DNA from: Methanolobus sp. ZRKC5
GTDB taxonomy: Archaea > Halobacteriota > Methanosarcinia > Methanosarcinales > Methanosarcinaceae
Direction: 5' to 3'
Length of the DNA stretch: 64,000 bases
NCBI RefSeq assembly: GCF_038446525.1
Contig: NZ_CP151792.1
Span: 2,294,001-2,358,000 of the forward strand
In this document: one piece after another, positions 1 to 64,000 of the stretch
How positions within the stretch are numbered: position 1 is the stretch's first letter
Layout of the letters: each line of letters opens with the position of its first letter
The notes under the pieces: generated by a model
The model's input: the letters and a program-made list of their open reading frames with translations, nothing else
Told to the model about the DNA's origin: nothing
Databases searched by the model: none
Position numbers and translations under genes: made by a program

Positions 1-1
1 T

Positions 2-274
2 ATGCAGGACCGTGGCTATGTCGGTGAATTTGAATTCGTCGAAGATGGTAAGGCGGGAATTTACAAGGTAGAACTTATTGGTAGAATCAACAAGTGTGGT
101 GCTATCAAACCACGTTATTCAGTGGGAGCTGCAGACTTTGAAAGATGGGAAAAGCAGTTTCTTCCTGCAAAGAACTTTGGAACATTGATATTGACACCCT
201 CAAATGGTGTAATATCACAGTACGAAGCTCGTGAGAATAATGTTGGTGGACAGTTACTTGCATATGTGTACTGA
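2..274 (+). CDS. rps8: 30S ribosomal protein S8 (uS8), 5'-truncated by window edge
   Basis: Only the last 90 residues are in the window; archaeal S8 is about 130 residues, so roughly 40 N-terminal residues lie upstream. S8 binds the central domain of 16S rRNA and is an early assembly protein of the small subunit. The visible C-terminal half has the archaeal pattern ending in GGQLLAYVY. The ATG at position 2 is internal, not the true start. The gene is followed 15 bases later by L6, the usual archaeal spc-operon order, which supports the call as strongly as the sequence itself. Confidence 0.93.
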
Positions 275-289
275 TGGATGTGATGTCAC

Positions 290-823
290 ATGGCAAAAGA
301 AATAAAGAAAATAATCCCTATCCCTGACGGTGTGACTGTTACGTTCGTGGGCCAGCTCCTGACAACATCAGGGCCAAAAGGCAAAAACGAAAGGACTTTT
401 TGGTACCCAGGCATCAATATCGAGGTTGCAGGTTCTGAGGTTATTGTGGACTCATCAGTCACAAAGAAGACCCAGAAGGCAATGGTCGGAACATTTGCAT
501 CACATGTTGCAAATATGATAAAAGGTGTCGCTGATGGATTTGAATATCGCATGAAGGTCGTTTACGCTCACTTCCCTATGCAACTCAAGGTTGAAGGAAA
601 ACAGTTAATGATCAGCAATTTCCTTGGAGAGAAAAAAGCACGGTCTGCAAATATTCTTGGCGAGTCCAAGGTAAAGACTGCAGGAGATGAGGTAATCGTT
701 ACCGGTGTCAACAAGGAAGATGTCGGCCAGACAGCAGCCAATATCGAGCAGGCAACCCGAATCAAGAGATTCGATCCGCGTGTATTCCAGGACGGAATAT
801 ATACAGTGGAGAAGATAGTGTAG
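290..823 (+). CDS. rpl6: 50S ribosomal protein L6 (uL6)
   Basis: 177-residue protein of normal archaeal L6 length. L6 sits near the sarcin-ricin loop and GTPase-associated centre of the large subunit. The sequence starts [17 protein letters not shown] and carries the two tandem L6 folds, the second containing the motif around [15 protein letters not shown] and [15 protein letters not shown]-type Shine-Dalgarno precedes the ATG. It lies between S8 and L32e in the conserved spc order, and co-transcription with its neighbours is expected from the gaps of 9 to 16 bases. Confidence 0.97.
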
Positions 824-832
824 GTGATTTGA

Positions 833-1222
833 ATGGATGATAAAATTAAACGCCTGTTTAAGGTAAGGAAAATCCAGAAACACAAAAAACCTGATTTCAA
901 GAGAACAGACAGTCACAAGTATAAGCGTCTGGATTCTAACTGGAGACGTCCAAGAGGTCTTCAGGGTAAACAGCGCAAACACATCAAAGCAAAAGGCGCT
1001 CTTGCTCAGGTAGGCTATGGAAGCCCAGTTGCTGTAAAAGGCCTGCATCCATCAGGATATGCAGAAGTCCTTGTATTCACAGTTGGACAACTTGATGTTG
1101 TGAATGCAGCTGAGGAAGCTGTCAGGATATCTGGAAAGGTTGGCGGAAGAAAGAAGTCAATCATTGAGGCAAAAGCTGCAGAGCTTTCTATTAAGGTCCT
1201 CAACCCAACAAGAGGTGAGTAA
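833..1222 (+). CDS. rpl32e: 50S ribosomal protein L32e (eL32)
   Basis: 129-residue basic protein of the archaeal/eukaryotic L32e family, absent from bacteria. The N-terminal third is lysine/arginine-rich and carries the family core [12 protein letters not shown]; the C-terminal half is the globular domain starting near [16 protein letters not shown]. The start is preceded by GGTGATTTGA, a strong archaeal Shine-Dalgarno complementary to the 16S tail. It ends one base before the L19e ATG, so translational coupling is likely. Confidence 0.96.
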
Positions 1223-1223
1223 G

Positions 1224-1682
1224 ATGACTGATCTTACAAACCAGAAGAGAATAGCTTCTCAGGTATTAGGCTGTGGCGTTCACAGGGTCTGGCTAGACCC
1301 TGAAGCATCAGCAGAAATCGCAGTGGCTATTACAAGAGCTGACATACGTGAGCTCATAGCGGCTGGCAGTGTTAAAGCTATACCAGTCAAAGGTGTAAGC
1401 CGTGGTCGTGCAAGAATAAGAGATGTCAAGCGTAAGTATGGTCATCGAAAAGGACACGGTAAGAGGAAAGGTAAGAAGGGCGCACGTAATCCTCGCAAAG
1501 AGCAATGGATGAAAAAGATCCGTGCTCTGAGGAAGGAACTTAAACAAATGCGTGAAGATGGTTCATTGGACCGGTCTACTTACTGTAAAGTTTACCGTAA
1601 GGCAAAAGGTGGAGAATACCGCAGTGTAGCGCACCTTAAGACACACCTTGAGTCAGAGAAGCTAATAAAGCACGAGGAATAA
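1224..1682 (+). CDS. rpl19e: 50S ribosomal protein L19e (eL19)
   Basis: 152-residue archaeal/eukaryotic L19e protein. The start is placed at the ATG giving [18 protein letters not shown], because this matches the family N-terminus and lies in the short junction GGTGAGTAAGATG with the L32e stop. The frame stays open upstream to an ATG at 1104, but that part overlaps L32e and is spurious. The middle carries the very basic stretch [20 protein letters not shown] typical of L19e, which penetrates rRNA helices. Confidence 0.96.
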
Positions 1683-1684
1683 TC

Positions 1685-2206
1685 ATGGCAACAGGACCCA
1701 GATATAAAGTCGCATTCAGACGACGAAGAGAAGGGCGTACTGATTACCACCAGAGACTTAGGTTACTTCTTTCAAAGGAAGACCGTGTGGTAGTACGCAA
1801 GAGTTCAAGGCACATGCAGATCCAGCTTGTAGCTCCTAAACCTGAAGGGGATGTTACCCTTTCATCTGCAATTTCAACAGAACTTAAAAAGTATGGATAC
1901 GAGGCATCTACTGGAAACACAACAGCTGCGTACCTTACCGGTCTGTTATTCGGTTATAGGGCACAGAGCAAGGGATATGATTACGGCGTTCTTGACATAG
2001 GACTCCAGGCATCATCTTCCGGATCACGTGTATATGCAACCTTGAAAGGCATCGTAGATGCAGGATTCGAAATTCCTCACGATTCATCTGTTCTTCCTTC
2101 AGATGAGAGAGTAAGAGGAGAACACGTAGCAGAGTACATTGAAGGCTCAAATCTGCCTGAACTGTTCGATACAGTTAAGGAAAAGATCTCTGCTGAGTTC
2201 AACTAG
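1685..2206 (+). CDS. rpl18: 50S ribosomal protein L18 (uL18)
   Basis: 173-residue L18, the 5S-rRNA-binding protein of the central protuberance. It shows the basic N-terminus [25 protein letters not shown] and the conserved core [24 protein letters not shown]. The length fits archaeal L18, which is longer than the bacterial form. It starts two bases after the L19e stop and ends nine bases before S5, inside the same polycistron. Confidence 0.96.
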
Positions 2207-2214
2207 GTGATTAC

Positions 2215-2850
2215 ATGGCATATCAATATGAAGAAGCATGGGTTCCACAGACAAGGCTTGGGAAACTCGTTCAAGAAGGGCAGATTACTTCCATGGACGA
2301 GGCGATCGAGTCAGGTCTTCCTGTAAGGGAATCTAATATAATCGATATTCTGTTACCTGATCTTGAGGATGAGGTTCTTGATATCAACATGGTCCAGAGG
2401 ATGACTGACTCTGGACGTCGTGTAAAGTTCAGAGCAACTGTTATTGTTGGTAATGGAAACGGTTTTGTCGGTCTTGGACAGGCAAAGGACGTCCAGGTAG
2501 GACCTGCAATCAGAAAAGCAATCAGCAACGCTAAGATCAATATAATTAAGGTAAAGCGTGGATGCGGTTCATGGGAATGCGGATGCGGACTTGAGCACAC
2601 TGTGCCTTCAGAGGTACGTGGCAAGGTCGGCAGTGTTGTTGTAGTACTAAAACCAGCTCCTAGAGGACTTGGTCTTGCTGCAGGAGACACTGCAAGGAAA
2701 GTGCTTGAGAAGGCAGGTATTAAGGACGTCTGGACAAGGACCGAAGGTACTACAAGGACAACCCTTAACTTCGCAAAGGCAACATTCACAGCATTGCAGA
2801 ATGCAGGTACTGTAAGAGTTTCTGCAAATGTGGAGAATAAGGAGGCTTAA
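2215..2850 (+). CDS. rps5: 30S ribosomal protein S5 (uS5)
   Basis: 211-residue archaeal S5. The double-stranded-RNA-binding-like S5 domain begins near [19 protein letters not shown] (about residues 62-80) and the C-terminal domain contains [21 protein letters not shown]5 lines the mRNA entry tunnel and contributes to decoding fidelity. The start follows GGTGATTAC, an extended Shine-Dalgarno. It carries an unusual C-rich stretch, [11 protein letters not shown], that is common in archaeal S5. Confidence 0.96.
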
Positions 2851-2851
2851 A

Positions 2852-3313
2852 ATGTACGCTTTGGTTAGAGTACGTGGAGACGTGAATGTAAGGGGTACAA
2901 TAAAAGATACTCTCAAGATGCTTCGTCTTCATAGGGTGAACCACTGTGTCCTTCTTAATGACAATCCTCACAATGCAGGAATGATTCAGAAGGTAAAGGA
3001 CTATGTGGCATATGGTGTTATTGATGCTGCTACTCTTGAAGAGATGCTCACAAACCGTGGCAGACTTGAAGGTGATTTAAAACTTACCGAAGAGTATGTA
3101 GCTGAGAATACAGACTATGATTCCATCAAGGCATTGGCACAGGCTATCCATGACGGCGATGTCACAGTGAAAGATGTTCCTAAGCTTAAGCCGGTATTCA
3201 GGCTCCATCCACCAAGGAAGGGCCATGCTGGTATGAAGAGGACTGTTCAGCAGGGTGGCGTTCTTGGTAATCATGGTGGGGACATTAATAAACTACTGAA
3301 GAAAATGAGGTAA
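2852..3313 (+). CDS. rpl30: 50S ribosomal protein L30 (uL30)
   Basis: 153-residue archaeal L30, longer than the bacterial 60-residue form. The chosen start gives [15 protein letters not shown], the family N-terminus, with a near-perfect AAGGAGG Shine-Dalgarno just upstream, inside the end of S5. An ATG at 2828 in the same frame overlaps S5 and includes that Shine-Dalgarno, so it is rejected. The C-terminus carries the archaeal extension [17 protein letters not shown]. Confidence 0.96.
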
Positions 3314-3317
3314 TGCC

Positions 3318-3758
3318 ATGTCTAAAAAGACCAACACAAAAAAATTCAGAGGATCACGCACCTGTGGTGGCGGAACCACCAAGAACAGACGTGGTGCCGG
3401 TAACCGTGGTGGCAGAGGTAAATGTGGTGAAAACAAGCACCATGTTACTCGTGCACTTCAGCTCGGATATCAACGTGGGCATCAGAGAGGATTTACACGT
3501 CCATTGAAGATGCTGAACGATGCTTCTATCGTGAATGTAGGAGAACTTGATGAACTTGCAGATCAGCTTGTTGAAGATGGTTTTGCCGAAGTTCAGGATG
3601 GCGCATATGTCATTGACCTTGCTGTTCTTGATATAGACAAGGTACTTGGTACCGGTAAGGTGTCAAAGAAGTTTTCCATCACTGCGGCTGAATTCTCTGC
3701 AAGTGCAAAGGAAAAGATCGAAAGTGCAGGTGGATCTTGCACTGAAATAGCTGAGTAA
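3318..3758 (+). CDS. rpl15: 50S ribosomal protein L15 (uL15)
   Basis: 146-residue L15, a late-assembly protein of the large subunit. The N-terminal half is glycine/arginine-rich ([20 protein letters not shown]), as in all L15 proteins; the C-terminal half is the globular domain around [16 protein letters not shown]. It overlaps nothing and ends in a stop codon that forms part of a terminator-like hairpin, which suggests the ribosomal part of the transcript can end here before secY. Confidence 0.96.
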
Positions 3759-3798
3759 TGCCATTTGGCATTACCTATTTATTTTATTTTATATTTTG
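3756..3798 (+). terminator. Hairpin plus T-rich tract after rpl15
   Basis: The sequence TAATGCCA, a two-T loop and TGGCATTA form a perfect eight-base-pair stem (3756-3773) that includes the rpl15 stop codon. It is followed by a T-rich tract through about 3798. This fits archaeal termination at T-rich sites, possibly with read-through or a new promoter for secY. Function is inferred from structure only. Confidence 0.6.
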
Positions 3799-3897
3799 TG
3801 CAATTAAAGGGTGCATATTTATTAATGTTAAAATCTATTAAGGTGTACTTTATAACCTAATAATTGCATGGATTTTTCCATTCAAAGGGTGGAATTA

Positions 3898-5376
3898 ATG
3901 AGTCTTAAGGATAATTTGGAACCAATTTTTAATAAATTGCCTGCGGTTGCAAGTCCGGAGGGGCATGTTCATTTCAAGAACAAACTTATGTGGACTCTTG
4001 GAATTCTTGTTCTCTATTTTGCGCTTGCCAACGTACCGCTATTTGGATTGTCAGCGGATTCGATAGATCTTTTCGAATCCTATAGAGCATTTTTTGCCGG
4101 AGCTTCGGGTTCTCTGATGCTGCTGGGTATCGGTCCTATCGTCACCGCATCCATTGTCCTTCAGCTATTGGTTGGTGCTGATGTCATAAAGCTCGACATG
4201 TCCGATCCGTCAGACCAGGCGTTCTTCCAGGGCGCACAGAAGTTCATGGTCTTTGTAATGATAGTACTTGAGGCTTTGCCACAGATCGTTGGTGGCTACA
4301 TTCAGCCGGATGCAGCACTTGCAGCGACTTTAGGGGTAGGTACAGGAGTAATTACATTTATCATCTTTATACAGATATGCATAGGCGGTACACTGGTACT
4401 CTTCATGGACGAGGTCGTTTCCAAATGGGGTATTGGCTCAGGTGTCGGTCTTTTCATTGTGGCGGGAGTTTCCCAGCAGATTGTGACCGGATTGTTTAAC
4501 TGGACATCTGATTCAAGCGGTTTACCTACCGGATTCTTCTTTAAGTGGATATACATCGTGCAGAATGTGGAAGCAGATTTCTTATTCTCAGGCGATGGTA
4601 TAATGTTCATGCTGGTAAGTGGTGGTATACTTGCATTGCTAAGTACTATAGCTATCTTCATGCTTGTCGTCTATGTAGAAAGTACACGTATTGAGATACC
4701 TCTGGCACACAGTGCTGTGAGGGGTGCAAGGGGCAAGTTCCCTGTTAAACTCATATATGCTTCAGTTCTGCCAATGATTCTTGTAAGGGCATTGCAGGCT
4801 AATATTCAGATGATTGGTCTTCTGTTGAGTGGAAGGGGAATAACCCTCCTTGGAGAATACAGTGGTTCAACACCTATCAATGGTATTATGTATTATCTGG
4901 CTCCGATCAACAGTCCGTATGACTGGATACCTTCCCTTGTCAGGGAATCATTCACAAGCTATGGTGCTCCAGTGCCTGCCATTTGGCAGATTGGATTGCA
5001 TGTGTTTGTTGATGCTTTCTTCCTGATCGTAGGTGGTATCATCTTTGCTTTGTTCTGGATAGAGACTACAGGTATGGGTGCAAAACCTACAGCGAAAAAG
5101 ATCTTTAATTCAGGTATGCAGATCCCAGGTTTCAGAAGGAATGTTGGAAGTATCGAAAAAGTAATGCTAAGATACATCCCGAAAGTAACTATTATTGGCG
5201 GTGCTTTCATAGGTGCTCTTACGCTTGTTGCAAGTCTGCTTGGTACTCTTGGAGGTGCAGGTGGTACTGGTCTTCTGCTTACGGTAAGTATTGTATACCG
5301 TCTGTATGAGGATATAGCATCAGAGCAGATGATGGAGATGCATCCAATGGTAAGGTCCTTCTTTGGACAGGAATGA
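3898..5376 (+). CDS. secY: Preprotein translocase subunit SecY
   Basis: 492-residue SecY, the pore subunit of the Sec translocon in the cytoplasmic membrane, which exports or inserts most membrane and secreted proteins with SecE and Sec-beta. About ten hydrophobic segments are visible; the plug region is near SADSIDLFESYRAFFAGASGSLMLLGIGPIVTASI and the family motif GIGSGVGLFI is present. The start at 3898 is chosen because AAAGGGTGG precedes it; the in-frame ATG at 3868 has no Shine-Dalgarno. TATA-like sequences lie in the 139-base gap upstream, so secY may also have its own promoter. SecY closing the spc operon is the normal archaeal arrangement. Confidence 0.96.
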   Translation: MSLKDNLEPIFNKLPAVASPEGHVHFKNKLMWTLGILVLYFALANVPLFGLSADSIDLFESYRAFFAGASGSLMLLGIGPIVTASIVLQLLVGADVIKLDMSDPSDQAFFQGAQKFMVFVMIVLEALPQIVGGYIQPDAALAATLGVGTGVITFIIFIQICIGGTLVLFMDEVVSKWGIGSGVGLFIVAGVSQQIVTGLFNWTSDSSGLPTGFFFKWIYIVQNVEADFLFSGDGIMFMLVSGGILALLSTIAIFMLVVYVESTRIEIPLAHSAVRGARGKFPVKLIYASVLPMILVRALQANIQMIGLLLSGRGITLLGEYSGSTPINGIMYYLAPINSPYDWIPSLVRESFTSYGAPVPAIWQIGLHVFVDAFFLIVGGIIFALFWIETTGMGAKPTAKKIFNSGMQIPGFRRNVGSIEKVMLRYIPKVTIIGGAFIGALTLVASLLGTLGGAGGTGLLLTVSIVYRLYEDIASEQMMEMHPMVRSFFGQE

Positions 5377-5386
5377 GGTGTTGATT

Positions 5387-6034
5387 ATGAATATTGCATT
5401 ATTTGGCCCACCGGGTGCTGGCAAAGGCACCCAGGCAAAAGAATTGTCAAAACATTACACTATTCCCCATATATCCACAGGGGACATCCTCCGGGCAAAT
5501 GTCCGGGATGGAACTGAGCTTGGGATCAAAGCAAAAGAATATATGGACAAAGGTGAACTTGTCCCTGATGAAGTCCTAATAGGACTCATCAGAAATAGGT
5601 TAACAGAACCTGACTGTGAAACTGGTTACCTTCTTGACGGTTATCCACGAACCATCCCACAGGCAGATGCGCTTACAGGAATTCTCAATGAAATTAACAA
5701 ACCTCTTGATTCTGTTATCAATATGGGGGTAGGCGATGAAGAGCTCGTAAAAAGACTGAGTGGACGTCGCAGTTGCACGTGTGGCGAAAGCTACCATGTA
5801 ATGTTCAATCCTCCAAAACAGGAAGGCATTTGCAATGCATGTGGTAGTGAACTCTATCAAAGAGATGACGACAAGGAAGAGGTCATACGTCAGAGGCTTG
5901 CTGTTTATAATGATAAAACTAAACCTTTGATCGAGTATTATGATAATGCCGGGCTTCTTGTTAATGTGGATGGCGCAGGATTAGTTGATTCTGTTCTTGC
6001 TGACATCTGTAAGATTATGGACCAATACAAATAA
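5387..6034 (+). CDS. adk: Adenylate kinase (bacterial-type, zinc lid)
   Basis: 215-residue adenylate kinase: ATP + AMP to 2 ADP. The P-loop GPPGAGKGT is at residues 6-14, the AMP-site motif DGYPRT follows, and the LID domain carries four cysteines (CTCG then CNACG), so a structural zinc is expected. The start at 5387 follows GAGGTG and gives the standard N-terminus MNIALFGPPG; the upstream ATG at 5363 overlaps secY. The long bacterial-type Adk, rather than the short AdkA of many archaea, is usual for Methanosarcinales. Confidence 0.95.
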   Translation: MNIALFGPPGAGKGTQAKELSKHYTIPHISTGDILRANVRDGTELGIKAKEYMDKGELVPDEVLIGLIRNRLTEPDCETGYLLDGYPRTIPQADALTGILNEINKPLDSVINMGVGDEELVKRLSGRRSCTCGESYHVMFNPPKQEGICNACGSELYQRDDDKEEVIRQRLAVYNDKTKPLIEYYDNAGLLVNVDGAGLVDSVLADICKIMDQYK

Positions 6035-6055
6035 ACCATCAAAAGAGGCTATCCC

Positions 6056-6676
6056 TTGGTTACAGAAACATTCAAGAAACAGCTGAATAAATTTTTGCTG
6101 GCATTTGGTATTTCCCTGATGCTGGGTATTATGATACTTGGACAGGATTTCAGAGATTCTCTTGGAAGATCTGTAGGTATTGTCATGGATCCGGTAGTGA
6201 CACTTCTGGGGGCAAGTAATTTCCATATTGTCTTGTTCATTATGGCATCTATTACTGCGCTTTACGCATCACTCATTCAGAAATATACAATTGACTGGGA
6301 TTTGATGCGCAATACTCAGGAAAAGATGAAGGTATTCCAGAAAGAGTTCAGGGAAGCCCAGCTTTCCAACAACACTGCTCTTATGAAGAAGATGGAAGAA
6401 GAGCGCTCAAAGATGATGCAGGATCAGATGGAGATGTCAAAGCAACAATTTAAGCCAATGGCATACATAAGTATAATCTCTCTGCCATTGTTCATGTGGG
6501 CTTATTATTACATAAGTAGTCATGATGCCGCTTCTTTTGTATTTCCTTTCTGGGGACAACAAATACTGACTGATACGATAGTGGGTCCTTTCCAGTACTG
6601 GATATTCTGGTATTTCATTGCCTCGCTGGCTGTAAGTCAGTTGATCAGAAAGGCTCTGGATGTTGGTGGAGTATAA
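6056..6676 (+). CDS. DUF106 / EMC3-type membrane insertase-like protein
   Basis: 206-residue membrane protein of the archaeal DUF106 family, placed by published structural work in the Oxa1/YidC/Get1/EMC3 superfamily that inserts membrane proteins. Hydrophobic segments are seen near residues 16-32, 58-77, 138-157 and 184-203; a charged coiled-coil (KVFQKEFREAQLSNN to SKQQFK) lies between the second and third, as in the family. The start is TTG at 6056 with GAGG about eight bases upstream. Its place between adk and cmk, just after secY, is conserved in euryarchaea and fits a role beside the Sec translocon. Confidence 0.9.
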   Translation: MVTETFKKQLNKFLLAFGISLMLGIMILGQDFRDSLGRSVGIVMDPVVTLLGASNFHIVLFIMASITALYASLIQKYTIDWDLMRNTQEKMKVFQKEFREAQLSNNTALMKKMEEERSKMMQDQMEMSKQQFKPMAYISIISLPLFMWAYYYISSHDAASFVFPFWGQQILTDTIVGPFQYWIFWYFIASLAVSQLIRKALDVGGV

Positions 6677-6677
6677 A

Positions 6678-7205
6678 GTGTTACTGACTATTAGCGGCCT
6701 TCCGGGAAGTGGTACTACCACTGTATCCCGGTTACTTTCTGAAAAACATGGTCTTGAGATGATCTCTGCAGGAGAGGTTTTCCGTTCTCTCGCAAAAGAG
6801 TATGATATGACTCTGGCAGAGTTTGGTGAACTGGCTGAATCCGATGATAGTATTGATCTCAAGATAGATGAACGTCAGAAGGAAATCGCTAATACTCGTG
6901 ATAATATTATTCTTGAAGGAAGGCTTGCAGGTCACATGGCTGAAAAGGCCCTGAAGGTCTGGATAAAGGCTTCAGTTGATGTTCGTGTAGGGAGGATTGT
7001 CGCAAGGGAAAGTGGTTCTTTTGAATACAAGCTCAGCGAAACAATTGAACGTGAGGCCTCAGAGTCTGTCCGGTATAAAACAATCTATGATATTGATATT
7101 AACGATCTTTCGGTTTATGATATTGTGATTGATTCTGAGAAGTGGGATCAATTTCAGATAACCGATATTATTTCTTGTGCGATCGACAACAATTCTTATT
7201 TCTGA
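6678..7205 (+). CDS. cmk: Cytidylate kinase (archaeal type)
   Basis: 175-residue CMP kinase, which phosphorylates CMP/dCMP in pyrimidine nucleotide synthesis. The P-loop reads SGLPGSGTTT, with T in place of the usual K-T-T spacing, as seen in many archaeal Cmk proteins; the substrate region DNIILEGRLAGHMA follows. The start is placed at GTG 6678, one base after the upstream stop, with GGTGG at the right distance; it yields MLLTISGLPG, matching the family. The ATG at 6660 would overlap the preceding gene by 17 bases. Confidence 0.93.
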   Translation: MLLTISGLPGSGTTTVSRLLSEKHGLEMISAGEVFRSLAKEYDMTLAEFGELAESDDSIDLKIDERQKEIANTRDNIILEGRLAGHMAEKALKVWIKASVDVRVGRIVARESGSFEYKLSETIEREASESVRYKTIYDIDINDLSVYDIVIDSEKWDQFQITDIISCAIDNNSYF

Positions 7206-7220
7206 TATTTGGCGGGTTCT

Positions 7221-8222
7221 ATGAATTCTGGTATCTTACCTTCGGAATATAAACGTGAATTAGTACTTAAGGCAGAAGCGAAAACCAGTCCTTTCTATGG
7301 TTGTTCTCCTTACGATCGACCGATTAGGCAACACATTGAGATGGGTGTTGTCAATCTTGACAAGTCAGTAGGTCCTACAAGTCATGAGGTTACAGCCTGG
7401 GTTAAGGATATCCTTGAGCTAAAAAAAGCCGGACACTCCGGTTCACTTGATCCTATTGTGACTGGTGTACTTCCGATTATGCTTGGTAAAGCTACCAAGA
7501 CGGTTGCTGCTCTTCGTTTATCGGGCAAGGAATACATCTGCCTGATGACTTTACATGAGGCTGTTCCTGAGAGAAAGGTTCTTAGAGTGTGCAAACAATT
7601 CACAGGACCACTTTTTCAGATGCCACCAATCATCTCTGCCGTTAAACGCGCGGTCCGTGTGAGGAATATCTATTATCTTGAGGTTCTTGATGTAAGGGAG
7701 AAATCTGTTCTCATGAGAGTTGGCTGTGAGGCTGGTACTTATATGCGCAAGTTATGTCACGATATTGGTGTTGCATTGGGTTGTGGTGCTCATATGCAGG
7801 AACTTCGCAGGACAAAGACTGGTCCTTTCAGGGAAGATACATTGGTAACCCTCCACGAATTGAAGGATGCTTATGTTTTCTTGCAGGAAGATGGTGATGA
7901 ATCATTCTTACGCCAGGTTATCAGACCTATGGAGGAGGGCTTAGCACATCTTCCTAAAGTTGTCATTCGTGACAGTGCAGTGGATGCAGTATGTCGAGGT
8001 GCGGCAATTGCAGCACCTGGTATATCAAGCCTTGACAAGAATATCAGCAAAGGTGATGATATTTGTCTTTTCACCTTAAAAGGAGAGGCTGTGGCATTAT
8101 GTACTGCATTTATGGATACTGGGGAAATGCTTGAAAATGAGCATGGGATCGTAGCTACGACCGAAAGAGTAATAATGGATGCTGGCACTTATCCGCAAGG
8201 TTGGCACAGCAAGCCAAAATAA
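7221..8222 (+). CDS. cbf5: RNA pseudouridine synthase Cbf5 (dyskerin homologue)
   Basis: 333-residue archaeal Cbf5/TruB-family enzyme, the catalytic subunit of H/ACA RNPs that guides pseudouridylation of rRNA and can also modify tRNA U55. The catalytic motif HSGSLDPIVTGVLP contains the active-site aspartate near residue 77; the C-terminal PUA domain runs from about residue 245. The ATG at 7221 follows GGCGGG; a TTG at 7209 is an in-frame alternative. It ends nine bases before a tRNA-Ser gene, so tRNA and mRNA may share a transcript. Confidence 0.93.
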   Translation: MNSGILPSEYKRELVLKAEAKTSPFYGCSPYDRPIRQHIEMGVVNLDKSVGPTSHEVTAWVKDILELKKAGHSGSLDPIVTGVLPIMLGKATKTVAALRLSGKEYICLMTLHEAVPERKVLRVCKQFTGPLFQMPPIISAVKRAVRVRNIYYLEVLDVREKSVLMRVGCEAGTYMRKLCHDIGVALGCGAHMQELRRTKTGPFREDTLVTLHELKDAYVFLQEDGDESFLRQVIRPMEEGLAHLPKVVIRDSAVDAVCRGAAIAAPGISSLDKNISKGDDICLFTLKGEAVALCTAFMDTGEMLENEHGIVATTERVIMDAGTYPQGWHSKPK

Positions 8223-8230
8223 TCACATGT

Positions 8231-8313
8231 GCCGAGATAGTCTAGCGGTAGGGCGCAAGCCTGGAAAGCTTGTGGGGCATAGCCCCTCGGGAGTTCGAAT
8301 CCCCCTCTCGGCG
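8231..8313 (+). tRNA. tRNA-Ser (anticodon GGA)
   Basis: The acceptor arms GCCGAGA and TCTCGGC pair perfectly, the anticodon stem CAAGC/GCTTG closes the loop CTGGAAA (anticodon GGA), and a long variable arm TGGGGCATAGCCCC identifies a class II tRNA. The T loop TTCGAAT is intact. One T-stem pair appears mismatched. No CCA is encoded. It reads UCC/UCU serine codons. Confidence 0.93.
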
Positions 8314-8616
8314 CATAATTCTTTTTTGATTTTTAATTACTCTATGTTTCATTTCAACTATATGTGGATAAGTGAAGGTATGTGACATGGGATATTGTGC
8401 AATTGCAGCAGAAGATTACTAATCCCGGGCAACAAATTTACGATTCACGTCATTCTCAAAGAATGAGCTGTCATTTTTTTATTCAGTCTATGTTTTCAGC
8501 AGACATAATTTCCAAAGGATGTTTTTAAGCAACTACCTCAATTGAATCTATAACAATATAATTGGACATTACTTGAGCAACTGTCCTATGGATATGTGTG
8601 CGAATAAGGTGATACG
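8314..8616. other. Intergenic spacer after tRNA-Ser
   Basis: A T-rich run directly follows the tRNA (8320-8335), a likely terminator. A small hairpin CATTCT-CAA-AGAATG near 8452-8466, followed a few bases later by seven T residues, may be another. An AT-rich stretch near 8548-8565 could supply a promoter for the next gene. No coding region is supported. Confidence 0.4.
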
Positions 8617-8898
8617 ATGGATGATCAAAAAGTATTCAATCTGAAATCAAATATGGATGTAAATTACGATGGGGATGCGTTAGTGATGTGTCCTGAGTGC
8701 GATAGTGAAATCAATGTGGCTTTTTCCAATATAGTTGATGAAAGCCTGGTGCTTGGTGAATGTATAATATGTCTTCTTTGTGGCGCTAGTTTGGATCAGG
8801 TGCATCCATCTAAAGCGACAACTAAAAAAATAGCTGATTATGTAGAAAAAGAAATGCTCAAAGATCTGGAAAAGGAACTTGGTCAGATTTTCAAATGA
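8617..8898 (+). CDS. Small zinc-ribbon-like protein, function unknown
   Basis: 93-residue protein with CPEC near residues 25-28 and CIICLLCG near residues 49-56, which could bind one zinc. The C-terminal third is a charged helix (KKIADYVEKEMLKDLEKELGQIFK). A clear Shine-Dalgarno AAGGTGATACG precedes the ATG. It stands alone between tRNA-Ser and the S13 operon. I do not recognise the family; a nucleic-acid or protein-binding role is only a guess. Confidence 0.75.
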   Translation: MDDQKVFNLKSNMDVNYDGDALVMCPECDSEINVAFSNIVDESLVLGECIICLLCGASLDQVHPSKATTKKIADYVEKEMLKDLEKELGQIFK

Positions 8899-9054
8899 TC
8901 GCTATTTATGAAGCGGCAAAAAGTGCAAATGTTTAAACATAAATGTTGGGTGGGTCTTATCGCAAACAATTACTTGAAACAGGTATTTGCATTGATTAAG
9001 GGGGCATAATGTGGGATTTCACGCATGATCTTCAAATTCACTTCACAGGAAAGT

Positions 9055-9063
9055 ATTTATATA
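9055..9063 (+). promoter_or_regulatory. Candidate TATA box for the S13 operon
   Basis: TTTATATAA around 9055-9063 is the best archaeal TATA match upstream of rps13 and would place transcription start near 9085-9090, about 160 bases before the start codon. A weaker match, AGTATATG near 9132, would give a leader of about 90 bases. Either way the three hairpins at 9178-9232 fall in the leader. Confidence 0.45.
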
Positions 9064-9177
9064 ATTAGTCTATAGGATGTGTTCACTTGTATTGCTATTT
9101 TCTGTTGCATGGATTGTGCAAATAAGAGCAATAGTATATGCGGGTAAATTATTCTATTAATCTTTAGAATTGCCTAG

Positions 9178-9241
9178 CCCTTTACAGGGTGTGTCGAAAC
9201 TTTGTTTCGAGGCTACAGGACGATTTACGTCCCTAAGGAGG
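9178..9241 (+). promoter_or_regulatory. Hairpin-rich 5' leader of the S13-S4-S11-Rpo3 operon
   Basis: Three consecutive perfect hairpins occur just upstream of the Shine-Dalgarno: CCCT-TTAC-AGGG (9178-9189), TCGAAAC-TTT-GTTTCGA (9194-9210) and GGACG-ATTTA-CGTCC (9218-9232). The Shine-Dalgarno AAGGAGG (9235-9241) follows directly. This layout resembles ribosomal-protein autoregulatory leaders; S4 is encoded second in this operon and is the bacterial alpha-operon repressor, but binding here is inference. Confidence 0.55.
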
Positions 9242-9249
9242 AAAAAATA

Positions 9250-9696
9250 ATGGCAGATGAAGAAATAAGACATTTAGTCCGTATCATGAATACTGACCTT
9301 CAGGGTAGTCAGCCTGTAATGTATGCGCTGACAGGTATTCGCGGCATTGGGCTTAGAACCTCAAAGATTATAGTCGAAAGCACAGGAGTTAATCCGAAAG
9401 AAACTATCGGTTATCTTCCTGACGAAGACGTTGCAAAGCTCGATGAAGCTATCGCTGATTTCGAAAAGAACATCCCAACCTGGATGCTTAACAGATGTGC
9501 AGACCCACTCTCAGGTGAAAACAAACACCATTTGGGCCAGGACATAATGATGACCTTTAGAGAAGACATAAACAACTTGAAGAAGGTCAGAGCATACCGT
9601 GGTCTGAGGCACGAAAGAGGTCTTAAGGTCAGAGGTCAGAGAACAAAGTCCACAGGAAGGCGTGGCTCAACCATTGGCGTAAGCAAGAAGAAGTAA
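9250..9696 (+). CDS. rps13: 30S ribosomal protein S13 (uS13)
   Basis: 148-residue archaeal S13, part of the small-subunit head that contacts the large subunit and P-site tRNA. The S13 helix-two-turn-helix core is seen at [19 protein letters not shown] and the C-terminal tail at [20 protein letters not shown]. The ATG at 9250 has a strong AAGGAGG at the right distance; the in-frame ATG at 9202 includes the hairpins and Shine-Dalgarno and is rejected. First gene of its operon. Confidence 0.97.
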
Positions 9697-9709
9697 ATAA
9701 GGTGATCTC

Positions 9710-10270
9710 ATGGGATATCCAGGTAAAAGTAGAAAGAGTTACGATACTCCTCAACATCCTTGGCAGGCAGCCAGGATGGCAACTGAAGTAGAACTCCTTA
9801 AAAAGTACGGTCTCCGTAACAAAAAGGAACTTTGGAAGGCAGTCAGTATTCTTAGAAAGTATAGGGGAGATGCCCGTAGAATTCTTGCAGAATCTGCGGA
9901 AACAGAACTCACAGGTCATCTTAAGACTGAATCAGGCCAGATTCTCGCCAGACTTAGGAGATATTCAATCCTTTCAGCTGATGCAAATATTGATGATATT
10001 CTTGCACTTGAAGCTGAAACAATTCTGGAGCGCAGATTGCAGACTCAGGTATACAGGCTTGGTCTTGCAAGGACTCCTAGGCAGGCAAGGCAATTTATTA
10101 CACACGGTCACATTGCAATAGACGGCCAGAAAGTAACAATTCCTGGTATGCTTATCTCTCATACTGAAGAGATGAATATCGATTACTATGGCAATTCACC
10201 ACTCACTGGCGAATCACATCCTGAAAGGCCAGCACAGATTGCTTCAGCAGTTGTAGGAAAGGAGGAGTAA
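9710..10270 (+). CDS. rps4: 30S ribosomal protein S4 (uS4)
   Basis: 186-residue archaeal S4, primary 16S rRNA-binding assembly protein. The S4 RNA-binding domain is at about residues 105-165, recognisable by [31 protein letters not shown]. The Shine-Dalgarno AAGGTGATCTC precedes the start. It lies between S13 and S11 in the universal archaeal order and is a candidate regulator of this operon's leader. Confidence 0.97.
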
Positions 10271-10657
<387 letters not shown>

Positions 10658-10679
10658 AACAATAAATGGATATGAACTC

Positions 10680-11474
10680 ATGACAATGGAAGTAGACATA
10701 CTTGAGCTGTCTGAGAGGTCTGCAAAGTTTATATTGTCTAATGCAAGCGCAGCTCTTGCTAACGGTATAAGGAGAGCATCGCTCTCTGATGTACCAACTC
10801 TTGCTATAGATGATGTAAACATTTACAACAATACTTCAGTCCTCTTTGATGAACAATTAGCTTTAAGGCTTGGCCTTATTCCTTTGACAACAGACATTGG
10901 GGAGTTCGTACCTGTTGAAGAGTGTACCTGCGGTTCAGAATGCCCTGCATGCAAGGTATCTCTGACTCTCAGTGCAGAAGGTCCGAAAATGGTATATTCA
11001 GGTGACCTTGTGTCATCTGATGAAACAGTTCAGGCTGCTGATCAAAAGATTCCTATCATTGACCTGAAGGAAGGTCAGAAGGTAGTTCTTGAAGCGATTG
11101 CTCATATGGGCTATGGCTACGATCATGCAAAATGGCAGGCTGGTGTGGCATGTGGCTACAAGAATATGCCAGTCGTTAAGTTTGAGAACTGTGATCAGTG
11201 TGGTGCATGTGTGGATGAATGTCCACAAGACATTATTCATCTTGGTCCAAACGGTGCAGAAATAACTGGCGACGATAATCTGAAATGCATACTCTGTAAA
11301 CAATGTGAATTAGCTTGTGAAATTGATGCCATTACTGTGTCCGAAGATGAAAGATCTTTCATTTTCACTATGGAATCAGATGGTTCATACACAGTTCAAC
11401 AGTTAATTATAAATGCAGGAACAACTATTAAAGAGAAAGCCAGCCAGTTGGGGCAGATTTTAGAGTCTCTCTGA
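10680..11474 (+). CDS. rpoD: DNA-directed RNA polymerase subunit D (Rpo3) with ferredoxin domain
   Basis: 264-residue archaeal Rpo3, counterpart of bacterial alpha and eukaryotic Rpb3, which dimerises with subunit L to start RNA polymerase assembly. The N-terminal dimerisation segment RSAKFILSNASAALANGIRR is clear. Between about residues 158 and 216 sits a ferredoxin-like insert with eight cysteines in two CX2CX2CX3C groups (near 171-181 and 203-213), as in Methanosarcinales and Sulfolobales, implying two Fe-S clusters. CTCGSECPAC near 82-91 may bind zinc. The start may instead be the ATG six bases downstream. Confidence 0.95.
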   Translation: MTMEVDILELSERSAKFILSNASAALANGIRRASLSDVPTLAIDDVNIYNNTSVLFDEQLALRLGLIPLTTDIGEFVPVEECTCGSECPACKVSLTLSAEGPKMVYSGDLVSSDETVQAADQKIPIIDLKEGQKVVLEAIAHMGYGYDHAKWQAGVACGYKNMPVVKFENCDQCGACVDECPQDIIHLGPNGAEITGDDNLKCILCKQCELACEIDAITVSEDERSFIFTMESDGSYTVQQLIINAGTTIKEKASQLGQILESL

Positions 11475-11524
11475 CTTGGTTTAGGAGATTTACTCTCCTT
11501 ATCTTTATAGTAGTCCTTCATGAT

Positions 11525-11612
11525 GCGGGGGTTGCCCAGCCAGGCCAAAGGCGCTAGGTTGAGGGCCTAGTCTCGTAGGAGTTCGTGTGTTCGAATCACA
11601 CCTCCCGCACCA
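11525..11612 (+). tRNA. tRNA-Leu (anticodon GAG), copy 1
   Basis: 88-base class II tRNA with acceptor arms GCGGGGG/CTCCCGC, anticodon stem CTAGG/CCTAG around the loop TTGAGGG (anticodon GAG), long variable arm, T loop TTCGAAT and an encoded CCA at 11610-11612. Identical over its whole length to copy 2 about 70 bases downstream. Reads CUC/CUU leucine codons. Confidence 0.96.
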
Positions 11613-11683
11613 AACTTTTCAACATGTATATCTTTAGTGAATGTTCTTTCACTTAAATCGACAATTCCATCAGCAAATCTTAT

Positions 11684-11771
11684 GCGGGGGTTGCCCAGCC
11701 AGGCCAAAGGCGCTAGGTTGAGGGCCTAGTCTCGTAGGAGTTCGTGTGTTCGAATCACACCTCCCGCACCA
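11684..11771 (+). tRNA. tRNA-Leu (anticodon GAG), copy 2
   Basis: Exact duplicate of the preceding tRNA-Leu(GAG), including encoded CCA, 159 bases downstream of it. The spacers between the copies differ, so either the duplication is old and the tRNAs are homogenised by gene conversion, or the spacers have diverged faster. Confidence 0.96.
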
Positions 11772-11845
11772 AACTCTTTTTACGTTAATTGTTTGATCAG
11801 TGGTTACTTTTTTGGTTAATGTTGGTATTTATTGTTATATCTTTT

Positions 11846-11935
11846 GTGAGGGTTTTGCTCAGCCAGATTAGAGATGTTAGATTTCGGACTTGGTTTGCTG
11901 AAGGTTTTTGTATTCGAATCAAACCTCTTGCGCTA
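11846..11935 (+). pseudogene. Decayed third copy of tRNA-Leu
   Basis: A 90-base segment aligns end to end with the two tRNA-Leu(GAG) genes, 162 bases after copy 2, so it keeps the same array period. It retains the T loop TTCGAATC but carries about 30 substitutions, roughly two thirds of them G-to-A or C-to-T, a two-base insertion near the D arm, broken anticodon and acceptor pairing and loss of CCA. The position of the anticodon now reads TCG. It is almost certainly non-functional. Confidence 0.75.
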
Positions 11936-12133
11936 GTATTTTGGGATCTGGGTAACTGTAAAACACCGAACTTTAATCAATAGTCTATAAAGTATTTTAA
12001 TTCGAAAGAACAAAACTATTATTTTATTCATTATATCTGTTCTTTAAAAATTATTTAAACTGATTAATTGAATAAACATTAAATTGTAAAAAGACAATAA
12101 TCTGTAAAATAGTATATAGAAGTTGAAACAATT
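11936..12133. other. AT-rich spacer
   Basis: Very AT-rich, no convincing open reading frame. A distant inverted repeat AAAGAACA/TGTTCTTT (about 12006-12046) is the only visible structure. Confidence 0.4.
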
Positions 12134-12265
12134 GGCTCTGTAGAAAGCCTATTGAAATCACTATCTGTAGCTAATATTAGACAAAACGATCACCATTCAG
12201 AAAAATATACAGAAGTTTTATTGACTTCTACTATTGTTTGAATTTTAGAGGATTTCTACAGAGTC
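12134..12265. mobile_element. MITE-like element related to the outer IS at 15368-18596
   Basis: 132 bp bounded by GGCTCTGTAGAAAGCCT on the left and the complement of GACTCTGTAGAAATCCT on the right. These match the 17-base ends of the full-size element at 15368-18596 with one or two differences. The interior has no coding capacity. This is the structure expected of a non-autonomous deletion derivative moved by the same transposase. No clear target duplication is seen. Confidence 0.7.
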
Positions 12266-12339
12266 ATAAGTCGGAAAAATGATTTTTTGCTATTTTTTGA
12301 GTATCAAGATCTACTGTACTACATCAACCAGCAGAAATG

Positions 12340-12350
12340 TATATAATATA
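12340..12350 (+). promoter_or_regulatory. TATA box of the broken ATPase gene
   Basis: TATATAATATA lies about 26 bases before the ATG at 12371, the spacing expected for a leaderless archaeal transcript. Confidence 0.45.
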
Positions 12351-12370
12351 GACTCCTGATACTTAGGATT

Positions 12371-12751
12371 ATGAGTCTATTTATCAATCGCACCGAATAA
12401 TTAGAATTTCTTGAATCCGAATATTCCCGTGATTCTTCATCACTGATCGTAATATATGGAAGAAGGCGTGTTGGTAAAACAGAACTTGTGCTGAAATTCA
12501 TGGCTGGAAAATCTTCTGTCTATTATTTGTCCCAGAAACTTGACCTTGAGCATCAGGTAGAGGACTTTCTTGAAAAGACATCCGAACAACTTGGTATTTA
12601 CCAGCCAAAGATCACTAAATGGGATGCTGCATTGAAATTCATTGCAGAGCAGACCAATGAAAAACCTGTAATTATTATCGATGAAGTACCATACCTTATA
12701 GAAGGCAACAAAGCTTCAATGTCTGCATTTCAGGCTGCATGGGATTATTGA
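12371..12751 (+). pseudogene. N-terminal fragment of an archaeal AAA-type ATPase, with internal stop
   Basis: The frame from ATG 12371 reads MSLFINRTE, then a TAA at 12398-12400, then LEFLESEYSRDSSSLIVIYG followed by Walker A GRRRVGKTE and Walker B VIIIDEVPYL. This is the start of an archaeal ATPase of the DUF234/DUF4143 type, about 125 residues of an expected 400 to 500. The stop probably arose from a CAA, GAA or AAA codon. The frame ends at 12751 exactly where an IS200/IS605-like end begins, so the 3' part was lost to that element. Confidence 0.8.
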
Positions 12752-12818
12752 CGGTAGTTCCAACAGGGGACGTAATTCATCCACCGTTTGAAAACGGTGG
12801 TCTTCTTACTCCAACATG
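12752..12818 (+). mobile_element. Solo right end of an IS200/IS605-type element
   Basis: Directly after the broken ATPase come GGGGACGTAATTCAT and the perfect hairpin CCACCGTT-TGAA-AACGGTGG (about 12781-12800), then TCTTCTTACTCC. This arrangement is the hallmark of IS200/IS605-family right ends, which in TnpB-carrying members also form the 3' part of the omega RNA. No tnpA or tnpB is present. The family assignment rests on motif memory and is not verified by search. Confidence 0.5.
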
Positions 12819-12835
12819 ATAAAAAATATGTGACC

Positions 12836-14218
12836 TTACAGGAGATCCTCCAGTTCCCATACAAGAAATCCTTCATCTTCAAGCAACTTCCTGTCCTCTA
12901 TGTTTCTTGCAGCGATCCCTACATTGAAATTCATGCCAGATACATCGGTAATCAGTTCTATTTTCTCTGAAGTAGAGTTGAGGATGCGTCTTGCTTCATC
13001 CCTGGTAAGCTCCTTATTCTTTATCTCAATTGCCATAACCTCACTTTTTTCACGGTTTATTGCCAGTATATCTATCTCATCTCCTTTCCTGTTCCACCAG
13101 CTTCCAATTTCAGGATATTCGGAAATTAGCCTGCTACTTATCAGCTCTCGGATCATATCCTCAAATAATTTCCCGGTGTAGCTCTGCCACTGTTGTAGAA
13201 CATTTTCCATTATAGGGTCATATTTACCACCCATGTACTGGCTCAATGCAGAATATATGAAACGGCCATAGAACCTGAAGAGATTATCCTTGAGGAAATA
13301 TCTCCCTCTCTTACTCTTTTTTGGGCTGTCTGTAACGGGTATCCTGTACTCAACTATCCCGAGCAGGTCCGCAAGGTCATAGAAATAATGTGAAAGAGAG
13401 TTTGAAGATACGTGTGTCATCTCCGATATTTCGCTTTTGGAACATTTACCTTGAGATATAGCCGATATTATCTCATAATAGGTAGAGTGTTCCTTGCCGA
13501 ATTCTTCGATAAGGATATCCCTTACCTCATCTTTCAGCGGTGCAAACTCGCTGAACACGAGCTTTTCGAGTGCATCAAGGAACCCGGTACACTGATATTT
13601 TTCAAAAAGGCGGTAATAGTAGATCGTTCCTCCAAAAAGGAAATACAGGTCCAGTTTTTCCTGCATATCCGTGATCTCTATTTCATCAAGCATGGCAAAG
13701 GTCTCGTGAACCGTGAAAGGACGAAGTGTCAGTATGTTGTCCGCCCGCTTAAAGAGTGGAGCTTTCTCCTCAATGAATATCTTTCTTATCATACCGATGG
13801 AAGAACCCGATACGATGAGAAAGACCTTGCAATCATCAGACTTCATATCCCAGTATCTCTGGAGCTGGGTAATAAAGGAAGGATATATCTTAAGGAATCT
13901 CTGGAACTCATCGATGGCTATCACTATATCCCTGTCATAGGATGTAATGAACCTGAGAAAATTCTCAGGTTCCTTAACATTTATGTAATCAGGTAGTTCA
14001 AGTTCTTCCCTGAGCATCCTGTCGAACTCGTCCATGAGTATATCTATGCTCTTGTTACTGTCCACAAACAGGTAGAGTGCTTTCCTGTCCCTGCTGAACT
14101 GTTTGATAAGCTCGGTCTTCCCGACCCTTCTTTTGCCGGTTATTACGAGGAAGGACGGTTTGCTTTTGTCGAGGAGGGACATTAGGGAGAGTTCTTTCTC
14201 CCGGTTGTAGAATTCCAC
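12836..14218 (-). CDS. Archaeal ATPase with C-terminal nuclease-like DUF234 domain
   Basis: 460-residue protein of the archaeal P-loop ATPase family (MNS/STAND-like) often found in mobile regions. Walker A is TGKRRVGKTEL and Walker B DIVIAIDEFQRF; a winged-helix segment follows (CSKSEISEMTHVSSNSLSHYF), then a C-terminal PD-(D/E)XK-like domain with GDEIDILAINREKSEVMAIEIKN. The GTG at 14218 is chosen because a TATA box lies about 26 bases upstream, giving a leaderless mRNA, and because MEFYNREKEL matches the family N-terminus. The frame stays open upstream. Role unknown; such proteins are suspected in DNA transactions or defence. Confidence 0.8.
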   Translation of the reverse strand: MEFYNREKELSLMSLLDKSKPSFLVITGKRRVGKTELIKQFSRDRKALYLFVDSNKSIDILMDEFDRMLREELELPDYINVKEPENFLRFITSYDRDIVIAIDEFQRFLKIYPSFITQLQRYWDMKSDDCKVFLIVSGSSIGMIRKIFIEEKAPLFKRADNILTLRPFTVHETFAMLDEIEITDMQEKLDLYFLFGGTIYYYRLFEKYQCTGFLDALEKLVFSEFAPLKDEVRDILIEEFGKEHSTYYEIISAISQGKCSKSEISEMTHVSSNSLSHYFYDLADLLGIVEYRIPVTDSPKKSKRGRYFLKDNLFRFYGRFIYSALSQYMGGKYDPIMENVLQQWQSYTGKLFEDMIRELISSRLISEYPEIGSWWNRKGDEIDILAINREKSEVMAIEIKNKELTRDEARRILNSTSEKIELITDVSGMNFNVGIAARNIEDRKLLEDEGFLVWELEDLL

Positions 14219-14250
14219 AATGATTATTTTTGTAATCATTATATTTATAA
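14219..14250 (-). promoter_or_regulatory. TATA box and inverted repeat before the ATPase
   Basis: On the minus strand TTATAAATAT (14241-14250) is a strong TATA box, and between it and the GTG start sits the inverted repeat ATGATTA-(6)-TAATCAT. A repeat exactly over the transcription start is well placed to act as an operator, possibly for autoregulation. Inference from position only. Confidence 0.5.
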
Positions 14251-14447
14251 CCATTGATGATCGAGTGCGATATGAGAGCAAAGCCCTCAGCATCCTTCTG
14301 GTCAATGGTTACACTTTAAATTTCATGCAGGATTGTTTAAAATATGATCGATTTTGAATCAATGCGATTTAACGCAGTGCAACCAACACGCCGCAAGCGG
14401 CGCTTTGCTGTTGAAATAGTAAAAGATAGTGATGACGTAAAAATAGA

Positions 14448-14801
14448 TCACCTCAATAACCACTTCCACAGAGGCACGAAACTGATGCCATCTTCTTCCT
14501 TTTCAATATCTTCTGTCAGGAGAATAAGTTCTGCATCATTGAGCTTGCTAAACTTGTGCAGACCCTCAGTTTCCCTTGGGTCGATGTCATTAGTATATGA
14601 GACGTCTATGGACTGGAGTTTGCCACCCTCGCTTCTGGCAACAAGATCCCTCTTTTTCCCCATCCAGTAATAGACATCGCAGTTCCTTCTCTTAAGCTCA
14701 ATGAAGTCACAACCGATATTTATAAGCTTCAAATTATCAATGTCTGAGCCTTCACACCCACTCAAGCGTAGCGCTCTCACTACAACTGCCATTGCAAGCA
14801 A
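14448..14801 (-). pseudogene. C-terminal fragment of a DUF4143-type ATPase
   Basis: About 100 residues match the end of DUF4143 ATPases: FIELKRRNCDVYYWMGKKRD, then IDVSYTNDIDPRETEG, LILLTEDIE and the terminal FVPLWKWLL. No P-loop part exists upstream on this strand, and the first residues after the nominal ATG do not look native. It is a different subfamily from the intact neighbour, so the area holds at least three separate ATPase remnants or genes. Confidence 0.65.
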
Positions 14802-14859
14802 TGGGCAGTATCGCTGCTGTGCATTAAGCAGTAAAAAAAATAACGGGTGCCGTTGTAAT

Positions 14860-15207
14860 ATGGAAAATGAATGCCCCTCATGTGGTTCTGATAAAGAATA
14901 TCCCGAACATCTTCTATGTAAGTATTGCTACTATCGAGGTACTGTAGGAGCTGCGAAATTCTTATTATTGCAAACTATGAGGGATAATGGAAATAAATAC
15001 TTGACCGTCGATGAACTTACTGAGCTTGTAAATCAGAACCCACACAAAAAACATAAGGTGACAAGAAGTGCCGTATATAAGATACTTCATCGTTATTCCC
15101 GCTATTATGAACAGGCCAAGAAAAGAAGGCGAGGATATCTTGTACTAAAAAAGAGATTCCTCGAAAGAAAGGCCAGAGGGGAAGACCGCAGATTAAATAT
15201 AAGTTGA
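14860..15207 (+). CDS. Zinc-finger / winged-helix protein, function unknown
   Basis: 115 residues. The N-terminus has CPSC (residues 5-8) and CKYC (about 20-23), a likely zinc site. The middle (FLLLQTMRDNGNKYLTVDELTELV to VTRSAVYKILHRYSRYYE) looks like a winged helix, and the tail is strongly basic (KKRRRGYLVLKKRFLERKARG). The ATG at 14860 follows GGGTG; the frame is open upstream to 14701 but that part lies opposite the ATPase fragment. Probably a DNA-binding protein of a mobile or integrated element. Confidence 0.65.
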   Translation: MENECPSCGSDKEYPEHLLCKYCYYRGTVGAAKFLLLQTMRDNGNKYLTVDELTELVNQNPHKKHKVTRSAVYKILHRYSRYYEQAKKRRRGYLVLKKRFLERKARGEDRRLNIS

Positions 15208-15239
15208 GTTCTCGTCTATCAAAAAGGGTTGATTATTAT

Positions 15240-15367
15240 GCTATGCGATGGAAAATGGTTTTTCCGATCAACAAGCGTGTTAACAAATGGAAAAATTTCA
15301 GAATGACTCAGGAATATTCTAGGAGGGCAAGAGGGATTGACGTTAAGTTGAAAAAAGAGAATATGAG
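15240..15367 (+). pseudogene. Possible 5' part of a gene split by an insertion sequence
   Basis: An open frame with basic residues (MRWKMVFPINKRV, then [19 protein letters not shown]) runs up to the left end of the insertion at 15368. Joined directly to the sequence after the right end at 18596 it stays in frame with the downstream gene (ENM then REKEKNISDILDN). This would make the two flanks one gene, but no target duplication was accounted for, so the join is tentative. Confidence 0.3.
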
Positions 15368-15916
15368 GGCTCTGTAGAAATCCTCATTTGAATAATAAAA
15401 ATAACCTTGACATACCTGTCAAGGTTATGGACTAATATCTTGAATTTGACTTCTTTCACTTGATTCCAATACTTTTTTGCCCTAATCGCTTCCCCATATT
15501 TCCTTTTCAGAACGGAGAACATCGTTTCAACCAGGTTTCTGTTATGATACAATGCTTTGTCAAATTCCCATACCATTTTTCTGCGATATTTGCCTCTGAT
15601 TCTCTTCCTTTTTCTTTGTCTCAAAGGAATCATAGCTATCGAATCTAGTTGTTCTCTTGTTAGTGAATGTATGTCTTCTGAATCATAACCTTTGTCCATT
15701 ACATAGTACTTTGATCTACGAGTTTTGTGGCATTGCTTCAGTAATTTCATTGCATGCTTTGCATCATGCACAGGCTTATCTGATATCTTGAAACCAGTAA
15801 CAATGAACTTTGCAGTATCAATAGAGATACTTGTTTTCAGGAAAGATCTTTGTTTCTTTCCTGTTCTCCAGGAATAATAGTAACTACAGTGGCCACTAGT
15901 AAACCCACTTGAATTA

Positions 15917-16991
15917 TAGTTATTAACTTAACATTTTCAACTTATTATCCAGAAATGTCTCAATCCATTTTCTTGCGAAGCTAATCTTCGATGAACAATC
16001 AATAAACTCCTCAGCAATCAGATTTTTCATATGATCCAGATCTTTCACAAAATTGCGAGAAATAATTCTTTTGACACTTTTCCAGATGAATTCGATTGGA
16101 TTCAAGTCGGGTGAATATGGAGGTAAATAGACCAATTCAATATCATTTGCCTGTGCAAATTCCACTGTATATTTTGCTCGATGTGATCTAAAATTGTCGA
16201 GAATAATTACGATTCTCTCTCCCATGTTATTGTTTTTAACAGCTGATAAAAACGAACATACATCCTCCTTGGTTGAATGTTCTTTGAAATCAATAACAGA
16301 ATTACCATTCAATGCATAAAAACCGAAGGAGTTTGCTTTTATCCTGGTTGTGTTTTTGAAGATGGCAGGTTTATTGAAAGACCATAAACGAACCGTATTT
16401 GATGTTGTTTGGGGAGATGATTCATCAAGAAATCCGATAACGCAATCATCATCGATTAACGGTAAGTTTTTTTTAAACAATCTTCTGCATTTTGTGGTCT
16501 TCGATAATCATGCGCATATGGTTTGGCATGATGCATGCCAAACTTCTTCAAGATCACTAGTATTTGCTTAATGGTGTATTGAACCTTAAATTCATTATAA
16601 ATGAGTTCCTGAACTTCTTTTGTAGACCAATCATCTCTTTCATGTAACATGTCCCTTAGTTTTTCTTTTTGATCATCAGTGAGTTTGGAAGGACATCCTC
16701 CTGAAAACCTAGGCTTTAATCCTTCATATCCGTCTTGATTCCACCGCTCTTGCCATTGATATGCAACGGGTTTTGATATCCCTACAAGTTTAGCTGCTTC
16801 ATTAACAGAAGCTCCTTCATAACGATGTTTAACAAAATATAAACGTTGTAGAACTCGTGTGTCTTTCTCTAATGACTTAATATGTTTAAGCAATTCTTCT
16901 GATGAAAGATGATGCTTTATCGGAATTTGTTCGGGTTTAGCCATACAGTATTGTTATACTCAATTAGTATTAAAAGTTTGGTTAATAACTA
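15917..16991. mobile_element. IS630-family insertion sequence
   Basis: 1075 bp with inverted ends TAGTTATTAAC / GTTAATAACTA and a TA duplicated on both sides (15915-15916 and 16992-16993), the target rule of IS630/Tc1-mariner elements. It sits inside the transposase gene of the outer element between the codons for I and N. Confidence 0.85.
15923..16944 (-). CDS. IS630-family transposase made by -1 frameshift
   Basis: Two overlapping frames. The first (16944-16456) encodes the helix-turn-helix part, with [20 protein letters not shown]. The second (to 15923) encodes the DDE catalytic core, with [20 protein letters not shown] and [20 protein letters not shown] (final E). They meet at TTTAAAAAAAAC near 16460-16475, an A8 slippery run where a -1 shift gives [14 protein letters not shown]. 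Programmed frameshifting at such runs is known in IS630 elements, so the element could be active. Confidence 0.82.
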
Positions 16992-17039
16992 TAATAGCAG
17001 TAATCTCTATCTGCTCTCCGCGTGAATAGAATAGTTTTA

Positions 17040-18186
17040 GAGGATTTCGATATTCCCTCATTTTAGATCATTAAAGTATTCAAACTCAATTATATCCTCT
17101 CATTTTTTATCATTTTGTTTAATTTCTCTTCATTAATCCTTATTTTTAGTATAGCTCCCGCTATCCTAAATTACTCCTTTGGTTTTTAGTGTCCTCAATT
17201 GATGCAGATTAAAACAAAAAGCTGTCATCAACATTTTTGCATTCACTCTTTCTACAGTTGTAACAAGAACCTTTCTGGTTTTAAATATTTCTTTTGTCAC
17301 TGCATACACTCTTTCGCAAGGGACTCTTTTCACACTTATTCTTTCATTTCTGAGGATATCCATTATTCCTAAAGGATGTCCTCTTACAGCTCGTTGCATT
17401 GTTGCTGCAAAACCTTTTGCTATTGCTCCAAAATATCCTTTATCTCTATACACCACTTCACCCTTTTCAGACAGATCAACCTGTGAATCGTGAAGTGATG
17501 CAGTTGTTGTCTCAAATCTTCTGATTAGTTCATAATCCTTATCAATAATTGTATGAAGTTTGTATCCAAAGTGAGATTTACCATTTTTCTTAGTCCAGGT
17601 TCCATCTTTGCTTCTTCTTGTTTTCGCATCTTTTCCTCTGAGTACATCTGCTTTTGCATGTCCTGGATCTGAGTGAATAAAAGTTGCATCCTGGATCATT
17701 CCTTTTTTAATCTTCAAACCAAGAGCATCAAGCTGATTCTGCATTTCATCCCACACCGCTTTTTCTTTACCATTGTCGATAATTCTCTTCCTGAATGACC
17801 AGACAGTTGTACTGTCTGGTACATATTCAGGAAATCCCAGGAATTTCCTAAAGGATATCCTGTCAATACACTGCTTTTCAAGCTCAGCATCAGAAAGACC
17901 ATGCCATTGTTGCAGAACAAGCATCTTGAACATTACAATAACATCAGCTTCAGGCCGTCCGCCTGAAGCTGTTCTGTTTATGTACATTGACTCCAGAATA
18001 GGGCGAAAAGGCTTCCAATCTACTAAATATTCAATTTCAGCAAGCTTATCTCCGACAGATTGGAGACGCTTATATTCTTCATTTAAGGCAAAATCAGTAA
18101 AAGAATCCATAATAGTAAATTTGCTTTGCTATTATTTAAATTTTATTAAATTGTATGAGTATTGATGGTAGTTTCTCGAAATCCTC
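17040..18186. mobile_element. IS5-family insertion sequence
   Basis: 1147 bp bounded by GAGGATTTCGA and its inverted copy, with the 4-bp direct repeat TTTA on each side (17036-17039 and 18187-18190), consistent with IS5-family 4-bp duplications. It interrupts the outer transposase between the codons that read QTLK and LFYS. The transposase gene inside is intact, so this may be the youngest insertion. Confidence 0.85.
17166..18110 (-). CDS. IS5-family transposase
   Basis: 314-residue intact transposase. The N-terminal DUF772-like region (GGRPEADVIVMFKMLVLQQWHGLSDAELEKQ) is followed by the catalytic core with MIQDATFIHSDPGHAK, HFGYKLHTIID, VVYRDKGYFG and the C-terminal E in CERVYAVTKEIF. All three catalytic acidic residues appear present. 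No frameshift or stop is seen. Confidence 0.88.
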   Translation of the reverse strand: MDSFTDFALNEEYKRLQSVGDKLAEIEYLVDWKPFRPILESMYINRTASGGRPEADVIVMFKMLVLQQWHGLSDAELEKQCIDRISFRKFLGFPEYVPDSTTVWSFRKRIIDNGKEKAVWDEMQNQLDALGLKIKKGMIQDATFIHSDPGHAKADVLRGKDAKTRRSKDGTWTKKNGKSHFGYKLHTIIDKDYELIRRFETTTASLHDSQVDLSEKGEVVYRDKGYFGAIAKGFAATMQRAVRGHPLGIMDILRNERISVKRVPCERVYAVTKEIFKTRKVLVTTVERVNAKMLMTAFCFNLHQLRTLKTKGVI

Positions 18187-18596
18187 TTTAGTGTTTGCTG
18201 CAATAATCCAGTGAAGTAGATATATTTAATTCTTGTAATGAATTTATGCAGTGTAGTAAAATGTGGAACTTTTTTTAATCCAATTCTTGCTTTAACTTTA
18301 TCCATCACTTCTACAAGTTCAACAATATCTCTATAATCTTCATCAAGATATTCTTTTAACAAAACCAATGTCAATAGCTGGTGCTGAGTATATTTTCTTT
18401 TAGAATATTTAAAACTGTAAATCTGAAGGTGTGAGTTTCCTGATACAGCTAGCGCTGTATCAACAAACTTTAAGTACTTGTTAGGCAAAACACAATCATC
18501 CCCTTTTGTGTTTCTATCGCAAGTAATACTCAGGGGATTTATCCTTTTTAAATTATTATGCTAAAATAAAATGAGAAGTAGGTTTTCTACAGAGCC

Positions 18597-18891
18597 AGAA
18601 AAAGAAAAAAACATATCTGATATTTTAGATAATGTTTGGAACGATGCCAATATAATTAAAAAGAGGTCTGATGAAATTAAGTTTGGAATATCACTTAGTC
18701 TTGGCTTAATAGGTGGTGTTGCTGGCGGAATAGAAGGTTCAGGAATAATGTCATTTTTAGGTTATACTTTTTCAAATACAGTGTGGGGGATGCAGGATGA
18801 ATCAACTAGCGAAAAAATGGCTAAATTTGCTACTCCAAATCACTTAGTATCAATATATGACTTTAAAAAGAAATATGGTTTAAATGATTGA
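18597..18891 (+). pseudogene. 3' part of an unknown gene cut by the outer IS
   Basis: The frame is open from within the IS end (an ATG at 18571 lies inside the IS). Native sequence begins EKEKNISDILDNVWNDANII, passes through a glycine-rich hydrophobic segment (FGISLSLGLIGGVAGGIEGSG) and ends SIYDFKKKYGLND. I do not recognise it; a glycine-zipper membrane segment is all that is visible. See the candidate 5' half before 15368. Confidence 0.45.
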
Positions 18892-18904
18892 GCGTTCTTT
18901 CATT

Positions 18905-19246
18905 TCAAATTTGCCATATCCACTTCATCACAGCTAGAGTATTCAAATTCAAATTCCCTGTATCATTTATCCTTTTCTGCATATCCCACAATGTAGTCTT
19001 TGGAACTCCCATGTCCTTAGCTTCAGATACAGTTATGTTGAGAATCCTCTGCATCTCTTGATCCTTGTTGATGAACTCCTGAGCTTGCTCAACATTCAAT
19101 TCCTGTTCATCAATATTGTTTGCTTCTTTTCCAATATATACGATAGAATCAGCATGAACGTGTTTTCTTTCCAATACTCCAATATCACCATCAAACTTAG
19201 ATCCAAGATGATTGGCATACTCAAATATTGTCCTGCTAAGTTGCAT
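18905..19246 (-). pseudogene. HTH-bearing fragment, possibly a Cas1 C-terminal tail
   Basis: 113 residues ending in a helix-turn-helix-like stretch SEAKDMGVPKTTLWDMQKRI, preceded by IFEYANHLGSKFDGDIG. Some archaeal Cas1 proteins end in a comparable segment, where a lifted AKxLGIxKSTLWYxKK motif follows the catalytic domain. The catalytic part is absent, so if this is Cas1 it is a relic. Alternative: an unrelated small DNA-binding protein with its own start at 19246. Confidence 0.35.
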
Positions 19247-19298
19247 GGGAACTATAACAAATGGTAAATGATATATGTTCTTAAAGGGGTCATAATTC

Positions 19299-19707
19299 GT
19301 GGAAAATCATATATATTTATTCAATTGGTGCATGGTTCATCCTTGTGGTTTTTGCAATCATCAATGGGATTATCAGGAATTCTTTTTATGGGAAATTTTT
19401 TAGTGAGCTCCTTGCTCATCAAGTCAGTACTGTTATTTTCTGCACACTTATCATAGCATTTTCCTATGTATTCTTCATGTTTTCAGGTGTTACAGGCACT
19501 CCGAGAGATTATGCGTATATTGGAATAATGTGGCTTTTTCTGACTGTTGCCTTTGAGTTTCTCTTTGGCTATTACATTGCAGGTCATAGCTGGGAACATC
19601 TTCTAACCGACTACAATATATTAAAAGGAAGGATCTGGCTTCTTGTGCCTATAGTCACAGCCTTAGCGCCGTCTATTGTCTACAGGCTGATAAATCACAG
19701 CCCATGA
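19299..19707 (+). pseudogene. Conserved membrane protein with apparent frameshift near the start
   Basis: From GTG 19345 the frame gives 120 residues with about four membrane segments and the motif AGHSWEHLLTDYNILKGRIW. The frame is open but lacks a start further up, although it codes a plausible extra helix (IYIYSIGAWFILVVFAIING). A GTG at 19299 with AAAGGGG at the right distance is in another frame; adding one AT unit to the ATATAT run at about 19309-19316 would join the two. Either a frameshifted gene or a short gene starting at 19345. Function unknown. Confidence 0.55.
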
Positions 19708-19977
19708 GATTCCCATATATACAACCTTTCCCGAACTTTATTAAATACAATTTTTCGTTGTCTTAGTTTAGTAATAGTTTTTAGTAATTTAAGTTCCAAA
19801 GACATATCCTATTTAAAACTAATTTACTAATTGTTGATCGATGAAGACTTTGAAGAATTAGAAAGTAAAAACGGGTACGTTCAAAAATAATATCTTGAAG
19901 CAAAATACACCTGATAATTCATTGATCAGTTTTTCTTTCCACTGATCTTCCTAACATTTAAAGAAGGGGATTAGAAA
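19708..19977. other. Intergenic spacer before the DUF2111 gene
   Basis: AT-rich, no coding signal. AAAGAAGGGG at about 19960-19969 serves as Shine-Dalgarno for the next gene. No strong hairpin seen. Confidence 0.35.
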
Positions 19978-20442
19978 ATGGCATCAAATAAAGAATCCAA
20001 TGAACGGGTTTGTATGAAGCTATGTGCGGATTCCACAGCCGATGATATGGAATATATAGCAATGGCAGTACATTCTCTTTGTGGTATTCCAACAACTATT
20101 CGCAGTGTTAATTGCAAGGGAATTCTTATGGAAAAAGGAATGGTTGTAGACAGAGGGTACACTGGTCCGATCCTTGAAGAGGTCATAAAGACAAACAGAA
20201 TTGTCAGAACGAGACCTTTAGAGGGTGTCTATAAAGGAAAGTGTGTTGTAGTCGCTCCAATCAGAGCTAATACAGGTGAAGTTGTTGGTGCTGTAGGTAT
20301 TGTGGACATTGTGGCATCCCTTGACATTTATTCAATATTCGTGGACTATCCTGAGGTAGTAGATGAAGTAGAAGGAGCAAGAAAAAAGCAAAAAGTTGAC
20401 CTGTTGAATGAAGTAGAAGAAGCAAGAAAAAAGATGGGATAA
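19978..20442 (+). CDS. DUF2111-family protein
   Basis: 154-residue protein of a methanogen-specific family of unknown function. The conserved body reads AVHSLCGIPTTIRSVNCKG, then DRGYTGPILEEVIKT and VVVAPIRANTGEVVGAVGIVD, a fold resembling small-molecule-sensing domains. The C-terminal 30 residues are charged and contain an internal repeat, EVEGARKK and EVEEARKK, probably a helix added by duplication. Start supported by a purine-rich Shine-Dalgarno. Confidence 0.8.
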   Translation: MASNKESNERVCMKLCADSTADDMEYIAMAVHSLCGIPTTIRSVNCKGILMEKGMVVDRGYTGPILEEVIKTNRIVRTRPLEGVYKGKCVVVAPIRANTGEVVGAVGIVDIVASLDIYSIFVDYPEVVDEVEGARKKQKVDLLNEVEEARKKMG

Positions 20443-20449
20443 CGTCACT

Positions 20450-20640
20450 GCAGAAAATTTGCAATCTCTGATATTTAGGTTTGTGTTATTGAACAGCATG
20501 TCTATTTCGTGCCATTCAAAATCAGGAGTTCCACTAGAAATCGCCCTAATCTGCCGGATCTTCTCTGAATCCTGTCTTTCAACAGCATAAGCAGGCTCAC
20601 TAAAATCAAGAGTTTTCCTTTTCTAAAAAACCATATTGAC
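20450..20640 (-). pseudogene. Short coding relic, possible Cas1 C-terminal fragment
   Basis: On the minus strand one frame is open for about 55 codons and reads RKTLDFSEPAYAVERQDSEK then IRQIRAISSG. The phrase resembles the segment after the catalytic domain of archaeal Cas1 (a GKRKTLDF-type junction followed by ER-D). It has no start codon and no catalytic residues. Together with 18905-19246 it hints at an eroded cas locus. Low certainty. Confidence 0.3.
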
Positions 20641-20653
20641 ATCCACTAGTATC

Positions 20654-21037
20654 TTAATACATGCCATTCTCATTCGCAGATTCTTCCGGGATCATTTGTA
20701 TGCTGTCCCAGTGTTCGACTATTTTCCCATTATCGTCAAATCTGAAAAAGTCCATTGTAACATATTCTTCGTTATCTGGCCATATTTGATGTGTGTGCAG
20801 AGCAACCAGATTGCTTTCTGCTATCGCCCTTACAAATTCGATACTTTTTTCAGGATATTCAGCCTGCATCCTTTCGAAGTACTTGATGAATTCTTCAGTT
20901 CCATCATCCACCAATGGATTGTGCTGAATGTATTCTTTGCCCACGTAGAGTTCAGTTGCCTTTCTGGGATTCCCTTCATAGGCCATTTTGTAGAATGCGA
21001 TTGCATTGTTCTTGTTTTGTTCCAAATTTTGTTCCAT
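20654..21037 (-). CDS. SnoaL-like / NTF2-fold protein
   Basis: 127-residue predicted SnoaL-like polyketide-cyclase-type protein (NTF2 fold). Family features: an N-terminal helix (NAIAFYKMAYEGNPRKATELYV), the YIQHNPLV motif and the C-terminal DFFRFDDNGKIVEHWDSIQ. The ATG at 21037 follows GGAG; a GTG nine bases upstream overlaps that site. Most relatives are bacterial, which suggests lateral acquisition. Substrate unknown. Confidence 0.78.
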   Translation of the reverse strand: MEQNLEQNKNNAIAFYKMAYEGNPRKATELYVGKEYIQHNPLVDDGTEEFIKYFERMQAEYPEKSIEFVRAIAESNLVALHTHQIWPDNEEYVTMDFFRFDDNGKIVEHWDSIQMIPEESANENGMY

Positions 21038-21057
21038 TATCCCCACTCCGTTCCTGT

Positions 21058-21657
21058 CTAAAATTCAAGAGGTTCTTCAATTGCATAATTAGGACATTTT
21101 TCGTAGCAGTTACCACATTCAAGGCACAGCGAGCTTTCAATGATGTAAATGTCTCCTTCGTTTATGGCTCCAGTCGGGCATGAATCCTTGCATATTCCAC
21201 AGGCAATACATTTGTCAGTAATTTTGTATCCGGGTTCAATTGGAGTTTTTCCTCCGAATGCGAATCTTTCACGCTTTGGAGTATTTGTCGAGAGGTCAAA
21301 AACTTCACCTACTCCTTTTGGAAGGCAAAATGCTTCCAGAATTTCCCTTGTATCTCCCGGATATATGTGGTTCATGACCGGATTCGCATCAAACATCTTA
21401 TCTAGGAAACTTCTATCAACAAACTCTATTTTTCCTTTAACTCTTACAGTGACATAATTCTCATCCATGACAACAATGGATATTTCTGGATTAGCTTTTA
21501 GTTGCTTGTAGTATGGTTTTCCCCTTGCTGTCAAAAAGTATAGCTTATCGTCTTCATGCAGCATCACATCAACTATCCGAACTTCCGGTATGTTGTTGTT
21601 AACAGTTGCAAGCGCTACGGATTTAATGTTTCTCAAAAATTCCAATGGATCATCCAT
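21058..21657 (-). CDS. PPOX-family flavin-binding protein fused to a 2[4Fe-4S] ferredoxin
   Basis: 199 residues. Residues 1-115 form a split-barrel of the pyridoxamine-phosphate-oxidase-like family (VALATVNNNIPEVRIVDVML, LYFLTARGKPYYKQL), likely to bind FMN or F420. Residues 145-195 form a bacterial-type ferredoxin with CIACGICKDSCP and CLECGNCYEKCP. The fusion suggests an oxidoreductase with its own electron-transfer domain. It is convergent with nothing and lies ten bases before the SnoaL-like gene's start on the same strand, so the two are probably one operon. Confidence 0.85.
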   Translation of the reverse strand: MDDPLEFLRNIKSVALATVNNNIPEVRIVDVMLHEDDKLYFLTARGKPYYKQLKANPEISIVVMDENYVTVRVKGKIEFVDRSFLDKMFDANPVMNHIYPGDTREILEAFCLPKGVGEVFDLSTNTPKRERFAFGGKTPIEPGYKITDKCIACGICKDSCPTGAINEGDIYIIESSLCLECGNCYEKCPNYAIEEPLEF

Positions 21658-21784
21658 TTCATCACACCATGATCTTTATTGTTAAAATTGAATAGGACAA
21701 GTTCTTAACGAAAACTTATCCCTGATATTTGATATTGTTTTCCTTACTGAGCGTAGAAATTACCAGTCGTAATCTCTACTTTCT

Positions 21785-23161
21785 TCATTCATCAAGATCG
21801 AAATGTGGAGTTTGGTGATCCATCACATCTCTTGCAGAGAAAGATCTCCAATATATATACCCTGAAAGAATAGCAATCATAAATTCCACAGACGGTATCA
21901 CTAACCAGATTCCCATATCTCCAAATATTTTTGGAACTATCAATGCAGCAGGAATTAAAAGAACAAAAGCCCTCAGGGATGTTAGTATCAAAGACGTTCT
22001 ACGGTCTTCGGTAGACTGGAAATATTTTACCAACGCTATGTTTATCGCTGTAAATATATAGCCGACAGAATAGAGTCTTAATGCAAAGCTTGTCAAGGAA
22101 ACAAGCTCGGATTCTGCAGATACATTTACGTACAGGCTAACGAGCTGTTCGCTGAATATCGCAATGATAGCGATTGTTGCAATACTAAGTACAGTTGTTG
22201 TTTTTAATGAATACTTTACAATATCGTGTATTCTGCTATGTTTCCCATGACCGAAATTGTAACTTATCAGGGGTTGATTTGTTTGGCCGATCCCGACAAA
22301 GAACATTGTAGATATCATTGAGACAGCTCCAACTATTGCAAAAGCAGCTACTCCGGTAGTTCCGTAGTATTTAGCTGCCAGAATGTTCATAGTAGCGAAG
22401 AAAATTGCTATTGAAATGGTTTCAATGAACAGGGGAATTGCATTGTGAACTATCCTTGATATGATCTGCAAATTGAAATGAGGCAGCACAAAACGCAGAT
22501 GTCCCTGTTTTCGAAGGAAATGGGTGAATAATACTGCTGCACCTACTAATTGTGACATTCCTGTGGCTAACGCTGCTCCAAAGAGTCCCCAGTGAAGCAC
22601 AAAGACAAAGAACGCATCAAGCGGTATGTTCAGTATACTTCCGCCAAGAGTGCTGAGTAGTGCAAGCTTTGGGTTTCCGTCATTTCTGATGGCATTTGAT
22701 AAGGTGATCTGAAGACAGAAGAAGATAATGAAATACAGAATGACTGACAGATATGTCTGTACCATTCCATTTATCTCTTCAGTAGCCCCTATCGCGTAGG
22801 ATATATCTTCAAGGAAAAACAGTCCTGTTGCTGAAAACAGAACAGCAATTATGGTAGTTGTGGCAAAAACCACAGAAAATATGTTGCTGGCTTCCCTGTA
22901 TTTTTTCTGGGCCAGCATGATGGAAATAATTATTGATGCACCCAAAGAAAGTGCCAGTATTACTGCATTTGTTCCCATCATCAATGGTATAGATAAATTT
23001 ACAGCCGCCAGTGCAGTACTTCCCACTCCTCTAGCAACAATGATACCATCAGCCACAAAGTAAGCTGCCATTATTAACATTGAACCTATTGAGGGAATAG
23101 CATATTTCCAGAAAATGGTTGATATCTTATCATTTCCAAGATCAATGGTTTTAGTATCCAT
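21785..23161 (-). CDS. MATE-family multidrug/Na+ antiporter
   Basis: 458-residue integral membrane protein with about twelve hydrophobic segments, in two homologous halves, typical of MATE exporters (MLIMAAYFVADGIIVARGVG near the start). Such proteins export cationic drugs or metabolites against Na+ or H+. The ATG at 23161 follows AAAGGACTG; the frame is open upstream into the MarR gene. It begins six bases after the MarR stop, so regulator and exporter form one operon. Confidence 0.9.
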   Translation of the reverse strand: MDTKTIDLGNDKISTIFWKYAIPSIGSMLIMAAYFVADGIIVARGVGSTALAAVNLSIPLMMGTNAVILALSLGASIIISIMLAQKKYREASNIFSVVFATTTIIAVLFSATGLFFLEDISYAIGATEEINGMVQTYLSVILYFIIFFCLQITLSNAIRNDGNPKLALLSTLGGSILNIPLDAFFVFVLHWGLFGAALATGMSQLVGAAVLFTHFLRKQGHLRFVLPHFNLQIISRIVHNAIPLFIETISIAIFFATMNILAAKYYGTTGVAAFAIVGAVSMISTMFFVGIGQTNQPLISYNFGHGKHSRIHDIVKYSLKTTTVLSIATIAIIAIFSEQLVSLYVNVSAESELVSLTSFALRLYSVGYIFTAINIALVKYFQSTEDRRTSLILTSLRAFVLLIPAALIVPKIFGDMGIWLVIPSVEFMIAILSGYIYWRSFSARDVMDHQTPHFDLDE

Positions 23162-23166
23162 ATTTA

Positions 23167-23673
23167 TCAGTCCTTTTTCAATATTACATTCGGCACTTTG
23201 TTGCAGCTTTCCAGTGGGAACTCCTTCCATTTCCTGTCATTTTTATCATAAGCAGCTTCGTAACTGTTCTGTGCCATTTTGAGAAGCAGTGCCTTTATCT
23301 GTGTTTTTTCTTTCTCAGTAAATCCTGAGAAAATAATTTGTTCCATTTCCTGATCGATCCTGATAACTTCCGGGATGATTCTCTCTCCGCTTTCCGTGAG
23401 ATAAATATGTACAGCTCTACGGTCATTTTCATCGGTGATGCGTTCGATAAATCCTTTATCTTCAAGAACCTTGACTGCACGGGCAATACCTCCTTTATCT
23501 AAGAGGAGTCTCCAGGCAAGTGTGTCCTGTGTAACACCCTGATTATGTGAAAGTACCATGAGCACGGAGAACTGGCCACCAGAAAGTCCAAGTTCTTTCA
23601 TTCTGGTGTTAAGCCTCACAAAATTACTGCGATAGGTAATTGAGATTAATGCTCCGATGGGTATATTGTCCAT
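23167..23673 (-). CDS. MarR-family transcriptional regulator (MATE operon)
   Basis: 168-residue MarR repressor-like protein. The winged helix covers about residues 30-110 (GLSGGQFSVLMVLSHNQGVTQDTLAWRL, then the wing DENDRRAVHIYLTESG). Start at ATG 23673 after GGAG. It is about 60% similar along its length to the second MarR protein at 25356-25826, and both head an operon with a transporter. A 29-base palindrome-rich operator candidate lies 22 bases upstream. Likely an autoregulated repressor responding to an effector exported by the MATE pump. Confidence 0.9.
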   Translation of the reverse strand: MDNIPIGALISITYRSNFVRLNTRMKELGLSGGQFSVLMVLSHNQGVTQDTLAWRLLLDKGGIARAVKVLEDKGFIERITDENDRRAVHIYLTESGERIIPEVIRIDQEMEQIIFSGFTEKEKTQIKALLLKMAQNSYEAAYDKNDRKWKEFPLESCNKVPNVILKKD

Positions 23674-23694
23674 ATTTTGCTCCATATAAATTTA

Positions 23695-23723
23695 GTTGTC
23701 CAGTCAACTGTTGACGATGCAAC
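23695..23723. promoter_or_regulatory. Candidate MarR operator 1
   Basis: GTTG, a core GTCAACTGTTGAC-like palindrome (CAACTGTTG) and a terminal CAAC within 29 bases, 22 bases upstream of the MarR start. The same layout recurs at 25850-25878 and 26569-26597. Confidence 0.6.
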
Positions 23724-24044
23724 TATGTCTATTTGGTATTTAATGATGTTGATGAGAGTAAGAAATCAGAGATCCATCTCTAAAAAGAAAATAACAAATT
23801 TGTGGTGCAGGAGCTTGAACACAATCGCATTGAAGCCAATGAAATAATTGAAAGATATGGTTAGAAGGTTTTTTTAATCGAAACACGAAGGAGATGAGGG
23901 AAATGATTCAATATTCGGATTGAATTCAGATAATGAGAAAAAAGCAAAAATGAAGCAAGCAATCAAAATAAAACAATACTTCATCTTGATTTGCTTGATT
24001 TCCAGACAATGAATCCATTAAGATACTGAAAAGTAAAATGAGGA
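23724..24044. other. Spacer with possible gene debris
   Basis: About 320 bases between the MarR operator and the MFS gene end. A short frame (FVVQELEHNRIEANEIIERYG, near 23802-23868) looks coding-like but has no start. Nothing else is supported. Confidence 0.35.
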
Positions 24045-25313
24045 TTATTCATCCTCATCATAAACAGCATTTTCAAGATGAACAATATCTGTATTTGGTC
24101 CCAGAGTAAAATTTTTGCTCTGTCTTAATACTATATTTCCAGCAGGTATAATAATCCCCATAGCAACTCCTGCCAGACCAAAGTATCCAAACGCGCTGGC
24201 AAGTGACATACCGTTCCCGAGTAAAGGTTGCATGATTATGGGAGATACAAATTGAGCGAGGAACAATATCGAGGTTAATCCACCAAAGATCCTTCCACGC
24301 AGATGCTGGGGTGAAAGCAGACCGATCCAATGGATTAAAGTCGGTTGGATCACGCCGGTTCCTATTCCAGCAAATACAACACCTGCAACAATAGTAGCCA
24401 TACTACCATTTGCCATTAAGAATAAACCAAGGCCTGTAAACCCAATACCTAAAGCACATCTCATCAGTTCGTCCAGATATTTTGAAATTCGAACCTGACA
24501 AAGAGCAGCCACCATACTGGCCATTCCCAAAAGGCCAAGCAAAATACCTCCTATGAGACTGGAAGTAATTCCACTTTCAGTAAAGAGGAATGGTCCTTTT
24601 GAAGGTACAGTGAACATAAGTACCATTGCAATGAACATTATAAAATAGACAAATGCTATGGCTCCTATCTTCAATTTACTTTTTGGGTATGTTGTTTCAT
24701 TTTTACTTACCAGTGTGTGATGTTTTGCAGGTTCCAGCAAGGAAAATGCACCGAACATTATTGGCAAAGCAATCAAATAGATAAAGAATGGATAACGCCA
24801 GCTAAATTCAGCAAGTCCTCCACCTCCGGTTTCCAGTATCAAACCACCAAAACCCATGGATGCAGCTTGCATTCCATAAATCTTCTGTCTTTTTGCAGGA
24901 TCCGCATAATAATCAGTGATCAATGCGGTTGCACAGATCATTATTCCTGCGATCGCTATCCCAAGAACAAACCTTCCCGCAAGAATAGATTCAAGAGAGT
25001 CAAAATAAGCTCCTGTAACTCCTGACAGACTGAAAAGGAGAAGGGAAGCTATAAGTAATTTCTTTTTACCGTATTTATCTGCAATGATTCCCATGAACGG
25101 GGAACTCAAAGCGATTGCAAGAGAGGGCAAGGTTACCATAAATGACAGGAGGTATTCTGCATTCTCTAAATTGCTGAAATATTGACCCATCTTCGGAAGT
25201 GCAGGTGCAACTGCTGCTCCTCCCATAAGAGTGATCATGGAAGCAGCCAGCAGGATAGGTAGTGCTAATTTACTGCTTGAAATAGGGTTTTTATCTATAG
25301 CCTGATTTTTCAT
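24045..25313 (-). CDS. Major facilitator superfamily transporter
   Basis: 422-residue MFS permease with about twelve hydrophobic segments; the MFS signature GIIADKYGKKKLLIASLL lies between segments 2 and 3. Similar to drug or metabolite exporters with TetA/Bcr-like N-terminus. GGAG precedes the ATG by nine bases. It lies 42 bases after the second MarR gene and is probably co-transcribed with it, a parallel to the MarR-MATE pair. Confidence 0.9.
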   Translation of the reverse strand: MKNQAIDKNPISSSKLALPILLAASMITLMGGAAVAPALPKMGQYFSNLENAEYLLSFMVTLPSLAIALSSPFMGIIADKYGKKKLLIASLLLFSLSGVTGAYFDSLESILAGRFVLGIAIAGIMICATALITDYYADPAKRQKIYGMQAASMGFGGLILETGGGGLAEFSWRYPFFIYLIALPIMFGAFSLLEPAKHHTLVSKNETTYPKSKLKIGAIAFVYFIMFIAMVLMFTVPSKGPFLFTESGITSSLIGGILLGLLGMASMVAALCQVRISKYLDELMRCALGIGFTGLGLFLMANGSMATIVAGVVFAGIGTGVIQPTLIHWIGLLSPQHLRGRIFGGLTSILFLAQFVSPIIMQPLLGNGMSLASAFGYFGLAGVAMGIIIPAGNIVLRQSKNFTLGPNTDIVHLENAVYDEDE

Positions 25314-25355
25314 TATTTTTAATCTCCATTTGGTAGAGGTATAAACTATTGTTGA

Positions 25356-25826
25356 CTAGATTTTTTTAAGTGGAAACTCCTTCCGTTTCTCACCGTCTTT
25401 ATAAGCAGCTTCATAAGAATTCTGTGCAATTTTGTGGAGTAGTACCTTCGCATGTGTCCTTTCTTCCTCCGTAAATCCTGATAATGTAGTTTCTTCCAGT
25501 TCCTGATCAATTTTGAGAACTTTCGGGATGAGCTGTTCCCCGGTTTCCGTGAGATAAATAAGCACAGCTCGACGGTTACTTTCATCGGTGATACGTCTGA
25601 TAAATCCTTTGTCTTCAAGGATTCTGACTGCCCGGGCAATACTTCCTTTGTCTATGAGAAGCCTCCAGGCAAGTGTGTCCTGTGTAATGCCCTGATCATG
25701 TGAAAGCACCATGAGTACGAAGAACTGGCCTGCAGAAAGTCCTATTTCTTTCATTTTGTTATTTATCCACACAAAATGACTACGATATGTTATTGAGATG
25801 AATGCTCCGAGGGGAATGTCTTCCAT
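25356..25826 (-). CDS. MarR-family transcriptional regulator (MFS operon)
   Basis: 156-residue MarR protein, a paralogue of 23167-23673: both begin M(D/E)(N/D)IP(I/L)GA then ISITYRS and share the winged helix with TQDTLAWRLL. AAAGGAG precedes the ATG. Candidate operator 24 bases upstream. The pair of MarR-exporter modules looks like a duplication of the regulator that picked up different transporters. Confidence 0.9.
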   Translation of the reverse strand: MEDIPLGAFISITYRSHFVWINNKMKEIGLSAGQFFVLMVLSHDQGITQDTLAWRLLIDKGSIARAVRILEDKGFIRRITDESNRRAVLIYLTETGEQLIPKVLKIDQELEETTLSGFTEEERTHAKVLLHKIAQNSYEAAYKDGEKRKEFPLKKI

Positions 25827-25849
25827 GATTTACTCCTTTATTGTATACT

Positions 25850-25878
25850 GTTGTGGCAACAACTGTTGTTCTGGCAAT
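25850..25878. promoter_or_regulatory. Candidate MarR operator 2
   Basis: 29-base site beginning GTTGTGGCAACAACTGTTG. The core GCAACAACTGTTGTT is identical to that of site 3 at 26569-26597, and CAACTGTTG is shared with site 1. It lies 24 bases upstream of the MarR start. Confidence 0.65.
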
Positions 25879-25929
25879 AGTGTATAAACTTGTTATTTAA
25901 AGATGGCTGTTGCAGAGAAAGTATATTTC

Positions 25930-26475
25930 TCAATACTCCGTACCTTTGTCTTTCTTTGCTTCGATCTTTTTTTGAAGTTCGACAAAAGCCTGAACAAAAG
26001 CTTCAGGTCTTGGCGGGCAGCTCGGAACATAGACATCTACAGGGAATATTTCATCCACATTCTGAACAGTGCTGTAAGATTCGTAAAAAGGACCACCACT
26101 GATGGAACAGTCGTCATAACAAATAACCCACTTTGGCGAAGGCATCTGATCCCATATTCTTTTCAGTGCTGACAAGTACTTCTTTGTTACATACCCTGTA
26201 ATGAGTAGTACATCAGCATGTTTTGGGGAGTTACGCGGGATAATACCGAAACGGTCCATGCCATAGTGAGCCATATTTCCAGCAATCTCCTCAACACCAC
26301 AACAACCCATTGCATTTGACACGAACCACAATGAATTCTTGTGACTCCAGTTAAGTACATCCTGGATCTTTGTCTTTTTTATAAATTCTGCAATGACATT
26401 TGATTCAGTGAGTGCTACGCCGGGTATGTCATTGTATCCTATCTGCTCTATTCTTGTTTGATCTAATTCAACCAT
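25930..26475 (-). CDS. Orphan NuoB/FpoB-like [NiFe]-hydrogenase small-subunit-family protein
   Basis: 181-residue member of the NADH dehydrogenase 20-kDa subunit family (NuoB, FpoB, hydrogenase small subunit). The cluster-N2 type cysteines are visible: NAMGCCGVEE (CC pair), CYDDCSISGGPF and VPSCPPRPEA. It would carry one [4Fe-4S] cluster at the quinone/methanophenazine-facing end of complex-I-like enzymes. No other complex subunits are nearby, so it is an orphan. The ATG at 26475 follows GGAAGTG. Upstream DNA is a decayed MarR 5' region with its operator, so its expression may now follow the MarR signal. Confidence 0.85.
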   Translation of the reverse strand: MVELDQTRIEQIGYNDIPGVALTESNVIAEFIKKTKIQDVLNWSHKNSLWFVSNAMGCCGVEEIAGNMAHYGMDRFGIIPRNSPKHADVLLITGYVTKKYLSALKRIWDQMPSPKWVICYDDCSISGGPFYESYSTVQNVDEIFPVDVYVPSCPPRPEAFVQAFVELQKKIEAKKDKGTEY

Positions 26476-26493
26476 TTGAGACACTTCCTGTTG

Positions 26494-26550
26494 GTTAGTG
26501 TGGATGTGATATGTTATCCGGATGAATACTCCGGGGGGTATGGAGTCCAG
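26494..26550 (-). pseudogene. Decayed N-terminus of a third MarR gene
   Basis: On the minus strand a CTG followed by DSIPPGVFIRITYHIHTN matches the first 19 residues of the two MarR proteins (EDIPLGAFISITYRSHFVWI). Nucleotide similarity to the second MarR gene is continuous from the operator through this segment. The A of the start codon is missing (ATCATGG there, ATCTGG here). Beyond it the sequence leads into the nuoB-like gene, which has its own start. Confidence 0.75.
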
Positions 26551-26568
26551 ATTTACTCTTTCAAGTGT

Positions 26569-26597
26569 GTTGCTGCAACAACTGTTGTTGCGACAAC
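26569..26597. promoter_or_regulatory. Candidate MarR operator 3
   Basis: 29-base site beginning GTTGCTGCAACAACTGTTG and ending CGACAAC, 19 bases upstream of the dead MarR start and about 95 bases upstream of the nuoB-like start. Identical core to site 2. Confidence 0.65.
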
Positions 26598-26869
26598 AAT
26601 AAAGCAAAAACAGGTATTTAAGGATATTGTTTACAGTGAGAAACCAGTGATCTAGATTGCAAGTTTTTAATCCAAAGTGTTGTCATATAAACTATAATTA
26701 ACAACAACTAAGCATCCTGTTCTATTGAAAGTTGTCAGCGCTTAATTGAAGATATCGAGTCCCGGATTTAAATCCACAAAAGGAGGGGGTTCATTGTGAA
26801 TTCATGTTAATATCTTCCTGGTTTTAAACCATATAAATTCAATGAATTGCCTTATATAATATCAAGGTA
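26598..26869. other. Spacer with a very strong ribosome-binding site but no gene
   Basis: AAAGGAGGGGG at about 26779-26789 on the plus strand is followed by GTG-AAT-TCA-TGT-TAA, a four-codon frame. On the minus strand, from site A leftward, the DNA resembles the leader of the flavoprotein gene at 31073 up to an ATG (near 26806) that is followed by only three sense codons. Probably a deletion scar. Confidence 0.4.
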
Positions 26870-26930
26870 CACTTAATGCACATATACTTCATACAGACTT
26901 AATATATAGTCACTAACAAAAAGTATACTT
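26870..26930 (-). promoter_or_regulatory. Conserved control region, copy A (next to hxlR)
   Basis: Read on the minus strand it gives AGTATACTTTTTGTTAGTGA, CTATATATTAAGTCTGTATG and so on, nearly the same as copies B (27637-27703) and C (30951-31017). Here the HxlR gene lies on the other side, 11 bases away, and the palindromic CTATATA-like centre could serve as TATA box in both directions. Similarity to copy C continues about 60 bases further into the leader. Confidence 0.7.
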
Positions 26931-26940
26931 AAGTGAGATT

Positions 26941-27312
26941 ATGGGAAACGACGAAAAACTGATCAACATAAGGAATAACAAAGAATATCACTGCCCTGTG
27001 GAAGCGACCCTTGATGTAATCGGGGGGAAATGGAAACCTTTGATCCTCTGGCAACTAAAAGAACTTGAGGTCATACGCTATAACAAACTACAGCAGAAAC
27101 TACATGGAGTTTCCCCAAGGATGCTGACGAAACAGCTAAGGGAGCTTGAAGAGGATGGCCTGGTAAACCGCAAGATGTATCCGGAGATTCCTCCAAAGGT
27201 CGAATATTCATTAACGGAATTTGGTAAGACCGTTACTCCTATACTTGAAGCACTTTGTGACTGGGGTAGTGAATACTTGGGAAGACAATGTGCTCTTGGG
27301 CCGGATGAATAA
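26941..27312 (+). CDS. HxlR-family transcriptional regulator
   Basis: 123-residue winged-helix regulator. The HxlR signature is present: CPVEATLDVIGGKWKPLILWQL, LHGVSPRMLTKQLRELEEDGLV and the wing PPKVEYSLTEFGKTV. A cysteine at residue 20 is at the redox-sensing position of many HxlR proteins such as HypR/YodB. The gene starts 11 bases after control region A. Copies of the same region precede an intact and a deleted flavoprotein gene, so HxlR probably controls a redox-stress flavoprotein as well as itself. Confidence 0.9.
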   Translation: MGNDEKLINIRNNKEYHCPVEATLDVIGGKWKPLILWQLKELEVIRYNKLQQKLHGVSPRMLTKQLRELEEDGLVNRKMYPEIPPKVEYSLTEFGKTVTPILEALCDWGSEYLGRQCALGPDE

Positions 27313-27356
27313 AACATTACATTCGATTATTCAAATCTTTGCAACCTTTAATTAGA

Positions 27357-27560
27357 TCATAAATTCCCCGTAATCCCCATGTCCTCTTCATTTGTCCGTT
27401 TAACTTTATTCGAGTAATGAGCACTGCCTACTGTAACAGGTGCTCTATCCTGAATATGATCAACACTTTTTTCGATTACACCTTCAGATGCCATTAAGTT
27501 AAGGTGCCATCTAAGGATAGTCTTTGAAGAAACACGACTGTTTTTTGACTGCTTAGAGTC
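27357..27560 (-). pseudogene. C-terminal relic of a winged-helix protein
   Basis: One minus-strand frame is open for about 60 codons: SRVSSKTILRWHLNLMASEG, then VIEKSVDHIQDRAPVTVGSA and a terminal GITGNL before TGA. The first part resembles the recognition helix and turn of a winged-helix domain. There is a stop just upstream and no start codon, so this is the tail of a lost gene. Confidence 0.4.
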
Positions 27561-27636
27561 TTACTTCTACAAGACAGTGGTATTTTTTGTTGTTTTTTAT
27601 GTTGGCAAGTTTTTCATAGTTTCTATTGTCGCGTGC

Positions 27637-27703
27637 GGTATACTTTTTGTTAGTAGCTATATAAAAAGTCTGCATGAAATATATGAGCATTAAGTGTATT
27701 TTG
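27637..27703 (+). promoter_or_regulatory. Conserved control region, copy B
   Basis: GGTATACTTTTTGTTAGTAG then CTATATAAAAAGTCTGCATG; closely matches copies A and C. It contains a TATA-like CTATATAAA. The flavoprotein gene that should follow is reduced to its last third, fused directly to this region. Confidence 0.7.
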
Positions 27704-27817
27704 TATGATTCCATCAACTATATCTTTGGGGTAACCAATATGATAACCGTAGGTTCAGCTTATAGGGACCTAGGCATCGGCTTGCATCGGAAGATGTCAA
27801 AAAAGATTCAGAAATGA
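27704..27817 (+). pseudogene. Remnant of an iron-sulfur flavoprotein gene
   Basis: 38 codons read YDSINYIFGVTNMITVGSAY then RDLGIGL, matching YDTINHLFGITNMFAVGSTY and WNIGIGL of the intact gene at 31073-31651. The N-terminal two thirds, including the cysteine motif, is deleted and control region B abuts directly. The frame then drifts and ends in TGA. Confidence 0.7.
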
Positions 27818-27832
27818 TGTGGTATAAGGGAA

Positions 27833-28162
27833 ATGAAACCAATAACACTAGAGGAAATGCTTGCACTGCCATTGAACAAATTTGTCGATAGGTGCGTGGA
27901 CTGGTGTGAAGAGTTCAATGATGAACAAACCATGAAAACAGATAAAGAAACACCCTGCTCAGTTCTATTTTGGGTAGTGAATAATCAAAAGAAGTGTTCA
28001 AAGGGAAACGTGGCAAATATTGAGCATTGTCCTGTGTGCGATCAACCGGTATGTCCAAATTGTATGAATCATAACGTGCATCAGCTGTTAAGGGTTACTG
28101 GCTATCTTTCCACTGTGGCTGGTTGGCTGGAACGCGTCAAAAAAGCAGGGATTGAAGGGTAG
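27833..28162 (+). CDS. Small NrdD-tail-like zinc protein, probably frameshifted at its 3' end
   Basis: 109 residues. The second half reads EHCPVCDQPVCPNCMNHNVH then RVTGYLSTVAGW: a four-cysteine zinc site followed by RVTGYL, like the glycyl-radical region at the end of class III anaerobic ribonucleotide reductase (NrdD). No catalytic barrel is present. After GW the frame gives LERVKKAGIEG, but a 4-base repeat (CTGG) at about 28118-28128 has shifted it; another frame reads NASKKQGLKGRNKN, close to the NAGKKQE tail of NrdD. It lies 240 bases before class II reductase nrdJ. Confidence 0.65.
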   Translation: MKPITLEEMLALPLNKFVDRCVDWCEEFNDEQTMKTDKETPCSVLFWVVNNQKKCSKGNVANIEHCPVCDQPVCPNCMNHNVHQLLRVTGYLSTVAGWLERVKKAGIEG

Positions 28163-28401
28163 AAATAAGAATTTGAGTTCTGCCACTATTTGAATGGTGA
28201 CTTATATTTGATGCTATGTGGAATACTTATTCAAACAAGTACCAATCAGGCTGAAACTGGTAACTCTGTTCAACATATGGTATTTTTAAAATAATTGTGA
28301 GTTTCCATTAGAGTCTGAATATTAAGGATTTCTACAAAGCTGAAGATTGATTGATGGAATGCAAATGATGAAAATTTTATTTATAACTGTAAGGTGAAAA
28401 A
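28163..28401. other. Spacer with a solo IS end-like sequence
   Basis: AGGATTTCTACAAAGCT near 28325-28341 resembles the right ends of the MITE and outer IS (14 of 17 positions), without a visible partner end. AAGGTG before 28402 is the Shine-Dalgarno of nrdJ. Confidence 0.3.
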
Positions 28402-30801
28402 ATGGGAATAACAACTCAATGCAAAAAACTTAGCCCCATTGCTGAAGATATCCTCGGTAAAAGGTATTACCATAAAGGGGAGGATTGGAGCGGACTATGT
28501 GAAAGAGTCGCATTTGTAATATCAAATGGTGACAAAGAATTAGCAGATGACTTCTTTGATGTAATGTACAACCTTGATTTCTTGCCAAATTCTCCTACAT
28601 TGGCAAATGCAGGTAAAGAAGGTGACAGACAACAGCTTTCTGCATGTTTCATATTGCCTGTTGAGGATGATCTGGTTGAAATAATGGGAACAGTCAAAAA
28701 CACCGCTGTTGTTCATAAAAGCGGTGGTGGGACTGGTTTTGATTTCTCTTCAACCAGACCCAAAGGTTCCCCGGTATCATCAACAAATGGTGTTGCATCC
28801 GGTCCTCTCAGCTGGATGAAAATCATCAATGCAACTACAGAAGAGGTCAAACAGGGTGGTATGAGACGTGGTGCAAACATGGGTACTCTCCGTGTGGACC
28901 ATCCGGATATTCTTGACTTCATCCTTTGTAAGAAGAATGACAAGATGATGACAAACTTCAATTTGTCCGTTGCTGTATCTGAAGTTTTCATGGATGCTGT
29001 TGAGAAGGGCGATGATTTTGAACTGGTAGATCCTCATAATAGCGAAGTAGTCCGTATGGATGCCCGTGAGGTATTTGATATCATATGCGAGAATGCCTGG
29101 GAATCCGGTGAACCCGGAATGATATTCATTGATACGGTAAATTCCACTAATCCTGTTCCTCATCTCGGTGCGATCAAATCATCAAATCCATGTGGTGAGT
29201 TCTATTTCATTCCATTCGGTGTATGTAATCTCGGTTCAATAAACCTGGTCAATATGCTGAAACCTACAGAAGATGGACTTTATGCAATTGATTTTGACCG
29301 TCTCAAGAAGATCACTGAAATTGCAGTCACATTCCTGGATAAGGTTATTGATGTGAATCATTTCCCATTACCTGAGATCCATGATATGGCACACAAGACC
29401 AGACCTATTGGATTAGGTGTCATGGGACTTGCAGACATGTTGTTGTACATGAAATTACCCTATGACAGTGATGCGGGTCGTGAAATGGTTGGGAAGGTCA
29501 TGAAGTTCATTGATAACGCTGGATGGGCTACATCAAACATGCTTGGTCGTGAATTCGGTACATTCCCTGAGTTCCAGCAAGAAAACCTTCCATCACAGAA
29601 GACACCAAGAAATTGTCAGATCACAACAATAGCACCAACAGGTACACTTGCAACATTCGCTGGTGTATCATTTGGAATTGAGCCTAACTTCAATTTCGTG
29701 TATAAGAGGAAGATTATTGATAGCGAATTCATTCAAGTCCATCCACTCTTTGAGAAGGTGGCGAAGGAAGAAGGTTTCTATTCTGAAGGACTGATGGAAA
29801 TACTCAGGACAACTCCATCTCTGCAGATGAGAGATCTGACTGAAGTTCCGGACCATGTGAAGGAATACTTCATCACAGCTTTCGATGTTTCACCTGAAGA
29901 CCATGTGAAGATGCAAGCTACGGTCCAGAAGTATGTTGACAACGCCGTCTCAAAGACTATAAATCTCCAGTATGACGCTACATCTAAGCAAATTGGAGAA
30001 TTGTATATGATGGCCTGGAAACTCGGATGTAAGGGTCTTACAGTCTATCGTGATGGCTCCAGGGACGACCAGGTGATCGTTGCTGCAAAAGAGTCAGATG
30101 CGGACGATATAAAGCTCCTTGAAATATGCGGAGATACAGATTTTGAAGAAGCTGATATTGAAGAAGATATCGCTCCTACTCAGATCGATATCATGAATCC
30201 TGATACACTCGCTTTTGCAATGGAAGGTTTATCTCCTGAAGAGAAGTCTGAGCTTCTTCAGAGAGTAAATCTCTTCAGATTGGATTACAATACAGAAATC
30301 GACTTGCATCCAAAGGAAACTGTAAACGGTAGAAGGATAAAGTTCACAACCGGATGTGGTGAATTATATTGCAAATCGTTCGAGAATCCAATAGGGGATG
30401 GTAATGATGCAATTCCTTGGGAGCTGTTCATGACCACTGTTGGTGGTGGATGTAAAGCTCATTCTGCTGCACTTGCGATCACTGTGTCACTTGCATTGCA
30501 GGGAAGAGCAAATATCAAAAGCCTTACGCATCATTGGAGTAAGATCCAGTGTGATGCATGTAAAGGCCGTGATACTGATGGTAAGTCATGTCCTTCGATC
30601 GTGGCCAATTACATCAGATCATTGACCAAAGAGTCGGTTACCGGTACAACAGAAAAGACGATCAACAAACCAAGGATTGCTCAAGAAGTCACTAAAGTAC
30701 AGACATCATTGAAGGGTGTTTGTCCGGAATGTGGTGAAGAGATAAGGCGCATTGATGGATGTAGAAGTTGTTCAGCATGTGGCTGGACAAGGTGTGATTA
30801 A
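28402..30801 (+). CDS. nrdJ: Adenosylcobalamin-dependent (class II) ribonucleotide reductase NrdJ
   Basis: 799-residue class II reductase making deoxyribonucleotides with coenzyme B12 in place of oxygen-dependent radicals. Visible motifs: NSPTLANAG near the start, QQLSACFILPVEDDL (first redox cysteine), HKSGGGTGFDFSSTRP, SNPCGEFYF with the catalytic cysteine region, and RNCQITTIAPTGTLA. Residues about 625-740 form the TSCPD domain (KFTTGCGELYC ... KSCPSIVANYI), followed by a zinc ribbon CPECGEEI ... CRSCSACGW. Complete and intact. AAGGTG precedes the ATG. Confidence 0.96.
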   Translation: MGITTQCKKLSPIAEDILGKRYYHKGEDWSGLCERVAFVISNGDKELADDFFDVMYNLDFLPNSPTLANAGKEGDRQQLSACFILPVEDDLVEIMGTVKNTAVVHKSGGGTGFDFSSTRPKGSPVSSTNGVASGPLSWMKIINATTEEVKQGGMRRGANMGTLRVDHPDILDFILCKKNDKMMTNFNLSVAVSEVFMDAVEKGDDFELVDPHNSEVVRMDAREVFDIICENAWESGEPGMIFIDTVNSTNPVPHLGAIKSSNPCGEFYFIPFGVCNLGSINLVNMLKPTEDGLYAIDFDRLKKITEIAVTFLDKVIDVNHFPLPEIHDMAHKTRPIGLGVMGLADMLLYMKLPYDSDAGREMVGKVMKFIDNAGWATSNMLGREFGTFPEFQQENLPSQKTPRNCQITTIAPTGTLATFAGVSFGIEPNFNFVYKRKIIDSEFIQVHPLFEKVAKEEGFYSEGLMEILRTTPSLQMRDLTEVPDHVKEYFITAFDVSPEDHVKMQATVQKYVDNAVSKTINLQYDATSKQIGELYMMAWKLGCKGLTVYRDGSRDDQVIVAAKESDADDIKLLEICGDTDFEEADIEEDIAPTQIDIMNPDTLAFAMEGLSPEEKSELLQRVNLFRLDYNTEIDLHPKETVNGRRIKFTTGCGELYCKSFENPIGDGNDAIPWELFMTTVGGGCKAHSAALAITVSLALQGRANIKSLTHHWSKIQCDACKGRDTDGKSCPSIVANYIRSLTKESVTGTTEKTINKPRIAQEVTKVQTSLKGVCPECGEEIRRIDGCRSCSACGWTRCD

Positions 30802-30950
30802 TGTCACATCATCTATTCTTTGATAAAACGTGTGCGTAAAAAGACTGTTGACAAAACAAATTTGTTTACAATCTTAATTTAGCATTCTTTGATAAAAATT
30901 GAGGCCATAGTTTTCGGTAAATTTCAGCAAAACCTCCATTATCTCACTAT

Positions 30951-31017
30951 ACTATACTTTTTGTTAGTGACTATATAGTAAGTCTGTATGAGGTATATGT
31001 ATATTAAATGTGTTTTG
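30951..31017 (+). promoter_or_regulatory. Conserved control region, copy C (flavoprotein gene)
   Basis: ACTATACTTTTTGTTAGTGA then CTATATAGTAAGTCTGTATG. The TATA-like CTATATAG would give a start near 31000, about 70 bases before the ATG. Closely matches copies A and B. Confidence 0.7.
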
Positions 31018-31072
31018 AAGCATATAATGCAATTCATTAGATTTGTATTGTTTAAACAATGAAGGTATGCAA

Positions 31073-31651
31073 ATGAAAGTAGTCGCTATAAACGGAAGCC
31101 CACGTAAAGAGGGGAACACAGCAGCCATGTTGAAAGAACTCACGTCTAAACTCGAATCAGAAGGCATCGAGACCGAAACTATCACCATTGGCGGAAAGAA
31201 GATTCATGGCTGTACAGCATGTATGAAATGCTTTGAGAATAAGAACAGCAAATGTATTTTTGATGATGACGGCATCAATGAATGCATCGCGAAAATGAAG
31301 GAAGCTGATGGTATAGTGATTGGTTCACCTACTTACTTTGCAGATGTCAACACAGAGACCAAGGCACTCATAGACCGTGCAGGATTCGTGTCTATTGCAA
31401 ATGATCAATTCTTTTCCAGAAAAGTCGGTGCTGCTGTGGTAGCAGTTCGCAGGGCAGGTGCAGTACGTGCCTATGATACCATCAATCACCTGTTCGGCAT
31501 TACCAACATGTTCGCCGTGGGTTCAACTTACTGGAACATTGGTATCGGTCTGAACCCCGGCGATGTCGAAGATGACGCTGAGGGTATGCAGACCATGGAT
31601 AATCTCGCCTCCAACATGGCATGGTTGTTGAAGAAGATTAATTCCGAGTAA
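31073..31651 (+). CDS. Iron-sulfur flavoprotein (Isf family, NADPH-dependent FMN reductase fold)
   Basis: 192-residue flavodoxin-like protein. The FMN phosphate loop is NGSPRKEGNTAAM (residues 7-19). The compact cysteine motif CX2CX2CX7C (C47, C50, C53, C61) is the [4Fe-4S] signature of Methanosarcina Isf. SPTYFADVN completes the flavin site. Isf-type proteins reduce O2 and H2O2 with ferredoxin electrons. The ATG follows GAAGGT. Control by HxlR is inferred from the shared upstream element. Confidence 0.9.
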   Translation: MKVVAINGSPRKEGNTAAMLKELTSKLESEGIETETITIGGKKIHGCTACMKCFENKNSKCIFDDDGINECIAKMKEADGIVIGSPTYFADVNTETKALIDRAGFVSIANDQFFSRKVGAAVVAVRRAGAVRAYDTINHLFGITNMFAVGSTYWNIGIGLNPGDVEDDAEGMQTMDNLASNMAWLLKKINSE

Positions 31652-31917
31652 ATAAAAATAGAGGAATTGGCAATAAAATGAGAATCACTGGAATATTGGG
31701 GGAATGTCATAACGACATTTTCTCTGTGATTCTTTAATGTCAAAAGCCTTCCCATGTATCAAATGTTTCTGAATTCCTTTCTTTTCTTCCTTCGCCCCAT
31801 CTTCTATATCATTCTAATTTGATGGAAGCTGTATGAATTCATATTACAAAACAATTATATAGGTGCAAACATCTCCAATGCAATTCTGATATGGACGATT
31901 CATGAAGATGAAGAAAA
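31652..31917. other. Intergenic spacer
   Basis: AT-rich, with an imperfect hairpin near 31683-31735 (AGAATCAC and GTGATTCT) centred on GGGAATGTCATAACGACATT, a likely terminator for the flavoprotein gene. No coding signal. Confidence 0.4.
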
Positions 31918-32787
31918 ATGGATGATCGAAAAAAAGGAATACTTTACTTACTGATAGTTGCTGCAATGTGGGGTTTTTCTTTCATTGCCACAAAAGTGTT
32001 GCTTGATTATCTCAATCCTGCAATCATTGCATTTGCTCGTTTCTTGATTGCGGCCATTCTCCTGTTAGCTATTTCCCGGGAACGAGAAAATTATACCCAA
32101 AATGAGATTAAGTATGTAGTACTTGCAGGTTTTCTTGGTATTACCTGTTACTACATGTTTGAAAATGTGGCACTGACATTCACAACAGCTACCAATTCAT
32201 CACTTATAGGTGCTACTATACCTATTTTTTTCATTATGACTGTCGATATAATCAGAAAGAGGCTATCAAACCCAAAAAAATATTTTGGTGCATTTATTGC
32301 TCTTTTTGGAGTAAGTCTGCTGATACTGAATGGGAAATACAATCTTAACCTGAATCCTCTGGGGGATTTCCTTATGTTTGGGTCAGTCTTTTCATGGGTA
32401 TTTTATACCCTTATCATAGAACGTATGAGTTCAAGGAACTTACTCATTGTTTCCCGGGATCTCACATTAGCAGGTATGGTCTTTCTCCTTCCATTTGTAT
32501 TCTATGAAGCACAGACCCTAAAGATATGGACATTCACTCAAAATGACCTTCTGATAGTTCTCGCTGCTCTCATTTATCTTGGTGCGTTCTGTTCAGCACT
32601 GGGATTTTTCTACTGGAACAAAGCTATACATCTTGCTGGATCATCTACCTCAACTACTGCTCTCTACCTTATTCCATTTGTAGCGATTATAGGGGACAGC
32701 ATAATAATTGGAAATTTACCAAATATCTATGTAATAACAGGGGCAGTTTTTGTAGTTGCAGGTGTCTACTTTTCTGAACATTCCTGA
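31918..32787 (+). CDS. EamA/DMT-family transporter
   Basis: 289-residue drug/metabolite transporter with ten predicted membrane helices arranged as two EamA repeats (first about 10-140, second 150-285); typical motifs AAMWGFSFIATKVLL and YFGAFIALFGVSLLI are seen. Substrates vary widely (amino acids, sugars, drugs). The ribosome-binding site is weak, a GAAGATGAAG stretch. Single gene. Confidence 0.88.
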   Translation: MDDRKKGILYLLIVAAMWGFSFIATKVLLDYLNPAIIAFARFLIAAILLLAISRERENYTQNEIKYVVLAGFLGITCYYMFENVALTFTTATNSSLIGATIPIFFIMTVDIIRKRLSNPKKYFGAFIALFGVSLLILNGKYNLNLNPLGDFLMFGSVFSWVFYTLIIERMSSRNLLIVSRDLTLAGMVFLLPFVFYEAQTLKIWTFTQNDLLIVLAALIYLGAFCSALGFFYWNKAIHLAGSSTSTTALYLIPFVAIIGDSIIIGNLPNIYVITGAVFVVAGVYFSEHS

Positions 32788-32869
32788 TAGAGGCGATATA
32801 CTAATAAATGCAAAGCATATAGGCAAAGACCTGTAAAGTTAGTATGCACATCAATGCGGAGTTATCATC

Positions 32870-33733
32870 ATGAAAATACGTGAGCTTATCAGCCATCATT
32901 CCACCAGCACTGAAAAAAGAGGAAACGGGATTACAATCCATACGATCAATGTTTCCGAACCTATAGAAACACCCGAACGATTCAGCTATCTGGATTTCCT
33001 GTCCGAGGAACCGTCCAGAAGGATCTGGGCAAGTGACCAATACAGGACGATATTGATAGAGATTGATGGTGAACTAACCGCTTACGAACATGTGAGACTG
33101 GCAAACTACAGGATCCAGTTAGATGGTCTCAAGGAAAAATACGAAGAAGAAAAGGTGAAGGGTCTGCAAGAACTTGCTGATGCATTTACGTTCGCCAGCG
33201 ATGAACACAAAAGCGGTGTAAGGAAGTCAGGTACTCCATACATATCACATCCAATGGATGTAGCATCCATCCTTCTCAAAGAAAATGCGTCATATGAACT
33301 TGTTATAGCAGGATTGCTACATGACATCGTTGAAGATACTGACGTTGATATTGCAACAATATTAGTTAAATATGGCCAGCAGGTTGCTGATTACGTGGAC
33401 GCTGTTACCGAACCTGAAGAGCTAAGACAGCCTGCAACTGGTGACAAGACACAAAACTGGAAAGAACGAAAGGAATACACCATCAGAAATATGGCTAGGG
33501 CAAACAGCGAGATAAAACTCCTCTCATGTGCAGACAAGCTCGCCAATATCAGAGACCTTATCAGTGATATAGGGATTCAGGGAGAAGGGTTCTGGGACAA
33601 GTTCAATGCACCTAGGGAAGAACAGCAATGGTACTATCGCTCAATGCTTGAAGCATTTGCTACAGGTCCCCAGAACATCACAGAGACCCGTGCTTATCGT
33701 GATTTCAAGGAATGTGTGGACAACCTGTTCTGA
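32870..33733 (+). CDS. HD-domain phosphohydrolase related to (p)ppGpp hydrolases
   Basis: 287 residues. After an N-terminal region of about 95 residues with no recognised domain, the HD domain runs from DAFTFASDEHKSGV to about residue 235, with YISHPMDVAS, the HD doublet in LLHDIVEDTD and the distal aspartate in SCADKLANI. This is the SpoT/MESH1-like pattern for hydrolysing nucleotide pyrophosphates; no synthetase domain is present. Archaea lack classical stringent response in most cases, so the natural substrate is unclear. Start supported by GCGGAG. Confidence 0.85.
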   Translation: MKIRELISHHSTSTEKRGNGITIHTINVSEPIETPERFSYLDFLSEEPSRRIWASDQYRTILIEIDGELTAYEHVRLANYRIQLDGLKEKYEEEKVKGLQELADAFTFASDEHKSGVRKSGTPYISHPMDVASILLKENASYELVIAGLLHDIVEDTDVDIATILVKYGQQVADYVDAVTEPEELRQPATGDKTQNWKERKEYTIRNMARANSEIKLLSCADKLANIRDLISDIGIQGEGFWDKFNAPREEQQWYYRSMLEAFATGPQNITETRAYRDFKECVDNLF

Positions 33734-33923
33734 ATTGAAAACTACATTCCAAATAACAGATTGCTTATTGTAAGCAATCTTCTTATTCATTAAATCCTGA
33801 AATTCTTCAGTAAACTTCTTAGCTCCCGAATATTTCAATCTCGAAGCATAGCTTTCAGTTTAGGTCAATACCTGATTCTGATCCGGCAGCTTACCTATAA
33901 GTAAAAAACAGTCAAAAGACACT

Positions 33924-34805
33924 TCAGTTCTTGACCTTGGAATGATGCCTTACTTCTTCAATTTCAGCTTTTCCAAGGGCTTTTAAAAAGTGCGCGGCGC
34001 GGGTAGTTGTATGCTGGTGTCTTTCTCTCACACGGGCCTGATAGATGCGTATGGAGCGAAGGAAATCTATCTTACGGAACTCCGGCCAGAATGGTGCGCA
34101 GAAATATGCTGCACATTCGTTTCCATTAGCCTGCCATGGGAGGAAATTGGATACTCGTTCATCTCCGCCTGTGCGTATGACCAGGTCCACATCAGGTAGT
34201 GCTGAGCCATTTGAAGGGTACAGGTGCCCGGATATGGTATCTTCATTGATATCTTCAGGTTCCAGTTCTCCGGCCTGGACCTTGCCAGCAATTTCCTGTA
34301 CCGCCTGAACAATTTCCTGTCTGCCGCCGTATGCTATTGCAACATTGAGATTGAATTTATCATACACTGATGTTACAAGTTCAACATTCTTGATGGAATC
34401 GCGGAGCGGTTCTGGTAATTTATCGATATCTCCAATGGCATGAACTCTCATCTTTCTTTCATGCGTTCTTTCGTCGACGACTATCTCATCGAACTTAATT
34501 CTGATAAGGTCAAAGAGTTTATCCTTCTCATCGTCAGACCTGTTAAAATTCTCAGTTGAAAAAGCGTAGATGGTAAGGTGTTCCACTCCTATCTCACAGG
34601 CCCATTCCATTACATTCTCAGTAACATCTGCTCCCCTGCTGTGTCCGAAAGAACTGATCTGGCCGAGCTTACGCGCATACCTGCGGTTCCCGTCCATAAT
34701 AATAGCTACATGTCGTGGAACATCTTCACTTTGAACTTCCTGCGTAAGCAGACGTTCATATCCTTTGTATACTATTCGGGGTATACTTCTTAGTATGAGT
34801 GACAC
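33924..34805 (-). CDS. uppS: cis-Prenyltransferase (UppS/undecaprenyl-type diphosphate synthase)
   Basis: 293-residue cis-prenyltransferase that extends an isoprenoid diphosphate with isopentenyl units; in archaea this supplies the dolichol-type lipid carrier for glycosylation. The catalytic motif VAIIMDGNRRYAR has the key aspartate at about residue 38; IYAFSTENFNRS, AYGGRQEIV and LVIRTGGDERVSNFLPWQ are all present. The start is a GTG in GGGAGTGTC, poorly spaced from its Shine-Dalgarno, so the true start may differ by a few codons. Confidence 0.93.
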   Translation of the reverse strand: MSLILRSIPRIVYKGYERLLTQEVQSEDVPRHVAIIMDGNRRYARKLGQISSFGHSRGADVTENVMEWACEIGVEHLTIYAFSTENFNRSDDEKDKLFDLIRIKFDEIVVDERTHERKMRVHAIGDIDKLPEPLRDSIKNVELVTSVYDKFNLNVAIAYGGRQEIVQAVQEIAGKVQAGELEPEDINEDTISGHLYPSNGSALPDVDLVIRTGGDERVSNFLPWQANGNECAAYFCAPFWPEFRKIDFLRSIRIYQARVRERHQHTTTRAAHFLKALGKAEIEEVRHHSKVKN

Positions 34806-34879
34806 TCCCGTGTTTTAAGTGAAATTTAATTATGTTTTTAGCTTGAAACCTTTCAAAATGGAAAAAGAGAGAGTTTACG

Positions 34880-35203
34880 TTAGTAATTATCGAGGACGGT
34901 TCGTACAATATCCCTGTAATCTTCCTTTAGCAGGTATATATTGTGGTCTCCGGTAACATCGATACTCAGGATTCCCAGTCTTGTATTCATGAGACCAACC
35001 ATTGCGGATACGCCTCTGTAACTCACATCAAAATCCGTATTATGAAGATGCTCGTACACGTCACCTGTAGTGAACTTTCCACCATTAAGGAACAATTTCA
35101 GTACTACTTTTCGTATACCAGTATCATCGCGACTAAGATATTTTATTAGTCTTTCTCTTACTCGCTCTTCAATCGTTTCCAGTACAAACACCTCTTTCTT
35201 CAA
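34880..35203 (-). CDS. DUF2551-family protein
   Basis: 107-residue protein of a methanogen-specific family. The conserved core is KFTTGDVYEHL and VSYRGVSAMVGLMNTRLGIL, which looks like a small winged-helix fold. The start given is a TTG with a TATA-like TTTATAAG about 20 bases upstream; a GTG four codons later is an alternative. It precedes uppS on the same strand by 75 bases. Possibly a DNA-binding regulator. Confidence 0.75.
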   Translation of the reverse strand: MKKEVFVLETIEERVRERLIKYLSRDDTGIRKVVLKLFLNGGKFTTGDVYEHLHNTDFDVSYRGVSAMVGLMNTRLGILSIDVTGDHNIYLLKEDYRDIVRTVLDNY

Positions 35204-35309
35204 TATGTTATTTTATCTTATAAAACTATTTATTTGAAATAGCTTTAAAATCCTTATTGGATATGAGAATTGTACCATCTATATCATTCTCCCTTATATA
35301 TTTTAGCTT

Positions 35310-36365
35310 TTACAAGGGTATCTTCTCAACAATTAGTCCATCTTTAAGAGGATATCTTTCAAGAATGTACAATTTTCTTATCGGAGTCCTGATCGATTCT
35401 GCAACATCTTCCAGTATCCACCAGGCAATATCAATTCCATCTGCAGCGGTTTCCATCATTTCAGGAGGTACTTCCATCTGCAATAGTTCATTATTTACAA
35501 TTTTAAGTTCATCACTTGTAACACATTCAATATGTCCATAATATATAGTGCCATCCTCACTTATCTCATCAAAGGGCCTTGCGGTGTTCTCAGCAATACG
35601 TATAAGCCTGTTTCGAAGCTGAACCGCATCTTTGTAACTTGATGAACAGAAGTGTATCATTTCACAATTTTGGGCAATTTCAGTTGCATATTCCTCAGAA
35701 CCGATAACTGCATTTGATACATCATCTCTCAGCGTATAACCTTTTGCTTTCATCGCATCAGTATTTGTGTCGGAAAACTCCAGTTCATTAAGGTTAAGGA
35801 AGCACCCGACCTTCTCTACAAAAAGTGCCATTTTATCAGCACCTTCAATAGAAGGTATCTCTATTCCTGCTTCCATTTCCAGTTCCTTTGCAAAGTTTAT
35901 TGAATCTGCATAGCTGGTAGTATCCATTCTGCCCCACAGCTCCACAGGGGGATGGAACCTTATCTCATCGAGTCCTGCCTGAGATAGCTCATTTAGCGTT
36001 TTCCTGTCAGGAGCAATGGATGTATACATGTGTATATGGTGTTGAGCCCCGAACTCTTTTTTCAGGAGTTTAATATAATGGATAACTCTATCCATTTTTA
36101 AAAGAGGCTCTCCTCCGGTAATCCCTGTCCCGAGTGCATTCATCTGTCTCGCTTCTTCAAGGACATCCTGGTCAGAAAGGACCTTCCTTTCATTGGCATA
36201 AGTATCGTCAGTACGCCTCTCGTCTGATACAGGGCAATAAAAACAATCTTTCGGGCAGACTCCTGTGACGAAAAGCACCATCTTTGCTCCTTGCTGGCAG
36301 AGTTTGCATCCATCCGATAGAAAAGAAGAGAATGAACCTGATTCTCCCGGGATAAGTTTACTCAT
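35310..36365 (-). CDS. Radical SAM protein (archaeal, extra N-terminal cysteines)
   Basis: 351 residues. The radical-SAM CX3CX2C motif is CPKDCFYC (C37, C41, C44); the SAM-binding GITGGEPLL follows near residue 80. An additional pair, CKLCQQGAK (C20, C23), precedes it, as in a group of archaeal radical SAM proteins whose substrates are unknown. A small ferredoxin gene lies divergently 90 bases upstream and could supply electrons. Confidence 0.87.
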   Translation of the reverse strand: MSKLIPGESGSFSSFLSDGCKLCQQGAKMVLFVTGVCPKDCFYCPVSDERRTDDTYANERKVLSDQDVLEEARQMNALGTGITGGEPLLKMDRVIHYIKLLKKEFGAQHHIHMYTSIAPDRKTLNELSQAGLDEIRFHPPVELWGRMDTTSYADSINFAKELEMEAGIEIPSIEGADKMALFVEKVGCFLNLNELEFSDTNTDAMKAKGYTLRDDVSNAVIGSEEYATEIAQNCEMIHFCSSSYKDAVQLRNRLIRIAENTARPFDEISEDGTIYYGHIECVTSDELKIVNNELLQMEVPPEMMETAADGIDIAWWILEDVAESIRTPIRKLYILERYPLKDGLIVEKIPL

Positions 36366-36456
36366 TCAGGCTTCCTATAACTTGCAGGTATATAAGGTTA
36401 TTTTTATAGCCCCACATCCTAACTCTTATTTAGAATCCACGTAATAATTAATTCCG

Positions 36457-36642
36457 ATGGAAGAACGTGAAGGCTTTATTGTATCCATTGGATGCAGGAA
36501 ATGTGGGAGGTGTGAGAACATTTGTCCCAATGGAGCACTTTACAGGATCAATGGTTTTACCAACGTGGATCACGAAAAGTGTGATCTCTGTATGAAATGC
36601 GTAAAAATATGTCCTAACAAGACACTGGAATATATGGAATGA
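36457..36642 (+). CDS. 2[4Fe-4S] ferredoxin
   Basis: 61-residue ferredoxin with two CX2CX2CX3C-P motifs, CRKCGRCENICPN (C13-C23) and CDLCMKCVKICPN (C42-C52). It transfers low-potential electrons. No clear Shine-Dalgarno is present, so the message may be leaderless. It is transcribed away from the radical SAM gene and toward the flavoredoxin gene, with which it converges. Confidence 0.9.
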   Translation: MEEREGFIVSIGCRKCGRCENICPNGALYRINGFTNVDHEKCDLCMKCVKICPNKTLEYME

Positions 36643-36669
36643 ACCAGGCCACTCCATATAGTTTCGCAG

Positions 36670-37233
36670 TTATTCTTTCATTCCGATGGAAAATGCCTTG
36701 CCTAGTAACTTGCCAACACCGTAGTAATTCCTTTCAGGTGAGTAGATAATCGGTTTTATTTTTTGAATTTCGGGATTTCCTTTTTCATTCAGTACAGACT
36801 CATCTGCTTTTATATCTACGATCTCCCCTATGAATTGTGTATGAAGTCCCAGCTCAAAGCTCTGTACCAATTTACATTCAAGGACAATGGGGAATTCTTC
36901 TATGTAGGGTGCATACACAAGATCACTTTTCACAGCTGTAAGTCCCATCTTTTCGAACTTGTCAACATCCTTTCCACTTGCCATGCCAAAGTAATCTGTT
37001 TCCTTCACGTATTTCTCAGAGGGAATGTTTATGGTAAAAGCTTCCTTTTCCATTATGTTGGTATAAGTGTAAGTGGCCTTGCGCATGGATACGCTAATGC
37101 ATGGTGGTTCTGAACAGCAGATACCTCCCCAGGCGGCAGTCATTGCATTTGCATTTCCAAACATGTCATAGCTTCCAACGACCCACGCAGGTGTCGGGTA
37201 AGCTAAGGATTTTGCTCCGATCGATTTTTTCAT
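36670..37233 (-). CDS. Flavin reductase-like protein (flavoredoxin family)
   Basis: 187-residue FMN-binding split barrel of the flavin-reductase/flavoredoxin family ([30 protein letters not shown] near the start). These proteins bind FMN and pass electrons between ferredoxins and small acceptors. The ATG at 37233 follows GAGGTG at six bases; a GTG three codons upstream overlaps that site. Neighbouring ferredoxin suggests a functional link. Confidence 0.88.
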
Positions 37234-37292
37234 AGGATACACCTCTGCAAAAAAGGTCTTAGGAAACCTTTAATCTTGCGGCAGTTGCCTCA

Positions 37293-39239
37293 TCATATCA
37301 TTCCCCTGAAAATGACCCTTGAAAGTATGGTTGACACAGTGAAGACTATTATGGTAACCGGCAGGATCTGCCCGATATCGTATCGCAGTTGTGCCTTGTC
37401 ACCTCCATACTCGATAGTGCCTGAAAAGCGAATTAGTATAACCGTTATAAATATGATATATATTCCAATGGCGAACATGAAAAGATCAGAAGGTATGGAC
37501 TGGTTCAGGTTCTCAGGGGATATTTGAGCAGGACCCGGGAATGCATTTTCAGGCAGACGTTTTATGCTTTCTGCTATATTCTGGAGGATCTTTGCTATCA
37601 CTTCAGAAAGGGCAATGGTAACTCCTGCTATAAGGGGTGCGAAGACCGCAGCAGTCGTACGCATGGTTGAGGTCATATCATAGAGTGACTGCTTTATGTT
37701 CAGCTCCACGTCCTGAAGTTCCTTAAGGTGGTCTGCAAGCTTAACAATAGCGACACCTGCTACCACATGGCTCTTGTGGGCACTTTCAATGAACAGCATC
37801 ATTGTGGTCTTGATCCTCTCTGAATAGATGTCCTTGAATGCTCCGAAATCCTCATCGAATATTGCTGAATGGATATCTGTTCGCATGTTCATCAGGTTAA
37901 GTGATATCCTCTCAAATGCGGTTGCTATGTCAGAACCACGCATTGTAGCTGCTGTGTGAATGAATGCTTCTTCAGCAGACCTGCCCTCGGATATCCTTCG
38001 ACCAAGGACAAACAGGGCATCTGAGAACTCATTTTCCATTCTGCGTATTTCATCTCGTATCTTTTTGTAGGGTGCATAGCTGATATTCAGGTAAACGGAA
38101 ACAGCAAATACAATACCCCATATTATGAAAAGCGTGGGTGGAATAATTCCATCCAGGGTTGCTGTTGACACTATGTTCCACGGGTTTCCCCTGTAGATCA
38201 AAACGTATCCAAGTAAAGATATTGCAATACCTATTGCTGAGGAAAGCAGAAGTGCGTGTCTTTTTCGATTTTTTATATTAGCGAGTTCCGGGTGGCTTTC
38301 AGGTATGTCCTGTGGGATGAATGCAGCAGGTCGTTGCATTAATATATATTCTGCATATGCGAAGGTTAGCAAGGGCAGGACCACATCATAGACTGTCACA
38401 AGGGTTCCAATCCCAAAACGTATCCCTACCACGGTTATTGCAGGCATCAAAGCTACAAGTGCAAGTGGTATCAGGATGAATATGGAGTAAAGTACGTAGG
38501 TAGGTGTCTTCAGTTTAGAGGCGAAACTATCCATAAGGGTACGTGTACTTTCAAGCACCAGATCAAGTGCCCGGTTAAGAGTGATAACTCTCTGTACCTC
38601 ATCCGGTTCACATGTAGAGCTTTTGATTAGATGCAACGCCCTTTTGAAATACTCGCTGTCCTTCCCCCATAGGTTGGAAAATTCCAGTATAGCATCATCG
38701 ATTCCCCTGTATTCTCTCACATGCAGGTTCCATATCATCTTTTTCAGGTCCTTTGCAAGAGGCCTGCTGGAGTTGCTGGCTGCAAAACGAATGGCTACCT
38801 CCATATTTGGCACCAGTTTCATTGACATCACAATGTAGCTGATGATCTCCGGCATATCGCCAAGCGAACTTACTTTCATCCATTTTGCATGTATTTTGAT
38901 GTACTCGCTCATGTAGAGCAGCACTGCCAATGGAAATAGCAGGCTCAGCAAAACAACGGCCATGAGGGTAGACGTTTCAAAGTTAGTGATCCTGAAAAGG
39001 AAAAAGTCAAAAATAAGTATTCCTATCAGTGTAAAGGCAGCAGTCACATAGGAAAGAAGCACGGTTTCATGAGCTTCGAGTCCCAATCCTGTGTATACCA
39101 TTGCATTGCGGTAGCTCTCACTGGTAGCATTATCTGAACTCTGGCGAAAAACATCGAAATCCTTTACAAGCCATCTGAAGTTTGCAGAAGTGAACTTGCA
39201 GCTATGATAATACCAGTTCTCATTGTACAGCCTGACCAC
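37293..39239 (-). CDS. TadC/GspF-like membrane platform protein
   Basis: About 648 residues with two type II secretion F (T2SSF) domains, each with its own membrane helices, the form usual in archaea. The first spans about residues 130-300, the second about 415-600. It anchors the pilus or secretion machine and couples to the ATPase encoded just upstream. The start is placed at GTG 39239, overlapping the ATPase by 20 bases; the open frame continues 70 codons further into the ATPase and is not native. A start downstream is also possible. Confidence 0.82.
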   Translation of the reverse strand: MVRLYNENWYYHSCKFTSANFRWLVKDFDVFRQSSDNATSESYRNAMVYTGLGLEAHETVLLSYVTAAFTLIGILIFDFFLFRITNFETSTLMAVVLLSLLFPLAVLLYMSEYIKIHAKWMKVSSLGDMPEIISYIVMSMKLVPNMEVAIRFAASNSSRPLAKDLKKMIWNLHVREYRGIDDAILEFSNLWGKDSEYFKRALHLIKSSTCEPDEVQRVITLNRALDLVLESTRTLMDSFASKLKTPTYVLYSIFILIPLALVALMPAITVVGIRFGIGTLVTVYDVVLPLLTFAYAEYILMQRPAAFIPQDIPESHPELANIKNRKRHALLLSSAIGIAISLLGYVLIYRGNPWNIVSTATLDGIIPPTLFIIWGIVFAVSVYLNISYAPYKKIRDEIRRMENEFSDALFVLGRRISEGRSAEEAFIHTAATMRGSDIATAFERISLNLMNMRTDIHSAIFDEDFGAFKDIYSERIKTTMMLFIESAHKSHVVAGVAIVKLADHLKELQDVELNIKQSLYDMTSTMRTTAAVFAPLIAGVTIALSEVIAKILQNIAESIKRLPENAFPGPAQISPENLNQSIPSDLFMFAIGIYIIFITVILIRFSGTIEYGGDKAQLRYDIGQILPVTIIVFTVSTILSRVIFRGMI

Positions 39240-41739
39240 CTGCGCAGATATAATGTTCAATTTGCCCGACAGTTTGCTGTCCTTCACCTGTGATTGTAGC
39301 GTGTTCTTCAGTTTTCCCGGCAAAATCATTGAACCAGTCCAGCCAGCGCTCATAGACTCTTTGGTAATCAGTGCCGTCAGGTTCTGTGATCTCCCTGTCC
39401 ATAAGCAACCAGAACATGTTGTTTGCAACAGCCACATTCCTTGCATCAAGCAGGCGCTGGTCTTCTTTGCCGTATTCTGCTATCCTGGTTTTTATTTGCG
39501 CTCGCATGCGTATGTTGCGGGAAGCCTCATCCATGGAAATTCCCCATTTGTCTGCAATCTTAGCGATTAGGGCGGATTGTCCCCTGTCCATTATGTCAGA
39601 AGGTTTGAGACAGTCATCTAATGCACTGTAGGTGAGTATATCCGAGAAAACCTTGCCTGAGTTTTCTTCCCATTTTTCATTGACCTCAGCAACCTGCATG
39701 ACCCGCCGTTTCATTGTCATACTTCCTGCTATTCTGGTATTGGCGCAGACAATGACCGCATCAGTGGCTTTGAAGGACGCAGGCGGAACTCCAAGTGTAT
39801 TTACTATTCTCTCGTAGACTGCATCTGTGGATGAGCCATGTATGGTTCCTATTACTGAGTTTCCAGCGGCACCTACCTGCATGGCTTCATATAGAGCAGC
39901 TACCTCTGGTCCCCTCACTTCTCCCATAATGAGGGATGAACTGCCAAGTCTCAGGGATGCTCGCAGTGCTACAGTTGGCTCTATCTCAACGCCGTACTTC
40001 ATTATGGCAGATTGCGAGTTAAGCCCCTGGACTTTCCAACCCATTTCCTGGAACTGTTCAACAGGTATCTCAGGTGTGTCCTCAATGGTTATCATGCGGT
40101 ATTTTTGTGGCATTTCCATGAGCAAGGCACACATAAGTGAAGTCTTTCCGGCTCCAACACCCCCTGCAACAAGGACAGAAGCCTGTCCGTCCATGATAAA
40201 ACTGAGAAGGCCTGCAGTGAGTGCTGAGATGGAACCGTTATTGATGAGTTTAGGGAGTGTCCAGGGGTCCTTTGCGTGTTTCCTGAATGCATAGGCTATC
40301 CCTTTTGCACTAAGGGGATCTCCAATGACTGAAACACGTACTCCATAGTCCCTGAGGAACATTTCAAGTACAGGTGTCGCTTCTCCAAAAGGACGTCCGC
40401 TAATGGAACGAAGTCTTGAGACCATGGATTCCATATCTTCCTGGGAAAGATAGATGTTAGTTACACATTCCTCGCCATCCAGAACCACATGAACCGGATT
40501 GCGGTCTGCCGGTGCATTTACATAGACATCAGTGACACGTTCATCTGACAGCAGGTCCTCAAGTATCCCGAGTCCGGTAGTATATTTCGTCAGCAGGCCA
40601 CTGCAGATATTCATCTTTGCAGGGTTGCAGGTTATATCGTCAACGTCCTTCTCTTCGAGCAAAAGCTGCTTGCTAAGCCTGCGGAAATATTCCCTTGAGT
40701 TAGCCGGGTCGGCAAACTGCAGGTCCACAGGCCGGTGCATTATCATCTTCTTCCTTACTCTCTCTATTAGTTTGAGTTCCTTTTCTTCAAGGGAGTATTC
40801 CATTGGGTTGATGATGTACATTTTCTCAGGACGGTCCGCTAACTGATATATGTTCACAGGCAAATGTCTCTCATCCTGATAACTGATGTCGTAACATTCC
40901 TGGAATATGGTATTGTCCGGTGGTTCTGTGTAGATCCTGGATGTGGAAAAAGGAGGTCTTACATAGGACCTGAGATGTTTTTCATAGTCAACTTCGCATT
41001 CTGTGCCGAATTCTCCAGAGCTTTCAGGACCAATGCCTTTTGTTATTCTTTTTGAAATGGAATTCATTTCACAGAGGATGCCTGTGAAATTCTTCCTGCA
41101 TAGCACACATTCGTCCCGGATATCAGACAACTGATCTTTTGCTTCGTTGTATTCAATTAGCTTGTCAATTATGTAACAGGTTTTAAGTGGATCAGTTCCT
41201 GACGATTCAAGTATCATGTTCATTATGCTTGCGTGCTCTTTTCTGCACTGCTCATTGCTCTGACATGTTTCAGGTACGATTTTTGAACTTTTGTAGGATA
41301 TCAGCTTGTCTTTCAGGCCGGACATCAGGTATATCGTTGCAAGTGATTTTCCCTCATAGTCTCTTTCGTAGAGTTTTGAAAGAGTGACCCTTCCTGCAAC
41401 AGGTTCTTTCTGGAGGATATTGAATATCTTCTTTCTGCATTGTTCATCTTCAAAAGTGGATTCATGGTCGCATTCCTTGCAGTCAATGGTTATGGTTTTG
41501 CTATTTTTTGAGACCTTTGACCTGTAAGGGCAGCCTTTATCATCATTTTCCTTTTTCCCTGCAAGTAAGGAAACACCTGAACGGAATTTGCTTAAAATCC
41601 TGTTGATCTTTTTCTTATCACCAGGCAGATCATTAACAGGCATTCGTTCAGAAAGTACCAGTTGCATTTGTTGGTATTGTATGATATTATTGGTGTCGTT
41701 TTTCAATATCAGGTCGTTTTCTATTTTTTCAAATGTCAC
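39220..41739 (-). CDS. TadA/VirB11-like secretion or pilus ATPase with long N-terminal extension
   Basis: 839 residues. The C-terminal half is a VirB11/PilT-type ATPase with Walker A VAGGVGAGKTSLM (about residue 530), SLIMGEVRGPE as Walker B/Asp box and GTIHGSS (His box). The N-terminal 350 residues have no match I recognise and contain cysteine pairs (CKECDHES, CVLCRKNF) that may bind metal. GTG 41739 is preceded by GGTGGG at the right distance; earlier codons up to 41832 have no ribosome-binding site. With the following TadC-like gene it forms a two-gene pilus/secretion unit without visible pilins. Confidence 0.85.
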   Translation of the reverse strand: MTFEKIENDLILKNDTNNIIQYQQMQLVLSERMPVNDLPGDKKKINRILSKFRSGVSLLAGKKENDDKGCPYRSKVSKNSKTITIDCKECDHESTFEDEQCRKKIFNILQKEPVAGRVTLSKLYERDYEGKSLATIYLMSGLKDKLISYKSSKIVPETCQSNEQCRKEHASIMNMILESSGTDPLKTCYIIDKLIEYNEAKDQLSDIRDECVLCRKNFTGILCEMNSISKRITKGIGPESSGEFGTECEVDYEKHLRSYVRPPFSTSRIYTEPPDNTIFQECYDISYQDERHLPVNIYQLADRPEKMYIINPMEYSLEEKELKLIERVRKKMIMHRPVDLQFADPANSREYFRRLSKQLLLEEKDVDDITCNPAKMNICSGLLTKYTTGLGILEDLLSDERVTDVYVNAPADRNPVHVVLDGEECVTNIYLSQEDMESMVSRLRSISGRPFGEATPVLEMFLRDYGVRVSVIGDPLSAKGIAYAFRKHAKDPWTLPKLINNGSISALTAGLLSFIMDGQASVLVAGGVGAGKTSLMCALLMEMPQKYRMITIEDTPEIPVEQFQEMGWKVQGLNSQSAIMKYGVEIEPTVALRASLRLGSSSLIMGEVRGPEVAALYEAMQVGAAGNSVIGTIHGSSTDAVYERIVNTLGVPPASFKATDAVIVCANTRIAGSMTMKRRVMQVAEVNEKWEENSGKVFSDILTYSALDDCLKPSDIMDRGQSALIAKIADKWGISMDEASRNIRMRAQIKTRIAEYGKEDQRLLDARNVAVANNMFWLLMDREITEPDGTDYQRVYERWLDWFNDFAGKTEEHATITGEGQQTVGQIEHYICAGGQAVQ

Positions 41740-41963
41740 GTTTTTATCCCACCAAGTAAGTTTTTTTAAGAAACAGAATAATCTATTAAAAGTTTTCGAA
41801 ATTAATTTCCAACAATTTAATTTTTTACACACTTATTTTTTAGAAAGTTGTTGTTCCTTTTCCGGTCAACCTGCAACAAGCGTTAATATAATACTTTCAC
41901 ATAACTTCCCACTGGACTTTATATTCCCGAAGCATAATTTGTTTTAGAGGCCGGAGATTCTAC

Positions 41964-43187
41964 ATGGGTATATACACTGTTTCACAATTGAATGAATACA
42001 TAAAACAGGTTCTTACACAGGATCCGCAGCTAGGGCAGGTATGGGTGCGGGGTGAGATCTCAAATTTGACGAAACATAGTTCCGGTCATTATTATTTTAC
42101 TCTGAAGGACAAGGGAGCTCAGATAAGTTGTGTGAGCTTTCGGATGACCAATCGTACTCTTAAGTTCGAACCGGAGGCCTCCATGAAGGTTCTGGTTTTT
42201 GGAACAGTGGATGTCTATACCGTGCGTGGGCAGTATCAGTTGCGGGTACTGGATATGCGTCCTGACGGAATCGGTGAACTCTACAAGGCGTACGAACAAC
42301 TTCGTAACCGGTTACAGGAAGAAGGTCTGTTCGAAGTGGTCCACAAGAAAAAGATTCCTCGTTTTCCATCAAAAGTGGGTGTTGTTACGTCACCCACAGG
42401 TGCTGCAGTCCACGATATTATCCATGTGCTCAAACGAAGGTTCCCTGTAGATATACTGCTAAGCCCTGCAATAGTACAGGGAGATAATTCTGCTGAAAGC
42501 ATCGTCAGGTCTCTTGAGCATCTCAACAGGACCGATGTTGATGTGATCATTGTTGGCAGGGGTGGTGGTTCGCTGGAAGACTTGTGGTCTTTTAATGAGG
42601 AAATAGTCGCAAGGGCAATATTTGACTCAGCAGTGCCGATAATCTCAGCAGTGGGTCACGAAACAGACTATACGATCGCTGACTTTGTTGCTGATGTAAG
42701 GGCGCCAACTCCATCGGCTGCGGCAGAGATTGCAGTTCCTGAAAAGTCAGACCTTAAGACGCATGTGCTTTCCTTGACATCACGTATGCAGCAGGCTACA
42801 ATACATTTCATATCCGGCAATAGAAATCAGGTGGATTACCTTTCTTCCAGGATCGATCATGAAAGGTTTGCTGAAATACTGCGACGTGATATGCAAAGAG
42901 TTGATGAGCTCAGTTCCCGCATAGAGTTTGGTGTCAAAAAAATAATAGAATCAAAGGTATCATCTCTTTCCGGGGTTGCCGGTCGGTTGAACGCAGTAAG
43001 TCCTTTGAATACGCTGGAGCGGGGTTACAGTATCGCTCTTCGCAATACTGACCACAGTGTTGTCAGAGGTATTGATGATGTAAGTCCTGATGAATGTTTG
43101 GATATCAGGGTAATCGACGGTACCTTGGAGTGCAGGGTGACAGGCGTTAAGTCAGAAGAGCGAAGCATTGGTGAGAAGAAGAGTTGA
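41964..43187 (+). CDS. xseA: Exodeoxyribonuclease VII large subunit
   Basis: 407 residues. The N-terminal OB fold contains VWVRGEISNLTKHSSGHYYFTLKD; the catalytic region has VGVVTSPTGAAVHDI, IVGRGGGSLEDLWSFNEE and SAVGHETDYTIADFVAD. The enzyme degrades single-stranded DNA together with XseB. Full length. GGAG precedes the ATG. Exonuclease VII is bacterial in most lineages, and its presence in Methanosarcinales is generally read as a lateral gain. Confidence 0.95.
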   Translation: MGIYTVSQLNEYIKQVLTQDPQLGQVWVRGEISNLTKHSSGHYYFTLKDKGAQISCVSFRMTNRTLKFEPEASMKVLVFGTVDVYTVRGQYQLRVLDMRPDGIGELYKAYEQLRNRLQEEGLFEVVHKKKIPRFPSKVGVVTSPTGAAVHDIIHVLKRRFPVDILLSPAIVQGDNSAESIVRSLEHLNRTDVDVIIVGRGGGSLEDLWSFNEEIVARAIFDSAVPIISAVGHETDYTIADFVADVRAPTPSAAAEIAVPEKSDLKTHVLSLTSRMQQATIHFISGNRNQVDYLSSRIDHERFAEILRRDMQRVDELSSRIEFGVKKIIESKVSSLSGVAGRLNAVSPLNTLERGYSIALRNTDHSVVRGIDDVSPDECLDIRVIDGTLECRVTGVKSEERSIGEKKS

Positions 43188-43191
43188 GTTT

Positions 43192-43443
43192 ATGAAGGAA
43201 AAGAAGAATGAGCCTGAAGACCAGGATGAAATGAGTTTTGAAAGCTCCCTGGAAGAGCTGGAGTCTCTAGTAGAGAAGCTTGAAAAGGGTCAGTTGACCC
43301 TTGATGAGAGTCTTGGGATATTTGAGCGTGGCATGAAACTTGCACGTGTGTGCAATCAGAAGCTCTCAAAAGCTGAAAGAAAGATTGAGATACTAATTGA
43401 AGAGAATGGGAAACTGAAAACTGAATCATTCAGTGATGAATAA
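43192..43443 (+). CDS. xseB: Exodeoxyribonuclease VII small subunit
   Basis: 83-residue small subunit: SFESSLEELESLVEKLEKGQ then LTLDESLGIFERGMKLARVC, a helical hairpin that binds XseA. The ATG at 43192 lies five bases after the xseA stop; the frame is open 24 bases further upstream into xseA, which is not needed. Normal length, so the pair should form an active complex. Confidence 0.93.
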   Translation: MKEKKNEPEDQDEMSFESSLEELESLVEKLEKGQLTLDESLGIFERGMKLARVCNQKLSKAERKIEILIEENGKLKTESFSDE

Positions 43444-43469
43444 TTCTAATCTGGGGGAGTTTGAAGGGA

Positions 43470-44243
43470 ATGGGTTTTGACGGTCAAAAATACGAAAAAT
43501 TCTCAAAGCCTCAGCAGGACTGGGGAAGCAGGTTGATGGATGAGCTTGATCTTCAGGGCGATGAATGTATCCTTGATCTTGGTTGTGGTAACGGTCTTCT
43601 CACAGAAAAGCTGGCAAAAAAAGTGCCTGATGGGAGGGTTGTAGGAGTTGACAGTTCTGTCTCAATGCTTGAGCAGGCTAATTATCACAAGGCTGACAAT
43701 ATGGAGTTTCGCCTGCTGGATATGGAGGACATGATTATTGAGGAAAAATTCGATGTTATTTTTTCTAATGCTGCCCTACACTGGGTCAAAGATCACTCCC
43801 ATGTCCTCAATACTATTCATGACTCTCTAAAAAGTAATGGAATAATGAGGGTGCAATTTGCCGGAAAAGGTAACTGTATACATATTGCTGGTGTAATGAT
43901 GGAGGCAATATCCTCTCCAGAATTCGAATCAGAATTCAGGTCCTTTGAATGGCCGTGGTATATGCCTGATAAAGGTGAGTATGAAGAACTGCTCCGCTTG
44001 TCAGGCTTCGAACAATACCGGGTCTGGATAGAAAATGCGGACCGCAATTTTCCTGATGATGAATCGTTTGTCGGGTGGATAGAACAGCCAAGCCTTGTTC
44101 CGTTTGTGTCTGTTCTTTCGGAAGATAGAGCTTCTCTTTTCAGGGATTTCGTAGTTGACAAAGCAAAAAAAGTAGCCGGACAGCCGGACGGGACTTATTT
44201 TGAATTTTTCAGAAGGCTAAATATATTTGCTGTCAAAAAATAA
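43470..44243 (+). CDS. SAM-dependent methyltransferase (class I, trans-aconitate-MT-like)
   Basis: 257 residues with the class I SAM motif ILDLGCGNGLLTEKLA (about residues 35-50), the acidic loop VVGVDSSVSMLEQA and post-motif IFSNAALHWV typical of Tam/BioC-like enzymes. The substrate cannot be told. The ATG at 43470 follows GGGGGAG; a TTG at 43461 is in frame but too close to that site. It may be co-transcribed with xseAB. Confidence 0.85.
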   Translation: MGFDGQKYEKFSKPQQDWGSRLMDELDLQGDECILDLGCGNGLLTEKLAKKVPDGRVVGVDSSVSMLEQANYHKADNMEFRLLDMEDMIIEEKFDVIFSNAALHWVKDHSHVLNTIHDSLKSNGIMRVQFAGKGNCIHIAGVMMEAISSPEFESEFRSFEWPWYMPDKGEYEELLRLSGFEQYRVWIENADRNFPDDESFVGWIEQPSLVPFVSVLSEDRASLFRDFVVDKAKKVAGQPDGTYFEFFRRLNIFAVKK

Positions 44244-44257
44244 AAAAATGGGATGAA

Positions 44258-45352
44258 TCAGGCAGAGTCTATTCCTGTCTCTTTCTGATCATTCTCATCT
44301 TCCAGGTATCTTTTTGCTAACAGGAATGTACTGCTTCCTGTGAGTATCACCAGGAATATGGCAATTACAAGACTTTCGGTTGTGAAATCCTGCCATGAGT
44401 GTACTGATGCCCATATTCCACTCCTTGTTACAAAGGTTGCGAATATCACCAGCAGGAATGAAACTACTGCAAGCAGTGGTGCCAGGAATCCGTATTCACC
44501 GTGTTTTGTGCGTGTCTGGGCATGCAGGTATGCTGTGGCAGTTATCCAGGGTATTAGTGAAGATGTTTCCACAGGATCCCATGTCCAGTACCATGCGCCC
44601 CAGCCGAGGACTTCGTATGCCCAGAATCCTCCAAGTCCTATTCCAAGTGTGAGGAAGAGCCAGGCAATTCTCATCCAGTCTCTTGCTATCAGTGTCCACT
44701 GTTCATCCTTTGTGAGAAGGTTAGAAATGGCAGATGCGAATGGTATGGTGAAAGCTGCATATCCAAGGAAGAGTACTGGCGGATGCACAGCCATCCAGGG
44801 ATTGCGCAAAAGCGGGTTCATTCCCTGCCCGTAGGGTACATCATAAAGTATAGCGAACGGGTTCCAGTTAGTTGCTTCAACCGTGCCAGTTGGCAGTATC
44901 TGGTACGCAGAAAATGGATTATCAATGACAAGCAATAGCAGGAACACGGATACAACTATCATGGATATCATTCTTGTGATGTCCATCATCTTTGTTTCAA
45001 CAAGTTCTTTTGTGTGTCCTGTGTAGCGGAGCAGCAAAAGCATCACGAGGGTTGCCCATGTCCAGAGTAGAAGAGATCCTTCCTGTCCGGCCCAGAAGGC
45101 TGATATTCGATAGAACCACGAAAGATCGGTGCTGGAATGATTGAATACATACTCATAGGAAGCATTGACACTAAGCAGTTGTATTATGAGTATGAGTGCA
45201 GAGAGTGTAATACATGCTGTACACAACATTTCCAGCTTATTCCAGTGCATTTTTGCCCTGTGCTGCGATGATGTATAGTAACTAATTGAATAGAAGGTGG
45301 CACCCCATCCACAGATGAATGCCAGCCATATGAGGATCATACCTAAGTTCAA
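44258..45352 (-). CDS. ccmF: Cytochrome c biogenesis protein CcmF, N-terminal half
   Basis: 364-residue membrane protein matching the first half of bacterial CcmF: the tryptophan-rich haem-handling motif WGAWYWTWDPVETSSLIPW is near residue 245, and conserved histidines sit in the flanking helices (MAVHPPVLFLGYAAF). CcmF holds haem and ligates it to apocytochrome c at the outer face of the membrane. It is the downstream gene of the pair, four bases after the C-terminal-half gene. Confidence 0.85.
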   Translation of the reverse strand: MNLGMILIWLAFICGWGATFYSISYYTSSQHRAKMHWNKLEMLCTACITLSALILIIQLLSVNASYEYVFNHSSTDLSWFYRISAFWAGQEGSLLLWTWATLVMLLLLRYTGHTKELVETKMMDITRMISMIVVSVFLLLLVIDNPFSAYQILPTGTVEATNWNPFAILYDVPYGQGMNPLLRNPWMAVHPPVLFLGYAAFTIPFASAISNLLTKDEQWTLIARDWMRIAWLFLTLGIGLGGFWAYEVLGWGAWYWTWDPVETSSLIPWITATAYLHAQTRTKHGEYGFLAPLLAVVSFLLVIFATFVTRSGIWASVHSWQDFTTESLVIAIFLVILTGSSTFLLAKRYLEDENDQKETGIDSA

Positions 45353-45356
45353 ATCA

Positions 45357-46385
45357 TCACCTCTTTCCCTTTGCTCTCTTAGCTTTTCGTTTTTCTATTT
45401 CATCTTCGAGCATGCGGTCATATCTTCCTTCATTTGCTTTATTGCTCATTCCGGATGTGCCTGATTTGATGCCTTTACTGCGGTCTGTTAGTAGCAGGCT
45501 GGTCATGCCTATTACCATCATGTAGATACCTCCCCAGAGGCAGTTGATGAATGGTACCGTTCGCATGTAGAGGTCGATCTCACCACCTGACTCGTCAATA
45601 GCTCTTGGAGCTATGAACAGTTCTTCTGTTGGCCCGCGGTTAATGTAGGTAGTCGTATATGTCTGCCCCCACTTGAAATCGGTGATGTAGCTGACCTTAC
45701 CGCTTTTGAAATAATTACCGTTCTTATAAATGTCAAAATCGACCCTTGTAGTATAGGCTGATGCCGGATAGGTGCGGAAGGGTTCACCAGTGTAGTATGA
45801 ATCCATATTATTGATCTTTAGCTGATAGTGCTGTCCTTCAAATGAACCGGTTTGATCTGTACTCAGGACAGCGGAACCTTCTACTTTCATGTTTGAGCTG
45901 AGGATAATTCCAAGCAGGATGAGTATGATGCCTACATGGATTACGTGCGCGCTGAGTTTCCTTATCTTTGCTGATGAAGGGGCATTTTTGTTGATGATGA
46001 ATATCCTGATAATCCTGTAGAAGGTTGCCATCAGTGCAACGATAAGGATGGGCACAGCAATATCCATGGGTGTATTCCCAAAGGGCGACATCACTGCAAA
46101 AAGTATCGAAAGGGTAGCAGATAATCCTATTATTGGGATGATGTACTTGCGATCAGCATAACCCACGAGCATACCTGTGCTCAGGACCAGAACAAGGATA
46201 GCAACGGGAATTGCAGTTCTATTGTTGAAGTATGCGGGTTCAAGGCCAAGCTCGACCCCGGTTGTGAGTTTTGCTATAAGGGGTGTTAACATCCCCATTG
46301 TTATGATTGTTGCCAGTAAAAGAAAAGTGACAACAGCTGCAAGCATAGTATTACTTGTTGTCGGGTAGGGTATTTTGTTTTTCAT
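45357..46385 (-). CDS. Cytochrome c biogenesis protein CcmF, C-terminal half
   Basis: 342 residues with about five membrane helices and an extracytoplasmic domain (TDQTGSFEGQHYQLKINNMD to GPTEELFIAPRAIDESGGEIDLYMRTVPF), matching the second half of CcmF. A charged cytoplasmic tail (RMLEDEIEKRKAKRAKGKR) is added. It is transcribed first, so the two halves are in the reverse order to their place in bacterial CcmF. Split CcmF is known in Methanosarcinales with c-type cytochromes. Confidence 0.82.
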   Translation of the reverse strand: MKNKIPYPTTSNTMLAAVVTFLLLATIITMGMLTPLIAKLTTGVELGLEPAYFNNRTAIPVAILVLVLSTGMLVGYADRKYIIPIIGLSATLSILFAVMSPFGNTPMDIAVPILIVALMATFYRIIRIFIINKNAPSSAKIRKLSAHVIHVGIILILLGIILSSNMKVEGSAVLSTDQTGSFEGQHYQLKINNMDSYYTGEPFRTYPASAYTTRVDFDIYKNGNYFKSGKVSYITDFKWGQTYTTTYINRGPTEELFIAPRAIDESGGEIDLYMRTVPFINCLWGGIYMMVIGMTSLLLTDRSKGIKSGTSGMSNKANEGRYDRMLEDEIEKRKAKRAKGKR

Positions 46386-46499
46386 CTTGCTGGCAAATCC
46401 TATGTGTACAACATATTTATAATTAAAGCTATTTTATCTATTGTGCTTCGATATATTAAATAACGATGTTGCATATCAGAACAGAACAACAAATGAGAG

Positions 46500-47075
46500 T
46501 TGATAATTACGATAGAAATGCTGATAACTGCTGTCTGGCTGATGCTTCCTGCTTATATCCCAAATCCTATGGCAGCTGTCCTTGGCGGAGGAAAGCCAAT
46601 TGACGATGGCAAAACAATGGCTGATGGGCGGCGTATACTCGGAGATGGAAAAACATATCATGGCCTTCTTACAGGTATATTCTTCGGAATGGTGGTGGGT
46701 CTGCTTCAGATGTATTATCTTTCTAAGAGAACAACACTGTTCTCAGTTGAGCTACCATCGTTTGCAGGAAATGGTTTAAGCGCCAGTGCGGTAATCGTGA
46801 TATTTACACTGGCATTTGGTTCACTGTTCGGGGATATGTTCATGAGTTTCTTCAAAAGAAGGCTTGGACTTAAGAGAGGTGCTCCGCTTCCGGTTATCGA
46901 CCAACTTGATTTTGTCTTTGGGGCATGGCTGCTTACATATATCGTGTCTCCTGGCTGGTTCACAGCCAATTTCACAATTCCAGTAATCATTGTGCTTCTG
47001 GTGCTGACTCCTGTTCTACACCTGGGTACGAATATCATAGGATATTTCATCGGGGTCAAGAATGAGCCCTGGTGA
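46500..47075 (+). CDS. carS: CDP-archaeol synthase CarS
   Basis: 191-residue integral membrane enzyme (former DUF46) making CDP-archaeol from CTP and unsaturated archaetidic acid in archaeal lipid synthesis. The signature is KPIDDGKTMADGRRILGDGKTYHG, with GSLFGDMFMSFFKRRLGLKRG as the second conserved block. The start is probably TTG 46500 or the ATG at 46518. TATA-like ATATATTA near 46450 supports a short leader. It is divergent from the ccmF genes. Confidence 0.92.
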   Translation: MIITIEMLITAVWLMLPAYIPNPMAAVLGGGKPIDDGKTMADGRRILGDGKTYHGLLTGIFFGMVVGLLQMYYLSKRTTLFSVELPSFAGNGLSASAVIVIFTLAFGSLFGDMFMSFFKRRLGLKRGAPLPVIDQLDFVFGAWLLTYIVSPGWFTANFTIPVIIVLLVLTPVLHLGTNIIGYFIGVKNEPW

Positions 47076-47107
47076 GCATTTTAAAAATATAATTATTAGG
47101 TGATCGA

Positions 47108-47641
47108 ATGTCTGATGGGAATGGTAAACGTGCATTGATAGATGCTCTGAAAGTGTGTGGTGCAGTTAAGTTCGGTGATTTCACACTTGCTTCAGGGAAG
47201 AAAAGTTCATATTATATTGACATAAAGAAGGCAAGTACAGATCCTGCTACGCTTAAAGTGATAGCAGAGGATGCCGCAATGGTCATAAAAGGATTGGATC
47301 TCGATGCTGTTGGTGGTGTCGTGCTTGGTGGTGTTCCTCTTGCTACGGCTGTTTCCCTTGAAGCAGAGCTTCCATTGATACTAATTCGCAAATCTGCAAA
47401 AGATTATGGCACTGGTGGACGCTTCGTCGGTGAGTTCAAACAAGGTTCAAAGATTTTGCTTCTTGAGGATGTGACTACAAGTGGTGGCTCTGTTAAGGAT
47501 GCCATAGTGGCGATCCGTGAAGCAGGTGGCATCGTGGAAAGGGTCATAACTGTTGTTGACCGAGAGTCTGGGGCAGAGAAAAACCTGAGTGACATAGGTG
47601 TGAAGCTTGTTCCTCTTGTCAGGGCAAGTGACCTTCTTTGA
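47108..47641 (+). CDS. pyrE: Orotate phosphoribosyltransferase
   Basis: 177-residue enzyme joining orotate to PRPP in UMP synthesis. The PRPP loop is ILLLEDVTTSGGSVKDA; the N-terminal FTLASGKKSSYYIDIKKAS is typical of short archaeal PyrE. TTAGGTGATCGA is a good Shine-Dalgarno. It follows carS by 32 bases and may be co-transcribed. Confidence 0.95.
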   Translation: MSDGNGKRALIDALKVCGAVKFGDFTLASGKKSSYYIDIKKASTDPATLKVIAEDAAMVIKGLDLDAVGGVVLGGVPLATAVSLEAELPLILIRKSAKDYGTGGRFVGEFKQGSKILLLEDVTTSGGSVKDAIVAIREAGGIVERVITVVDRESGAEKNLSDIGVKLVPLVRASDLL

Positions 47642-47800
47642 TATTACACATTAAAATAAAGACAAGTTATTTATTTCAGGAATTAGAACTCTTTGATATT
47701 CTGATTCCTAACAAAATAGGAAATAATAACAGATATTGAGTTAAGTTCCGGCTTATCTGCATATCATTAATAATAATTTTCTGATGATGAGGTTTGATAT

Positions 47801-49105
47801 ATGAATGTATTAGTAGTTGGTGGCGGCGGAAGGGAGCATGCTATCGTAGCAGCAATAGCACGAAGCAGGAATGATCCGTCCATCTATGTGGTGATGTCAA
47901 AGAAGAACCCGGGTATTGCTGCACTATGTGAGGATTTCCTCCTTGAGAAAGAAACAGATGTTGAGAAAGTCGTCGAATTTGCATTATCAAAGAATGTTGA
48001 GCTTGTTGTAGTTGGTCCGGAAGCACCTCTTGCAGTTGGTCTTGCAGATGCGCTCGAGGATGCGGGTATCAGTGTTGCCAGTCCAAAGCAAAAAGTTGCA
48101 CAGCTTGAGTTTGATAAGGCATGGGCACGCAATTTCATGAGAAATAACAATATTGACGGCTGTCCTGTCTTTGATGTATTCACTGATAAGGATGCTATGG
48201 ATGCTTTCATCGATAAACTCGGAAATGTTGCTATCAAGCCATCCGGCCTTACAGGCGGAAAGGGTGTCAAGGTAATGGGTGACCAGTTGCCTGATGTTGA
48301 GGCAGCAAAGGTATATGCTGCAAGTCTGCTCGATCAGGGTAGCGTTGTTGTTGAGGAGAACCTTGTTGGCGAGGAGTTCACCCTGCAGGCTTTTGTAGAT
48401 GGAACGAACCTTGCTTTCATGCCAACAGTACAGGATCATAAGAGGGCATTTGAGAATGACCTTGGACCTAATACGGGTGGTATGGGCTCTTATAATGCAC
48501 CAGGTGAGATTCTTCCTTTTCTTACTGCTGAAGATGTTGAAAGTTCAAAGCAGATAATGGTGGATACTGTAAAGGCGCTCTACAAGGAAACCGGGCAGAA
48601 GTACAAGGGTACGCTTTATGGTCAGTTCATGATCACAAAGGATGGTCCCAGGGTCATTGAGTTTAACGCACGTTTCGGTGATCCGGAGGCAATGAATGTG
48701 TTGCCTTTGCTTGAAACTGATTATGTGGATGTGCTTGCTGCAATGGCAAGCGGTACGCTTGATAAGCTGGATGTAAAGTTCAGTAAGAAGGCAACAGTTT
48801 GTAAGTATGCTGTTCCTGCAGGCTACCCTGACAAGCCGACAAAGGACAGGGAAGTAGTTGTCGGGGACATTGATGGTGCCATAATTTTCTATTCCAGTGT
48901 TTACGAGAAGGATGGAAAAGTCTACACCACCGGATCAAGGTCTGTTGCTGTTGTAGGTGTTGCAGATTCAATTGAAAATGCTGAAAAGATAGCCCAGGAT
49001 GCCCTGGAGAATCTTTCTGGTGATCTTCATTACAGAAGTGATATCGGTAAAGCAGCTCTTATCCAGAGGCGCATTGACCACATGAACCAAATACGTGGAC
49101 AGTAA
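47801..49105 (+). CDS. purD: Phosphoribosylamine-glycine ligase
   Basis: 434-residue GAR synthetase, second step of purine synthesis. The N-terminal Rossmann part begins [15 protein letters not shown]; the ATP-grasp core has [14 protein letters not shown] and the metal site in [14 protein letters not shown]. Full length. The ATG has only a weak GATGAGG upstream. Confidence 0.96.
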
Positions 49106-49136
49106 GATTATTAGTTATTTAATGAGGGTTGATAAT

Positions 49137-50042
49137 ATGAAACATCTTATTTCAATGGCTGATCTGACTCATGATGAGATTATTGAGATACTCGATATGG
49201 CAGAAGACCTGAAGGAAAAACGCTTACGAGGCAAGGTCACTGATCTGATGAAGAACAAGAGCCTTGGTATGATATTTGAGAAATCATCTACACGTACCCG
49301 TGTTTCATTTGAGGTTGCTATGTGTGATCTTGGTGGGCATGCATTATACCTGAATGCCAGGGATATGCAGCTTGGTCGTGGTGAAACGGTTGGGGATACC
49401 TCGGAGGTGCTCTCAAGATATCTCTACGGTATCATTGCAAGAGTTTACAGCCATGAGACGGTGAAACAACTGGCAGAACACTCCTCAATTCCGGTTATCA
49501 ATGCACTTTCGGATAAGGAGCATCCATGTCAGATACTTGCTGACCTGCTCACTATCCGCGAGTACAAGAACAAGCTCTCTGACCTGAAATATGCATGGGT
49601 TGGCGATGGGAATAATGTGTGTAATTCAGCTATTATCGGCTGTGCTCTTATGGAAATGGAGGCTGTGGTTGCATGTCCTCCCGGATATGAACCTGATGAG
49701 GACATTGTGGAACTTGCAAGAGAGCTTGGTGGCAACATTACTATCACCAATGATCCAAAGGAGGCTGCAAAGGATGCTGATATTATCTATGCAGATGTCT
49801 GGGTGTCCATGGGTGATGAGGATGAACGTGATAAACGTCTTGCAGACCTTGCTCCATACCAGATAAACACTGAACTGGTGGAGCAGGCGAAAGCAGATGT
49901 TATAGTGATGCATTGCCTTCCTGCACACCGCGGCGAGGAGATTAGTGCAGAGGTTATGGATGGTCCTCATTCAGTTGTTTTCGATCAGGCTGAGAACCGC
50001 CTGCATGCCCAGAAAGCACTTTTAATGAAACTGATGGCGTAA
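49137..50042 (+). CDS. argF: Ornithine carbamoyltransferase
   Basis: 301-residue enzyme making citrulline in arginine synthesis. Carbamoyl-phosphate site [13 protein letters not shown], then [11 protein letters not shown] and the ornithine site [12 protein letters not shown]. The ATG at 49137 follows GAGGG; an ATG at 49095 overlaps purD and is rejected. Confidence 0.96.
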
Positions 50043-50122
50043 GTAGTCGCCAGTTTCCTCAAATCCTATTTTCTGAACACAAAGTTTAATTAGAAAAAGC
50101 ACTAGTAAACACCATTCACAAT

Positions 50123-50210
50123 GCGGGAGTTGCCCAGCCTGGCCAAAGGCGCTAGGTTCAGAGCCTAGTCTCGTAGGAGTTCATGCGTTCGAATCGCATC
50201 TCCCGCACCA
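50123..50210 (+). tRNA. tRNA-Leu (anticodon CAG)
   Basis: 88-base class II tRNA with acceptor GCGGGAG/CTCCCGC, anticodon stem CTAGG/CCTAG and loop TTCAGAG (anticodon CAG), T loop TTCGAAT and encoded CCA. Very similar to the tRNA-Leu(GAG) pair at 11.5 kb. Reads CUG. Confidence 0.96.
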
Positions 50211-50251
50211 CGAACTTTTTTTAGAGTAACGGAATAGTACAAAAAGCAATT

Positions 50252-51037
50252 TTATATTTTAGTTATTGCCGTTGAATCCTTCAAGTAATACTCGAAAAGA
50301 TCTTTACTCCATTGTTTTGCTCTGGGGTTGCAGCAGGCTAATTGCTTGTTACTAAATTCATTCGTTTTGGAAAGCAACCTTAAATTAAAACAATGTTTGC
50401 TTACTGACAAGGATAACAGTTCCATATGTTTCTGGCAAATGTAAAATTTAATTTTACCACCATCAATTAACTCTTTGAATTCCTCATACCAATCTTCTTT
50501 GAGTTTTTCAAATAATTCTTCGGTGATTATTACATGAACATCTTTGTTTTTTTCTGCAAAATTTGAGAGTATTTGATAGAAGATCGGGTGTACAAAAGTA
50601 AATATAAAAGACAGTGAACTCGATTCATTAGCCTTTTCGATAAAATCCTTGTTGATCTCATATGTATTGATCAAACTGGGTTCTATTATTTTGCAATCCT
50701 TAATTTCATTTATTCTTTTTAATAGGTGAGGGGGAATGAATTCAGTTTCGTGGCATGCAAAATAGCCTTTAGTATGCTCAAAAGCAGCAATAGTATCCAG
50801 GAAAGGTTTCGTTTCATCAACTATTAGTTTTCCTATAGTAGTTAATTCGTAAACATCTCCGGATTGAGTTACAAGGGAGTAATTTTTTAAAATCTTGGCT
50901 TGAGGAAGCAATGCCGTTCTTGTTGTTTTTAGTGACTTTAGAATAGTCTCCATTTCCTGGGGACCTTCATGCAACAATAAAAGCATACTTTTTCTTTTTT
51001 CAGATGCAAACATTACATCGGTCAACATTTTTTTCAT
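50252..51037 (-). CDS. Winged-helix regulator with FilR1 (DUF1724) domain, copy 1
   Basis: 261 residues. N-terminal winged helix (ILKSLKTTRTALLPQAKILKNYSLV) and C-terminal FilR1 domain (from about residue 130, ending CNPRAKQWSKDLFEYYLKDS). This architecture is the methanogen Msr/MreA regulator type that controls methyltransferase and methanogenesis genes. The ATG at 51037 is chosen; a GTG three codons upstream is also open. Very similar to copy 2. Confidence 0.88.
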   Translation of the reverse strand: MKKMLTDVMFASEKRKSMLLLLHEGPQEMETILKSLKTTRTALLPQAKILKNYSLVTQSGDVYELTTIGKLIVDETKPFLDTIAAFEHTKGYFACHETEFIPPHLLKRINEIKDCKIIEPSLINTYEINKDFIEKANESSSLSFIFTFVHPIFYQILSNFAEKNKDVHVIITEELFEKLKEDWYEEFKELIDGGKIKFYICQKHMELLSLSVSKHCFNLRLLSKTNEFSNKQLACCNPRAKQWSKDLFEYYLKDSTAITKI

Positions 51038-51046
51038 GCACTGCAC

Positions 51047-51370
51047 ATCCTGCCAGTAAATCCAATTATCTGTCTACTGCAACCAAAAATAACACAGAGT
51101 CATATAATATTCCTAATAAATCGCCTTTTATAGATATAGCTATCGAAAGTTTTCACATGTACACATGTATATCTCCACTACGCAGTACTATTTATTTTTC
51201 TTTCCTGAAAACATTTTTTTCTAAACATGAAATTGTGGAAACTAGGCTAACAAATATTGGTGAGAAGAAGGTTTATGAATATGCACATAACTAAAATACG
51301 TAGGGCTGAAAACAGGACTGAATATAAACTATTATCATAAGAATGTAGTAGCATACAAATCAAAAAGATT
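51047..51370. other. Spacer between the two FilR1 regulator genes
   Basis: AT-rich. Contains ACATGTACACATGT near 51155, a double palindrome about 115 bases upstream of copy 1, a possible operator. No gene supported. Confidence 0.4.
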
Positions 51371-52144
51371 CTATATTTCAGTTATTGCTGTTGAATCTTT
51401 CAAGTAATAATTGAAAAGGTCTTTACTCCACTGACGTGCTTTAGGATTGTAGCAGTATAGTTGTTTGTTACTAAATTCATTATTTTTAGACAATAATCTC
51501 AGAACAAAGCGCTGATCACTTATTGATAATGGCAAAAGTTCTATATCTTTTTCACAGACGTAATATTTGATGTTTTCACACCCAAGAAAGTGCTTAAATT
51601 CATCATACCACTCATTCTTATGTTTTTCAAAAAGCTCTTTGTTGAGTATCATTGAAACTTTTATGTTTCTTTTTGCATAATCTGACATAATTAAAGGAAA
51701 ATCAGGATGCATAAAAGTAACTACAAAGAATAATGAATTTGATTTATTAGCCATTTCAGAAAATATCTTGTTGACTTCATATGTATTCAGTAAACTAGGT
51801 TCTATTATTTCACAATCTTTGATTTCGTTTATTCTTTTCAAAAGATTATTGGGAATACAATCTATATTATGAGATGCCAGATATTCCTCATTCTGATCAA
51901 GAGCATCAATAGTTTCCAGGAAAGGTTTTGTTTCATCAACTACAACTTTTCCCATAGTCGTCAATTCGTAAACATCTCCGGATTGAGTGACAAGGAAATG
52001 ATTTCTTAAAATCTTAACCTGTGGGAGTAATGCTGTTCTTGTTGTTTTTAATGACTTTAGGATTGTCTTCATTTCTTTTGGACCATCCTGTAGTAACAAG
52101 AGCATATTCTTTCTCTTCTCAGAGGCAAATATTACATCAATCAA
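51371..52144 (-). CDS. Winged-helix regulator with FilR1 domain, copy 2, 5' end cut by IS1
   Basis: 257 residues in frame from a TTG. Alignment with copy 1 (there ATG-AAA-AAA-ATG-TTG-ACC) shows that the native ATG and one codon are missing, because the IS1-family element at 52151 begins six bases upstream of the TTG. The original promoter and ribosome-binding site are therefore lost. Whether TTG is used now is unknown. Otherwise complete. Confidence 0.8.
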   Translation of the reverse strand: MIDVIFASEKRKNMLLLLQDGPKEMKTILKSLKTTRTALLPQVKILRNHFLVTQSGDVYELTTMGKVVVDETKPFLETIDALDQNEEYLASHNIDCIPNNLLKRINEIKDCEIIEPSLLNTYEVNKIFSEMANKSNSLFFVVTFMHPDFPLIMSDYAKRNIKVSMILNKELFEKHKNEWYDEFKHFLGCENIKYYVCEKDIELLPLSISDQRFVLRLLSKNNEFSNKQLYCYNPKARQWSKDLFNYYLKDSTAITEI

Positions 52145-52150
52145 CGTTTT

Positions 52151-52890
52151 GGCTTTGGTAATTAAACATCGTTATATAATATGATGGCCTCTTTTTATAT
52201 ATGAATTGTCCAAAGTGTAAGAGTTCCAGTCATAAGAAGAACGGTAGGATTGATGGTCGACAACGCTACAAATGCCATGATTGTGGATACAACTATTCAG
52301 TAGATATAAAATCCACCGCTAGCCCCGTATCTGTTAAGCGACAGGCTTTACAACTCTATCTGGAGGGGTTGGGATTTCGTTCAATTGGACGTTTTTTGGG
52401 CGTTAGTCATGTTTCTGTTCAAAAATGGATTCGAAAATTTGGTAGTGAATTAGAGGATCTAAAAAGTGAAAATGAGATTTCTGTTGTGGAATTGGACGAG
52501 ATGCATACTTATATTGGGAATAAAAAAACTACTGCTGGATATGGATTGCTGTTGATAGATATGGGAAGAAATTCATCGATTGCTCTTTTGGCAGCAGAGG
52601 AACAAAAACAGGACAAAAACTCTGGAAAAAGTTAAAGACAAAAGAGGTTGGGGAAGTAATGACGGATTATTGGAGGGCATATGCCAAGTTAGTCCCCAGA
52701 AACATCCATACTCGATCAAAAGCAGAAACATATACTGTTGAAGGATACAACAGCATATTTAGGCATTTCCTGGCAAGACTAAGGAGAAAGTCAAAGTGTT
52801 ATACTAAAAGTCTTGAAATGCTAAAAATCTCCGTTTTGCTCTTGATGAAATATAGGAATAAAGAACTAGCTATGTTTAATTAACAATGCC
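52151..52890. mobile_element. IS1-family insertion sequence
   Basis: 740 bp with inverted ends GGCTTTGGTAATTAAACA and the complement of GGCATTGTTAATTAAACA (16 of 18 match). No direct repeats flank it: AACGTTTT on the left, AAAAAAAG on the right. The genes on both sides are cut at their 5' ends, which points to a rearrangement rather than simple insertion. Confidence 0.82.
52201..52883 (+). pseudogene. IS1-family transposase, frameshifted
   Basis: The N-terminal zinc-binding part MNCPKCKSSSHKKNGRIDGR and the helix-turn-helix (RSIGRFLGVSHVSVQKWIR) are followed by ELDEMHTYIGNKKTTAGYGL. The frame then breaks near 52561-52570 (ATGGGAAGAAATTC) and the catalytic end continues in the -1 frame: KKFIDCSFGSRGTKTG ... 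MTDYWRAYAKLVP ... VEGYNSIFRHFLARL. The break is not at a classic slippery site, so a one-base deletion is more likely than programmed shifting. Confidence 0.78.
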
Positions 52891-52891
52891 A

Positions 52892-53540
52892 AAAAAAGAA
52901 CGGTTCTCTTGAATTAAGCGCTTATGACAGTAAAAAGCAGAAAGATATCGTCCATGAATGCAACATGGTGGTCCACGGACTTGGAAGGGTTCCTGCCATA
53001 GATGGCCTTGAACCTGAAAAAGGTGGAGTGGATATCGAACATGGAGCCATTGATGTCAATGAATATCTGCAAAGCATATCAAATCCTTCAGTATATGCCG
53101 CAGGAGATTGTATAATCCCCGGACCTGCACTTACCCCTACTGCAAGTCTTCAGGCACACATAGTTGCATCCAATATACTGGATGGAAACAAACATACAGC
53201 AGACTACACAGAAATAGCCTCTGCAGTATTTACCATTCCCACACTTGCAGCAGTAGGAATAATGGAAAAGGATGCTACTGACAGACATAAAGTTCTATTC
53301 AATGACATGAGCCAGTATTATTCTGCAAAGAAAACGAACCTTGGGTTTTCTGCATCCAAGATCATTATTGAAAAAGATACCGGAAAAATAGTAGGAGCGC
53401 ACGTAATTGGACCAAATGCTGAAGATACTATCAATCTTTTCACTCTGGCCATAAAGGCAGGACTTACCGCTGAACAGGTAAGGGAACCCATGTACGCCTA
53501 TCCTGCAAGCAGTTACGATGTGAAGTATATGCTCAAATAA
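52892..53540 (+). pseudogene. C-terminal half of a pyridine nucleotide-disulfide oxidoreductase
   Basis: About 215 codons from the IS border: ECNMVVHGLGRVPAIDGL, then the FAD motif VYAAGDCIIPGPALTPTASL and the dimerisation domain FTIPTLAAVGIMEKDA ... AHVIGPNAEDTINLF. This is the second half of a mercuric-reductase/dihydrolipoamide-dehydrogenase-like flavoprotein; the N-terminal FAD domain with the redox cysteines is missing. Frame begins inside the IS end with no start of its own (an ATG occurs at 52965). Confidence 0.8.
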
Positions 53541-53565
53541 GAGCATAATTTTTTTTCAAAAAATA

Positions 53566-54864
53566 CTATTCAGTTGAAAAATCAAAGGAGCGAAGACGCA
53601 GGGCTAGTACAAATACAAGATAGATTATAAGCGCAGATACTATGAACGCTCCTCTTCCCATAAGTTCATAGATGAAACCGCCTCCGATTAGTCCCAGAAT
53701 ACTGGCGATGCTCATAAAACTCCCTGAAACTCCCTGAACAAGCCCTTGATTTTTATTTCCTGCAAGTTTTGATAGCATGGACTGTATGGAAGGCCACATG
53801 AAACCGTTGCCAACTGCGAAAAATATCGCTGCCACATACGTAAGTAATGTGCTACCAAAGGCCAGAAGCACAAAATTGCTTCCGAGTATCAGACTCCCTG
53901 ATATTATCAGAAACACGTCCGAATATCTTTTGGAAACGTATGAGAGTACCGGCCCTTCAACTATCACAAGCATGATACTCAAGAAAGAAAAATAGAAACC
54001 AAGCTCTGCAATACTCCATTGAAGATCATTTGCTGCATGTACCGGGAAAGCCGTATAGAATGTATTAAAACCAAGGAAGATGAGGAAATAAATAAGGAAC
54101 ATGTAAGGTATGTGTTTCAATTTCATCACATCCCTGAACTTCTGCTTTTGTATAGGTGTGGCGTCAACACATCCACCCGGCTTGTCAGACATTGCGGATA
54201 ATTCCATCGGAATCTTGTTCTTTAAAGCGCATCTATGAGACTCTGGGACATAGAGTGCTATCATTATAACGCCTGCAAGGGATATGAGAATGGCTGCAAG
54301 CACCGGCAGAGCTTCACCATATATGGTCACACTGAGAATTCCGGCAAGTGCAGGCCCGACTATGAAGCCAAGGTTTGTGGAAACTGACATTTTACCGAAA
54401 TTCTTGCTTCTGTCCTTATCCTTAGTAATATCAGCGATGTAGGCGTTTGAAACGGAAACGTTACCCCCGGTAAGTCCGTCAAATCCTCTTGCAATGAAGA
54501 GAAGAACAAGTGGAACCGTTATTACGAAAGTTCCCAGTATCCCGGAACTTACAGGCACCAGCACGGCTACCGGTACAAAAAGAGCAATGAAGAAAATGAT
54601 CCATGACAAAAGAGTGCCTGCCTGGCTGAGAAAAAGAACTTTTTTCCTGCCATATGTATCAGACCATCGTCCCAAAAGTGGAGAGCCTATTAACTGGAAA
54701 ACAGGATACATTGAAGACATAATACCATATATCAGTGCATTGCCACCGAACCTTTCAACAAGAAATATGAGAAAAGGCAAGACTAAACTAAGCCCCATGG
54801 TGCCGATAAAATTCACCAGAAGGAGAGGATAAAGAGAGATTTCATTTGTTTCTTTGTCATCCAT
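53566..54864 (-). CDS. MFS transporter (TetA/drug efflux-like)
   Basis: 432 residues with about twelve membrane helices. The MFS signature PLLGRWSDTYGRKKVLFLSQ lies between helices 2 and 3 and ARGFDGLTGGNVSVSNAYIAD follows, as in the DHA1 tetracycline-resistance group. A longer central loop (about 190-220) separates the halves. Single gene. Confidence 0.9.
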   Translation of the reverse strand: MDDKETNEISLYPLLLVNFIGTMGLSLVLPFLIFLVERFGGNALIYGIMSSMYPVFQLIGSPLLGRWSDTYGRKKVLFLSQAGTLLSWIIFFIALFVPVAVLVPVSSGILGTFVITVPLVLLFIARGFDGLTGGNVSVSNAYIADITKDKDRSKNFGKMSVSTNLGFIVGPALAGILSVTIYGEALPVLAAILISLAGVIMIALYVPESHRCALKNKIPMELSAMSDKPGGCVDATPIQKQKFRDVMKLKHIPYMFLIYFLIFLGFNTFYTAFPVHAANDLQWSIAELGFYFSFLSIMLVIVEGPVLSYVSKRYSDVFLIISGSLILGSNFVLLAFGSTLLTYVAAIFFAVGNGFMWPSIQSMLSKLAGNKNQGLVQGVSGSFMSIASILGLIGGGFIYELMGRGAFIVSALIIYLVFVLALRLRSFDFSTE

Positions 54865-54963
54865 TTTCTCAATAATTTTAGGGTACAGCTAATATATGAT
54901 GCTTTTGTGACTTTTGTAGAATATCCAAAAAATTAATTATGGAAAGGATCTTTACCTGTATCC

Positions 54964-55677
54964 ATGAAAGAACTATACCTTACTGACTGTTACTTGAAAG
55001 AATTCGATGCAATGGTTGAGAGTGTCAAGGACGACAAATTCGTAGTACTTGATAAAACAGCATTCTATCCTAATTCCGGCGGACAGCCAAATGACACCGG
55101 AATGCTGGTAAAAGAGGATGGAACTGAATTCCCTGTGAGCTATGTCGCAAAATTCGAGGGCAATATCAGCCATGAGGTTACAGCAACAGGATTGAAAGCA
55201 GGAGATAAGGTAAAGGGAATTATCGACTGGGAGAGAAGATACAGGTTCATGCAATACCACACAGCCTGCCATATACTAAGTGCCATAATACACAATGAGA
55301 CAGGGGCTAAGATATCAGGCAACCAGCTGGGAGAAGAAAAGACCCGTGTAGACTTCAATCTGGAAGATTTTGACCGGGAGCAGATAAAGTCCTACGAAGC
55401 TAAGGTCAATGAAGTAATAGACCGCAAGATACCTGTGACTATTACTATTATGCCAAGAGATGAAGCATTCAAGATCCCTTCTGTAATTAAGCTGAAAGAT
55501 GCATTCCCTCCGGAAATTGATGATATTAGGGTAATCAGCATCCCTGATGTGGATACACAGGCATGCGGTGGCACTCACATCGCAAATACAGGTGATATAC
55601 CCCATATAGAGATAATCAAAGCCGAGAATAAAGGAAAGAACAACAGGAGAGTATATTTCCGATTTGCAGATAACTGA
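54964..55677 (+). CDS. alaX: Alanyl-tRNA editing protein AlaX
   Basis: 237 residues, the medium-length AlaX form. It hydrolyses Ser- or Gly-tRNA(Ala). Zinc ligands HTACH (H99, H103) and CGGTH (C201, H205) are present, with GGQPNDTG as the conserved glycine-rich motif. The ATG at 54964 follows AGGATC-like purines. Divergent from the MFS gene. Confidence 0.93.
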   Translation: MKELYLTDCYLKEFDAMVESVKDDKFVVLDKTAFYPNSGGQPNDTGMLVKEDGTEFPVSYVAKFEGNISHEVTATGLKAGDKVKGIIDWERRYRFMQYHTACHILSAIIHNETGAKISGNQLGEEKTRVDFNLEDFDREQIKSYEAKVNEVIDRKIPVTITIMPRDEAFKIPSVIKLKDAFPPEIDDIRVISIPDVDTQACGGTHIANTGDIPHIEIIKAENKGKNNRRVYFRFADN

Positions 55678-55702
55678 GGAAATATAAGAAAATGGCTTTT
55701 TT

Positions 55703-58090
55703 CTAATCGTGAATATCCGGGTTGTACAGAGGAATGGACACGTGGACAACTGTGCCAACGCCTTCCTCACTTTCAACCTCAATTGTTCCGGAATGCAATT
55801 CCACAATATTCTTTGCAAGATAAAGACCCAAACCATTACCCCCATGGATACGTGTGGCTGAACCATCAACCTGATAGAACCTGTCAAAAATCAGGTCCAT
55901 ACAATTTTTGGGGATTCCCATACCATGGTCACTTATGTCCACATGAATACTATTAACATCTTCCTTGATAGAAATAGAAACTATAGAGCCATGTGAAGAG
56001 AATTTTATTGCATTATCCAGAACATAAACAAAAAGATACTGTAAAAATTCACAATTACCATATACCAGGTTCATATCAAAAGAATAATCTGTGTTTAGCT
56101 GAATGTCCTTTTCTTCCACCTTGCTATGGAGGCCGAATATAGAATTATCAAGAACTTCTTTAAGATGAATAGGTGACAATACATGATATTTTTCAAAGTA
56201 AAGAGAATTCATGTTAAGCAAAGACTCTATTAACTGCTCAAGGCGTTCTGAATTAGAAACAACGATTTTCATACACTTCTTTTGTTTTTCATCAAGCTCA
56301 CCAAGAAGTCCGTCATAAATAGCTTCACTATACCCTTTAATGGAGATGAGAGGTGTTTTGAGCTCATGGGTGATATTAGCTACAAACTCATCTTTCATCC
56401 TGTCAAGAGATTTCAGCTCTTCATATGCGTTTCTGGTTTCATCAACAAGACGAATATTCTCAACAGCGATACCAACCTGATGACCTACGTTACCAAGTAT
56501 ATCAAGGTCAGTGTTTGAGATAATAATCGCATCATCGGGGAACAATAATATGACACCAACCAGATCTTCACGGGAAATAACAGGAACAAAAACAAATCTT
56601 CCGGCATTTTCGTTCACGTTAAACTTTTTCAGGCTACCCTGAATATCATTTGCCTTATCTGTGACCAATGTACTCTTTTTTAAATCGGGAATGGTCCGGA
56701 ATAGGGAATCATCACAATTGATACCGTTAAGTTCTCCTTTTAGCTCGTCTTTTATTCCGTTCGATGAGCAAACCTTTAAACTCTTGTCCGGGGAACAACA
56801 AAGACAAATCACACCTGAATTGCACCCTAGATAAGAAAGTACCTCATTGAGAATATCATCTAAGAAATCCTCCATCTCCATTGAACTTGCAGCGATCAAT
56901 GCCGTGGACTGTAAAATCAGCAGGTTACGGTTTTTTCTTTGAAGGTCTTCTTCTGCAAGTGATCTGTCAGTGATATCCTGGGTGGTTCCCAGAAAAAGAA
57001 CCTGTTTGCCATTATTATCCCAAGTTACTTCACCAAGAGAATGAAGGATGCAAATTGAACCGTTTTTCTTTATTACCTTGGTCCTAACTTCGAATTTGTA
57101 ACCCGGAATTGAAAGTGCCTTGTCTAAGCAGGAATTGAACAAACTGCGATCATCCGGGTGTATGAAAGTAGAATAGAGATCCTTGTTAATTGATATTTCA
57201 TTGGGTGAAAAGCCCATGATCCGATACATCTCATCAGACCAAAAATGCTTTTTTGTGCGCAGATCAATTTCCCAGCTCCCTGTACGTGATATTTCCTGTG
57301 CCCTTATGAGCCTTTCTTTGTGTTTAACAACAGATTCTTGAGCTTTTTTTCGTTCTATACTGTCTACAAAAATATCTCCAATTATCCTCATGAGTTTTAT
57401 GTGATTTGGTGGCCATATCCGATTCTGGCTGAAGGAATCAAATCCCAGAAAACCAATCAACAAACCATTGGATTGAAGAGGAATAGACAGTGCAGACATA
57501 ATTCCCGCTTTTTGCAAAGCTTCTTTTTCTTTGCTTGCTTCTGCCGGTAATTTTGATACATCTGGTATGTTTAGTATATCAGGATTCCTTAGTTTCTCCA
57601 TCCACCATGGAAAATTTCTTCCAGAGAGATTGTCCACATAGGCATTATCGATATTTTCTGCGTGCCATTTGTACACTGTATCATTTTTGTACCGATGTTT
57701 TGAAAAAAGTATTAAGTAACTGCGATCAGCACCTGCAAATTCAGCTATCTTCTTAAGGGAAAGATGGATTCCAGTGTCTATATGCTCTGATTTTTTTCCA
57801 ATAAAATGAGAAGATATCTCTGCGACAATATTCTCAAATTTCAATTGTGAAAGTAGTTCACTTTCAACAGACTGGCATTTTTGGGACATTTTGGAAACGG
57901 TCATGCCAAACAAAAGGAAGCCGATGAAGACAAATGACCTGACATAATGGTCATAGTTAAATATCTTTTGCGATAAATAATCAGGCAAGATGCTTGCATT
58001 TTGTAAGAAATGTACTAGGTAAGCATCTATGATCCAGAATACAAGACCAAAGGAGATTGATATTAATACTATTTTTACTTCTTTCCTCAT
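55703..58090 (-). CDS. Membrane sensor histidine kinase (GAF-PAS-GAF)
   Basis: 795 residues. Two N-terminal membrane helices (about 7-28 and 50-68), a GAF domain (about 85-245), PAS/PAC (about 262-380, ERLIRAQEISRTGSWEI), a second GAF (about 395-550), then HisKA with the phosphorylated histidine in NITHELKTP (near 575) and HATPase (VLDNAIKFSS, DHGMGIP, GGNGLGLYL). The ATG at 58090 follows AGGG. No response regulator is next to it, so its partner is elsewhere. Ligand unknown. Confidence 0.9.
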   Translation of the reverse strand: MRKEVKIVLISISFGLVFWIIDAYLVHFLQNASILPDYLSQKIFNYDHYVRSFVFIGFLLFGMTVSKMSQKCQSVESELLSQLKFENIVAEISSHFIGKKSEHIDTGIHLSLKKIAEFAGADRSYLILFSKHRYKNDTVYKWHAENIDNAYVDNLSGRNFPWWMEKLRNPDILNIPDVSKLPAEASKEKEALQKAGIMSALSIPLQSNGLLIGFLGFDSFSQNRIWPPNHIKLMRIIGDIFVDSIERKKAQESVVKHKERLIRAQEISRTGSWEIDLRTKKHFWSDEMYRIMGFSPNEISINKDLYSTFIHPDDRSLFNSCLDKALSIPGYKFEVRTKVIKKNGSICILHSLGEVTWDNNGKQVLFLGTTQDITDRSLAEEDLQRKNRNLLILQSTALIAASSMEMEDFLDDILNEVLSYLGCNSGVICLCCSPDKSLKVCSSNGIKDELKGELNGINCDDSLFRTIPDLKKSTLVTDKANDIQGSLKKFNVNENAGRFVFVPVISREDLVGVILLFPDDAIIISNTDLDILGNVGHQVGIAVENIRLVDETRNAYEELKSLDRMKDEFVANITHELKTPLISIKGYSEAIYDGLLGELDEKQKKCMKIVVSNSERLEQLIESLLNMNSLYFEKYHVLSPIHLKEVLDNSIFGLHSKVEEKDIQLNTDYSFDMNLVYGNCEFLQYLFVYVLDNAIKFSSHGSIVSISIKEDVNSIHVDISDHGMGIPKNCMDLIFDRFYQVDGSATRIHGGNGLGLYLAKNIVELHSGTIEVESEEGVGTVVHVSIPLYNPDIHD

Positions 58091-58096
58091 ATACAA

Positions 58097-58445
58097 CCCT
58101 GTTATGAAAAAAATTATTTTAGCATTTTTAAATACCTAAATTGATTATCATTGGCCTGATAGGTTATTATAGAGTCTTTTATATATATGTTCCTATTTAT
58201 TCCGGTAACAAAAGTAAAATGGCTTTGCAGTTGAAATCAAAGATAATATGTATTTAAGATGGTAAAGAGACAAGTATATGTAAAATGGCGCATTTTCAAA
58301 ATAGATTAAAATAGCTTGAAAAGAACTAGGGAAGCATAGGACGGTATGTGAACAATTATAAAAGAGATAATTGTATTAGTCCCTAACCACATTAAATCAA
58401 AATGCGTAATTAATTATATTGCATTTATCTGCGGAGATATACAAA
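58097..58445. other. Spacer between the sensor kinase and serA, with inverted repeats
   Basis: Two perfect inverted repeats: AAAATG-GCG-CATTTT near 58281-58295 and ACAATTAT-(7)-ATAATTGT near 58350-58372. The second is about 75-95 bases upstream of serA and could be an operator or a hairpin in the leader. No coding region. Confidence 0.45.
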
Positions 58446-60017
58446 ATGAAAGTACTAGTTAGTGATCCATTATCAGAACAGGGATTAACGATACTTCAAC
58501 AACATTTCACAGTTGATGTCCTTACAGGACTTTCCGAAGAAGAGCTCGTTGAAAAGATACCAGAATATGACGCACTTGTTATCAGAAGTGGTACACAAGT
58601 CACAAGAAAGGTCATAGAGGCAGCTGACAGGCTGAAGATAGTAGGCAGGGCAGGAGTTGGAGTTGATAATGTAGATGTAGAGGCAGCTACGGAAAAAGGA
58701 ATAATAGTTGTCAATGCACCTGAAGGAAACATGCTCTCCGCGGCAGAACACACTATTGCAATGATGATGGCGCTGGCAAGGAATGTGGCACAGGCCAATG
58801 AGTCACTCAAGTCCAAAAAATGGGAGCGCAGCAAGTTCATGGGCATAGAGGTCAATGGTAAGACCCTTGGTGTAATCGGGCTGGGGCGAATTGGTGCTGA
58901 GGTTGCAAAAAGAGCACAGGGACTTAACATGGATATCTTAGCATACGATCCTTTTGTCTCAGATGAGAGAGCAGAGGAAATGGGTGTGAGAATGATGTCC
59001 GTGCATGAGATAGTGAAACAGGCTGACTTTATTACTGTTCACACACCGCTTATCAAAGAGACCAGAAACATAATTGATGCTGAAGAGTTCGCGATGATGA
59101 AAAGCAACGCAAGGATCATCAATTGTGCACGTGGCGGAATCATCAATGAGGAAGCACTTGCAGATGCATTGAACACTAACAAGATAGCAGGCGCTGCAAT
59201 TGATGTGTTCGTTAATGAACCTCCTTTTGACAGCCCTCTTATTGATTGCAAGACCCTGATAGCTACACCACACCTCGGTGCTTCAACTAAGGAAGCACAG
59301 ATCAATGTCGCGGTTTCTGTGGCCGAAGAAGTAGTGTCTGTACTTAACGGCGGACCTGCGAAAAGTGCTATCAATATACCATCGGTCAAACCAGAGATCA
59401 TGACCATGCTTGCACCTTATATCCAGCTTGCTGAAACAATGAGCAGTGCATGTGCACAACTTCTTGGCAAGAACTATGAAAAGATAGAAATATCATACAA
59501 CGGGGACATTTCTGAGAAAGACACACGACCGATAACTGTTGCTGCACTAAAAGGTATGCTCCAGGTCGCACTTGGTTCAGCTGTCAACTATGTAAACTCA
59601 AGCTCCCTTGCAAAATCAAGGAAGGTGGAAGTTGTTGAAAGTAAATCTGAAACTACAGAAGAGTTCACTTCAACAATAAAGGTAGAGATCACAATGGATG
59701 AAGAGAAAGTATCGATCATAGGTACCGTAGTTGGTGGCAAAGGAAAGATCATCAACATCAACGGGGAACATGTTGATATTATACCAACCGGATATATGAT
59801 AGTAGCAAAACACATTAACAAACCTAACGTGATCGGACCATGCTGCATATTGCTTGGAAAGAACAATATAAATATATCTGGAATGCAAGTTGGAAGAGCA
59901 GATATTGGCGGAACGACCATAATGGCACTTAATGTTGATTCAGAGGTTCCAGATCCAATACTAAAAGAAATGAGATCGGTTGAAGGAATAATCGATGCCA
60001 AACTCATTCATTTATAA
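58446..60017 (+). CDS. serA: D-3-phosphoglycerate dehydrogenase with ASB and ACT domains
   Basis: 523 residues, first step of serine synthesis. NAD-binding motif GVIGLGRIGAEVAKRA, catalytic CARGGIINEEAL and TPHLGASTKEAQ (catalytic His). The C-terminal part is an allosteric-substrate-binding domain plus ACT domain (HINKPNVIGPCCILLGKNNINI), which usually gives serine feedback. The ATG at 58446 follows GCGGAG; an ATG at 58419 lies upstream of that site. Confidence 0.96.
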   Translation: MKVLVSDPLSEQGLTILQQHFTVDVLTGLSEEELVEKIPEYDALVIRSGTQVTRKVIEAADRLKIVGRAGVGVDNVDVEAATEKGIIVVNAPEGNMLSAAEHTIAMMMALARNVAQANESLKSKKWERSKFMGIEVNGKTLGVIGLGRIGAEVAKRAQGLNMDILAYDPFVSDERAEEMGVRMMSVHEIVKQADFITVHTPLIKETRNIIDAEEFAMMKSNARIINCARGGIINEEALADALNTNKIAGAAIDVFVNEPPFDSPLIDCKTLIATPHLGASTKEAQINVAVSVAEEVVSVLNGGPAKSAINIPSVKPEIMTMLAPYIQLAETMSSACAQLLGKNYEKIEISYNGDISEKDTRPITVAALKGMLQVALGSAVNYVNSSSLAKSRKVEVVESKSETTEEFTSTIKVEITMDEEKVSIIGTVVGGKGKIININGEHVDIIPTGYMIVAKHINKPNVIGPCCILLGKNNINISGMQVGRADIGGTTIMALNVDSEVPDPILKEMRSVEGIIDAKLIHL

Positions 60018-60067
60018 GTCAGACAAACAGAGATTTATTTAAAATATAAAGGATGGTAGCAGTTTAA

Positions 60068-60550
60068 ATGATGCGAAAACGGATATATCATCGGTTTCCC
60101 CACAGAAATGTGGAATTTGAACAGAAGTACCGCTACCATTCGGACCTACCTTTTTTTGTGAAAGTGATGGCAAACACGGACGGAAAATTCGGCATGTTTG
60201 TCACTGAGTCTGTTACTCAGAGAGGACATCGCATACAGGCTAAGAGGGAAATTGCGGTGGAAGTCGTAACCAATGGCATCGATTTTGCCCCACTTAATTA
60301 TGATACGGTGGATGAAGTACTGGATACCATTGAAAGAGAAGGAATAATGGATTTCAGGGTTCACTTAAGGTATAGTTATCTTGACGGGAAGTATAACCGT
60401 GTACCATTTCGAGGTGACATATATCTTGTGAGAGCCATTCTCGAATATGAACTACTGGTACTTCAGATAAATCATATAGACGGTCCGAAGAGAACAGAAT
60501 GTGGCCGGGTTGCCGACACAATTATTGACGAGCTTCGAAGGGGTTCCTAA
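60068..60550 (+). CDS. Conserved archaeal protein of unknown function
   Basis: 160 residues, basic N-terminus (MMRKRIYHRFPHRNVEFEQK), then alternating strands without cysteines or membrane segments. I do not recognise a domain. Its stop overlaps the start of the following DUF2240 gene by one base (TAATGG), so the two are translationally coupled and probably work together. Confidence 0.75.
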   Translation: MMRKRIYHRFPHRNVEFEQKYRYHSDLPFFVKVMANTDGKFGMFVTESVTQRGHRIQAKREIAVEVVTNGIDFAPLNYDTVDEVLDTIEREGIMDFRVHLRYSYLDGKYNRVPFRGDIYLVRAILEYELLVLQINHIDGPKRTECGRVADTIIDELRRGS

Positions 60551-61026
60551 TGGACGAATTGATGCTTGTAGCTGCAACCCCATTCAAAAGAAATAACAAG
60601 AATTCACTTTCGATCAAGGATTTTGAATTTGTGCTCTCTTTTGACCTTAAGTGGATGGCACCTGATGTTGCATCAAAGGTAAGAGACAGGGCCATAGGTG
60701 CCCATTTGTTGAAATTTAGCGGGGCAGAATTAATTCCTAATTTTGACATAAGTACAATAGAGATACCACACGGTTTCAAGCCTTCTGAATCAATCTTCAA
60801 AGATAGATCAACCATTGAGGATATAATAGCCCTGATAGTTGCAAATTGCGGAAAAAGTGCAAGAGATACAACTGCACTTATCAATAAGAAACAGGAACTA
60901 TTCGATGATCTTATAGATATAGAGGTTGCTGGTCTGCTAACAGCAAAAGAACTTGGATGTGACATCGAGCCAATATACGACAAAGTGTATAGCAATGTTT
61001 TTAGTGACGACCAAAATCCCACATAA
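60550..61026 (+). CDS. DUF2240-family protein
   Basis: 158-residue protein of an archaeal family of unknown role. Conserved stretches: FVLSFDLKWMAPDVASKVRD and FDISTIEIPHGFKP. Coupled to the upstream gene through the overlapping stop and start; AAGGGG supplies the ribosome-binding site. It sits next to the L18e ribosomal operon. Confidence 0.78.
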   Translation: MDELMLVAATPFKRNNKNSLSIKDFEFVLSFDLKWMAPDVASKVRDRAIGAHLLKFSGAELIPNFDISTIEIPHGFKPSESIFKDRSTIEDIIALIVANCGKSARDTTALINKKQELFDDLIDIEVAGLLTAKELGCDIEPIYDKVYSNVFSDDQNPT

Positions 61027-61114
61027 TCTTTATGTACTATTAGTGTTATTCAAAAGCAGTCTGATTCTACAGACAACTCATGTTCTTACTTAATTGACAC
61101 CTAACGGATGTTCG

Positions 61115-61129
61115 AACGCATATAATGCG
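61115..61129 (+). promoter_or_regulatory. Palindromic TATA region of the L18e operon
   Basis: AACGCATATAATGCGTG holds a perfect six-base inverted repeat ACGCAT/ATGCGT around ATA, with the TATA-like CATATAATG at the centre, about 35-45 bases before the L18e start. Symmetric TATA boxes are unusual; this may just be chance. Confidence 0.45.
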
Positions 61130-61160
61130 TGAGTGAGACATAATCTTGCGGAGGAACAAT

Positions 61161-61541
61161 ATGAGCAAGACTACACAAGTCAAAATTGAAAGAAAGACAA
61201 ACCCTCGCACTCCTGTGCTTATTGCAGCACTGAAGGAAGGGTCACGTCAGACCGACGCTGCTATCTGGAGAGATGTGGCAAAGAGGTTGGAAAAGCCTGG
61301 AAGGAATTACGCACAGGTAAACCTCAGTAAGATCAACAGGTATGCAAAGGACGGAGAAACGGTCCTTATTGCAGGCAAAGTACTTGGATCAGGACTCCTT
61401 GAGAAAGCAGTCACAGTTGCAGCATACAATTTCAGTGTAACTGCAATGGAAAAGATCACAGGTCTTGGCGGTAAATGCCTGACAATTGAACAGATTTTAG
61501 AAGAGAACCCGAAGGGATCTGGCATAAGGATCTTACAGTAG
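61161..61541 (+). CDS. rpl18e: 50S ribosomal protein L18e (eL18)
   Basis: 126-residue L18e, archaeal/eukaryotic large-subunit protein related to L15. Starts MSKTTQVKIERKTNP; conserved NLSKINRYAKDGETVLIAGKVLGSG. GCGGAGG precedes the ATG at 61161; an ATG at 61146 lies upstream of that site. First gene of the L18e-L13-S9-RpoN cluster. Confidence 0.96.
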   Translation: MSKTTQVKIERKTNPRTPVLIAALKEGSRQTDAAIWRDVAKRLEKPGRNYAQVNLSKINRYAKDGETVLIAGKVLGSGLLEKAVTVAAYNFSVTAMEKITGLGGKCLTIEQILEENPKGSGIRILQ

Positions 61542-61550
61542 GTGAAGAAG

Positions 61551-61970
61551 ATGACAATTATCGATGCAGACGGACTCATTATGGGTAGGCTTGCAAGCAC
61601 TGTGGCAAAGAAATTGCTTGCTGGTGAAGAAATTGATATCATCAATGCTGAAAAAGCAGTAATTTCTGGTTCAAAGATCACTACATTAAGAGAGTATGAC
61701 GAAACTCTGAAAAGAGGAAAGCCCGAATACGGACCATACTTCCCCAAGAGACCAGACAGAATCCTCAAAAGAACTGTAAGAGGAATGCTGCCATACAAAC
61801 GTGCAAGAGGAAAAGATGCAATGGGTCGCCTTAAAGTGTACGTAGGTATTCCAATGGAATTCAAGGACAAGGAAAGTGTAAGAATTGCTGAGGCAAGCAT
61901 GGACCGCCTGAGCTCAAACAAATACCTCAGACTTGGCGATGTCAGTATAAAACTGGGTGCTAAGTTCTAA
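61551..61970 (+). CDS. rpl13: 50S ribosomal protein L13 (uL13)
   Basis: 139-residue L13. Conserved [19 protein letters not shown] and [21 protein letters not shown]. Start at ATG 61551 after GGTG; a GTG nine bases upstream is less likely. Ten bases after L18e. Confidence 0.96.
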
Positions 61971-61987
61971 TAAGGAGGAAGATTATA

Positions 61988-62392
61988 ATGTCCATTAAAG
62001 TAATAACCTCATCAGGTAAGAAGAAGACAGCTATTGCACGTGCAACAGTTAAGAAGGGAAACGGAAAGGTGCGCATAAACAAAAAGCCACTGGAAATATA
62101 CGACCCTGATTTTGCAAAGTTCAAAATCACTGAAGCAGTAATGCTTGCAGGTGAAGTTTTAAACGGAATTGATATAGACGTTGTTGTCAGCGGTGGCGGA
62201 ATAATCGGCCAGGCAAGTGCTGTAAGGACTGCAATCGCCAGAGGCATTGTAGACTGGACCAATGACACAAACCTTAGGGACACATACATGGCATACGACC
62301 GTAACCTCCTGGTAAACGACTCCAGGCAGAAGGAAACCAAGAAGTTTGGTGGACCAGGTGCACGTGCCAGATATCAGAAATCATACAGGTAG
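61988..62392 (+). CDS. rps9: 30S ribosomal protein S9 (uS9)
   Basis: 134-residue S9 whose C-terminal tail reaches the P site. The ending [22 protein letters not shown] is the universal S9 tail. AAGGAGG precedes the start. Confidence 0.97.
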
Positions 62393-62402
62393 GCAATAGA
62401 AT

Positions 62403-62591
62403 ATGTTACCAGTTCGATGTTTCAGCTGTGGAAAAGTAATCTCAAATTGCTGGGAAGAGTACAAACAGCGCGTAAATGAAGGAGAAGACCCGGCAGTAGT
62501 GCTCAATGATCTTGGTGTCACTCGCTATTGTTGCCGAAGGATGATCCTTTCACACGTCGAGCTAGTAGATACGCTTGCCCCATACCAGTAA
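62403..62591 (+). CDS. rpoN: RNA polymerase subunit N (Rpo10)
   Basis: 62-residue zinc protein, homologue of eukaryotic Rpb10, part of the Rpo3-11-10-12 assembly platform. [13 protein letters not shown] and the CC pair in [15 protein letters not shown] are the zinc ligands. Its last stop base appears to overlap the first base of the tRNA-Pro that follows. Confidence 0.96.
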
Positions 62592-62689
62592 GGACCGTAG
62601 GGTAGTCTGGGCCATCCTTTAGCGTTTGGGACATAACTATTTACTATGCGAAACACGCTGCAATCTGAGTTTAAATCTCAGCTGGCCCA
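62591..62689 (+). tRNA. Probable intron-containing tRNA-Pro (anticodon TGG)
   Basis: D arm AGGGTAGTCTGG, anticodon stem TAGCG/CGCTG closing a loop TTTGGG...A (anticodon TGG), an intervening segment of about 24 bases between positions 37 and 38 (62631-62654), variable CAAT, T arm CTGAG-TTTAAAT-CTCAG and discriminator A. The acceptor arms AGGACCG and CTGGCCC pair at only four of seven positions, and the D loop seems two bases long. No CCA encoded. The location between rpoN and rpoK, where archaea often carry a tRNA-Pro, supports the call. Confidence 0.6.
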
Positions 62690-62886
62690 TGGCACCTTAT
62701 AGGAAACCTACTGTTCAGGACATACATACGACCACATTCGGAGGGATTCCGAATAAAATATTTATAATAACTATCATTGACCCCATTAATGGCTATCCAT
62801 ACAGGAACACTTTTTGTAAGCAATAGGATTAGCTGTCGATAAATGGACTATTGATATTTTCATTATGATTTTGATAAGGTGATCTA

Positions 62887-63069
62887 TTGACTACAGAACA
62901 CTATACCAGGTATGAAAAGGCTAGAATTGTTGGTGCCAGAGCACTGCAGATTTCAATGGGAGCTCCAGTTCTTATAGATGACCCAAGTATGAACTCATTA
63001 TTTCTTGCCAAAAGAGAGTTCGAACTAGGGGTTACCCCGATTACTGTTAAACGAAATTTTGATAAATAG
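62887..63069 (+). CDS. rpoK: RNA polymerase subunit K (Rpo6)
   Basis: 60-residue Rpo6, homologue of eukaryotic Rpb6 and bacterial omega. [23 protein letters not shown] is the family core. The start is TTG at 62887 with AAGGTGATC directly upstream. Confidence 0.95.
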
Positions 63070-63077
63070 GTGATTTT

Positions 63078-63728
63078 ATGGATTCAACAGAGGAAACTAT
63101 AATCAATGAAGCAAGTGAAGTGACAGAGGAAGTAAACGAAGAAGCAAAAACTACATCCCTTGTCCCAATAGATGAGTACCTTGCAGCAGGCGTACACATT
63201 GGTACACAGCAGAAGACCGAAAACATGATGAAATTCGTCTACCGTGTAAGGACAGACGGTCTTTATGTACTCGACATCCAGGCAACTGATGAAAGAATTA
63301 AACTTGCAGCAGAGTTCCTTTCAAAGTATGAACCACAAAGAGTCCTTGTTGTCTCTGCAAGGCAGTACGGTCAATTCCCTGCAAATATGTTCGCAAAGGC
63401 CATCGGTGCTAAGTCAATGGTCGGTAGATTTATCCCGGGACTTCTCACAAACCCGAAAATTGAACAATTCTGTGAACCAGATGTAGTAATTGTTACTGAC
63501 CCAACCGGAGATGCACAGGTCATCAAAGAGACCGTAAACATTGGCATCCCAGTTGTTGCACTCTGTGACACAAACAACATGACATCTAACGTAGACCTTG
63601 TTATCCCAACCAACAACAAAGGAAGAAAAGCACTTTCCCTTGTATACTGGTTACTTGCAAGAGAGATAGCAAAGGCCAACGATTCAATGTTCACTTATGA
63701 GCTTGAAGACTTTGAAGTAGGAGTCTGA
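63078..63728 (+). CDS. rps2: 30S ribosomal protein S2 (uS2)
   Basis: 216-residue S2. An acidic N-terminal extension (about 30 residues) precedes the core [45 protein letters not shown] and [21 protein letters not shown] are universal S2 motifs. GGTGATTTT precedes the ATG. In many archaea enolase lies between rpoK and rps2; here they are adjacent. Confidence 0.96.
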
Positions 63729-63800
63729 ACTGACAACTCTGTGTGAAGCATACTACAAATATATTAAAAACCCTTATTAGAATATGGGGTGATCAGTAGT

Positions 63801-64000
63801 ATGAGACAGACAACCGTTGCCGGCCAGTTCTATCCGAATAATCCGAAAAGTCTTAAAAAAGAACTTAGCAGGTGCTTCAAGGATCTGGCAATTTCAGAAA
63901 AGCCGATTCTTGGTGCTGTTGTACCTCACGCCGGATACATATATTCGGGTGAGGTGGCAGCACATGCATATGCCCAATTACCTAGAGCAGACACCTATAT
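63801..64000 (+). CDS. MEMO1-family protein (AmmeMemoRadiSam system B), 3'-truncated by window edge
   Basis: From ATG 63801 the frame runs open to the window end: MRQTTVAGQFYPNNPKSLKK ... GAVVPHAGYIYSGEVAAHAY. AGQFYP and PHAGYIYSG are the hallmarks of the MEMO family, dioxygenase-like proteins whose archaeal role is unproved. GGGGTGATC lies upstream. About 67 of some 270 residues are visible. Confidence 0.9.
   Translation, partial: MRQTTVAGQFYPNNPKSLKKELSRCFKDLAISEKPILGAVVPHAGYIYSGEVAAHAYAQLPRADTY

Follow-up and report, generated by a model that had tools for sequence, protein, structure and literature searches.

An orphan FpoB paralogue behind a MarR-type operator in Methanolobus: a possible inducible subunit of the F420H2 dehydrogenase

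Genes and control elements of the fpoB2 locus

The window (the whole stretch of DNA analysed here, 64 kb long) comes from a closed Methanolobus genome of 3.05 Mb, hereafter G000, of which it covers bases 2,294,001–2,358,000. On its minus strand, an archaeal TATA box is followed by a 29-bp MarR-type operator, a 5′ fragment of a MarR gene and, finally, fpoB2, an orphan gene encoding a paralogue of FpoB, a subunit of F420H2 dehydrogenase. Two live MarR genes, each with a transporter gene downstream, lie further along the same strand. In window coordinates, the features are the following:

26615–26629 (−): BRE/TATA context of fpoB2, CAATATCCTTAAATA, identical in two other fpoB2 leaders
26569–26597 (−): MarR-type operator of fpoB2, perfect GTTGN6CAACWGTTGN6CAAC (pattern match and leader comparison)
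26503–26550 (−): 5′-end remnant of a MarR gene, about 16 codons, start codon CTG (base matches to MarR2 and MarR1)
26482–26489 (−): probable ribosome-binding site of fpoB2, AGGAAGTG, read off the sequence
25930–26475 (−): fpoB2, orphan FpoB/NuoB paralogue of 181 amino acids (TIGR01957, PF01058)
25850–25878 (−): operator of MarR2, one mismatch (pattern match); its TATA box at 25894–25900
25356–25826 (−): MarR2, live MarR-family regulator (Pfam PF01047)
24045–25313 (−): MFS efflux-type transporter, downstream of MarR2 (Pfam PF07690)
23695–23723 (−): operator of MarR1, perfect (pattern match); its TATA box at 23737–23743
23167–23685 (−): MarR1, a live regulator of the MarR family whose conserved start is probably 23673 (Pfam PF12802/PF01047)
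21785–23230 (−): MATE efflux transporter, downstream of MarR1 (Pfam PF01554)

As listed, the MATE open reading frame overlaps MarR1; its true start is probably near 23161. Just past the MATE gene (21058–21657, minus strand), a pyridoxamine-oxidase-like flavin domain is fused to a 2[4Fe-4S] ferredoxin domain. Divergent from fpoB2 there is a gene for an HxlR-type regulator of the RrpA/RrpB-like redox sensor family (26941–27312, plus strand), which could influence the intergenic region of fpoB2. A DDE transposase (DUF772/DDE_Tnp_1; 17166–18110, minus strand) and a second transposase-like frame (18132–18488) are also encoded in the window, and insertion sequences near the locus may have a bearing on the rearranged MarR pieces.

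The product of fpoB2 scores 197.6 bits against TIGR01957 of the NuoB family (cut-off 142.7) and 83.2 against PF01058 (cut-off 27). The genome holds two NuoB-domain genes: the canonical fpoB, situated between fpoA and fpoC in the fpo operon at about 932,500 of the chromosome (C1), and fpoB2, which stands some 1.39 Mb from it and is flanked by no fpo gene. The label "orphan NuoB", given in a sequence-only reading that preceded this work, is thus sound as to family and isolation, and can be made exact as an FpoB paralogue. The locus is real and conserved; its parts, a MarR operon and an FpoB paralogue, are ordinary, while their combination is unusual.

Operator, promoter and the MarR fragment

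When the leaders of fpoB2, MarR1 and MarR2 are aligned, they share a TATA box, an operator, a ribosome-binding site and N-terminal MarR codons. This alignment, together with the pattern match, bears out the proposal of the sequence-only reading that a minus-strand operator with the 29-base layout of the two live MarR genes precedes the nuoB-like gene. The fpoB2 operator, GTTGTCGCAACAACAGTTGTTGCAGCAAC, fits GTTG-N6-CAAC-W-GTTG-N6-CAAC perfectly, and its core, ACAACAGTTGTTG, is, as had been claimed, the same as that of the MarR2 operator. Throughout the 3.05-Mb genome, perfect matches occur only at MarR1 and fpoB2, and a single mismatch adds only MarR2 and one unrelated site. The three operators of the window start 20–24 nt downstream of a TTAAATA box, the fpoB2 site being 24 nt from its TATA. 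In archaeal promoters generally, a position 20–25 nt downstream of the first base of the TATA box corresponds to the transcription start, which the operator would therefore overlie. Inspection by eye of 26475–26550 showed no TATA-like box suggestive of an independent promoter. Overall, a respiratory-type subunit stands behind a MarR operator, near live MarR genes and in the position expected for repression; since the operator is that of autoregulated MarR genes and is placed at the promoter, MarR control of fpoB2 seems likely and is well supported by the sequence.

The same arrangement recurs across the genus. MarR homologues with 59–75% identity are present in 14 Methanolobus genomes, G000 included, and an MFS transporter follows MarR in 11 others. 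The operator is common to at least 13 MarR–transporter loci, always 20–25 nt from the TATA box; the geometry found at fpoB2 is that of the MarR genes of 13 genomes (12 besides G000). In G005, G008 and, judging by site position, G020 (C1:1899486), a second operator copy lies directly upstream of MarR–MFS. In G005 (L153:5498–5884) and G008 (L154:5870–6258), a small gene for a winged-helix protein, preceded by a perfect operator of its own, takes the slot held by fpoB2 in the window. Thus, the slot ahead of MarR appears to hold, repeatedly, an extra gene with an operator of its own. A second, more distant family of MarR paralogues (33–39% identity) is found in many Methanolobus genomes, with its own operator close to GTTGCATATGCAACAATTGCATACGCAAC (e.g., G004:C1:2239748, G013:C49:86394 and G007:C95:97116). 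Even if the functional reading of fpoB2 proposed below should fail, the analysis of this locus still yields a conserved MarR operator for the genus.

Between operator and gene lies the MarR-like stretch 26503–26550, which agrees with MarR2 at 32/45 bases and with MarR1 at 30/45. As the best background among about 128,000 unrelated positions of the 64-kb window is 25/45, the fragment is not a product of chance; it is the third-best match in the window, behind the two live MarR genes. It had been described as the first 19 codons of a MarR gene with a destroyed ATG. The fragment itself is real, although recognisable homology extends over about 16 codons, so that 19 is slightly generous, and its start codon is indeed lost, CTG occupying 26550–26548, one base short of the ATCATGG of MarR2. 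With MarR homology, no start and no complete frame, it is a 5′-end remnant and not a whole gene.

The frame of the fragment has no stop and stays open into fpoB2, and we considered a MarR–FpoB2 fusion translated from the CTG. However, a ribosome-binding site of its own precedes the ATG at 26475, and the N-terminus read from this ATG (MVELDQT) resembles that of canonical FpoB (MDEIEQT). Having lost its ATG, the fragment no longer starts such a fusion. A partly similar structure was seen in G015 (L146:5848–5948), where the leader between operator and MarR gene contains an open frame of some 15 codons that repeats the beginning of MarR (MDDIHLESFIIMNKE). This copy spans about 12 codons, stands ahead of the MarR gene itself and ends inside the next ribosome-binding site; it is possibly an upstream ORF or duplication debris.

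Relatives of fpoB2 and the origin of its MarR linkage

A real MarR fragment between operator and fpoB2 fits the capture suggested by the sequence-only reading, in which a MarR gene, since dead, would have lent its promoter and opening codons to fpoB2, and would have done so in G000 only. The relatives speak against this. An extra fpoB is present in 3 of 27 Methanolobus genomes: G000, G001 (M. bombayensis) and G007. Among the other genera of the family, nothing comparable stood out, except for a second copy at about 68–69% in G106. Both G001 and G007 show the gene order DUF2798 gene, fpoB2, marR, with the DUF2798 membrane gene directly upstream of fpoB2 (L015:5285–5761 and L113:~228–503, a fragment in the latter); this gene is absent at the window locus. 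The CAATATCCTTAAATA promoter context is exact in all three fpoB2 promoters, so that the TATA context in G000 agrees with those of the other two at 15/15 bases, against 13/15 and 10/15 for its own MarR promoters. Operator-like repeats, TTGTNNNNACAA, accompany fpoB2 in G001 and G007: overlapping copies with two mismatches each in G007, and a degenerate operator with 5 mismatches in G001. The linked marR has no operator of its own in either genome, which in G007 is as expected for an autoregulated fpoB2–marR operon. No pump was found adjoining fpoB2–marR in these two genomes, and FpoB2 itself may thus be the useful product there.

Neither of the two leaders contains a MarR fragment. The pairing of fpoB2 with MarR thus exists without it, and the claim that a dead MarR gene created the wiring, for which gene order in relatives had been named as a check, is not supported and probably wrong. 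The locus corrects that view.

The phylogenetic evidence is less uniform. In the nucleotide tree, the three fpoB2 genes form one clade with support of 100/95. Such a grouping is not explained by composition, as canonical genes of similarly low GC3 stay outside the clade. In the protein tree, the three FpoB2 do not form one clade, the G000 sequence sitting on a long branch (0.6 changes per column), but a single clade is not rejected (AU p 0.07–0.24). Taken alone, the protein tree leaves some room for independent MarR wiring, as does the fact that the leader past the operator is MarR-like in G000 and not in the relatives. Weighing these points, we consider capture in G000 unlikely. Fragment-free pairing in G001 and G007 and the spread of the operator across the genus make it most likely that the MarR linkage is ancestral to fpoB2, the fragment probably being debris added later to the leader, more simply by insertion or gene conversion.

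Two other histories were set aside. A recent duplication of the resident fpoB is disfavoured, since FpoB of G000 is among the less similar homologues (72%) and the corresponding protein grouping gives an AU p of 0.02. Lateral transfer of the fpoB2–marR unit between G001 and G007 had been hinted at by a dS of 0.55 for fpoB2 against 1.23 for canonical fpoB, and was dropped because other genes of this pair span dS 0.45 to 1.09.

The FpoB2 protein and its putative role

The fpoB2 frame is intact, without internal stop, frameshift or indel. Compared with G021, its differences are distributed 29/26/81 over the three codon positions. Values of dN/dS are 0.08–0.15 for G000 fpoB2 versus other FpoB and FpoB2, 0.07 between the fpoB2 of G001 and G007, and lower (0.04–0.08) among canonical FpoB. 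Neutral simulation predicted about 89 amino-acid changes, whereas 43 are seen, and an open frame survives neutral drift to this distance in less than 1% of simulations. FpoB2 is, therefore, intact and under purifying selection. The N2 cysteine ligands C58, C59, C123 and C153 are invariant in an alignment of 26 sequences, and the protein matches chains of solved complex I with E values from 1e-37 to 1e-43; its predicted structure (mean pLDDT 71) resembles NuoB chains of complex I.

It is nevertheless the most divergent of the three FpoB2. Canonical Methanolobus FpoB has 132 near-invariant positions, of which 21 are changed in G000 and 13 and 14 in the other two copies, which retain most invariant residues. 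In G000, the motifs W-GR-K, GDC and PGC became W-SH-K, DDC and PSC; besides R45H, this places G121D and G152S close to the N2 cysteines. These changes, the long branch, the dN/dS above that of canonical FpoB and the patchy occurrence are what one would expect of a decaying duplicate without present importance, hitch-hiking by a MarR–efflux locus. Such decay seems to us very unlikely: dN/dS is still low, stops and indels are missing, all metal ligands are present, drift would rarely have spared the frame, and the pairing with MarR is repeated in three genomes.

Alternatively, FpoB2 might act outside Fpo, as a stand-alone or otherwise partnered iron–sulfur protein of stress metabolism, for example an electron carrier or a sacrificial cluster protein. 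The gene is physically apart from all fpo genes, and the G000 copy is altered at several invariant residues that flank the cluster or are likely to contact other subunits. Against this, FpoB2 keeps 72–79% identity to FpoB over nearly the full length, N- and C-termini included, the other two copies preserve most invariant residues, and proteins of the NuoB family are generally components of larger complexes. We regard a role outside Fpo as improbable, though a little less so than decay.

One change concerns the putative carrier pocket. Position 64 is isoleucine in 3/3 FpoB2 and leucine in 27/27 canonical Methanolobus FpoB, and in the alignment it falls on the second Met of the EMM motif, Met91 of Yarrowia NDUFS7. 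In complex I, E63 and I64 of the G000 FpoB2 would sit in the helix bearing Met90 and Met91 (Yarrowia numbering). Met91 faces the ubiquinone headgroup, and its counterparts touch rotenone and piericidin (PMC9503403); the headgroup adjoins helix alpha-2 (PMC6168287). L64I is a mild substitution, and the pocket is not significantly enriched in changes (2/6 in G000 FpoB2, P 0.24; P 0.11–0.12 in the other FpoB2). We dropped a significant concentration of changes there and keep the carrier-pocket change as a lead only.

We propose, as a reading to which we give an even chance, that fpoB2 encodes a MarR-repressed alternative isoform of FpoB, induced by a toxicant and exchanged into Fpo. Within the membrane-bound F420H2:methanophenazine oxidoreductase (Fpo), FpoB carries the last iron–sulfur cluster, N2, and faces the electron-carrier pocket. 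A MarR-family repressor, in G000 probably MarR1 and/or MarR2, would sit on the 29-bp operator where transcription starts, block initiation and hold fpoB2 off. A ligand, likely a lipophilic or redox-active toxicant, would free the repressor from the operator, and in G000 FpoB2 would then be made along with the MarR-controlled MFS and MATE pumps. Since the genome encodes one FpoD (Complex1_49kDa), the most likely course upon derepression would be that FpoB2 takes the place of FpoB beside the remaining Fpo subunits, of which there is a single set; we find this exchange plausible, about as apt to be right as wrong. The resulting Fpo, with an altered N2/methanophenazine carrier pocket, might function better under that stress. 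Tolerance to an inhibitor as the benefit is speculative and rather doubtful, and the same holds for the full chain in which an inhibitor of the methanophenazine pocket would derepress MarR and supply an alternative N2 subunit for a tolerant Fpo, beside or instead of the efflux pumps.

Against the proposed reading, we count the degenerate operator of G001, the protein tree, the occurrence in 3 of 27 genomes and the mildness of L64I. No Fpo inhibitor of that kind was identified, and the literature searched gave nothing relevant on duplicated fpoB genes or on control of Fpo by MarR. Still, fpoB2 is paired with a gene for a repressor of the MarR family in two related species as well, and the spare FpoB is thus probably an emergency version of an Fpo part for use under chemical attack. 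If so, one electron-transfer subunit of an energy-converting complex in an archaeon would be exchanged when a chemical calls for it; to our knowledge, target replacement of that form has not been reported for enzymes of the complex I type. Such a swap would also point to naturally occurring inhibitors that act at the methanophenazine site and, with them, to selective ways to block methanogenesis.

Duplicated target genes serve elsewhere as resistance or self-resistance devices, and by analogy fpoB2 may be likened to regulated resistant-target isoforms, in which a possible target of an inhibitor is likewise present as an additional copy under a chemical-sensing regulator. The likeness is partial: no inhibitor is known for FpoB2, and the target would be one subunit of a large archaeal membrane complex. 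NuoB/NDUFS7 (PSST) of respiratory complex I is the homologous subunit of the N2 cluster and carrier pocket, its Met90/Met91 (Yarrowia numbering) corresponding to E63/I64 in the G000 FpoB2 and to L/L in canonical FpoB. With MarR-autoregulated drug-efflux operons (MarR/MFS, MarR/MATE), the locus shares operator, TATA spacing and adjacent MarR, but it controls a respiratory-complex subunit, in two genomes with no adjoining pump. The closest relative is FpoB of the F420H2 dehydrogenase of Methanosarcinales, alike in family, length, fold and N2 ligands. Unlike canonical FpoB, FpoB2 is encoded alone, off the fpo operon and behind a MarR operator, and in G000 it departs from the near-invariant positions of its Methanolobus counterparts.

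Follow-up and report, generated by a model that had tools for sequence, protein, structure and literature searches.

A frame-shifted stand-alone homologue of the NrdD glycyl-radical domain in a Methanolobus genome, and a probable split class III ribonucleotide reductase in another order of methanogens

What is the tail of a class III ribonucleotide reductase doing on a small protein of its own, next to the gene for a reductase of a different class? The question is raised by a 64,000-nucleotide stretch of DNA (positions 2,294,001 to 2,358,000 of contig NZ_CP151792.1 from Methanolobus sp. ZRKC5), which we refer to as the window. It is located in a one-contig genome of 3.05 Mb, here called G000. 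Our best explanation, to which we assign a probability of about 0.8, is that the gene is a damaged copy of a family of glycyl-radical-domain proteins that would act as the radical subunit of a split NrdD in one order of methanogens (that of genome G271) and as an optional spare part in the order to which the window belongs. The features on which the argument turns, all on the + strand, are as follows.

27833 to 28162, + strand: stand-alone NrdD glycyl-radical-domain protein, 109 amino acids plus stop, with a frame-shifted C-terminus; homologues are 57–65% identical, and the protein forms a clade with genera g5 and g3.
28028 to 28063, + strand: Cys4 motif CPVCDQPVCPNC (CPVC-DQPV-CPNC, residues 66–77), a probable Zn ribbon; its four cysteines show no variation across the 37 rows of alignment A4.
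28091 to 28105, + strand: RVTGY motif (RVTGYL) with the predicted radical glycine, Gly90 (codon 28100–28102), which falls on Gly621 of Thermotoga maritima NrdD.
28117 to 28130, + strand: GGCTGG-TT-GGCTGG repeat, four bases longer than in the syntenic relic of genome G086; the frame shift follows Trp98 (codon 28124–28126).
28131 to 28193, + strand: remains of the ancestral tail, one base on in frame, reading NASKKQGLKGRNKNLSSATI and ending in the stop codon TGA; in the G086 relic a single frame gives GGWNSAWRQEVKARNKNYSSATL.
28402 to 30801, + strand: nrdJ, for an adenosylcobalamin-dependent class II ribonucleotide reductase, the next listed same-strand open reading frame downstream and 90% identical in G086; a neighbor only.

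Sequence comparison confirmed that the product of the small open reading frame stands alone and is homologous to the Zn/glycyl-radical domain at the C-terminus of class III ribonucleotide reductase (NrdD; PF13597/TIGR02487), as a first-pass annotation had proposed from the motifs CPVC...CPNC and RVTGYL. Residues 62–99 of the product align with positions 507–549 of the 562 in the Pfam model PF13597 (NRDD; E = 6.4e-5), and with 109 amino acids and only this part of the model covered, the protein lacks the 10-stranded barrel of NrdD with its finger-loop cysteine. Its score of 22.2 bits lies below the Pfam cut-off of 26.2 bits; for two intact relatives the same model gives 45.6 and 55.4 bits. The only other Pfam match at E values up to 1 was a weak one to the B-box, and NCBIfam returned NrdD models only, all far under their whole-protein cut-offs. 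Eight homologues align with residues 3–101 of the window protein at 57–65% identity and E values of 1e-43 to 8e-40, so the resemblance to the NrdD tail is not a matter of chance. In a profile alignment in which Prevotella copri NrdD is matched at E = 2.4e-9, the conserved glycine of the family coincides with Gly621 of T. maritima NrdD (4coi_A; chain E value 0.02, position counted from the alignment), the radical site of that enzyme according to the excerpted text of PMC4493059. Judged by sequence, both the Zn ribbon and the glycyl-radical motif of the NrdD C-terminus are thus present in the window protein.

The protein follows its relatives as far as Trp98 and then continues as LERVKKAGIEG, these last 11 residues being out of frame. 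Read one base on, the DNA after Trp98 encodes NASKKQGLKGRNKNLSSATI followed by a stop, which resembles NAAKKQELKDRVRSD in the relatives. The C-terminus of the g5 relatives is RVTGYISNVSGWNAxKxQELKDRVRSD, and the remaining relatives retain GWNxxKxQE. The intact homologues terminate in GWNxxKxQExxxR, and none of the 37 rows of A4 departs from the G, W, N, K, Q, E, and R of this motif. The first-pass annotation had attributed the altered ending to a 4-base repeat, and comparison with G086, a congener, agrees with this: in an alignment of the DNA the window has four bases more than the G086 relic at the GGCTGG repeat. The relic lies upstream of the 90%-identical nrdJ, and its similarity to the window at the DNA level begins only in mid-gene (window position 28040); RVTGY is gone, yet the tail can be read in one frame as GGWNSAWRQEVKARNKNYSSATL. 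The G086 orthologue is plainly a pseudogene. As for the four extra bases in the window, they could be an assembly error.

Methyl-coenzyme M reductase alpha was found in all of the 15 genomes checked (G000 and 14 others), which marks these organisms as methanogens or relatives of methanogens. (In G000, two partial C-terminal mcrA fragments at C1:2695704–2696194, about 1.6 kb downstream of the intact mcrA, look like a decayed duplicate.) G000 contains a single NrdD, which is full length (model positions 1–562, E = 1.3e-158), and the radical-SAM gene adjoining it is NrdG2 as judged by TIGR02495 (185.9 bits; cut-off 131.15). Hence, the window's genome presents a GrcA-like setting, with a small free-standing glycyl-radical domain alongside a complete NrdD and its activase, and not the setting of a split reductase, in which the catalytic NrdD would lack the domain. 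A radical-domain profile matched all 24 genomes of the window's genus at E values of 1e-9 or better, and nrdJ was detected only in G000 and G086 among the ten genomes of the genus that were searched, G000 included. The suggestion that the gene had been decaying since NrdD was replaced by nrdJ therefore survives only in part: the copy does look damaged, but the presence of full-length NrdD and NrdG2 rules out the replacement.

When 149 genomes of the window's order were scanned with a profile of the family, at least 19 proved to have a stand-alone copy. The distribution is uneven, with 7 of 9 genomes in genus g5 (which we guess to be Methanococcoides-like), 1 of 7 in g3, one among the 24 of the genus to which the window belongs, and ten carriers, broken copies included, in families f3 and f5. 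Eighteen of the 19 carriers have at least one further match, which is an NrdD tail or, in some genomes, also a second stand-alone piece; the sole carrier without one (G055) is 78% complete. Besides the window copy, broken-looking copies were seen in G022 (glycine changed to cysteine, and an upstream stop), in G067, in G043, and as the second copy in G016. This pattern (patchy, usually with another NrdD tail present, and broken in several genomes) is as would be expected of a dispensable spare part, and a role like that of GrcA/YfiD, which the first-pass annotation had imagined, appears plausible for the family.

Conservation was assessed in alignments that exclude the broken copies L016, L020, and L021 (A2–A4) and, in the case of A3 and A4, the viral sequences L065–L068 and L070–L074 as well. 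The motif C-x2-C-x4-C-x2-C and the glycine are invariant in 37 of 37 rows of A4. The intact proteins L008 and L045 matched only NrdD-type families, save for one zinc-ribbon hit (double zinc ribbon, L045), and no family was listed in Pfam or NCBIfam for the N-terminal part of the small protein. None of the homologues tested falls in another family. One candidate, L033, the single match in a named genome collection, was dropped; it lies in a 718-amino-acid frame whose printed end has no NrdD tail.

A different arrangement was found elsewhere in the phylum. Among 344 genomes to which the stand-alone profile was applied, short frames were also present in families f8, f16, f19, f25, f26, and f27; these are 121–242 codons in length (mostly 121–150), with one profile match per genome. 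Of 26 genomes chosen for a search with PF13597, 17 have a catalytic NrdD that aligns with the model only as far as position 510–516 of 562, and a small open reading frame that aligns with it from about 504 to 562. Across the 120 genomes of the order that includes G271 (presumably Methanomicrobiales), no listed catalytic match extends beyond position 516 except that of a second NrdD in G229 (1–560), and the match in G470 covers 1–336 only. This second NrdD (L163, G229:C1:590266–592373) is a 569-amino-acid frame with a gene of NrdG type directly beside it, and the split NrdD is present in G229 as well.

The complete sequences of the 30 catalytic genes with the highest scores were inspected, each from a different one of the 102 genomes that possess such a gene. 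All 30 stop 25–29 residues past the cis-cysteine position that follows GYFAFTRD[LI]TV. In four full-length controls that position is invariably cysteine, which presumably starts the Zn site, whereas in 26 of the 30 it is not (Ser in 22, Ala in three, Pro in one; Cys in four). All 30 keep SCYQCCA, the presumed finger-loop motif. The QCC within it resembles double-cysteine loops described in the consulted part of PMC9669993. When four of the catalytic genes were examined, no radical domain was found in any of three frames within 60 codons past the stop. In an alignment of 27 rows, one split NrdD, L116, shares 66–71% identity with five archaeal NrdDs of full length, and the 34 best PDB matches to its predicted model (pLDDT 72) are all class III ribonucleotide reductases, with TM-scores of 0.44–0.50. 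The small protein modeled alone (pLDDT 76, falling below 50 at residues 1–3, 97–101, and 115–118) had no meaningful PDB match in a fold search. Many catalytic NrdD frames of this order are about 1060–2000 amino acids long and are interrupted near model position 53, 263, or both; the insert in L167 (G229:C1:2970000–2985000) begins CIDGSTVIPM and, from the start of its sequence, looks like an intein.

Catalytic NrdD was found in 102, the small protein in 102, and a homologue of NrdG2 in 101 of the 120 genomes, so that, by subtraction, 97 carry all three. NrdG2 was counted with the G000 NrdG2 sequence as query (one match each at E = 1e-15); this query was used in place of the NrdG model TIGR02491, which matched in 93 of the 120 genomes and exceeded its cut-off in one. 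All three genes are missing from the same 16 genomes, which all belong to genus g87 (Methanocorpusculum-like, if our guess is right). The other absences are single: of the small protein in G442 and G466, of the catalytic gene in G450 and G476 (which do have the small protein), and of NrdG2 in G452, G469, and G484, the completeness of these genomes being 56–93%. In g87 the three genes were probably lost in a single event, and small Fisher p-values for co-occurrence therefore overstate the amount of independent evidence. This shared pattern of presence and loss of the small protein, the truncated NrdD, and NrdG2 holds for the G271 order only.

The three genes are far apart in G271 (small gene at 2,360,374, catalytic nrdD at 2,009,982, and NrdG2 at 855,805). 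In 16 neighborhoods of 15 kb (15 from the order and L095 from family f28), clusters named, from Pfam on L082 alone, as cbiZ and OB-fold recur in 15, and those for deoxyhypusine synthase and orotidine-phosphate decarboxylase in 13. In L082 (7244–8481) and its equivalents in L080–L094, the small gene is part of a conserved run of genes that includes cbiZ (B12 salvage), pyrF, a deoxyhypusine synthase gene, and an OB-fold gene.

With which enzyme might the small protein work? PF01228, the PFL-type radical domain, had no match in 23 of the 24 genomes that contain the small protein or a relic of it, G000 included, and the single match is the second NrdD of G229; the window protein itself has no PF01228 match, Pfam having listed only NRDD and the B-box. 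A PFL-type partner was accordingly rejected. With the glycine falling, moreover, on the radical site of NrdD, no partner other than NrdD was detected.

Relatives of the small protein are also found in viruses. A scan of viral contigs identified 17 loci, 15 of which hold a short open reading frame with the motif, ten of 105–136 amino acids (L059–L068) and five of 54–81 amino acids (L070–L074); L069 and L075 contain none. In 14 of the 15 loci, three NrdD queries found no barrel in the 4- to 10-kb stretch searched of each contig. L065–L068 have a shorter Cys4 spacing that is not exact and stand outside A4. L070 (IMGVR_UViG_3300031111_000001, 2018–5099) brings together a catalytic NrdD (model positions 1–534), a radical-SAM gene, and a 54-amino-acid protein (534–560), and is by its predicted products a second kind of split NrdD, cut between the Zn ribbon and the radical loop. 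The archaeal virus ANMV-1 encodes a stand-alone domain of 144 amino acids that is annotated as "anaerobic ribonucleoside triphosphate reductase" (AJP62049.1; KP703175.1 25525–25959; L172 3180–3614), and an oxygen-sensitive ribonucleotide reductase is inferred in the excerpted text of the paper on that virus (PMC4372165); three NrdD queries found no barrel in its 38-kb record. The L008 protein matched 11 phage records, the five annotated ones carrying the name NrdD, and the L074 protein matched three, namely ANMV-1, an Oceanotoga phage with a complete NrdD, and one unannotated record. Comparison with PHROGs returned the NrdD large subunit and DNA primase, helicase, or polymerase families, with three of ten proteins unmatched.

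From these observations we infer the following mechanism. Intact small proteins would fold a Zn ribbon, NrdG2 of the cell would load a glycyl radical onto the glycine of RVTGY, and the RVTGY loop would then dock in trans, entering the barrel of NrdD just as the covalent loop does in the undivided enzyme. The barrel subunit of the G271 order has lost its own Zn/glycyl-radical region; the enzyme there would be split, with the small protein as its obligate radical subunit. NrdD keeps its own domain in the window's order, and the small protein would there be an optional spare part, often lost or broken, that replaces the oxygen-cleaved tail of full-length NrdD, as YfiD does for PFL.

Where does this leave the window copy? 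Its radical loop is intact, but the conserved in-frame tail that follows the loop in intact relatives is missing, and such a copy would be expected to be impaired or dead; it is probably a frame-shifted gene whose product is non-functional or impaired. That it instead still works, as a living spare part for the NrdD of G000 with its altered tail tolerated, we consider unlikely, even though its start codon, Cys4 motif, and RVTGY are all intact. The far C-terminus of T. maritima NrdD is disordered in the crystal structure from 13 residues past the radical glycine (PMC4493059, in the portion consulted), and the window tail is altered from nine residues past it, so that an altered tail might be tolerated. 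Nor is there a surplus of changes before the tail: the window copy departs at three of 24 otherwise invariant columns, and because L012, a distant but intact row, likewise deviates at three of 24, relaxed constraint in this part is unproven. What weighs against a working copy is the invariance of seven tail residues in A4, the pseudogene state of the G086 orthologue, and a long branch. The clade of the window copy with g5 and g3 has support of 98/100 (97/91 in a tree trimmed of the C-terminal tail, from which the NrdD tails were left out), and even without its tail the window copy has the longest branch in the clade (0.61, as compared with 0 to 0.28 for the others).

A more general objection is that the family might be radical-free and regulate NrdD or NrdG as a zinc-ribbon decoy, an assembly factor, or a sink. 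The small protein does have its own Zn motif and an N-terminal part belonging to no Pfam or NCBIfam family, and its gene in the G271 order lies beside cbiZ and the OB-fold gene and, in G271 itself, far from nrdD and NrdG2. We nevertheless hold a regulator to be improbable, since the glycine never varies in A4 and since the NrdD model and the family profile list no other gene with the domain in the 120 genomes of the G271 order, save the second NrdD of G229 and fragments at contig edges. Many of these genomes are drafts, and the split could in principle be an artefact of annotation or assembly; this we regard as very improbable, for all 30 catalytic genes read end at the same place, several of them in single-contig genomes, and the three-frame search past the stop found no radical domain in the four genes examined. 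Least probable of all is that the small protein is a zinc-finger protein that resembles NrdD fortuitously, as the weak B-box hit of the window protein and the double-zinc-ribbon hit of L045 might suggest: the NrdD-tail matches of intact relatives have E values of 5e-12 and 6e-15, and the catalytic and small proteins cover the NrdD model in a complementary manner.

To our knowledge, the radical glycine and the active-site cysteine of glycyl radical enzymes are located on one and the same chain, the PFL spare parts being the sole validated exception. These spare parts, GrcA/YfiD of E. coli and Y06I of phage T4, are known from a cell and a virus, as is the small NrdD-type protein, and resemble the situation in the window's order in that a small stand-alone glycyl-radical domain exists beside a full-length enzyme with a domain of its own. 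They differ in being of the PFL type, whereas the protein described here is of the NrdD type and its partner would be NrdD; moreover, in the G271 order the domain looks obligate rather than spare. Only YfiD and Y06I have been validated, and spare parts for other glycyl radical enzymes are considered possible, in the consulted text of PMC8683613. As compared with full-length NrdD (T4, T. maritima, and Prevotella copri), the small protein has the same Zn/glycyl-radical sequence and is accompanied in the genome by an NrdG2-type activase, and the split catalytic part shares its finger-loop motif with the full-length archaeal enzyme; the difference is that the glycyl-radical domain is a separate polypeptide, which includes a Cys4 motif of its own and additional N-terminal sequence. 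The class II enzyme NrdJa/NrdJb of Pseudomonas aeruginosa likewise consists of a catalytic and a small C-terminal subunit, but NrdJb functions in disulfide exchange, with catalysis and cofactor binding confined to NrdJa. Split NrdJ was, according to excerpts of a 2015 paper (PMC4520616), the only split ribonucleotide reductase found in a non-viral organism. The ANMV-1 protein AJP62049.1 is, like the small protein, a stand-alone NrdD glycyl-radical domain, but it is of the RIVGYLRP type and was published as a ribonucleotide reductase. We found no description of a split class III ribonucleotide reductase or of an NrdD spare part among the titles and opening lines of abstracts of open-licence papers, and the consulted parts of PMC9531940, PMC9669993, PMC11528403, PMC12288474, and PMC12338860 make no mention of either.

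If our interpretation is correct, nature provides in split NrdD a radical subunit that could be added, removed, labeled, or exchanged, and how NrdG loads the radical, how the loop docks, and how the enzyme is repaired after damage by oxygen would be directly testable. Formally, it would resemble class I ribonucleotide reductase, with the radical on a separate subunit. The finding would bear on the question, raised in the excerpted text of PMC8683613, of whether spare parts exist for other glycyl radical enzymes, and viral genomes that have been credited with an anaerobic ribonucleotide reductase from this domain alone, such as that of ANMV-1, are to be read differently. We think it likely, if somewhat less so than our account of the window gene, that a whole order of methanogens reduces ribonucleotides with a split class III enzyme whose radical would reside on an exchangeable subunit of about 120 amino acids, which relatives would use as a repair part for NrdD and which archaeal and bacterial viruses would use to keep the NrdD of their hosts working.
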